A DNA stretch of 35,016 bases from Crocinitomicaceae bacterium (GCA_002720375.1 PBIE01000001.1:14887-49902), one strand, 5' to 3'; counted from the first letter of the stretch, positions 1 through 35,016 are shown. Translations and numbers: made by a program. Notes: generated by a model from the letters alone, not told the origin.

Positions 1-912
1 CTTGACAACCCCTTGGGCACCGCGAGCGGAATGTGGTTTGATCGGGATGGCGGCGTGACCGTATCGATGCCAGGTGTTCCGTATGAGATGGAACATATCC
101 TAACGCATGGGGTCGTTCCAGAAATGCGCAAGCGTTTGGTTGCGCAGGGCCGTTTGCCGCGCCGAGAGCACCGTTCCATTCTGACTATGGGCACAGGGGA
201 GAGCCAATTGGCATTGCGGATTGATGACTTGGAAACCAAATGGATGGATCAGGGAATCAAGCTGGCTTATTTGCCCAGTCCAGGAAGCGTTAGAATTCGT
301 TTAACGGCTGAGGATAAGGCTGTTGCGATATTGGATGAGGCGCGTATGGAATTGATTGTCCGTTTGGCTGAGTGGGTGGTTTCTGAGGACGGGCGAACCG
401 TGGAGCAAGAGTTGGCTGGACTGATGCTGACCAATGGCTGGACCTTGGCTGTGGCGGAAAGCTGCACTGGAGGGGGGCTTGGTGCTGCACTCGTGGCCAA
501 GCCGGGTGCGAGCGGCTATTTTTTGGGCGGCATTCAAGCGTATGCCAATTCGGTCAAGGTGGCCATGCTGGGCGTTTCCGGACACGGGTTGAACCGTCAT
601 GGTGCCGTGTCTGAACCCGTTGCGCGCGCCATGGCTGAAGGTGTACGGTCGCGTTTGGGCAGTGATTTCGGGGTTGGTATCACTGGCATAGCTGGCCCGG
701 ATGGGGGAACTGAGGCGAAGCCCGTGGGTACGGTGTTTATAGCCTGCTCAGGACCTCGGGGAACCCGTTGTGTCGAGCACCATTTTGGCCGTGATCGAAT
801 GCGCAACTTGGGCATGACAGTGCGGGCAGCATGTGCTCTCACATTGGAGGAAGGGCGTGCTTTGCAGACCGAAGGAGGTTCTCGAGCAGAAAGGGTTGCG
901 GATTCGCTTTGA
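1..912 (+). CDS. cinA: CinA family protein (competence/damage-inducible protein A), 5' truncated by window edge
   Basis: Frame open from base 1 ([13 protein letters not shown]...). MPGVPYEM motif and C-terminal CinA domain: [59 protein letters not shown]. Confidence 0.93.
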
Positions 913-977
913 AATCCGCACCTTTGCACTCCCGAATTTTTTCGGGCACACAATACGAACCCCGGAAAGCACTTCCC

Positions 978-1220
978 ATGAGCCGCATTTGTCAGTTGAC
1001 AGGTAAGAAAGTGATGGTAGGAAATAATGTGTCCCACTCTAACCGTCGGACCAAGCGTCGTTTTTATCCGAACCTGTTCAAGAAGCGCTTTTTCATTCCT
1101 GAAGAGGACCGTTGGATGACGTTGCGCGTCAGTGCATCTGGGATGCGCAATATCAATCGCCTCGGTGTCTTGGGTGCGATTGCCAAAGCCAAGGAAAAAG
1201 GCACTTGGACTGAAGCTTGA
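978..1220 (+). CDS. rpmB: 50S ribosomal protein L28
   Basis: [39 protein letters not shown]...; 80 aa. ATG at 978 inside the longer ORF 831..1220. Confidence 0.97.
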
Positions 1221-1237
1221 TTGTAGTTTCTGTCCGC

Positions 1238-1271
1238 GAAAAAGCCCCGCTGAATGGCGGGGCTTTTTCGT
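1238..1271. terminator. Bidirectional intrinsic terminator between rpmB and the convergent SPFH gene
   Basis: gaaaaagccccgc tgaat ggcggggctttttcg: GC-rich stem with A tract before and T tract after, between convergent genes. Confidence 0.85.
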
Positions 1272-1308
1272 GGGGTTAAAGTTTGAAGGGACTGGATTGA
1301 AAGGACCA

Positions 1309-2133
1309 TCAGTTGTTGCCTAGGATAATGGGAAGGCCATCTTCCCCTCCACCGACGACGACGACTTTGCTGTTTGGACTTTCGGCCAGCTTTTGTGTGG
1401 CTTCAATGCCCTTCCATCGGAGGAGTTCGTCTGAAATTCCTTCAGAGACGATTTCCTGAAAGTCTTTGATTCCCTTTGCTTCGATTCGCTTGCGTTCCGC
1501 CTCTTTGCTCTCCTTCTCAAGGCGAAACTCATATTCGAGTGACTCTTGTTCCTGTTGAAGCTTTCGTTCTATAGCCTCTTCTAGGGTCTCAGGCAATCGG
1601 ATGTTTCGGATGAGCACGTCATTAAGTTGGATAAAGTTGGCGGCCAGCTTCTCCCGCAGGCGTTCTTGTATCTCCACTTGAATTTGCTCGCGTTTGGATG
1701 TGTTGATTTCCTCAGGCAGATACTTTGCAAAAACCTCTCTGGATACAGACCGCATTGACGGCACGATGACGGCTTCTTCATATCCGCGTCCCCGTTCTAT
1801 TTCCAAGTCACCAAGGTCTTTGAGAACAGGTTGGTGAAAGACGGTCATGTCCAATTGGATTTTTAAGAGGTTGGACGAAAGGACGTCCAATTTTTGCTGG
1901 GCTTCTTTCTGACGCACTTCATAAACCAGAATGCGGTCCCAGGGCGCTTTAAAATGGAACCCTTGGTCTACGGGCATTTCGTCGGGGTTGATCCCGCCAG
2001 AGAACGTTCGGAAAACAAGGCCTGCGTAGCCTGAGGGAATCGTGAAGGTGATCGAGGACCAACTGACGAGTAAGGCCACGACGAGACCGGAAATCAAAGC
2101 GACAAGGCGCAGGGGGCGGGTTGATGAATCCAT
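1309..2133 (-). CDS. SPFH/prohibitin family membrane protein
   Basis: N-terminal TM (LVALISGLVVALLVSWSSITF), then IPSGYAGLVFRTFSGG, VRQKEAQQKLDVLSSNLLKIQLDMTVFHQP, IEVQIEERL-like heptads, RLPETLEEAIERKLQQEQESLEYEFRLEKESKEAERKRIEA typical of prohibitins. Confidence 0.9.
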   Translation of the reverse strand: MDSSTRPLRLVALISGLVVALLVSWSSITFTIPSGYAGLVFRTFSGGINPDEMPVDQGFHFKAPWDRILVYEVRQKEAQQKLDVLSSNLLKIQLDMTVFHQPVLKDLGDLEIERGRGYEEAVIVPSMRSVSREVFAKYLPEEINTSKREQIQVEIQERLREKLAANFIQLNDVLIRNIRLPETLEEAIERKLQQEQESLEYEFRLEKESKEAERKRIEAKGIKDFQEIVSEGISDELLRWKGIEATQKLAESPNSKVVVVGGGEDGLPIILGNN

Positions 2134-2179
2134 GCTCCTAAACTAAGGTTAAGGGCCTTTGGTTGGGCGTGGTTTGTGA

Positions 2180-4279
2180 TTAATAGGTGCCTGCCCATCG
2201 GCGGACCATCCACTCAGTGCAAAGCAACAGCAGCAGGACCGCCATTAAAGCCTTCCAGCCGATGAGGTCTTGGAGTCTCTCGGAGAGAGACAACTCGGGA
2301 ATAAACCGCTCGGAGGCCATCAAAGTGGCAGACAAAGCATCCAGATCACTGGGGCTGAAGACGAGTCCCCCAGTGGATTCCGCCATCCTTAAGAGTTTGT
2401 CGTGATTTGCAGGACGCCCATTGAGTTCGAGCTGTATCTCGCGGATTTCGAGGGTGCCTGAACGGTTATATTGGGTATTTGCTACTTCTGTGTTGGCCGT
2501 CCATCGATAGGTGCCTTTTGGCAGGCGGCCAGCATCGAGCGCATAGCTGCCCATCGTCGTGGAGGAGAACCGATAGTCGTATGCAGTACCCGTGCTGTCC
2601 AAGAGGGTCAGTGAGATATCTGCGCCTCGCAATGGTTGGAGGGTGGCATCGTACACGCGCGCTTCAAAAGTCAGCCGTTGGTCCTCATCTAAGATGCGCG
2701 GTGCCTCGACGCGGAAACGGTCTATTCCGGGGTCGGAGGTGAGGTATTGGGCGAGTTTTGAGACGAGGTCATCGAATGCTTTGTGCGATCCGGTTCGCAG
2801 ATAGCCCACTTGGCGCCATCGCCAGCTTCCTTCGCCGAGGAGGACCATCAGGCGACCCTTGCTGGTTTGCGCCACGGTGAGCAGGGGGTCTTCGGTTGTG
2901 ATGCCGCCAATCCGTTGAAAGAGTAGGGGGGTGTGGGCTGAACCCCATGTGGTTTCACCAAAAGGGGTGACCAGTGGCGGTACTTCCGCGAGCATGGTCT
3001 CCAGTGCGTCATTGGGATGGAAGTGAGGGAATGCTGGATTCACAGAACCGCGCGGGTCGGTTGTAAGGCCCGATCGCGTGGGCCTGACATCCACGCCGAT
3101 TCCCAAATCGCGAAGTGCTGAAAAGTCGGCTTGTGCATCAACGATGATGCCGATTGGCCACCCATTTTGTTGCACGGCTCGGAACAGGTCTCGGGTGTCT
3201 TGGTCTCCAGGGTTGAAACCAAAAAACAGCACACCATCCCACAGGCCATCGGCGCCATCTGAAATGTTGACGTTTTGGGCGGTTTCTTGCGCGATCTCAT
3301 AGTTGGGGTTGCCTGAGAGTGCATTGGACCATGCACCCCGGTCGGGATGTGGGGCGTTGCTCAGAAGCAGAATGCGTTTTTTCCTTTCGATGACGTCTAT
3401 TGTCACCGAACGGCGGTTGTTGTCTGTATTGGACTCACCCTCCACTTTGTCTAGTGACACAGTATATCGTTGTATGCCGGGAGAGGTTGCTTCCACCAAG
3501 AATGTGGCCCTTGTGGGTGCGCCACCTGGAGCCAATTCCACGGTTTGGGAGCGGCGGATACCAAGGCCTGTTAGGGACACCTGAACAGCGCCTGATACGC
3601 CTTGACTGCCCACTTCAACTTCAATTGGGAATCGGTTGCCTAGTCCGGCTATGTCATTGTGGAGTAGCCGGTCAATTCGTATGTCCTTTTGAAGGGTGGT
3701 GTCTCCCAAGGAGATGAAGTGGACAGGACTTCCAAAGTGGAAGCCTCTGGATTCTGGGTCTTTTCCGCGATTGAATCGTCCGTCGGTTGCAATGACCATG
3801 GCCCCAACTGGTCTTCCTGTCCATTGTCCTTCGATGGCGTTCAGGGCTGCTGAAAGGTCTGTAATCGGTGCATTGAGTGCCATTGAGTCGCCTTCCCAAG
3901 GAAACAAATCGGATCCGAACCCATACGTTGCCATTTGGGCGCCGGGCTTTCCCTGCTCAGCGGGCAGGGAGGCCATCCATGTGTTGAGGTTTTGCGTCCA
4001 GTCTGGGTGCGTCTGTCCAACGGATCGACTGGCATCTTGTAGAATAATCAGGGCCGGTTGCGTGGTGGATCGCTCTTCGCTCTTTAGAACTGGGCGAAAC
4101 AGCAGCAACAAAAGTGTGGCAAGCACCAATGCCCTGAGGATGCCCAGCGCGGCGCGAAGGGCTCCCGGAATGTGACGGTTGCCGCGGTCGATCCGGTAAA
4201 GCAATGCAGCGGCCATGACCACGAGGCCAATGGCCGGCGCGACTTGCATCCAGGGGGCATCGAGAATGAGTTCGCGCAT
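2180..4279 (-). CDS. VWA-domain membrane protein with glutamine-amidotransferase-like region and C-terminal TM
   Basis: Two N-terminal hydrophobic segments. MIDAS-like DASRS (QDASRSVG) and VIATDGRFNRG. RKKRILLLSNAPHPDRGAW region resembles GATase-like domains of BatA-type proteins. C-terminal TM LMAVLLLLLCTEWMVRRW. Confidence 0.75.
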   Translation of the reverse strand: MRELILDAPWMQVAPAIGLVVMAAALLYRIDRGNRHIPGALRAALGILRALVLATLLLLLFRPVLKSEERSTTQPALIILQDASRSVGQTHPDWTQNLNTWMASLPAEQGKPGAQMATYGFGSDLFPWEGDSMALNAPITDLSAALNAIEGQWTGRPVGAMVIATDGRFNRGKDPESRGFHFGSPVHFISLGDTTLQKDIRIDRLLHNDIAGLGNRFPIEVEVGSQGVSGAVQVSLTGLGIRRSQTVELAPGGAPTRATFLVEATSPGIQRYTVSLDKVEGESNTDNNRRSVTIDVIERKKRILLLSNAPHPDRGAWSNALSGNPNYEIAQETAQNVNISDGADGLWDGVLFFGFNPGDQDTRDLFRAVQQNGWPIGIIVDAQADFSALRDLGIGVDVRPTRSGLTTDPRGSVNPAFPHFHPNDALETMLAEVPPLVTPFGETTWGSAHTPLLFQRIGGITTEDPLLTVAQTSKGRLMVLLGEGSWRWRQVGYLRTGSHKAFDDLVSKLAQYLTSDPGIDRFRVEAPRILDEDQRLTFEARVYDATLQPLRGADISLTLLDSTGTAYDYRFSSTTMGSYALDAGRLPKGTYRWTANTEVANTQYNRSGTLEIREIQLELNGRPANHDKLLRMAESTGGLVFSPSDLDALSATLMASERFIPELSLSERLQDLIGWKALMAVLLLLLCTEWMVRRWAGTY

Positions 4280-4288
4280 GGCGCGAAA

Positions 4289-5035
4289 TTACATTCGCAT
4301 TCCGCCGTCCACGGACAGCGTTTGGCCGGTGATGTACGCGCTCATATCGGACGCCAGAAAGACGCATGCGTCGGCAACATCTTCGGGCTTTCCGCCGCGC
4401 TTAAGTGGAATGGCGTCTCGCCACCCTTGAACCGTTCCTTCGTCTAATGCGTCGGTCATTTCCGTCTCGATGAAGCCTGGTGCAATGGCGTTGCACCTGA
4501 TGTTTCGGCTTCCGAGTTCCAGTGCTACACTCTTCGTGAAGCCTAGGATACCGGCTTTAGAAGCGGCGTAGTTTGCTTGGCCAGCATTTCCTTGGATGCC
4601 AACCACGCTGGACATGTTAATTATGCTTCCAGTACGGGCCTTGAGCATGGTCCGAAGGACCCCTTTGGTGAGATTGAAACAGCTTTTCAAATTCACCTGC
4701 ATGATGTCGTCCCATTGGTCCTCCGACATTCGCATTAAGAGGGTGTCTCGCGTAATTCCCGCGTTGTTAATCAGGATGTCGACTGTTCCGAAGGCCGCGA
4801 CAACGTCCTTGACAAGGGCTTCGCTTTGTTCGAGGCTACCGGCATCTGACTTGAAGCCTTTTGCAGTGCCTCCTGATGCGGTTAACTCCTTTTCGAGTGT
4901 CACCGCTTCATCTTCGCTTGATCTAAACGTAAAGGCGACAGTGGCGCCTTCTTGGACGAAGCGCTGGGCGATGGATTTTCCGATGCCGCGTGATGCGCCG
5001 GTGATCAGCGCAACTTTTCCTTGCAGTAGGGCCAT
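4289..5035 (-). CDS. fabG: 3-oxoacyl-[acyl-carrier-protein] reductase
   Basis: SDR fold: VALITGASRGIGKSIA, LINNAGITRD, NMSSVVGIQGNAGQANYAASKAG, YITGQTLSVDGGMRM. Start set at ATG 5035 (MALLQGKVAL). Confidence 0.95.
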   Translation of the reverse strand: MALLQGKVALITGASRGIGKSIAQRFVQEGATVAFTFRSSEDEAVTLEKELTASGGTAKGFKSDAGSLEQSEALVKDVVAAFGTVDILINNAGITRDTLLMRMSEDQWDDIMQVNLKSCFNLTKGVLRTMLKARTGSIINMSSVVGIQGNAGQANYAASKAGILGFTKSVALELGSRNIRCNAIAPGFIETEMTDALDEGTVQGWRDAIPLKRGGKPEDVADACVFLASDMSAYITGQTLSVDGGMRM

Positions 5036-5074
5036 GGGGTCAATTTGGGGCCGCAAGATAGCCGGGGTAGGGTT

Positions 5075-5878
5075 TCAATTTGGTGGTTTAAGGAGGTCGG
5101 CTGCTTCGGCGATAAGTTCCGCCACGTCCTTCACGTCAATGTCTCCCTCTTTTTCCGCGTTTTTCACACCGTCCGTCATCATGGTGTTGCAGAACGGGCA
5201 CCCTGTCGCAATGACCTTTGCTCCCGTTTCGAGGGCGTCGTCTGTGCGCGCATGGTTGACCTCCCGGTTGCCTTTTTCTGCATCCTTGAACATTTGTGCC
5301 CCTCCAGCGCCGCAGCAGAGGCCTTTGCTTTTGCACCGCCTCATTTCGACGAGGTCGGCGTCCAGGGCCTCCAGTGCTGACCTTGGGGCCTCGTATTCTC
5401 CATTGCCCCGGCCGAGGTAGCAAGGGTCGTGGAAGGTGATGCGCCGCCCGACGAATGGATTTTTATCGGCAATGCGCAGGCGACCGCTGTCGATGAGTTC
5501 TTGGATGAATTGCGTGTGGTGCAAAACCTCGTATTCGCCACCCAGTTCTGGATACTCGTTTTTGATGGTATTCAAACAGTGCGGGCAGCCGGTCACGATG
5601 CGTTTCACGCCATACCCATTGAGTACCATGATGTTTTGTGCGGCCTGCATTTGGAATAGGAATTCATTCCCCGCACGTTTGGCGGGGTCTCCAGTGCAGG
5701 ATTCTTCTGCACCAAGCACTGCAAAGGGAACCTCTGAGGCTTGTAGGATTCGCGCAATGGCCTTCGTGATGCGTTTCGCACGGTCGTCGAAACTGCCTGC
5801 ACAGCCCACCCAGAAGAGGACTTCAGGGGTCTCTCCACGCGCGTTCATTTCTGCGAGGGTGGGGACAGTCATGGCCAT
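5075..5878 (-). CDS. (Fe-S)-binding oxidoreductase subunit, CCG-domain (HdrB/LutA/GlpC-like)
   Basis: VGCAGSFDDRAKRI, VTGCPHCLNTIKNEYPELGG, FHDPCYLGRGNGEYEAPR, KGLCCGAGGAQMF, VIATGCPFCNTMM. Confidence 0.9.
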   Translation of the reverse strand: MAMTVPTLAEMNARGETPEVLFWVGCAGSFDDRAKRITKAIARILQASEVPFAVLGAEESCTGDPAKRAGNEFLFQMQAAQNIMVLNGYGVKRIVTGCPHCLNTIKNEYPELGGEYEVLHHTQFIQELIDSGRLRIADKNPFVGRRITFHDPCYLGRGNGEYEAPRSALEALDADLVEMRRCKSKGLCCGAGGAQMFKDAEKGNREVNHARTDDALETGAKVIATGCPFCNTMMTDGVKNAEKEGDIDVKDVAELIAEAADLLKPPN

Positions 5879-5884
5879 ATGGAT

Positions 5885-7258
5885 TCAGGATTCATTGGCG
5901 ATTTCATCTGTCCACTTTCCCCGGTCGGTTGCGGGAAATGCCCAAGGCGCTCCGTTGTTTTCAATGTTATTGAACATTGCCGTGATGGGTTCGGGTGCCT
6001 TGCTGTCCTCCATAATAAGGCTTCTCCTCATGTCCAATATGATGCCCATGGGATTGATGTTGACTGGGCACGCGTCTACGCAGGCTTGACAGCTGGTGCA
6101 AGCCCACAGTTCTTCTTCACTGATGTAGTCTCCGAGCAGTGATTTGCCGTCCCCGTTGCCCCAACTTCCACCAGCTGCGTCAATGGAACGCCCTACTTCT
6201 TCCACCCGGTCTCGGGTGTCCATCATGATTTTGCGGGGGCTGAGTAGCTTGCCCGTTGTATTGGCGGGACATACCGATGTACAGCGCCCGCATTCCGTGC
6301 AGGTATAGGCTTCCATCAACTGCTTCCAAGTGAGGTCCTTTACGTCTTTGGCTCCAAATGAGACTGGCTCTGCGGGGGCATCACCTGCGGGCTCTGGAGT
6401 TGCGGCAAAAGGGTCGCCGCTCATCATGAGGTCCACTTCCTTTTTTACAGAGGTCATGTTGTCGAGACGGCCGGATGGTGTTAAATCACTGTACCATGTG
6501 TTGGGAAAGGCGAGGAAGATGTGGAAGTGCTTTGAGTAGGGCACGTATACAAGAAAGGCCAGAATGCCCGCGATGTGGAACCACCACGTACCGCGTTCCA
6601 AAGCCACGATACCTCCGTCCGATAATCCGTCATAAAGGGGTATTAACCATTTGCTGACGGGGAACGACCCCGCCTCAATGTAGTGGTGTGGGTCGGTCCA
6701 AACCCCCTCAATTATTCTGGATTGTGCGATGCTGTCTGCCGCATTCATGGACAGAAGGGCGAACATGAGCAGGACCTCAACTACGAGGATAATGTTGGCA
6801 TCGTTTTTAGGCCAGCCTGCCATTTCGGGATTTCTAAAGCGAGCGATGGGAAGCAGATTGCGTCGAATCAGGAACACGACGCAAGCCACGAGGACCCCGA
6901 ATGCAAGCCACTCAAACGTGCCGATCAGGAAATCGTACAATCCGCCCAAGAATGGCGCAAAGACCCGGTGGGTTCCAAACAGGCCATCGATCAATATCTC
7001 AAGGACTTCGATGTTGATGAGAATGAAGCCAACGTAAATCAGGATGTGCATGATGCCTGCGACAGGACGCACCACCATTTTGGATTGTCCCATGGCCACC
7101 CGAGCCATGGTTAACCAGCGCTCTTTGGGACGGTCGGTCAGGTCGATGTCCCTGCCAAGGTGGATGTTTCGGCGAATGGTTCCTATGCGGCGAGCAAAGA
7201 AGAATCCCGCAGTTCCCAGTAGCAGGGCAAAGGCCAATTGTCCAACGAAGTGGGGCAT
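5885..7258 (-). CDS. Membrane-bound 4Fe-4S ferredoxin-type oxidoreductase subunit (HdrE/NarI-like TM domain plus two 4Fe-4S clusters)
   Basis: Several TM helices in the N-terminal ~260 aa, then CTECGRCTSVCP and CTSCQACVDACP cluster motifs. Adjacent to the CCG-domain subunit. Confidence 0.88.
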   Translation of the reverse strand: MPHFVGQLAFALLLGTAGFFFARRIGTIRRNIHLGRDIDLTDRPKERWLTMARVAMGQSKMVVRPVAGIMHILIYVGFILINIEVLEILIDGLFGTHRVFAPFLGGLYDFLIGTFEWLAFGVLVACVVFLIRRNLLPIARFRNPEMAGWPKNDANIILVVEVLLMFALLSMNAADSIAQSRIIEGVWTDPHHYIEAGSFPVSKWLIPLYDGLSDGGIVALERGTWWFHIAGILAFLVYVPYSKHFHIFLAFPNTWYSDLTPSGRLDNMTSVKKEVDLMMSGDPFAATPEPAGDAPAEPVSFGAKDVKDLTWKQLMEAYTCTECGRCTSVCPANTTGKLLSPRKIMMDTRDRVEEVGRSIDAAGGSWGNGDGKSLLGDYISEEELWACTSCQACVDACPVNINPMGIILDMRRSLIMEDSKAPEPITAMFNNIENNGAPWAFPATDRGKWTDEIANES

Positions 7259-7271
7259 GGGCGGTCCTGCG

Positions 7272-8318
7272 TCAATTTTCTTGTGTCTCGCGCTCGTCGA
7301 GTTCGGCGTCTATGAGGCGTTGCAAGCGTTCGAGTTCCTTTTCGCTTAATTTCCGCTTTTCTCGGCCACCAAACACAGAAACGCGCACGTACCGCTGGGG
7401 ATTGAGGTATAAATCGTTCAAAAGGAACTGCAATTCTTTATTGGTGGCCATCAGGCCTTCGTGCAGGCTGTCGCTTTTGAGGATTTTTCCGAGGCTGCCT
7501 TCTCCTGCATTGAGTCCTTCTAGAACGCGATTGAGTTCGGCAATGGACACGTCCGCCCTGCGAAGGGTAGAGGCCAGTTGGAGGTTAGCAAGGGAGTCCG
7601 AGATTTGGCTGAAGTTGCTCAAGGCGTTGGAGAGGTTTCCCTGTTGGTTGTTGATGAAGCCGGTGAGTTCTTCCATGTTGTTCACGATGCCGTGAAGTGC
7701 TTCTCGGTTTTCCTCAACAGTCATGTCCAGCGTTTGCGAAGTGCTTTCGAGGTTTTCCATGGTCCTTTGGATGCTTTCAAAGGCCTTGGGCAACCCTTGG
7801 GTTGCGCTGTCTTGGAAGACAGTTTGCAAGTTGAGGAGGATTTCATCGACTCCTGCGATTAGCTGATCAGTGCGCTGGCGCAGGGGAATCAACTCCTGCT
7901 TGACCGATTCGGCGATGCCCATTTCGATTTCCGAAGGAAGGGTGTCTCCGGTTTGGATGAGCGAAGAACTGCGTCCGGCAATCAGGTCAATGGCCTTGGT
8001 ACCGAACAGGTCATTGGATACGATGCGCGCCTTGGTGTCGTCAGGGAGTTGAAGTTTGGATTGTTCGATGAGGAAGGTGACATGCAGGGTTCCGTTTCCC
8101 CTTGCATCGAAGTCAATTCCCGATACTTGGCCGACTTTGAATCCATTGACCACGACAGGGTTGGAGACCGCAAGTCCATCAATTCGATCGTACACAGCGT
8201 GGAACTCCCGGCCATGGCCTAGCGGGTTGAAGCCCTTCAGGTAGTTTACACCCAGCACAAGCAAAACCCCGCCCATCAGGACGAGCACTCCAATTTTGAT
8301 TTCCCTGCTTTTCTGCAT
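7272..8318 (-). CDS. MCE/MlaD family protein
   Basis: Single N-terminal TM (IKIGVLVLMGGVLLVLGVNYLKG), MCE domain (FHAVYDRIDGLAVSNPVVVNGFKVGQVSGIDF), long coiled-coil-like C-terminus. Confidence 0.93.
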   Translation of the reverse strand: MQKSREIKIGVLVLMGGVLLVLGVNYLKGFNPLGHGREFHAVYDRIDGLAVSNPVVVNGFKVGQVSGIDFDARGNGTLHVTFLIEQSKLQLPDDTKARIVSNDLFGTKAIDLIAGRSSSLIQTGDTLPSEIEMGIAESVKQELIPLRQRTDQLIAGVDEILLNLQTVFQDSATQGLPKAFESIQRTMENLESTSQTLDMTVEENREALHGIVNNMEELTGFINNQQGNLSNALSNFSQISDSLANLQLASTLRRADVSIAELNRVLEGLNAGEGSLGKILKSDSLHEGLMATNKELQFLLNDLYLNPQRYVRVSVFGGREKRKLSEKELERLQRLIDAELDERETQEN

Positions 8319-8331
8319 GCGATATGAGGGG

Positions 8332-9579
8332 TCAGTCCTTGGCCTTTTTCAGCGCGGATTCGAGGGGAATTCTGAGTCCGTTCTCGAATGCAATGACAAA
8401 AGCGTCCGGAAAGCCGTTCTTCCGCAAGGTATCGCGCATCAGGCAGGCTTCCGAATAAGAAGACGTAGACCCGACCCGGTACTTGTAAACGTTGCCAATC
8501 TGTTGTTGCGACGTATGTGGCACTTGGAAGCCACCTGGTCCGGTCAAAGGGGCGCCGCGTCGATTGCTTGCTGCTTGCACTGAAAAACAGAAGTCGCCAT
8601 TGCAAGTCGAGGCAATGGATGTGTGCCACATAGGCTGTCTTTTTGTCTCAGGGTTTGTGTCCTGCGTGCCTCTCCTTGTCTCTTCGGTTTCTTTTTTGTC
8701 CGTGGTTTTTTCATTCGCCTCTTGAACTTCGGCTTCTAGACTGAACCACCGCTGGGAATAGTCCCGGAAGGCACGAAAGAGGGCGCTGGACATGTAGTCT
8801 TGTCCTAAATCTGAGTGCAGGAAGTCCTCTTCTTTTGGATTGGTAAGGAATCCGAGTTCAACCAGCACGCTGGGCATACTGGCATAGGCGGTGACGTAGT
8901 AGGGAGCTTGGCGCACACCGCGGTCTTTCCTGCCAACGCGTTGCCTGAATTGGGTTTGAATTAGCTCGGCCAATTGCAGGCTTCGTCCGAGGTAAATTTC
9001 CTGTTTCAGCGCGAGGGCGATGAAAGTGTCTGGGTCATCGGGGTCAAATCCCTCTGCATCTTTTTCGTTGAAAACGGCCGCATTTTCCTTTGCAGCAACC
9101 CTCAGACTGGCTTCGCTTTTGTCTAGTCCCATTACAAACGTTGAAGTGCCTGTAACCGAGGATTTTTCGAAGCTGTCGCAGTGAATGGAAAGGAGAAGGT
9201 CCGCCTGTGACTCATTGGCAGTTCGAACCCGTTCGGAGAGCGTGGGGTAGGTGTCTCCAGTTCGCGTCATGATGACTTGCACGCCTGGGATTCGTTCTTC
9301 GATGTAGGCTGCTGTTTTGCGGGCTACTGCGAGGGTGATGTCCTTTTCAGATGTCCGGTAGCGGCCAGTTCCTAAATTTCCGGGGTCTTTACCGCCATGC
9401 CCTGCGTCGATTACGACCGTCATGGCCGGCTCTTTTGGGGGGTGAAATGCGCTGCCCAAAAGCAGGACGAGGGTGCAGATGAGGAGGACCGCTGATTTTG
9501 GCCAATATGTAGGGGTCGAGAGGCCGTTTGGACTGCCTGAATTTGGGGTTATGGAAAGGCTGAAATCTTGAGGTGCCAT
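8332..9579 (-). CDS. N-acetylmuramoyl-L-alanine amidase (Amidase_3) with C-terminal SPOR-like region
   Basis: VVIDAGHGGKDPGN, IMTRTGDTYPTLSERVRTAN, LLLSIHCDSF, VLVELGFLTNPKEEDFL. C-terminal YKYRVGSTSSYSEACLMRDTLRKNGFPDAFVIAF is SPOR-like. Start placed at ATG 9579 (MAPQDFSLS). Confidence 0.92.
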   Translation of the reverse strand: MAPQDFSLSITPNSGSPNGLSTPTYWPKSAVLLICTLVLLLGSAFHPPKEPAMTVVIDAGHGGKDPGNLGTGRYRTSEKDITLAVARKTAAYIEERIPGVQVIMTRTGDTYPTLSERVRTANESQADLLLSIHCDSFEKSSVTGTSTFVMGLDKSEASLRVAAKENAAVFNEKDAEGFDPDDPDTFIALALKQEIYLGRSLQLAELIQTQFRQRVGRKDRGVRQAPYYVTAYASMPSVLVELGFLTNPKEEDFLHSDLGQDYMSSALFRAFRDYSQRWFSLEAEVQEANEKTTDKKETEETRRGTQDTNPETKRQPMWHTSIASTCNGDFCFSVQAASNRRGAPLTGPGGFQVPHTSQQQIGNVYKYRVGSTSSYSEACLMRDTLRKNGFPDAFVIAFENGLRIPLESALKKAKD

Positions 9580-9702
9580 TCGAGGAGTGAAACTATCTAG
9601 CTTTGACGGGTATCCGGGCCCGGGTGTGTCTGGAATTTTCGCCGCCCGTTGTTGGCAAACCAGACTGCATACCGACAGGACGAATTCCACGTTGATGCCT
9701 AC

Positions 9703-12700
9703 ATGGACAACGCGACCTGGCGCGTGTTTCTTTTGTGGGCCTTCGTCGCTCTTCCCTGTTTCGCCTTGGCCCAGTCCATTGAGGTGGAGATTTTGCATGC
9801 GCAAGAGGTCAGCAGAGACCCCTCCATTGTTGAGGCGCAGCGGTTGATTGGTGATGTGGCATTGATGGCGGGGGATGCAGAGGTGGTCTGCGACAGTGCG
9901 TGGCGGTTTCCAGCTGGTCGTTTTCGCCTCATGGGCGGGGTGGAGGCCGTCGACGGCCTCGCGGTTTTGACAGGAGATGTTCTCGAGTTGTTTCCAGACA
10001 GCGGCATTGGTCGTATGACGGGCCGTATCGTGCGCCTTGTGGACTCAACTGATCCGTTGGAGCCAAGAACCTTGACGACTCAACGCGCCACGTACAATTT
10101 CCGTTCTGGGGTCGCCCGATTCTTCCATGAAGGGGTGGTGACCACAGCTTCGGAACGAATTGAAAGCCGTTCCGGTTGGTATGACCGAAAAGCGGGCGCC
10201 ATGGGGTTCGATGGCCATGTAGTGATGACGTTGGACACTGTGCAAGTGCGATCGGAAAAGGTCCGGTATTGGCCAGAGGACCGCAGACTTGATTTGTTAT
10301 CCGCGGCGGAGGTGTCTCATCCTTCAGGGGGAATCCTCTGCTCCGAGGGCCAATGGACCATGGGGTCCCAAGTGGGATGGTTCATCGGAGGTGATTCGGC
10401 CCAAGCCCGGTTCATTGATGGCGCCCTTGTGGTGCTTGCGGACAGCCTAGCGATGGCAGACTCTCTGGGTTATGCTTATGGAAATGTGGCCCTTCGCGAT
10501 ACAGCCACGACCTACAGACTCGAAGCGGATACGCTCCGTTTTGATCGCGCCGATGAGGATGGCCTTGGCGGGTCCAATGTGGCGATGAATGGAAGGGCTG
10601 TGGCCCACTTGTACGAAGGAGGTGATCCTTTGCGGGTGTCGGCACCAATGATGGACATCGAGGACAATATCGATGGTCGGTTTCTCCGAGCGCATTCAGG
10701 TGCGGCACTGCACTTTGGGGAAGTCACGGCAGCTGCACAAGACTTGATTTGGTCGGAAGAGGCCGGGCGGTTGGACTTGGACGGCAGTCCAGTCTTGTGG
10801 AATGGAACAGATCAGTTGACGGGAGATTCTGTGCGTCTGTTCTTGTCTGCAGGGAATCCCGAACGTCTGGAAGTCAGGCGGCACGCTTTTGTTGTCAGTC
10901 CAGCTGGGCGGGGGTTCTACAATCAAATGGCGGGGCGGAATCTGGATGGTATTTTCCGCGATGGTCGTCTGGAGAATTTGGTCATGCTGGGCAACGGCAG
11001 AACCCTTTACTTCGCGGAGCCAGACACAGCATCTGAGCGGCAGGCGAGTACAGACAGTTTACCTGCCCTTTTGCCTCAGGCGAACCGAGCGGCTTGCACA
11101 GAAATTAGGATGGCACTGGATACAGCAGGCTTGTCGTCCATTGCACTTTTCTCTTCGCCCTCTGGCCGATTTTCGGACCTCGCATCCTTAGAAGATGCGC
11201 CATTGGAAGGGGCGTCTGATGCGGCTCACTTGCCGGGGTTCAACCTGCGGAGCCGACCTGATTCGGCGATAAGGGGTGAGCAGCCGATGTTTGCGGCCGT
11301 GCTGCCCGTTGTGGAATGGACCGCTCCCCCGGATTCCCTCCGTCCTGAGGGTGAAGAGCCTATCGTCTATTCTGCTGCGGACAGCATCATTTTTTATGTG
11401 CGTGAGGAGCAGGTTGCCCTGCATGGGGAGGCGAAGGTGGAGACAGCAGGCATTGAATTGACGGCGGCCGAGGTTGACTACTTTGCTGGGGACCGTGTCA
11501 TTGAAGCCTCTGGTGTCGCAGACAGCACGGGTGCACTACAGGGAAAGCCGGTGTTCACTCAGGGGGGGAAATCTTTTACGCAGGTGGGGCTCCGTTATGA
11601 TTTGGACAGCCGCAAAGGAATGAGTCGCCAAGCTGTTACCAAGGAAGGTGAGCTTACGTTTCATGCCGATCGGGCCAAGCGTTATCCAGATGGGCGAATT
11701 TTCTTGCGAGGGGGAATGTTCAGCACTTGCGATGCAGAACGCCCCCACTTTCACTTTCACCTGACCAAGGGTTTGCTCATTCCGGACGAGAAGGTGATCA
11801 GTGGTCCCATGTATGTCAAAGTGCGCAAGATTCCCTTGCCGATTGGCCTTCCGTTTTTTTGGTTCCCTCAAAAACAGGAGCGCAGTCGCGGTTTGATTTT
11901 CCCCAGTTTTGGCAACGGGCGTGATCTGGGGTACTTCATCAAGGACCTCGGTTGGTATGAACCGCTTGGTGAACATTGGGACGCCAGGGTCCAGGGCGAT
12001 TTGTACAGTAGGGGAACGTGGCGCTTGGCCGGCACGGCTCAGTACCGGTATCGCTATCGGTTCAATGGTAATTTGCAGGTTTCGCGCTCGAGCATAGTTT
12101 CAGGTGGAACAGCGGGTGACCCTGGCGCGACGCGACGGACCGAGTTTTTTGTGCGCTGGAGTCACAATCAGGATTCCAAAGCGAGGCCAAATGGGCGATT
12201 CAACGCCAATGTTAACTTCGGCTCAAGCGGCAACTTCCGTTCCCAACTCAACAGTTCTCAGGAGGACTTTCTCTCGAACTCATTCTCCTCGAGCATTAAT
12301 TACAATGCCTCTATTCCCGGTAAACCCATCAGCATCACAGCAACGGCTAGACACAACCAGAACAGCAACACTAACCGAGTTGACTTGGTGGTTCCCTCTT
12401 TGGGTATCAATGTGAGTCGTTTTGAATTGCCTTTGTCTAGGTTGATTAATCCAGACGCGGTGTCGCGAAAGTGGTACGACCGAATCGGAGTGACCTATGC
12501 CTTGAAGTCTGAACAAAAAATCAGTGGCCCGGACAGCACGCTATTTGAAGACGGGATTGGGGGGCTGATCGAGCGGGCCACTGCTGGTGTTCGGCATACG
12601 GCAACGGCCTCGACACAGATAAAGGCAGGCTTCATCAGTTTCACGCCCAACGTGTCTTACAACGGATACTGGAACTTTGCAGCCTTGGACAAGACGGTCA

Positions 12701-13668
12701 GTCTGGATGTGCCTGACAGTGTGGTAACCGATACTCTCAGAGGTTTGTACGCCGATGGAGACTGGAGATTGGGCGTCAGCGCAAACACCAAATTTTATGG
12801 AACGCTGAACAATAGAGGTGATGGGCGCCTTCGCGCCATTCGTCACGTCATCACCCCGCAAGTGGGCTTTAGTTACAACCCTGCGTTTCAGCGGAGGGAC
12901 ACGGTTGTGGGCATCGATGGTAGCATCCTCGAGGTTTATGACCCTTTGGCGCCCGGGCTTTATACGCCCGGTGAAATTGGAGCGCAAGGGTCGCTGAACT
13001 TCACATTGAACAACAATCTCGAGGTAAAAATTCGAGACCGGGAAGGTGAGATTCAAAAAGTTAGAATCATCGACAATCTGTCGTTGCGTGCCAACCATAA
13101 CCTTCAGGCGGACTCCCTTCGGTGGAGTGACATCAGTGGATCTGCTTTTACTACGCTGGCTGGGCGGTTTCCGGTCAATCTCGGGTTTTCGCACAGCCTG
13201 TATGACAGGGATTCCACGGGGGCAACGGTGGATCGGTTCTTATGGGCTCAAGGGAAGTCTCCTTTGCGCCTCAAGCGTATGAATGCCTCGGTAAATGGAA
13301 GCTGGAGTGGAAAAGGGGAGATGCCCTGGAACATCCGAGCTGGATACACACTTCGTCTTCAGCGGAATTGGAGGGACGACCTGCAGGCTGATACGACCAT
13401 TTTGAGTCAAAATTTGACGGTCAGCGGAAACGTCACGCTTTTCGAAGATTGGCGTGTCACTATTGGGTCAGGTTATGATTTCACTTCAAGGGATTTCACC
13501 AACACTCAAGTGAACCTCTTGTGGGATTTGCACTGCTGGGAATTCTCCGCGCGTTGGGTCCCTTTTGGTATTCAACAAAGCCTGCAACTTCGCTTGGCCG
13601 TCAAGGCGTCGATGTTGCGGGATGTGAAGGTTGAAAAGCGCTTTCAGGGGGCTGGCCTTATTCGCTAA
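9703..13668 (+). CDS. lptD: LPS assembly protein LptD with an N-terminal OstA-like (LptA-type) domain fused in the same ORF
   Basis: Signal peptide MDNATWRVFLLWAFVALPCFALAQS. N-terminal half: AQRLIGDVALMAGDAEVVCDSAWRF... GSPVLWNGTDQLTGDSVRLFL (OstA-like). C-terminal half: DSIIFYVREEQVALHGEAKVETAGIELTAAEVDYF..., VRKIPLPIGLPFFWFPQKQERSRGLIFPSFGNGRDLGYFI (LptD barrel). Confidence 0.88.
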   Translation: MDNATWRVFLLWAFVALPCFALAQSIEVEILHAQEVSRDPSIVEAQRLIGDVALMAGDAEVVCDSAWRFPAGRFRLMGGVEAVDGLAVLTGDVLELFPDSGIGRMTGRIVRLVDSTDPLEPRTLTTQRATYNFRSGVARFFHEGVVTTASERIESRSGWYDRKAGAMGFDGHVVMTLDTVQVRSEKVRYWPEDRRLDLLSAAEVSHPSGGILCSEGQWTMGSQVGWFIGGDSAQARFIDGALVVLADSLAMADSLGYAYGNVALRDTATTYRLEADTLRFDRADEDGLGGSNVAMNGRAVAHLYEGGDPLRVSAPMMDIEDNIDGRFLRAHSGAALHFGEVTAAAQDLIWSEEAGRLDLDGSPVLWNGTDQLTGDSVRLFLSAGNPERLEVRRHAFVVSPAGRGFYNQMAGRNLDGIFRDGRLENLVMLGNGRTLYFAEPDTASERQASTDSLPALLPQANRAACTEIRMALDTAGLSSIALFSSPSGRFSDLASLEDAPLEGASDAAHLPGFNLRSRPDSAIRGEQPMFAAVLPVVEWTAPPDSLRPEGEEPIVYSAADSIIFYVREEQVALHGEAKVETAGIELTAAEVDYFAGDRVIEASGVADSTGALQGKPVFTQGGKSFTQVGLRYDLDSRKGMSRQAVTKEGELTFHADRAKRYPDGRIFLRGGMFSTCDAERPHFHFHLTKGLLIPDEKVISGPMYVKVRKIPLPIGLPFFWFPQKQERSRGLIFPSFGNGRDLGYFIKDLGWYEPLGEHWDARVQGDLYSRGTWRLAGTAQYRYRYRFNGNLQVSRSSIVSGGTAGDPGATRRTEFFVRWSHNQDSKARPNGRFNANVNFGSSGNFRSQLNSSQEDFLSNSFSSSINYNASIPGKPISITATARHNQNSNTNRVDLVVPSLGINVSRFELPLSRLINPDAVSRKWYDRIGVTYALKSEQKISGPDSTLFEDGIGGLIERATAGVRHTATASTQIKAGFISFTPNVSYNGYWNFAALDKTVSLDVPDSVVTDTLRGLYADGDWRLGVSANTKFYGTLNNRGDGRLRAIRHVITPQVGFSYNPAFQRRDTVVGIDGSILEVYDPLAPGLYTPGEIGAQGSLNFTLNNNLEVKIRDREGEIQKVRIIDNLSLRANHNLQADSLRWSDISGSAFTTLAGRFPVNLGFSHSLYDRDSTGATVDRFLWAQGKSPLRLKRMNASVNGSWSGKGEMPWNIRAGYTLRLQRNWRDDLQADTTILSQNLTVSGNVTLFEDWRVTIGSGYDFTSRDFTNTQVNLLWDLHCWEFSARWVPFGIQQSLQLRLAVKASMLRDVKVEKRFQGAGLIR

Positions 13669-13671
13669 TAA

Positions 13672-13839
13672 TCAGAGCTTTATATTCTTTATCAAAAGGT
13701 AAAGCAAACACAGCAAAAACACGGTAATCGAGACTTTGTTGATGCCGTGCATGACCCGGAGGTTGACGCCTTCGCCTTCGTTCTTTCGGAACAGATTGAG
13801 GGGATTGGCGTAGTGCATGATTTTGCGCAGGATTTCCAT
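13672..13839 (-). CDS. Small single-TM membrane protein, DUF6728-like
   Basis: MEILRKIMHYANPLNLFRKNEGEGVNLRVMHGINKVSITVFLLCLLYLLIKNIKL. The NLRVMHGINKVSI pattern resembles small Bacteroidota membrane proteins; the family name is from memory. Confidence 0.65.
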   Translation of the reverse strand: MEILRKIMHYANPLNLFRKNEGEGVNLRVMHGINKVSITVFLLCLLYLLIKNIKL

Positions 13840-13883
13840 CGGGATGTTTTGTGAGATTATGACAACGCAGGGTTGGGTTGAGT

Positions 13884-14234
13884 TCAATCGATTGCGATTG
13901 CACTGATTTCAACGCGGGCTTGTTTTGGCAGTCCTGCGACAAAGACTGCTTCTCGTGCTGGCAATGGTTCCGAAAATCGCGCGCGGTAGGCGCTGTCCAT
14001 TTCGTCATAATCGCGAGGGTCAATCATAAACACGGTGGTCTTGACCACCTTCTCGAGGCTAGAATTGGCCTCCCTCAACACATGGGCAAGGTTGTCAATG
14101 GCCTGGTTTACTTCGTCTTCGATGCTGCCTGAGATCAGGCCTCCGGTCTTGGCTTGGAGGGGAATCTGACCGCTGCAATAGACAGTGTCTCCTGCGCGGC
14201 GATAAGGACTGTAGCTGGCAATGGGCTTGGACAT
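13884..14234 (-). CDS. RidA family protein (reactive intermediate/imine deaminase)
   Basis: MSKPIASYSPYRRAGDTVYCSGQIPLQAKTGGLISGSIEDEVNQAIDNLAHVLREANSSLEKVVKTTVFM...REAVFVAGLPKQARVEISAIAID. Start at ATG 14234. Confidence 0.95.
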   Translation of the reverse strand: MSKPIASYSPYRRAGDTVYCSGQIPLQAKTGGLISGSIEDEVNQAIDNLAHVLREANSSLEKVVKTTVFMIDPRDYDEMDSAYRARFSEPLPAREAVFVAGLPKQARVEISAIAID

Positions 14235-14272
14235 GGTGCAAGTATCGCTCGCTTCTTTGAACCTTTGTACCC

Positions 14273-14848
14273 ATGCGCATTTTACTCGTCGACAATCGCG
14301 ATTCTTTTTCTTGGAACCTGGTTCATGACTTGGAGCGTGCCGGGGCGATGGTGGTGGTAAAACAGGCCGCCGATTGTAACCAAGGGGATGCTGAGGGATT
14401 TGATGGCATTGTCCTTTCTCCTGGTCCTGGCTTACCATCCGAAAGCCAAGGTTTGATGTCCATTGTGGAGGCGTGGGCACCGCATTACCCGATTCTCGGG
14501 GTGTGTTTGGGTTTGCAAGCGCTGGTGCAATGGAGCGGTGGCAACCTTCAGCAGCTGGATGTGGTCCGTCATGGCATGTCGAGTTTGGCTTGTAGGACAG
14601 CGGTGGATCCCATATTACGGGATGTTGAGGGTAACTTTGAAGTCGGCCATTACCACAGTTGGTGTGCCGATCGGGGATCTTTGCCCTTTGTGTGGACGGT
14701 CACAGCAGAAACCCAAGATGACCCGAAAATTGTTCTTGCGCTTCGGCACAATACGTTGCCGCTTCATGCGGTTCAATTCCATCCGGAAAGTATTTTGACA
14801 CCAATGGGACGCCAGATGCTGGCGAATTGGCTGGGCACCTTGGCATAA
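14273..14848 (+). CDS. Anthranilate/aminodeoxychorismate synthase component II (TrpG/PabA, class I glutamine amidotransferase)
   Basis: MRILLVDNRDSFSWNLVHDLE, GIVLSPGPGLPSESQG, ILGVCLGLQALVQ, HAVQFHPESILTP. Confidence 0.93.
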   Translation: MRILLVDNRDSFSWNLVHDLERAGAMVVVKQAADCNQGDAEGFDGIVLSPGPGLPSESQGLMSIVEAWAPHYPILGVCLGLQALVQWSGGNLQQLDVVRHGMSSLACRTAVDPILRDVEGNFEVGHYHSWCADRGSLPFVWTVTAETQDDPKIVLALRHNTLPLHAVQFHPESILTPMGRQMLANWLGTLA

Positions 14849-14875
14849 AAAAGGCGCCCGGAGGCGCCTTTTATC
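14847..14875. terminator. Bidirectional intrinsic terminator between trpG/pabA-like gene and convergent lipoprotein gene
   Basis: aaaaaaggcgcc cgga ggcgccttttat: perfect GC-rich stem with A and T tracts between convergent genes. Confidence 0.85.
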
Positions 14876-14893
14876 TTGTTATCTAAAAAAGAT

Positions 14894-15466
14894 TCAGTTT
14901 CCGAGCTTCTCCATTTCCTCTTGGAAGGTTTCTTTAAAACGCTCATAGTTGTATTCGGCCATGATGCGCTCGTCCTCTGAGATTTTCTCGTTGTACTTGG
15001 AGGCAAACTTTTCGCCGCTCAATTCGAGTGCGACATAAGAGACATAGATGCCATTTTCTCGCTGTGTCAGCTTTTCGCAGATAACGATGGCACCTCGCAA
15101 CTCTTGGTCGACAACGGTTCTGGCCAGTTCGTTGAAGGACTCAGTGGCTTCTTCGCGGTTGTTGAACTCTGTGCTGGCCACGTAGTTGTCCGTGACGGCT
15201 TGAATGGTCGCGCTGACAGTACGGGCAATGCGACTTTCGGCAGTCGAGCGCGCTTTCTTTTTGGCGATCTCCCGGTCTTGGCTTTCGCCGGTTGCGGTGG
15301 AGCGGAAGTGCTTGCTGTCGCTGTTGTATTTGTCGCCGGTGCAGAATTCAAAGATTTCGATTTCGCCTTTTGGCTTGACGACATCTTGTTTCTTGTTGCA
15401 GCTGGTCGTGATGACGGCCAGGCCGAGGACCAGGCCCGTCGTGGTGAGGAATGCAGTACGGGTCAT
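14894..15466 (-). CDS. Lipoprotein, LPP20-like
   Basis: Type II signal peptide with lipobox (LAVITTSC). Body EIAKKKARSTAESRIARTVSATIQAVTDNYV resembles LPP20-like proteins. Confidence 0.7.
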   Translation of the reverse strand: MTRTAFLTTTGLVLGLAVITTSCNKKQDVVKPKGEIEIFEFCTGDKYNSDSKHFRSTATGESQDREIAKKKARSTAESRIARTVSATIQAVTDNYVASTEFNNREEATESFNELARTVVDQELRGAIVICEKLTQRENGIYVSYVALELSGEKFASKYNEKISEDERIMAEYNYERFKETFQEEMEKLGN

Positions 15467-15519
15467 AGTGGTGTGTTTTTGTATTTGATGAGGTTAAGGC
15501 CAATATCGTGCCAAAGTGT

Positions 15520-16893
15520 TCAACGGAGGGCACGAATCAGATTGTTTGCGTGTTTTTCTCGGATGCTTTCCGCCAGATTCGACAGGGCGAGATTGAGGGC
15601 CGTTGAGGGGTCGAGTTGGACGCCCTTGACACGGTCGAGGACAATTTGGTGCACGATGTCTCCTCCCGTTTTTCGCAGGACCAATCCGCCTTCGACATAT
15701 GCAGTGTGGAAGTTGCCCAGTTCGCCGCTGGGGCGTCTGGTTTCTGAGCGGAGTTCAACGGTGAGGCTGAAGTCGCTGTATGCTCCATTGTCTAGGATTT
15801 TGAATCCGGCATCGAGAAGCACGGAGCGCAGCACAGTGATGGTGCTGGAGTGGGCTTCAACCCCGAGTTGGGAGTTGGGAGCAGGACGGATTTGGACAGT
15901 GGGCATTTCCACTTCAATGGGCAGAGAGATCGAATTGACATGGATGTCACCTAGCAATTCGATTAAGACTGAATTCAGTCCTGCTGCCTTGAACAGGCGT
16001 TCCAGATCCAATGTGCAGTTCAGGTTGACATCGGGTCTTTTTGGGGCGACACCTTGGATGTTGGCCACCACCGTGCCCTCCTCGTCGGTGAACTCGGTGG
16101 CCTGTTTCAGGTAGGTGCCGTTGTGGTAGCGGTATTGTAGGGGAAGGCCCATTGCATTTACACCCTCATGCGTGGCATGGAGGCCGAGGGGGAACTTGAA
16201 GTCTCCTTCCGCATTGAGTAAGACTGCGTCCACTGCTGCGCGAAGATGGATGTTGCGCGCGGATTCCCTCATGGTCCTGAGAATGTGAGGCTCCAAACTA
16301 ACTTCTTCACCCCCAATTTGGGCACGGTTGACCTCATTCCAGAATTCTTCCAATCCAAGAATCGCAGTTCCCCAATGGTTCAGTGCACCTTGAAGGTTGC
16401 CCTTGTCCATGTCTGTCCTTCCGGCCTCGTATTCCAGCAATGCCAGATCGATGGCGTCTTGTTTTCGGGCATTGCGTTCTGCCGCATAGCGCGCCTTGTC
16501 CAGTCGGTAGTAGACGAATGCCCCTCGGGGACCTTCCCAAACATCTACGACTTGAAATCCGGCGATTCTTTCTTCCGCACGGCTCGAAATGGTGCTGGTG
16601 AAATCTTGTTGAACCTGTCCATTTTTTTCCTCGCTCTCGAGCAGGGATGTGCTTTCCACCCGCAGGGCAATTTCGCCGACCAAATCTGCCGCAGCGCGTT
16701 CTTTTGCCGTTCGGAGGGCCTCTCCGGGTATTGGGTTTGGTGCAGCGCTGCCAATGCCGATATAGTGCATGCTGGATACAGGGCGCTCCGATACCCACCC
16801 GGGTGGGGGAGTATGCTCCATGCCCCTGCGGCCGGTGCAACCGGAGGCGAGTATGGCCATCGTCAGAATCAATATGTTGCTGTAAATCCTCAT
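15520..16893 (-). CDS. LPP20 family lipoprotein
   Basis: MRIYSNILILTMAILASGC lipobox. PGWVSERPVSSMHYIGIGSA...EALRTAKERAAADLVGEIALRVESTS pattern typical of LPP20. Overlaps the upstream gene by 4 nt. Confidence 0.78.
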   Translation of the reverse strand: MRIYSNILILTMAILASGCTGRRGMEHTPPPGWVSERPVSSMHYIGIGSAAPNPIPGEALRTAKERAAADLVGEIALRVESTSLLESEEKNGQVQQDFTSTISSRAEERIAGFQVVDVWEGPRGAFVYYRLDKARYAAERNARKQDAIDLALLEYEAGRTDMDKGNLQGALNHWGTAILGLEEFWNEVNRAQIGGEEVSLEPHILRTMRESARNIHLRAAVDAVLLNAEGDFKFPLGLHATHEGVNAMGLPLQYRYHNGTYLKQATEFTDEEGTVVANIQGVAPKRPDVNLNCTLDLERLFKAAGLNSVLIELLGDIHVNSISLPIEVEMPTVQIRPAPNSQLGVEAHSSTITVLRSVLLDAGFKILDNGAYSDFSLTVELRSETRRPSGELGNFHTAYVEGGLVLRKTGGDIVHQIVLDRVKGVQLDPSTALNLALSNLAESIREKHANNLIRALR

Positions 16894-18254
16894 TCGATGT
16901 GGCGTGAAAGGAACTGTTCGATGTCCCGTTGTCCTCGGGCAGTGGCTTCTTGGATCACTTGAGCCCGCAATGAGGCTTCGGTGGCAAGTTGGCGTCGGGC
17001 GTTGAGAAGTGCGGTCATGCGGTATTTTCCGCTGCGGTCTACTTCGCCGTTGGATCGGGATGGATACAGGCTGCCCGAATTCACTTGGCTCACGGCGTAT
17101 TCGACGGCGTCTTGCGCGTGGACTTGCTCGACTTCGGACAGCAACACCTCTCCAGTTTCCGTGCTGATTAGTTTGATTTCGAACTTGAGTAAAACACTGC
17201 GTCGCTGTGTGTGGAGCACATAGCGGGCGGGGGCATAGGCAGCGACCTTTTTGATGTTGCCTTCTTCGTCTTTGACATCCTTAAAGTATTTCCGGAATCC
17301 TTGTCTGGTTGAGCTTAGAGGGTTTCCAGTTTCTGAAGAATAGGTGAGGATGGCACCAGAAAGTATGGCGCGCGCGCCTGCCAGTTCTCCAACAGCGACA
17401 CTTTCGTCTGAAATGCCTGAAAGCGACAACTCCTGCTCTGCGAGTATGTCTTCTCGGAGGGTGCGGTCAACCACACCCAGGAAGGGGTCCTTGGAATTGA
17501 GCAACCCGCGTTGGACTCCACTTCTCAACTCGAGGGCCACGTCCCGTTCCCTGTTGCGGGACTCGAAGTTGGTGACGGCAATGTTGAACCGGCCTGTTTG
17601 GAGGGCTTCAGTGTGAAGTTCGCTGGCATCCTTGTACGCTTTGTCCAAAGCGAGAACCAGGCCCAATGCTTGATGGGCCTCTCGGAACAGGCCCTGTTCC
17701 AATGCGGCTTTTCCCTTTCTGTATTCAGGTTCAGCCTGCGCCGCGGTCAGCAGCTCGGCGGCACCTTCATATTGGGGGTCGAGGCGCAAAATTTCTTTGA
17801 ACGTGGTTTCGGCCGCTGCGAATTGCTCTTTGTCGAGTTGCATGTGGCCGAGGTCGTTGAGTTCAATCAAGTGGTCGTCCACCAGATCGGCATGATCGGA
17901 TTCAACAGAGGCAGGGACATTGAGGGTCACGCCTACGGCTGCCACCGAGGCCTTAAATGCCGTCATCCGATCGTATTCCGCAATGGCATCTGCGCGGCGA
18001 CCAGCGAGGGCGGCGCGCTGAAATTCGCCGATGTGAATATCCAAAACGCCTTGCCCCGTCAATTTCAAGCCCACCATTGCGTCAACATATCCAGGCCGTT
18101 TGCGGAGTGCCATGGTGTAGAGGCTGGCCGCTTGCTCATTGAATCCCGCAGCGGAGAGCTCGCCAGCACGCTTGCTCATGGACTTCGGCCCATTGCAGGC
18201 GACGAGAATGAGAGCCAATCCAAACAGGGGGAGGAGGGGATGGAAGCGGACCAT
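16890..18254 (-). CDS. Lipoprotein with TPR-like N-terminus and CsgG-like domain
   Basis: Lipobox LILVAC. TPR-like helices (GFNEQAASLYTMALRKRPGYVDAM). CsgG-like RFNIAVTNFESRNRERDVALELRSGVQRGLLNSKDPFLGVVDRTLREDILAEQELSLSGISDE...GARAILSGAIL. Confidence 0.72.
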   Translation of the reverse strand: MVRFHPLLPLFGLALILVACNGPKSMSKRAGELSAAGFNEQAASLYTMALRKRPGYVDAMVGLKLTGQGVLDIHIGEFQRAALAGRRADAIAEYDRMTAFKASVAAVGVTLNVPASVESDHADLVDDHLIELNDLGHMQLDKEQFAAAETTFKEILRLDPQYEGAAELLTAAQAEPEYRKGKAALEQGLFREAHQALGLVLALDKAYKDASELHTEALQTGRFNIAVTNFESRNRERDVALELRSGVQRGLLNSKDPFLGVVDRTLREDILAEQELSLSGISDESVAVGELAGARAILSGAILTYSSETGNPLSSTRQGFRKYFKDVKDEEGNIKKVAAYAPARYVLHTQRRSVLLKFEIKLISTETGEVLLSEVEQVHAQDAVEYAVSQVNSGSLYPSRSNGEVDRSGKYRMTALLNARRQLATEASLRAQVIQEATARGQRDIEQFLSRHIE

Positions 18255-18377
18255 GCGAGATTGAGTTTGTTGTGAGCGTTGAAATTAGGCCAATGGCCAT
18301 GTGGTGTGGACAAGTCCCGTGCCAAGTATTTCAAGGCATGTTATTGTCTTCTGTCTGCGGCCTCCGAAATTCGTGCC

Positions 18378-19721
18378 ATGTCCAAATGTATTGTCATCCT
18401 CGGAGCGGGCCGTTCTAGTTCCTCGCTGATACGCCATTTGTTGCAGAACGCAAGTTCTGAAGGGTTCACCGTGCGCATTGGTGATCTGGACTTGGCTCTG
18501 GCCGAAAAGAAGGCGGAGGATCACCCATGCGCGTCAACTTTTGCTTTGGATGCCGGGAACCCCGAAGCAAGGCGCAAGGAGATTGAGGCTGCCGACTTGG
18601 TGATCAGTATGCTGCCGGCTTTCTTTCACCCTGAGGTTGCTCGGGATGCAATTGCAACCCGGACGCCATTGATTACGCCAAGTTACCTTTCTGCAGAGAT
18701 TGCAGGAATGGATGCCGAGGCCAAGTCGGCTGGGATTCCCATCCTCAATGAACTGGGTTTGGACCCGGGTATTGATCATTTGAGTGCCATGGAGGTCATT
18801 GACGGATTGCGCTCCACTGGCTCGACTTTGACGGGTTTTGAGAGTTACACCGGAGGGCTTGTCGCTCCCGAAAGCGATGACAACCCATGGCATTACAAAT
18901 TCACGTGGAATCCGCGCAATGTTGTTTTGGCAGGTCAAGGTGGATCGGCGACGTTTAAGGAGAACGGCCGAATTCGGGTATTGCCACCGCACCGTCTGTT
19001 CAAAGAGGTTACTCAGATTGATGTGCCCGGTGCAGGCCGATTTGAGGGGTATGCGAATCGAGATTCTTTAGCCTACGAGCAGATTTATGGGATTCAAGGA
19101 ATTGACACACTCGTGCGGGGCACACTGCGGGGTGATGGGTTTTGTGGAGGATGGGATGCTGTGTTCCAATTGGGTATGAACCGAGACGACGCGCAGGTGT
19201 CGTATCCAGAAGGGACCACGTGGCGAGACTTTACAGCCGGATTCTCTGGAGGGGTTCCCATGGGAGCGGATAAATCTGCAGTGCGGGCCGCTGTGGCGCG
19301 GGCAACAGGAGCCGATGGGCCTGCGTTGGACCTGTTGGACTCTATTGGACTGTTTGGGGATGAGCCGTTGGCCAAAAGGGCCGGAAGCCCAGCTGACATT
19401 CTTCAGGAACTGCTCGAAAATCGGTGGGCGTTGCAAGCCGGGGACTTGGATATGATTGTGATGTGGCACCGTTTTCACTACCGCGATGCCCAAGGTCGAG
19501 AGCGCATGAAGACCAGTCATCTTGTTCATATCGGTGAAGACGAAATGCACACGGCGATGTCCCTCACCGTCGGCCTTCCGCTGGCTCTGGCTGCCCGCAT
19601 GTGGGTGGGCGGGGAGTGGAATGGCTCAGGGGTCCTGCTTCCGACGAAACCAGACCTTTATTCTCCCTTACTTAAGGGGTTGCAAAGGGAGGGGATTGTA
19701 TTCACTGAAACTGATATGTAG
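18378..19721 (+). CDS. Saccharopine dehydrogenase family protein
   Basis: IVILGAGRSSSSLIRHLL Rossmann motif; ISMLPAFFHPEVARDAI; LNELGLDPGIDHLSAMEVID; ESYTGGLVAPESDDNPWHYKFTWNPRNVVLAGQG. Start at ATG 18378. Confidence 0.92.
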   Translation: MSKCIVILGAGRSSSSLIRHLLQNASSEGFTVRIGDLDLALAEKKAEDHPCASTFALDAGNPEARRKEIEAADLVISMLPAFFHPEVARDAIATRTPLITPSYLSAEIAGMDAEAKSAGIPILNELGLDPGIDHLSAMEVIDGLRSTGSTLTGFESYTGGLVAPESDDNPWHYKFTWNPRNVVLAGQGGSATFKENGRIRVLPPHRLFKEVTQIDVPGAGRFEGYANRDSLAYEQIYGIQGIDTLVRGTLRGDGFCGGWDAVFQLGMNRDDAQVSYPEGTTWRDFTAGFSGGVPMGADKSAVRAAVARATGADGPALDLLDSIGLFGDEPLAKRAGSPADILQELLENRWALQAGDLDMIVMWHRFHYRDAQGRERMKTSHLVHIGEDEMHTAMSLTVGLPLALAARMWVGGEWNGSGVLLPTKPDLYSPLLKGLQREGIVFTETDM

Positions 19722-19729
19722 AATTGATC

Positions 19730-20206
19730 ATGCGGGTTTCACCATTGCTGATTGTCCTGTTATGCGTTGGCGCTTGGTCTCCGTTGTCTTCAGGTTCAAT
19801 GGGGCCTTGGCCTTGTGATCAGCCGCCTTACGACCCCATGGTGGTTGTGGCTTCTCCAGAAGCGGCCTTGGCTATGGATCGGTGGGCAGTTCGCGCTTTG
19901 CGCCGGGATTTGCGTGGACGAACGTGCGTAGATCAGCAGGAAGTGGTGGACATCCTGCTCGTTCGTTGGCTTCAAGCCCATCCGGAAATCCAAATTGAGC
20001 TGAATGGCACTGAGACAGAGTCGTTGATGAACATCGAAGGGGCCTTTCTTCTCCGACTCAAGGCAGAGGCTTGGGCTGAGTGCAAGGGCCGGAGGGCGTT
20101 GTTTCCCCGCTCTTGGGGAAGCCGCTCTGAAGATCGGCAGCAAGGGAGCAAGCGAGATGCCTTCGTCCGCCGCGTTGGCGAAAAGTGGGGGGGCAGGAAA
20201 AAGTGA
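19730..20206 (+). CDS. Small secreted protein of unknown function
   Basis: MRVSPLLIVLLCVGAWSPLSSGS signal peptide-like; three Cys residues in the body. Starts 8 nt after the saccharopine dehydrogenase stop. Confidence 0.6.
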   Translation: MRVSPLLIVLLCVGAWSPLSSGSMGPWPCDQPPYDPMVVVASPEAALAMDRWAVRALRRDLRGRTCVDQQEVVDILLVRWLQAHPEIQIELNGTETESLMNIEGAFLLRLKAEAWAECKGRRALFPRSWGSRSEDRQQGSKRDAFVRRVGEKWGGRKK

Positions 20207-20232
20207 AGGGGCCACCTTCCGGCAGCCCCTTC
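20198..20232 (-). terminator. Possible intrinsic terminator oriented to the minus strand
   Basis: + strand aaaaagtgaaggggc...gccccttc: 8-bp stem (20205-20212 with 20225-20232). On the minus strand it is followed by CACTTTTTCC; on the plus strand there is no T tract. Confidence 0.45.
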
Positions 20233-20665
20233 TCACCACATTTACCTCACGTGTGCCTTGCGCGGCACTTGCTTCAGGTGGCTTTAGCAGGGGGTGAACC
20301 CCACTGTATTTTTCTGCTGTGAGCATGACCGCTTGACGTCAGCAACGCTCTGCTGGTGGATATACGGATTTACGTTGAATAGGTTTCATTTTCGATCAAA
20401 ACATACTACAGCAGGTGTTGGGGAGAGAATCAATCTCTTTATTGAACGCTCAGTACGAGGTGGTTTTTTGTGGTTGCTACCGGGCATATTTTGCCTAGAA
20501 GAGGCAAACCAGATGGAGGCAAGGAACATGAAGGTCCATGTGGTGTTCAAACAGTATTAAAGCGATGAAAACACTGAACCTGAGATGGACTTTTGGTGCG
20601 CTGGGTTGCACAGGAGGAATTCGATTGCTTCGTAAGCACGCACTGTCCCCGTACTTTCGTTTTTC

Positions 20666-21928
20666 ATGAGGACGTTTGACATCCCAGAATCCTATCGCTC
20701 TCCTGTGATTGGCAAGGTCAAGGCCCTTCGCAAGTTGGCCGACCCCAGAAAGCGGGATTTGACGCCAAGCGTTTTGGATTTTGGGTCCGTCCGGTTCGTT
20801 TTGCCTCGGCATTTTGGTTTTTGCTTCGGTGTCGAAAACGCGATCGAAATCGCCTACAAAGCGGTTGCGGAAAACCCCGGAAAGCGCCTGTGGTTGCTCA
20901 GCCAGATGATTCACAATCCAGAGGTCAATGCAGACCTCGAATCTCAGGGCATTGGTTTCTTAATGGATACGGAGGGCGGAATCATCACCCCACTTGATTC
21001 ATTGCGCTCAGATGACGTGGTGATAGTGCCGGCTTTTGGCACCACACTTGAGTTGGAATCCAAGCTGAAGGCCATTGGAGTGGACATTCAAGAGTACAAC
21101 ACGACTTGTCCTTTCGTGGAGAAGGTTTGGAAGCGATCGGAGCAACTTGGAAGAAAGGACTACACCGTCATCATTCACGGAAAGCCCAAACACGAAGAAA
21201 CTAGGGCCACGTTCAGCCAAAGCAGCGCTTTCGCCAAGTCTCTGGTTGTGAAGAATATGGAGGAAGCTAAGGTCTTGGCGGATTTCATTCGAGGCGATCG
21301 AGATTGGTCTGGATTTGAGGATCACTTCGCTGGTCGAAGCAGCGCTGGGTTTTCGGTTCCTGAGGATTTGTCTCGGTTTGGTGTGGTCAACCAGACGACC
21401 ATGTTGGCCAGTGACACACAAGCCATTGCCGATCATCTCAAGCAGGCGCTTCGCGAACGCGATGCCGGGTCCGACGATCGGTTTGCCAGTACGAGGGACA
21501 CACTGTGTTACGCCACTTTGGACAACCAGACGGCCACCACAGGAGCGTTGGATGCCATGGGGGGGGAGTCGGACTTGGCTGTGGTCGTTGGGGGGTACAA
21601 CTCGAGCAATACAAGTCACTTGGTTGAACTCTGTGAAGAGCGCATGCCGACTTGGTATGTATCTGGTGCTGATGAATTTGGGGAAGACGGTTCGCTGGGG
21701 TATTTCGACATGCACGATGCCCAAAGGAAGGAGACAAAGGGCTGGTGGCCTGAGGCTTCTGGGTCTGGAAGGGCGCTTACAGTCCTGTTGACATCCGGTG
21801 CTTCATGCCCTGACAGTGCAGTTGACAGGGTGTTGCAGAAAATTCTTGAACGGGCCGGTGGTGGACGCGATGTGGATGATGTGTTGCAGCAATTTGAGCA
21901 AGACCAGTCAAATTTGGGGTCAATATGA
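20666..21928 (+). CDS. ispH: 4-hydroxy-3-methylbut-2-enyl diphosphate reductase
   Basis: PRHFGFCFGVENAIEIAYKAV, LLSQMIHNPEVN, YNTTCPFVEKVWKR, IIHGKPKHEETRATFS, NQTTMLASDTQAI, VVGGYNSSNTSHLVEL. Confidence 0.96.
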   Translation: MRTFDIPESYRSPVIGKVKALRKLADPRKRDLTPSVLDFGSVRFVLPRHFGFCFGVENAIEIAYKAVAENPGKRLWLLSQMIHNPEVNADLESQGIGFLMDTEGGIITPLDSLRSDDVVIVPAFGTTLELESKLKAIGVDIQEYNTTCPFVEKVWKRSEQLGRKDYTVIIHGKPKHEETRATFSQSSAFAKSLVVKNMEEAKVLADFIRGDRDWSGFEDHFAGRSSAGFSVPEDLSRFGVVNQTTMLASDTQAIADHLKQALRERDAGSDDRFASTRDTLCYATLDNQTATTGALDAMGGESDLAVVVGGYNSSNTSHLVELCEERMPTWYVSGADEFGEDGSLGYFDMHDAQRKETKGWWPEASGSGRALTVLLTSGASCPDSAVDRVLQKILERAGGGRDVDDVLQQFEQDQSNLGSI

Positions 21929-22281
21929 AGCCCCCGCGTTTGCCCAGTCCATTTCGGAATGTCCGTTCCGCACCGAATCGATTTTCGTTTCGCTCAGCGC
22001 ATGTGGATGCGCGTGCGATAAAATGGAAGGAGCGACGGGAGGCGATAGAGGCCGAAGTCTACGGCCATGTAGATGGCGGTCCTCGAAAACTTCGCTTTCG
22101 CGGTGAGGGCAGCACCCGGACACATAGGGAGGGTCGCTTGGCTTCCTTGCAGCGTTCTCGTCGTCAGGCCATGTTCCGGAGCACAGCCATTCTTTTGGTT
22201 CTCCTGTATGCTGCTTGGGCGGGTCTTCAATGGGTGGAGACCACTGATTTTGCGCGTGAATTTTTGATTCCGGCTGACTGA
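21925..22281 (+). CDS. Small basic protein with one C-terminal TM segment, unknown function
   Basis: 4-nt ATGA overlap with ispH stop and 1-nt TGATG overlap with mutL start. TM MFRSTAILLVLLYAAWAGLQWV. Confidence 0.72.
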   Translation: MKPPRLPSPFRNVRSAPNRFSFRSAHVDARAIKWKERREAIEAEVYGHVDGGPRKLRFRGEGSTRTHREGRLASLQRSRRQAMFRSTAILLVLLYAAWAGLQWVETTDFAREFLIPAD

Positions 22282-24182
22282 TGGGGACGATGACCGATAC
22301 GAGAATTCAGCGCTTGCCTGAGCACGTGGCCAATCAGATCGCGGCTGGTGAGGTGGTCCAGCGGCCGGCTTCGGTGGTTAAGGAGTTGATGGAAAACGCA
22401 TTGGATGCGGGTGCCTCGCTAATCGAGGTTGAACTGAAGGATGCAGGTCGAAATCGGATTGTGGTAGAGGACAACGGTATGGGCATGGGCTCAGAGGATG
22501 CTGCGCTTTGTTTTGAGCGTCATGCTACATCAAAGTTGCGTTCCGCCGATGATTTGCTCGCGCTTGCAACAATGGGTTTCCGAGGAGAGGCACTGGCCAG
22601 TATTGCGAGCATTGCTCGCGTGGAATTGCGCACGCGGCGTGCCGAGGACGAGTTGGGTGTGCGTTTGGTGGTGGAAGGTGGAGCACATCAGCCTGTTGAG
22701 GCTATGCCATGTTCAGTGGGCACCAGAATGGTGGTCAAACACTTGTTCTTCAATGTGCCTGCCCGCCGAAATTTTTTGAAAAGTGATTCTGTTGAATTGA
22801 GACACGCCATCGATGAGTTCCAGCGGATTGCCTTGGCCCATCCCGAATGCGCATTCCGTCTCAGTCACAATGAAGGGGAGCTTTTTGACTTGCCTGTCGG
22901 CACCCTGAGGCAGCGACTGGTTCGGGTGTTTGGTGCCAAGTACGACGAGCGGCTTGTGCCAGTCGAGGAGCGGACAGATGTGGTCTCATTGGCCGGTTTC
23001 GTCGGTAAGCCTGAATTTGCGCGCCGGACCCGAGGCGAGCAATTTCTGTTTGTCAACGGCAGGTTTATCAAACATCCCGCTTTTCACGGGGCCATCATGC
23101 GGGCGATGGATGGATTACTTACACCCGGACAGTTCCCGTTGTATGCACTGTTTTTAGAGGTGGATTCCGCTAGGGTTGATGTCAACATTCACCCCACCAA
23201 GGTGGAGGCTAAATTCCAAGAGCAGGGGTCCATTGTCGCCATTCTGCAGGCGGCAGTGAAGCGGGCTCTCGGCCGATTTCACGTGGCACCTTCCCTTGAT
23301 TTTGATGCCGAGACAGCATTCGATATTGCTCCACCGAAGCCCGGTCAGGAGGTAGAGGAACCAAAGATTCAATTGAATCCGGACTACAATCCCTTCAACG
23401 CAGAAAAAGAAGGGGGTAAAGGGCAATCGGGTGGTCGAGCTTCCCTTGGATCTTGGGGTTCGAAAACTGCATTCAGCGCATCACGAGCAGATGCAACCCG
23501 TCGGTTTTTTGAATCTTCGGGCCCGAACGAATGCCAGGCAGAAGAGGTTGGTCCGGCACGGCTCATTTTTTCTGAGTCGAAGGCCACACAGTCGGTCGAT
23601 AAGGTGCCCCTTGAGTTCGATCAACAGCGGCCTTTGTTCCAGTTGTTTGGCGGGTGGATTGTAACGGCCACACGGAGCGGATTGGTTCTCGTTGACCAAC
23701 ACCGTGCGCATACCAGAATTCTTTACGAACGTTTGTCTTCTGAATTGTCGATGTCGTCAGGGTCTCAGCAGCTCCTTTTTCCTGAGGATTTGGCGGTGGG
23801 CCCATCGGATGTTGCGGTTTTAAAGGGGGCAAAGGCTTCATTGGTGGGGCTTGGCTTTGACTTGACTTTCCCAGAAGAGGGGGTGGTCCGGGTGTCTGGA
23901 TTGCCTCAGGAAGCAGCAGAGGGGTCGCCATCTGTGCTTTTGGATGCAGTCCTTGAGGAGCTGCGGGATGCAGGCGAAGTCGATGTGGACCTCAGACAGA
24001 GCCGGGCCATTGCTGGGGTTGCCCGCGGAGCGGCCATCCCTTCAGGACGGACCTTGACACGCGCAGAGATGTTGGACTTGGTGGATGGACTCTTTGCTTG
24101 CCAAGAGCCTGACCGGGACCCATGGGGACGCTCGACCCTCGCTACCTTTGACAAGGATGCCGTTGAAGCCCGTTTCCGCTGA
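22281..24182 (+). CDS. mutL: DNA mismatch repair protein MutL
   Basis: IQRLPEHVANQIAAGEVVQRPASVVKELMENALDAGAS, VVEDNGMGM, FERHATSKLRSADDLLALATMGFRGEALASIASIA, VNIHPTKVEAKF. Confidence 0.97.
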   Translation: MGTMTDTRIQRLPEHVANQIAAGEVVQRPASVVKELMENALDAGASLIEVELKDAGRNRIVVEDNGMGMGSEDAALCFERHATSKLRSADDLLALATMGFRGEALASIASIARVELRTRRAEDELGVRLVVEGGAHQPVEAMPCSVGTRMVVKHLFFNVPARRNFLKSDSVELRHAIDEFQRIALAHPECAFRLSHNEGELFDLPVGTLRQRLVRVFGAKYDERLVPVEERTDVVSLAGFVGKPEFARRTRGEQFLFVNGRFIKHPAFHGAIMRAMDGLLTPGQFPLYALFLEVDSARVDVNIHPTKVEAKFQEQGSIVAILQAAVKRALGRFHVAPSLDFDAETAFDIAPPKPGQEVEEPKIQLNPDYNPFNAEKEGGKGQSGGRASLGSWGSKTAFSASRADATRRFFESSGPNECQAEEVGPARLIFSESKATQSVDKVPLEFDQQRPLFQLFGGWIVTATRSGLVLVDQHRAHTRILYERLSSELSMSSGSQQLLFPEDLAVGPSDVAVLKGAKASLVGLGFDLTFPEEGVVRVSGLPQEAAEGSPSVLLDAVLEELRDAGEVDVDLRQSRAIAGVARGAAIPSGRTLTRAEMLDLVDGLFACQEPDRDPWGRSTLATFDKDAVEARFR

Positions 24183-24195
24183 TTTTGCTAACTGA

Positions 24196-24879
24196 ATGTT
24201 CCAACAAGCCACGCCAGTCGTCCGCAATTTGTTGATCATCAACATCATCTTTTACGTGGTGACGCATTTTTTGGCACCAGAACTGAGGCCGATGTTGGCT
24301 GGTTATTACCCCAGTTCCCCCATGTTTCAGCCTTGGCAGGTGGTGACGCACATGTTCATGCATGCAGGAATGGGACACATCTTCTTCAATATGTTCGCTC
24401 TGTTCATGTTTGGGTCCCAGCTGGAGCGCGTGTGGGGACCAAAGCGCTTTCTGAACTATTATCTCGCCTGCGGCCTTGGGGCTTTTTTCCTTCACGAGAT
24501 TGTCGTGGGGTACGGTTATTACAGTGCGTACGGGACATGGTTCCCAACTGCTGAGGCTCTTTTTCCTAACCTGGGATACAGTGCTGCGGAGCGGGCAGCG
24601 TCGCGGTTGTTTGTGCCTGTCGTTGGGGCGTCTGGGGCTGTTTTTGGCTTGCTGCTCGGTTTTGGCATGCTCTTCCCCAATACGCGGTTGCAGTTGCTTT
24701 TTCCTCCTGTGCCAATCAAAGCCCGCTATTTCGTCCTTGGCTATGGCGCATTGGAGCTGATTTTGGCCTTGGATAACAATCCAGGTGACAATGTTGCGCA
24801 TTTTGCCCACCTCGGGGGGATGGTTTTCGGGTATTTGCTGCTGAAGAAATGGCAAAGGGATCGCGATGCATTTTATTGA
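24196..24879 (+). CDS. Rhomboid family intramembrane serine protease (first copy)
   Basis: VTHMFMHAGMGHIFFNMFALFMFG; catalytic-type GASGAVFG; HFAHLGGMVFGY. Confidence 0.93.
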   Translation: MFQQATPVVRNLLIINIIFYVVTHFLAPELRPMLAGYYPSSPMFQPWQVVTHMFMHAGMGHIFFNMFALFMFGSQLERVWGPKRFLNYYLACGLGAFFLHEIVVGYGYYSAYGTWFPTAEALFPNLGYSAAERAASRLFVPVVGASGAVFGLLLGFGMLFPNTRLQLLFPPVPIKARYFVLGYGALELILALDNNPGDNVAHFAHLGGMVFGYLLLKKWQRDRDAFY

Positions 24880-24906
24880 GGATTCTCGCGTTGAATCCCT
24901 GTTGAG

Positions 24907-25860
24907 ATGAGCAGTTTACAAGATGATTTGAAGATGAGGTGGACCACCGGCGGCATGGCGGTGAGGCTGGTCATGTTCAATGTGTTGGTTTTTTTGATTC
25001 TGACCACGTTGCGGTTGCTTTTGGGCATGGGGCTACCCTTGCCTGTTTTGCCCGGGGCTTTTGGGCTTGCCACCTCTGCAGACCTGTCAATTTTAGTGCG
25101 AAGGCCATGGAGCGCGGTGACCCACATGTTTGCCCATGAGGAGGTTTGGCACCTTGCGATGAACATGCTCATCCTGTGGTGGATGGGAGGGATGTTTAGG
25201 TCACATTTTGGCGACAGGCGCACGCTCAGTGCATACCTCATGGGAGGGGTGTCTGGGTTTCTATTGTACATCTTGGCCACGAACCTCGTTCCTTCTTTTC
25301 CTCAAGGTGGATATGCACTTGGTGCGTCATCTGCGGTGATGGCTTTGATGGTGGCCACGGCCACGCACATGCCAGACACGGTAATTCGCCTTTTCTTGAT
25401 TGGTCCGGTCAAGTTGAAATGGGTGGCTGTGGCGTATGTCGTGCTCGATTATGTGGCGCTATCGAACGGAAGCAATGTGGGGGGTCATCTTGGTCACATT
25501 GGAGGAGCTGCATACGGTTTTTTCTACATGCGGGGGCTACAGTCTAATCAGGACCTCGGTGTGCCCATGGAAGGGCTTGTTGATTGGTTGGTGACCACAT
25601 TTGGCCGATCATCGGGTTCTAGAACACAGATCAGGCAAAAGAAAACGCGCAGGAAGGGCAAAGGCTTGCACTCGGTGCATCGCAGTGTGGATGTCGATGG
25701 GAAGACCCGTCGGGGGCATACCGATGAAGAGTTCAATGCTGAGAAGAGGGCGCGGCAAGAGCGGATTGACCGCATCCTCGATAAAATCTCTAAGGTGGGT
25801 TATGACCAGCTTACCAAGGAGGAGAAGGACTTTCTCTTTCGCCACGGAGGGAACGTTTGA
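24907..25860 (+). CDS. Rhomboid family intramembrane serine protease (second copy) with basic C-terminal extension (DUF6576-like)
   Basis: VTHMFAHEEVWHLAMNMLILWWMGGMF; GASSAVMAL; GGHLGHIGGAAYGF. C-terminal KRARQERIDRILDKISKVGYDQLTKEEKDFLFRHG. Confidence 0.92.
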   Translation: MSSLQDDLKMRWTTGGMAVRLVMFNVLVFLILTTLRLLLGMGLPLPVLPGAFGLATSADLSILVRRPWSAVTHMFAHEEVWHLAMNMLILWWMGGMFRSHFGDRRTLSAYLMGGVSGFLLYILATNLVPSFPQGGYALGASSAVMALMVATATHMPDTVIRLFLIGPVKLKWVAVAYVVLDYVALSNGSNVGGHLGHIGGAAYGFFYMRGLQSNQDLGVPMEGLVDWLVTTFGRSSGSRTQIRQKKTRRKGKGLHSVHRSVDVDGKTRRGHTDEEFNAEKRARQERIDRILDKISKVGYDQLTKEEKDFLFRHGGNV

Positions 25861-25862
25861 TT

Positions 25863-26981
25863 ATGTCAAGGCGCCGATCCAAGCGGCGGAGGGGCCACCT
25901 CTGGATTTTACTTGGCCTCTTGGCTTCCGCAGGGGTGTTGTTCGCTCACCTGGCTGTGCATTTGTCCCCTGCCCATTGGGCGTTTCCAGCTTTGGCAGGG
26001 CTTGGTTTTCCGGTGTTTGGTTTGCTTTTGTTTGTGTCTATGTGGGTGGCGTTGCGCCGTGGTCGTTGGTTTTGGTTTCTCGGTTTTCTTTTGCTTGTGG
26101 TCTGTTCGGCCCCTCTGTACCGGTGTGCTTGGGGTGGTTTTGGATTTGGGATGCCGGAGGTCCATTCGGGCGGTCTCACTTTCAAGGTGATGAGTTGGAA
26201 TGTCCGTCTATATGACCGCTATGGATGGCTCGGTGAAGGCACTCGAGAGGGGATTTTTGAGTCAGTTGAGGCAGAAGCACCAGACCTTCTTTGTCTGCAA
26301 GAACATTTCCGCGATTCTGATCCAGTCGCATTTCCGGTGGACGTGCCCATGCGGAGGGCATTCACGGGTGAAACTGGAGTTGATGTTGAGCGTCATGAGG
26401 TCTGGGCGCGCGGGAAGTCAGGGCGTCGGTTTGGTGTGGTGACGTGGTCACGGTATCCGATTGTTGGCAAGGAGGCCATTGTCTTTGGCACGACAAGCAA
26501 CAACGTTTGCGGAGTTACTGATATCAAATGGAAAGGCGATACGGTTCGGGTCTTCAATGCCCACTTTGCCAGCTTACATTTCGGGTCTGAGGAATATGCT
26601 GCACTTGAATATGGGGTTCCTGATGCAGAGAGCCGTCAGCGTATTTGGTCGAGGATGCGAACAGCCTATACAGACCGAGTGACTCAGGTGGGGCAGGTCA
26701 TGACGGCGGTTTCTCGGAGTCCACACCCCGTCGTCTTGTGTGGAGATTTCAATGACGTTCCCGTCAGTTGGGCATTGGCCTCAGCTCGCGCTCAACTCCG
26801 AGACGTACACGATGTGCAGTCCATTTGTCTAGACGGCACTTGGCAAGGGGTTGTTCCAGGGCTCAGAATTGACCACCTTTTCATTGACCCTTCATGGGCC
26901 GTGGTGAATTACGAAACAGGGGGAGGTGGTTTGAGTGATCATCGTTACGTCACGAGCGAGGTGCAGGTTCCGAGCCGGTGA
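25863..26981 (+). CDS. Membrane-anchored endonuclease/exonuclease/phosphatase family protein
   Basis: N-terminal TM segments, then FKVMSWNVRLYDR, DLLCLQEHF, VRVFNAHFAS, PVVLCGDFNDVPVSW, IDHLFIDPSW, GGLSDHRYVTSEVQV. Confidence 0.92.
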   Translation: MSRRRSKRRRGHLWILLGLLASAGVLFAHLAVHLSPAHWAFPALAGLGFPVFGLLLFVSMWVALRRGRWFWFLGFLLLVVCSAPLYRCAWGGFGFGMPEVHSGGLTFKVMSWNVRLYDRYGWLGEGTREGIFESVEAEAPDLLCLQEHFRDSDPVAFPVDVPMRRAFTGETGVDVERHEVWARGKSGRRFGVVTWSRYPIVGKEAIVFGTTSNNVCGVTDIKWKGDTVRVFNAHFASLHFGSEEYAALEYGVPDAESRQRIWSRMRTAYTDRVTQVGQVMTAVSRSPHPVVLCGDFNDVPVSWALASARAQLRDVHDVQSICLDGTWQGVVPGLRIDHLFIDPSWAVVNYETGGGGLSDHRYVTSEVQVPSR

Positions 26982-27729
26982 CCAGCCCAATGCGCCGGGC
27001 GATGAGTTCATATGCCACCACCGTCATGGCAATCATAAGAAAGCCATAGAAAAGGTCGTCTACAGGCATTGAGAAGATGCGGAGCTGGAGGTTGTGGTCG
27101 TTGTTGTACCACACAATTTGGTCGGATACTTCAGCTACATTCCGATTGAGAGGGGCGTATTTCCAGAACCTGAGTCCAGTCAAGACGCCGTTGGAAATAA
27201 TGAAAGGGACAAGCAGAGGCAAATAGGCAAACCACAATCGGTAGTTCCAGTCCCGTACGTGTTGCCAACGTGCTGCACTGATGGCAATTCCTGAGCTGAG
27301 TAGGGCGGTTAAGGCGCAAGTGATGAGAATGTACCACCGGTCGCTGTTGGATATTGCTAGACAGGCACTCAAAACGGCAAGAATCGATGTGGCTGGCAAG
27401 GCCCAAGGCCGGCCAACAGGGTTGGGGAAGTAGTGCTTGAGCGATTCGTACGTGAACAGGCAAGCGTAGGGGATGCAAAGGAAGAAGAGCCATTCCTCTA
27501 AGGGGATACCTGCAACCCAAATTCCACTTAGATAATCGGGATTAAAACCCCAGATTCCGCGCTCCGTGAACGCGATGTCCCACGGGATGAACAGGGCCAT
27601 CATCACAGCAATGGCGGGAAACAGCGCCGGCCAAAAGCGCACAAACCTCACCTTTCGGTCGAAGCTGCAAGCCAAAGGGATGGAAAGGACAGCTAAATCG
27701 ACAATCAAGTAGAGGTACTGGTCGTTCAT
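26950..27729 (-). CDS. crtY: Lycopene cyclase, CrtYcd-type (membrane heterodimer-fold, fused)
   Basis: Polytopic protein with PWDIAFTERGIWGFNPDYLSGIWVAGIPLEEWLFFLCIPYACLFTYESL and a second repeat-like half ending PVDDLFYGFLMIAMTVVAYEL. PLEEWLFF and PVDDLFY are hallmark CrtYc/d motifs. Confidence 0.92.
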   Translation of the reverse strand: MNDQYLYLIVDLAVLSIPLACSFDRKVRFVRFWPALFPAIAVMMALFIPWDIAFTERGIWGFNPDYLSGIWVAGIPLEEWLFFLCIPYACLFTYESLKHYFPNPVGRPWALPATSILAVLSACLAISNSDRWYILITCALTALLSSGIAISAARWQHVRDWNYRLWFAYLPLLVPFIISNGVLTGLRFWKYAPLNRNVAEVSDQIVWYNNDHNLQLRIFSMPVDDLFYGFLMIAMTVVAYELIARRIGLVTGSEPAPRS

Positions 27730-28208
27730 CGAGAGGTCATGGCTTTGGCTGCGTGCGCCTTTCGGGCTTCTCGGAAATATCGCATCGGGACCCACAACAT
27801 GCCGAAGCATTCACCGTGTTCTTTTCCAAGGTGCTTATGGTGAACCTTGTGCGCCTTTCGGATGGCTGCGAAATAGGGGTGTTTGGCGTTTCTGAACCAA
27901 TTGAAGCGGCGGTGGATAAACACGTCGTGGACGAGGAAGTAGCAGAGGCCATATGCTGCGATGCCCATTCCAATCCAGACGCGAAAGTCACCGGCCACAC
28001 TTCCGGTTATGATACTCCATGCGCTTGGCACAGCGAAAATGAGGAAGAAGGCATCGTTCTTTTCGAAGAAGCCGGGCTCGTGTTGGTGGTGGTCCCGATG
28101 GAAATACCACATGGCCCCGTGCATCAGATACTTATGGGCACACCAAGCGACCCCTTCCATGACCAGGAACGTGGCGACGACGATGGATGTGGCAGTCAGG
28201 ATTTCCAT
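27726..28208 (-). CDS. crtZ: Beta-carotene 3-hydroxylase
   Basis: His-box motifs HKYLMHG, HRDHHQHE, HDVFIHRRF, HKVHHKH. Start at ATG 28208. Confidence 0.94.
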   Translation of the reverse strand: MEILTATSIVVATFLVMEGVAWCAHKYLMHGAMWYFHRDHHQHEPGFFEKNDAFFLIFAVPSAWSIITGSVAGDFRVWIGMGIAAYGLCYFLVHDVFIHRRFNWFRNAKHPYFAAIRKAHKVHHKHLGKEHGECFGMLWVPMRYFREARKAHAAKAMTSR

Positions 28209-28891
28209 GGGAGCAATAAAATTCCGATGAAGAACAAGGTTTGCACAACGAGTAACCAACCAGCTGCGCGGTTGGTTCGGAACGTCATGGTGTGTCGCCA
28301 TCCCCAAGCAAGCGCAAACGCGATGAACCACCAAGCGATGTAATTCTGAATTGGAATGGTGTCCCCAGACCATTGCCAGAATCCCGTGCGAATGGCTACA
28401 GGCTCTATGATCAAATCCATGGCAACCATAAGTGTGGCCGTGATGGCGGCCCTGCGCATGTCGAATTTCCGCCCTTGCTGCGGAATCCATTGTTGGGACC
28501 AATACATCGTCCCCGACAGGGTCAAAAGCCACAACACGCCAATCATGGGGGGAACTTCATAGAGGGAGGGGCCCAACCGGCTGCCGTAGATATAGTCGCC
28601 GAATGGGAAACCAGTGTGAACACCTATGACCTCTACGGCATAAGTGATGTAAGCGGTTAAAATCCATCGCCAAGCATCATCTGAATGCCCAAAGCCAAGG
28701 ACCACAGCAGTGGAGAAGAGAAGGTTAAATACAGTGAGGTCCAAGATGGTGGTGGCATCGTACCAGACGATTCCGGCCATACCGACACAGTGCAAAAAGC
28801 CGATCAGTCCAAGCCAAGCCGGTACGGTTCCGAATGGACCTCGGATTCCGAAGACCCCGCGTTGGGCTATTGCTGTAGAATGTGCAGTCAT
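28196..28891 (-). CDS. Carotenoid biosynthesis protein, CruF-like (carotene 1',2'-hydratase family)
   Basis: Polytopic; YAVEVIGVHTGFPFGDYIYGSRLGPSLYEVPPMIGVLW and DLIIEPVAIRTGFWQW are typical of the CruF/DUF422 family. Overlaps crtZ and idi. Confidence 0.8.
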   Translation of the reverse strand: MTAHSTAIAQRGVFGIRGPFGTVPAWLGLIGFLHCVGMAGIVWYDATTILDLTVFNLLFSTAVVLGFGHSDDAWRWILTAYITYAVEVIGVHTGFPFGDYIYGSRLGPSLYEVPPMIGVLWLLTLSGTMYWSQQWIPQQGRKFDMRRAAITATLMVAMDLIIEPVAIRTGFWQWSGDTIPIQNYIAWWFIAFALAWGWRHTMTFRTNRAAGWLLVVQTLFFIGILLLPWKS

Positions 28892-29427
28892 TTTCCTAAG
28901 TGCTCTGCTGCCCGTTCGAAACAAATGCGGAACCAGGTGGTGTAACGCTCGGGGTGGGCGGAAATGTCTGCCCGGAGAGAATCGAAGCGGATATACTTGG
29001 TGTTGGCCACTTCCTCTGGATTTGGAGTGGGAGGAAGGTCACTTCGGCCGAACAGCACATGGTCAAACTCGTGCTCGATGAGGCCGTCTGAGAATTCACT
29101 TCGGTAAATGAAGTCGAACCCCTTTGATAATTGACAATGCATCCCCATTTCTTCCTTGAGTCGACGGATGCCCGCATCGATGACCAATTCGCCCTCTCTG
29201 GGATGGCTGCAGCATGTGTTGGTCCAAAGGCCGCCGCTGTGGTATTTGTGGTGGGCCCTTTGTTGAAGGAGCAATTCGCCGCGACTGTTGAGTATGAACA
29301 CGCTGAATGCACGGTGCAAAACACCCTCTCGGTGAGCGGCCATTTTCTCCATGGTGCCTTGCGCCTGGTCAAGTGTGTTGACCAGCACAACCTGCTCTTC
29401 AGTTGTGTCGTTCATGTCGGACTTCAT
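28888..29427 (-). CDS. idi: Isopentenyl-diphosphate delta-isomerase (type I, Nudix)
   Basis: HREGVLHRAFSVFILNSRGELLLQQRAHHKYHSGGLWTNTCCSHPREGE and RRLKEEMGM. ATG 29427 gives a 4-nt ATGA overlap with the upstream gene. Confidence 0.95.
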   Translation of the reverse strand: MKSDMNDTTEEQVVLVNTLDQAQGTMEKMAAHREGVLHRAFSVFILNSRGELLLQQRAHHKYHSGGLWTNTCCSHPREGELVIDAGIRRLKEEMGMHCQLSKGFDFIYRSEFSDGLIEHEFDHVLFGRSDLPPTPNPEEVANTKYIRFDSLRADISAHPERYTTWFRICFERAAEHLGK

Positions 29428-29927
29428 CTCGTCTGTTCCAGCAAGTCTTTCATCCACTCAGAGAAACTCGGGTTTTCTTTCCAATGGCCCTTTGCGAGCA
29501 GCCGCGCTGTCGCTGCTCGGTCGGTTTTCCAATCGCCATTTACCCCGAGAAAGCGAGGTGCTGTGCCGGTGATACACAACCTGAGGGCTTTTAAAATGTC
29601 CAATTGCGGATTGCTCGTAATCAATGCGTTGAGGCTGTCTAGTCCGGTGTTGAATTTTTTGAGTTTGGTGGCGGGGTTCCGTTCAAAATCTGCACTCCTG
29701 GCAAGTGAAACCCATTTGTGTGCTTCGATGACGGTGGCGCACAGACCGGTTGCCTCTTCAAGTTTGGATTCAGCGAGGAACTTTGATGTCATCGCTTGTT
29801 CTAGAGAGCTATGGTTGAGAAAGGCGATACGCAAATCATGAAGTGCGTTGCACGGAATCTGAGTCCATCCAATGAAGGGGACTGAACCTGCCCAGAGCAA
29901 GAAAACAAAACACCACAGAGGGCGCAT
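29424..29927 (-). CDS. Secreted protein of unknown function embedded in carotenoid operon
   Basis: MRPLWCFVFLLWAGSVPFIGWTQ signal peptide. Starts 2 nt after crtB and overlaps idi by 4 nt. APRFLGVNGDWKTDR motif. Confidence 0.78.
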   Translation of the reverse strand: MRPLWCFVFLLWAGSVPFIGWTQIPCNALHDLRIAFLNHSSLEQAMTSKFLAESKLEEATGLCATVIEAHKWVSLARSADFERNPATKLKKFNTGLDSLNALITSNPQLDILKALRLCITGTAPRFLGVNGDWKTDRAATARLLAKGHWKENPSFSEWMKDLLEQTR

Positions 29928-29929
29928 AA

Positions 29930-30871
29930 TCAAAGCAGGTTGAACTGGTGACGGAGGTACGATCCCATCAGAAGCATGGCTTTTTGCCGGTTGGGGATGC
30001 GTATACGCTCCTGAAGGACACGATGGTGTGGCAGCCTTCTGATTTTGCGAAACAACTGCGTGTAGTAGATGTACGCCATGTAAACGCCAAGCCTGGCTGA
30101 GCGCGGAAGACGAAGAATGCCTTGATAGGCGTGTGCAAAATCGGCTTCGATTTCCTTTTCGATTGTCAACTTGGCGTCTTGATCGAAGTCCTCGAGATTC
30201 AGTCCCGGAAAATAGGTTCTTCCCAACCCTTCCCAGTCGGCTTGGAGGTCTCGAAGGAAATTGATTTTTTGGAAGGCTGCACCTAGGCTTCTCGCATGAG
30301 GCAGCAATGCCTCGTACTGCGCTCTGTCTCCCGACACAAAAACGGACAGGCACATCAAGCCGACCACTTCTGCACTGCCGACGATATAGTCGTCATATCC
30401 CTCTCGGTCGTAGGCTGTTTGGTCCAAGTCCCGCTTCATGGATTCGAGGAACTTGTCTACGTGCGCCAAGTCCATGTCGTATTTCCAGAAAGCCCATTGG
30501 AAGCTGTTGAGTATTGGGTTGAGCGAAATCCGCTCATTCAGTGCCGTATGCGTGTCCGTTTTGAATCGCTCGAGAAGCGTGTTTTTGTCGTAGCCATGAA
30601 AGGTGTCTACGATTTCATCTGCGAAGCGAACGAAACCATAAATCGCATGGATTGGTGCTCGCAACTCTTTTTTCAGCAAGCGAATGCCCAAGCTGAATGA
30701 GGTGCTGTACTTCTTGGTGGTGAGGGCGCTGCATTGGAGCGAAACGGAATCGAACAGCGGTTTTCCCGTGGTGAGCATGCCTTCAGATACTGTTTGCTTC
30801 CACGCATCTGTCGCCTGCTCCCGAGAAGGCTTCGGAGCATGTACATCAGCTATGGGAGGACGAGCGTTCAT
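29930..30871 (-). CDS. crtB: Phytoene synthase
   Basis: TKKYSTSFSLGIRLL, IYGFVRFADEIVDTFHG, YIVGSAEVVGLMCL, GAAFQKINFLRDLQADWEGLGRTYFP. Confidence 0.95.
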   Translation of the reverse strand: MNARPPIADVHAPKPSREQATDAWKQTVSEGMLTTGKPLFDSVSLQCSALTTKKYSTSFSLGIRLLKKELRAPIHAIYGFVRFADEIVDTFHGYDKNTLLERFKTDTHTALNERISLNPILNSFQWAFWKYDMDLAHVDKFLESMKRDLDQTAYDREGYDDYIVGSAEVVGLMCLSVFVSGDRAQYEALLPHARSLGAAFQKINFLRDLQADWEGLGRTYFPGLNLEDFDQDAKLTIEKEIEADFAHAYQGILRLPRSARLGVYMAYIYYTQLFRKIRRLPHHRVLQERIRIPNRQKAMLLMGSYLRHQFNLL

Positions 30872-30886
30872 TTCAGAGGTATGGGT

Positions 30887-32431
30887 TTAAACCTGTAAAG
30901 CGACAGGTTGTTCGATTTCAATCTCATTTGCCAATCCTGGCATGCCTTTGGATTTGAGGACCTCGCTGGCCGCTACTTGGCCACTGATTATGCTGGGCGG
31001 AACACCTGGCCCTGGTGTGGTGAGTTGTCCCGCAAACCAGGTCCCTGAGAGCTTGGACTTCATTTTTGGCTTTAGAAAGGCCGTCTGCCGGAGGGTATTG
31101 GCCAGTCCGTATGCATTTCCCTTGTAAGCGCTGTAGTCTGCAATGAATTGTTGGTGGGCATACTGACGCTTGTACACGACGTGTTGGTTCACATCAATGC
31201 CGGTTCTGGCTTTTAGACGTCCTATGATTTGCTCGTAAATCCGGTCACAGTCAGCCTGATTCTCGGCCATTCCCGGTGCTGTTGGGACGAGAAGAAAGAG
31301 GTTTTCGCAGCCCTTTGGTGCGACACTCGGATCGGTGACACTTGGCGCGCACACGTAAAAAAGAGGGTCTTTGGGCCAAGCAGGATCGTCGTAAATCTCC
31401 ACTGCGTGCGCTTCGAACGAGGTGTCGAAGAACAGGGTGTGGTGTTTCAAATTGGGGATTTTCCGGTTGATGCCGAGGTAGAAAAGGAGTGAGCTGGGAG
31501 ACATGGCCCTGTTGTGCCAATAGGATTTGTTGTACCGCCGGTAGGCGGCAGGCATCAAGTGCTGTTCTGCGTGGTGGTAATCGCAGGCTGCAATGACATG
31601 GGGACAGAGAATATGTTGTCCGCCTACTCGCAGTCCTTTGGTTTTTCCGCCCTCTTCCAGAATGGCTTCGACGTTGCAGTTGAGTTCGAATTTGACGCCT
31701 TGTTCTCGAGCCACCTGTACCATGCCTTCTACAATTCGGTGCATGCCTCCCATGGGATACCAAGTGCCAAGTGCTGTATCGGCGTAGTTCATCAAGCTGT
31801 ACAGCGCCGGGGTATTTTCTGGTTTGGCGCCGAGAAAAAGCACCGGAAATTCCATCAATTGAACGAGCCGAGGGTCTTTGAAGTGACGGCGGACGTGGTC
31901 GCTGAAACTGCGCAGCAATTGAAGTCGCGGGGCGTCTCTCAAAATGTCAAGGCGGGCAAATTCGAATGCGTTGTTTGCGGGCTTGTTGACAAACCTGCCC
32001 ATGCCAATGTCGTATTTGACCTTGGCTTCAGCAAGAAACGATTTGAGCTTCTGGCCTGCACCAGGTTCGATGGTTTCGAATGCTTCTGCCAGAGCATCCG
32101 TGCCTGCGGGCACGTCAAATGGTCCTTGATTGAATTCTACACGATAAGAGGGGTCTAGCCGGACCAGGTCATACAGGTCTTCTACCCGTCTACCAAACTG
32201 AGCAAAGTATCGGTCGAAAACGTCGGGCATCCAATACCAACTGGGGCCCATGTCGAAGCGGAACCCTTCTGCGTCAAAACGCCTGGCTCGCCCTCCTGCT
32301 TGGCCATGCCGTTCGAATACGGTCACATTCAGCCCTTTGCTGGCCAACGTGGTTGCAGCGGCAAGCCCTGCAAAGCCAGAGCCAATGACGGCTACGTCGG
32401 GTGAAGATGATGGATTTCGTGTCATGAACAA
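30887..32431 (-). CDS. crtI: Phytoene desaturase/dehydrogenase (start may be ATG 32425)
   Basis: VAVIGSGFAGLAAATTLASKGLNVTVFERHGQAGGRARRF; RFDMGPSWYWMPDVFDRYF; C-terminal GTWFAGQLTTPGPGVPPSIISGQVAASEVL. Confidence 0.95.
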   Translation of the reverse strand: MFMTRNPSSSPDVAVIGSGFAGLAAATTLASKGLNVTVFERHGQAGGRARRFDAEGFRFDMGPSWYWMPDVFDRYFAQFGRRVEDLYDLVRLDPSYRVEFNQGPFDVPAGTDALAEAFETIEPGAGQKLKSFLAEAKVKYDIGMGRFVNKPANNAFEFARLDILRDAPRLQLLRSFSDHVRRHFKDPRLVQLMEFPVLFLGAKPENTPALYSLMNYADTALGTWYPMGGMHRIVEGMVQVAREQGVKFELNCNVEAILEEGGKTKGLRVGGQHILCPHVIAACDYHHAEQHLMPAAYRRYNKSYWHNRAMSPSSLLFYLGINRKIPNLKHHTLFFDTSFEAHAVEIYDDPAWPKDPLFYVCAPSVTDPSVAPKGCENLFLLVPTAPGMAENQADCDRIYEQIIGRLKARTGIDVNQHVVYKRQYAHQQFIADYSAYKGNAYGLANTLRQTAFLKPKMKSKLSGTWFAGQLTTPGPGVPPSIISGQVAASEVLKSKGMPGLANEIEIEQPVALQV

Positions 32432-32636
32432 GGAAACAAACAGGTTTTTGCTGATTTGTGTTCAAAGGGCGCTTTCGGGAATAAGGTAGTGTTTATCCGT
32501 TATGAAATGTGATTTTGTAGTCATGGTAATTCAGCCTTGATCGAAACTTTTTCTAGGTTTCAACCGTTAGAGAGTCTTAAACTGATTCGTGACAGCATCA
32601 AAACTGCATGAGTAAGGTTTTTTTCAAAATTGCTAG

Positions 32637-32671
32637 GAAGCGCCTCGACTTGTCGGGGCGCTTCTATTTTG
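32637..32671 (+). terminator. Terminator-like hairpin in the leader of the glutathione peroxidase gene
   Basis: gaagcgcc tcgacttgtcg gggcgcttc tatttt: strong stem followed by a T-rich tail on the plus strand, 50 nt before the gpx start. Confidence 0.5.
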
Positions 32672-32720
32672 TCGTGAAGCGCTCTGCTGAACTTGTTCCG
32701 CCTATTGTTGTTGGACTGTC

Positions 32721-33326
32721 ATGAAGCGCATCATTATGTCCACCCTCCTCGCTTGTGTCTCCCTTTTCGGTCTCGCCGCGTTTGGCGTCTTGAAGGGCAA
32801 TATTCTCGGAGGTGCTGAAGCCCGCTATCCCATCACAACTGCCATGTCTGAATTTCACTCTTTGAGCGCGACAACCTTGGACGGCGATGTGTTTGATTTC
32901 GCACAGCTCAAGGGCAAGCGGGTCTTAATCGTCAATACCGCAAGCCGTTGTGGGTATACCCCACAATACAAAAAGTTGCAGGCTTTGCATGAGCAACATG
33001 GGGGAGGGGAGTTTGTCATTTTGGGGTTTCCTTGCAATCAGTTCGGCCGTCAAGAGCCAGGCAGTGCCAGGGAAATAGGGGACTTTTGTTCCAAGAATTA
33101 CGGCGTCACCTTCCAAATGATGGAGAAAGTAGAAGTCAGAGGAAGTGACCAGCACCCCGTGTACAATTGGCTTTGCAACGCAAGTGAAAATGGGGCGGGA
33201 GACCACAGTGTGGGATGGAACTTCCACAAGTTCCTCGTGGATGCTGAGGGCCACCTTGTCGCCTCGTTAAAATCCGGTGCTGATCCTCTTGGAACAGAGA
33301 TAGCAGGCTTCGCCGCTGGTCGGTAA
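32721..33326 (+). CDS. Glutathione peroxidase family protein (Cys-type), with N-terminal signal/anchor
   Basis: LIVNTASRCGYTPQYKKLQAL, ILGFPCNQFGRQEPG, WNFHKFLVDAEGHLV. Confidence 0.94.
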   Translation: MKRIIMSTLLACVSLFGLAAFGVLKGNILGGAEARYPITTAMSEFHSLSATTLDGDVFDFAQLKGKRVLIVNTASRCGYTPQYKKLQALHEQHGGGEFVILGFPCNQFGRQEPGSAREIGDFCSKNYGVTFQMMEKVEVRGSDQHPVYNWLCNASENGAGDHSVGWNFHKFLVDAEGHLVASLKSGADPLGTEIAGFAAGR

Positions 33327-33350
33327 GCCGCGTTGACCGAAATTCGGTGC

Positions 33351-34112
33351 ATGCCGAACGGATCTTTTTTGGATATCCTCGCTTTCGGAGCCCATCCGGA
33401 CGACGTCGAGTTGAGTGCTGGTGGAACCTTGGCCAAGGCTGCCCTTCAGGGAAAAAAAACCGGTGTGGTTGACTTGACCAGAGGAGAGCTGGGCACACGG
33501 GGTTCGGCAGACTTGCGGGATGAAGAGTCTGCAGCAGCTGCTGAAGTGCTGGGCTTGAGCGTTCGAGAAAATCTAGGGCTGAAGGATGGGCTACCCGAGG
33601 ACGAAAATCGCGTCATCATGGCGTTGATAAGGGCCATTCGTCGGTATCGACCGAGAACCGTGTTGGCCAATGCGCTTCACGACCGTCACCCAGATCACGG
33701 TCGGGCAGCGGAATTTGTCCATCGCGCGTGCTTCCTCTCTGGGCTCGCGCGCATCGAGACGTCAGAGGCCGATGGCACTGCACAGGAGGCCCACCGTCCT
33801 CAGCATGTTCTGCACTACATCCAAGACCGCTTTCGAGAGCCGTCTATTGTGGTGGACATCACGGGAGCTGAAGAGACCAAGTACGCTGCGATTGCTTGCT
33901 ATCGGTCTCAATTCCATATTCCAGGCGCAGTAGAAGGCAAGGTGATTGTGCCCAGTTCCGTTGATTTGGCAACCCCCATTTCCACTCCAGAATTCATGGC
34001 AGTCGTCCGTGGCCGGGACATCACCATGGGCAGATACATTGGTGTCTCCTCAGGAGAAGGTTTCGAGTCTCGCACCCCGCTCGGTATCGCAGATTTTAGC
34101 CACATCTTTTAG
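33351..34112 (+). CDS. bshB1: Bacillithiol biosynthesis deacetylase BshB1 (LmbE/PIG-L family)
   Basis: DILAFGAHPDDVELSAGGTLAKA, DLTRGELGTRGSADLRDEES, NALHDRHPDHGRAAEFV, CYRSQFHIPG. Start at ATG 33351. Confidence 0.93.
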   Translation: MPNGSFLDILAFGAHPDDVELSAGGTLAKAALQGKKTGVVDLTRGELGTRGSADLRDEESAAAAEVLGLSVRENLGLKDGLPEDENRVIMALIRAIRRYRPRTVLANALHDRHPDHGRAAEFVHRACFLSGLARIETSEADGTAQEAHRPQHVLHYIQDRFREPSIVVDITGAEETKYAAIACYRSQFHIPGAVEGKVIVPSSVDLATPISTPEFMAVVRGRDITMGRYIGVSSGEGFESRTPLGIADFSHIF

Positions 34113-34134
34113 GCTATTCCGCACTTTTGCTGAA

Positions 34135-34170
34135 ACGCAAAACGCCCAGTCCGTGAGGACCAGGCGTTCT
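34135..34170 (-). terminator. Intrinsic terminator downstream of tRNA-His (also possibly serving bshB1)
   Basis: Hairpin aacgcccagtcc gtga ggaccaggcgtt. On the minus strand it is followed by TTTTGCGTTT, immediately past the tRNA 3' end. Confidence 0.6.
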
Positions 34171-34172
34171 GG

Positions 34173-34250
34173 TGGGGTGGCTAATCGGAATCGAACCGAC
34201 GACCTCTTGAACCACAATCAAGCGCTCTAACCAACTGAGCTATAGCCACC
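34173..34250 (-). tRNA. tRNA-His (anticodon GTG), including G-1 and encoded CCA
   Basis: Minus strand GGTGGCTATAGCTCAGTTGGTTAGAGCGCTTGATTGTGGTTCAAGAGGTCGTCGGTTCGATTCCGATTAGCCACCCCA folds as a cloverleaf. Anticodon loop TTGTGGT; an extra G pairs with C73. Confidence 0.93.
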
Positions 34251-34320
34251 GTATGGGCCGGCAAAGATAGCGTCTTTCTCCATCCTCCCAACTCTTCGAA
34301 GAAGGGAAAAGAAGACCTCG

Positions 34321-34524
34321 TCAATCAAGGCCCTCACAGAAGTTGGCGAAATCTGAAAGGAGGGTGAGCAAATCTCCAATGGCAACAGCGCCGTCGAGAT
34401 TGATGTCCGAGGGGCAGGTGATCACGCAGAGGCCCTGCCCATAGTCCCAATACGTTCCCGGTCCACAATGCGCTGCATCATCCGTGTCGCAAACGCCATT
34501 GCTGTCGATGTCCAATGAACCCAC
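34321..34524 (-). pseudogene. Orphan C-terminal fragment with dockerin-like/EF-hand motif (possible remnant)
   Basis: DIDSNGVCDTDDAAHCGPGTYWDYGQGLCVITCPSDINLDGAVAIGDLLTLLSDFANFCEGLD. In the same frame as the upstream repeat protein but separated by three stops; no signal peptide. Confidence 0.45.
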
Positions 34525-34566
34525 CAGTCAGCAAAGCCAAGGTCAGGATATGACCACAGGCACCGG

Positions 34567-35016
34567 TCATTCTGAATCGATTGCGTTGCAGGTCATCTCG
34601 TAGACCCCGAGAAACACGATGAGGTCTGCTGCACCGATGTAACCGTTTCCGTCTAGGTCAAAAATGCAGAGGTTGTTGGCGAAGGGGGGGAATTCGCACG
34701 TGCCATTTTCACAGTTGGCAGCAGCCTCGTAGTTCGTTGCTCCTGGGTATGTGCAGCCCGTTATACCGACGCACAGGTACTCACAAGATCCATCATCTTC
34801 GATTGCACTTTCACTGTAGTTTTCTGCTGTAGAGTCTGTGCATCCGGCGTACTGACAGTTACCATTCTCATCCGTAGCGGCAGGGTCAAAATTCACAGCG
34901 CTGTCATCGGTACACCCCGGAATCTCATCTGTGTCACAAACGCCATCACCGTCTGAATCCGCTGTGCAGTCTCCTCCACAGACGCCGAGTGCATCGAGCT
35001 GGTTTCCGTTGCAGTC
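34567..35016 (-). CDS. C-terminal end of a Cys-rich repeat secreted protein with dockerin-like terminal motif (5' end beyond window)
   Basis: Frame open to the window edge: DCNGNQLDALGVCGGDCTADSDGDGVCDTDEIPGCTDDSAVNFDPAATDENGNCQYAGCTDSTAENYSESAIEDDGSCEY...DLDGNGYIGAADLIVFLGVYEMTC. Confidence 0.8.
   Translation of the reverse strand, partial: DCNGNQLDALGVCGGDCTADSDGDGVCDTDEIPGCTDDSAVNFDPAATDENGNCQYAGCTDSTAENYSESAIEDDGSCEYLCVGITGCTYPGATNYEAAANCENGTCEFPPFANNLCIFDLDGNGYIGAADLIVFLGVYEMTCNAIDSE
34690..34917 (-). repeat. Three 23-aa Cys-rich protein repeats (GCTDxxAxNYxxxAxxxxGxCxY)
   Basis: GCTDDSAVNFDPAATDENGNCQY (34849-34917), GCTDSTAENYSESAIEDDGSCEY (34777-34845), GCTYPGATNYEAAANCENGTCEF (34690-34758). 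Confidence 0.85.

Follow-up and report, generated by a model that had tools for sequence, protein, structure and literature searches.

A genus-restricted fusion of an OstA-like protein to LptD in uncultured Flavobacteriales

The two proteins that carry LPS across the periplasm and through the outer membrane, an OstA-like (LptA-type) bridge protein and the translocon LptD, were expected to be separate polypeptides in Bacteroidota, so a single frame in the analysed window (35,016 nucleotides of DNA from a Crocinitomicaceae bacterium) that appears to encode both raises the question of whether they are naturally joined there. The reading frame is open from 9607 to 13668, with a TTG at 9649 as a possible alternative start; the exact start is placed provisionally at the ATG at 9703, since Val replaces the ATG-encoded Met in some orthologues, presumably from GTG. 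The gene, its parts and its conserved neighbours are listed below.

7272-8318, minus strand: MlaD-domain protein, conserved next neighbour at the amidase/LptD locus
8332-9804, minus strand: N-acetylmuramoyl-L-alanine amidase, divergent; start overestimated by the ORF caller, Amidase_3 from aa 130; LptD neighbour in sister genera
9703-13668, plus strand: fused OstA-like::LptD gene P0001, 1321 aa in one uninterrupted frame
9703-9774, plus strand: signal peptide, aa 1-24, ending in LPCFALAQ before S; read directly from the sequence, with a hydrophobic-window comparison
9775-11277, plus strand: putative OstA-like (LptA-type) periplasmic bridge region, aa 25-525; assigned by Pfam, alignment to free OstA-like proteins, and a structure model with Foldseek
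9781-10245, plus strand: OstA_2 domain (PF13100), aa 27-181
11278-11361, plus strand: linker between the OstA-like and LptD parts, aa 526-553, ~28 aa
11362-11793, plus strand: LptD N-terminal jelly-roll, aa 554-697, with PF03968 at aa 554-593
11728-11730, plus strand: Cys676, invariant in a 54-row LptD alignment
11794-13665, plus strand: LptD beta-barrel region, aa 698-1321, with PF19838 at aa 698-1167; the model's best PDB matches are all LptDE
13534-13536, plus strand: Cys1278 (DLHCWEF), invariant in the same alignment

The domain content of the frame was determined using hmmscan against Pfam, and OstA_2, LptD_N and LptD_2 were found along it in this order, all above their cutoffs (30.6 vs 21.2 bits, 22.7 vs 20.4 bits and 415.7 vs 22.5 bits, respectively), with LptD_N directly preceding the barrel. 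The TIGR03002 LptA equivalog remained below its curated cutoff (34 vs 71.7 bits), with its best stretch, aa 549-608, in the LptD_N region, and no PDB sequence was matched to the fused protein by phmmer. Using BLAST, free OstA-like proteins from other genera were aligned over aa ~25-500 (~475 residues, best E 1e-58) and free LptDs over aa ~551-1321; the alignments placed the boundary at about aa 526-553 (11278-11361), and the first strand of the LptD part begins at aa ~554 (IVYSAADSI), as is usual for LptD. The invariance of Cys676 and Cys1278 in the 54 LptD rows suggests an LptD-type disulfide, in which the two would be the paired residues. These results agree with the original prediction, which had described a single ORF of ~1321 aa with a signal peptide, OstA-type sequence in its N-terminal ~500 aa and a complete Bacteroidota LptD from about 11360.

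Structure models were then compared with the PDB. An AlphaFold2 model of aa 25-705 (63 sequences; m0600e15b1294) was nearly all beta, with a pLDDT of 92 and a pTM of 0.80, and its best Foldseek matches were LptDE (E 1.6e-11), LptA and LptC; the LptA chain 2r1a_F gave a target TM of 0.81 at an rmsd of 2.2 A and the LptC structure 3my2 a target TM of 0.80, each over a stretch within aa 25-705 that Foldseek does not specify. The model of aa 300-1321, which includes half of the bridge and the barrel (meb46df9471c0), had a moderate pLDDT of 79 and a weak pTM of 0.50, and its 15 best PDB matches were LptDE chains, with E values from 2e-25 to 2e-18. Of the continuous jelly-roll bridge leading into a barrel that had been anticipated, the all-beta bridge was therefore modelled with high confidence, whereas its joining to the barrel was modelled only weakly. 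The linker came out as coil at lower confidence (pLDDT ~71-87) and may be kinked. Its length and sequence differ between orthologues, from nearly no linker in the divergent L032 to a Ser/Thr/Pro-rich one in L133. A signal peptide of LptD's own was not recognised in the linker by the hydrophobic-window comparison of 12 fused proteins, the peak hydrophobic stretch of the linker being lower than that of the N-terminus in all 12, although nearly equal in L034; export of a separate LptD from an internal start is thus unlikely.

The integrity of the gene was assessed in its relatives. Eleven more full-length fused loci were read, in separate assemblies (L022-L025, L028 and L030-L035), and their proteins show 69-84% identity in 10 of the 11 and 48% in L032. 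The three Pfam families were above cutoff in five of the six orthologues scanned, OstA_2 and LptD_N being sub-cutoff in L032, and in G030 PF13100 missed the OstA part, which BLAST and an OstA profile both detected. Wherever the gene was intact in the sampled genomes of the genus, referred to here as g1, the OstA and LptD matches shared one frame of 1333-1365 aa. In both G073 and G089 a contig break within the OstA part places the OstA and LptD matches on different contigs, with OstA sequence still present at the start of the LptD contigs; a 729-aa fragment in G099 begins at the amidase junction, covers OstA and the linker, and extends into LptD. No split OstA/LptD arrangement was found in any g1 genome sampled. 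The dN/dS ratios, calculated by the Nei-Gojobori method and relying on L022-L023 as the least saturated pair, dS being saturated in the others, were 0.077 for OstA, 0.14 for the junction, 0.023 for LptD_N and 0.026 for the barrel. Purifying selection therefore acts on both halves and on the junction of the fused gene, and the barrel has changed more slowly than the OstA part (83-85% vs 52-57% identity to the more distant orthologues).

To place the fusion among Bacteroidota, a family sample of 101 genomes in 21 genera was surveyed together with order, phylum and class samples, ~590 Bacteroidota genomes in total, in which the family LptD and class matches were listed in full and the order and phylum matches as the best ~150 rows. 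The fusion is restricted to g1, one genus of uncultured Flavobacteriales, among these genomes. The 20 other genera of the family encode OstA-like in a frame of its own, mostly of 490-570 aa where complete, and LptD likewise in a separate frame. The longest LptD frame outside g1 among the matches listed has 1188 aa (G026), and those of the fully listed class sample have at most 1041 aa. The G026 frame was considered as an OstA fusion and rejected, the OstA-like gene there being a separate 514-aa ORF on another contig. A further LptD frame longer than usual, of 1101 aa, was observed at G386:C1:221382-222923, and G198, from another family, has two full LptD_2 matches with very unequal scores, on C147 and C12, reflecting a paralogue or contamination. 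Phylogenetically, the fused proteins are monophyletic with 100/100 support in the tree of the LptD part and in that of the OstA part alike, and the group nearest to them, g5+g10+g3+g14, has split genes. The deeper placement in the OstA tree is unsure because some OstA branches are long. The most economical interpretation is that the fusion arose once.

LptD is divergent to the amidase gene, followed by genes for the MlaD-domain protein, an Fe-S protein, a CCG protein and an SDR, and in g1 the fusion sits at this amidase/mlaD (lptD) locus. The free OstA-like gene adjoins purA, often with fur and spoT, in several other genera (L099, L101, L105, L106 and L108), and adjoins the trigger-factor gene instead in g5 and g10 (L097 and L103), so that the closest relatives of g1 differ among themselves in its place. 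Where purA is retained in g1, the frame after spoT-purA is another long one, ABC-transporter-like by eye, and OstA is absent there. Read from gene order, the OstA-like gene appears to have changed its place and joined lptD: it would have left its former neighbourhood and landed next to the amidase gene, immediately upstream of lptD, the two would have been joined in frame with the variable linker replacing LptD's own signal peptide, and the free OstA-like gene would have gone from the genus. The fur-purA-OstA group and mlaD-amidase-lptD are adjacent, with the genes still separate, in g9 (L105:6040-12536 in G008, and also L048), which shows that OstA-like and lptD can come to lie close together, although g9 is not the genus nearest to g1.

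Several side observations were made at and around these loci. The purA gene (PF00709, adenylosuccinate synthetase) was not found in 13 of the 17 g1 genomes, all but G010, G030, G093 and G099, including G041, G051 and G059 (97%, 94% and 93% complete, respectively), and was found in 14 of 14 control genomes; it was possibly lost or replaced in those g1 genomes. In the window, genes for an LPP20-type lipoprotein, a CsgG/TPR-like protein and a third, uncharacterised product (14894-15466) lie at 14894-18254 on the minus strand and are conserved near lptD in sister genera, and two tandem rhomboid-family genes follow mutL at 24196-25860.

A second OstA-like gene and the remaining Lpt components were searched for in the 17 g1 genomes. 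An OstA profile built from 22 OstA-like sequences and run at E <= 10 found the fused gene in 16 of them, with none in G459 (67% complete). Its only other matches in the 17 genomes were weak ones at LptC loci, so that it revealed no second OstA-like gene; these weak matches indicate that the search reaches distant superfamily members. The absence of a second copy rests on relatives that are up to 98% complete, as the window's own genome is 64.7% complete. Searching PF03968 over the g1 genomes gave, apart from the fused gene, three weak matches below threshold and one strong extra match, on contig C49 of G093. This contig, carrying a 175-aa LptA together with LptC (L120 and L136), was considered as a second system and rejected, its KdsD-like/lptC/lptA/lptB order being unlike the g1 LptC locus; read by eye, the lptC-lptA-lptB locus is probably alphaproteobacterial binning contamination. 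LptC was matched in all 17 genomes, below cutoff in G099, where one of the two matches is the fused gene, and LptF/G was also matched in all 17, so that the inner-membrane machine remains in g1. The natural fusion proposed at the outset is thus supported by its domain content, its genus-wide architecture, synteny, the loss of the free OstA-like gene and the retention of LptC and LptFG.

We consider it probable that this genus-wide natural fusion of an OstA-like bridge protein to the N-terminus of LptD works as a covalent bridge and translocon. The fused protein would be exported by Sec as one polypeptide, its barrel would be assembled in the outer membrane, and its two jelly-rolls, that of LptD and the long OstA-like one, would extend into the periplasm, where the far end of the OstA-like part would dock on LptC of the LptB2FGC exporter. 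LPS would then slide along a one-chain groove and need no transfer from a separate bridge protein to LptD. The order of the fusion, OstA-like before LptD, agrees with the LptC-LptA-LptD polarity, and a covalent link of bridge to translocon at a fixed 1:1 ratio, as had been suggested, is plausible with this correct polarity. LptA is about one third the length of the OstA-like part, and a single chain might thus reach across most of the periplasm as far as LptC. It is somewhat less probable, though still favoured, that one polypeptide replaces the non-covalent joint between bridge and translocon and may reach LptC, leaving one reversible joint, at LptC, and a bridge length set by the gene.

The main rival explanation is that proteolysis within the variable linker, once the preprotein has been exported, releases OstA-like and LptD as ordinary separate proteins, with the fusion only coupling their expression and export. 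The poor conservation of the linker in length and sequence between two conserved domains and its modelling as coil would suit such cutting, but L032 is still one frame almost without a linker, inspection of the aligned linkers by eye revealed no conserved cleavage motif, and the dN/dS of the junction is 0.09-0.21; we regard cutting as unlikely. Still less probable is a covalent OstA-like part that serves mainly the folding of LptD, or the coupling of its maturation to bridge formation, while LPS is transported via a further, unrecognised LptA-type protein. It draws on the function of OstA-like proteins in Bacteroidota being assigned by inference and on the role that bridge assembly plays in LptD maturation in E. 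coli, and is countered by the lack of any other OstA/LptA-type gene in the genus, bar the probable contaminant contig of G093.

The N-terminal region could also be an enlarged LptD N-terminal domain that arose by internal duplication rather than a captured OstA-like protein, as LptD_N and OstA-like belong to one jelly-roll superfamily and PF03968 falls in the OstA part in some orthologues and in the LptD part in others. This is very improbable: the alignment to free OstA-like proteins extends over ~475 residues with shared invariant residues, profile comparison shows no relation of the region to its own LptD_N, it is closer to free OstA-like than to any LptD_N, and no free OstA-like gene turned up in the g1 genomes searched. 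An artefact of assembly or gene calling that joined two frames has a negligible probability; the window's genome and the relatives read are metagenome assemblies according to their record titles, but many independent assemblies have the same frame, its junction is open and under purifying selection, and its flanks are conserved. Each of the three conditions named beforehand as refuting the fusion was checked and did not hold, as the N-terminal half is OstA-like, a second OstA-like gene was not found in the genus, and the frame recurs in independent assemblies. Collectively, the single OstA-like::LptD frame is confirmed, its reading as a genus-restricted natural fusion is supported at the gene level, and a new form of the Lpt machine is plausible at the protein level.

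If the chain stays covalent, its fixed form suggests that the LptD end of the bridge need not dissociate. In E. coli the number of LptA units in the bridge is not fixed by the gene, and both this number and the need for the bridge to separate at LptD are open questions; the fusion offers a natural test of how the LPS protein bridge is built and a one-chain unit for structure determination. Because fusion partners usually work together, it also supports the Bacteroidota OstA-like protein as the LptA equivalent, as its fold and family suggest. A literature search with most subscription papers and preprints outside its reach turned up no natural fusion of LptA or OstA to LptD, which is weak evidence of novelty.

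Compared with the known systems, the fusion resembles the free Bacteroidota OstA-like proteins (PF13100; L108 and L103) in homology, N-terminal signal peptide and fold class, and shares with them the invariant residues R23, L24, G26, D40, S41 and C441 (alignment A3 numbering); whereas the free protein ends with a stop at its own locus, the fusion runs on into LptD, at the lptD locus. With Bacteroidota LptD (PF19838 and PF03968; L098 and L104) it has in common the complete jelly-roll and barrel, the invariant Cys pair and the amidase/mlaD neighbourhood, but LptD's own signal peptide is missing and ~500 aa of OstA-like sequence precede the LptD part. The E. coli bridge is a head-to-tail stack of LptC, LptA and LptD, in which the C-terminal edge of LptA lies against the N-terminal edge of LptD. 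LptA and LptD are separate chains there, in non-covalent contact, whereas in the fusion their counterparts are joined covalently; in both, LptA-type jelly-rolls are followed by that of LptD, in what is expected to be a head-to-tail arrangement.
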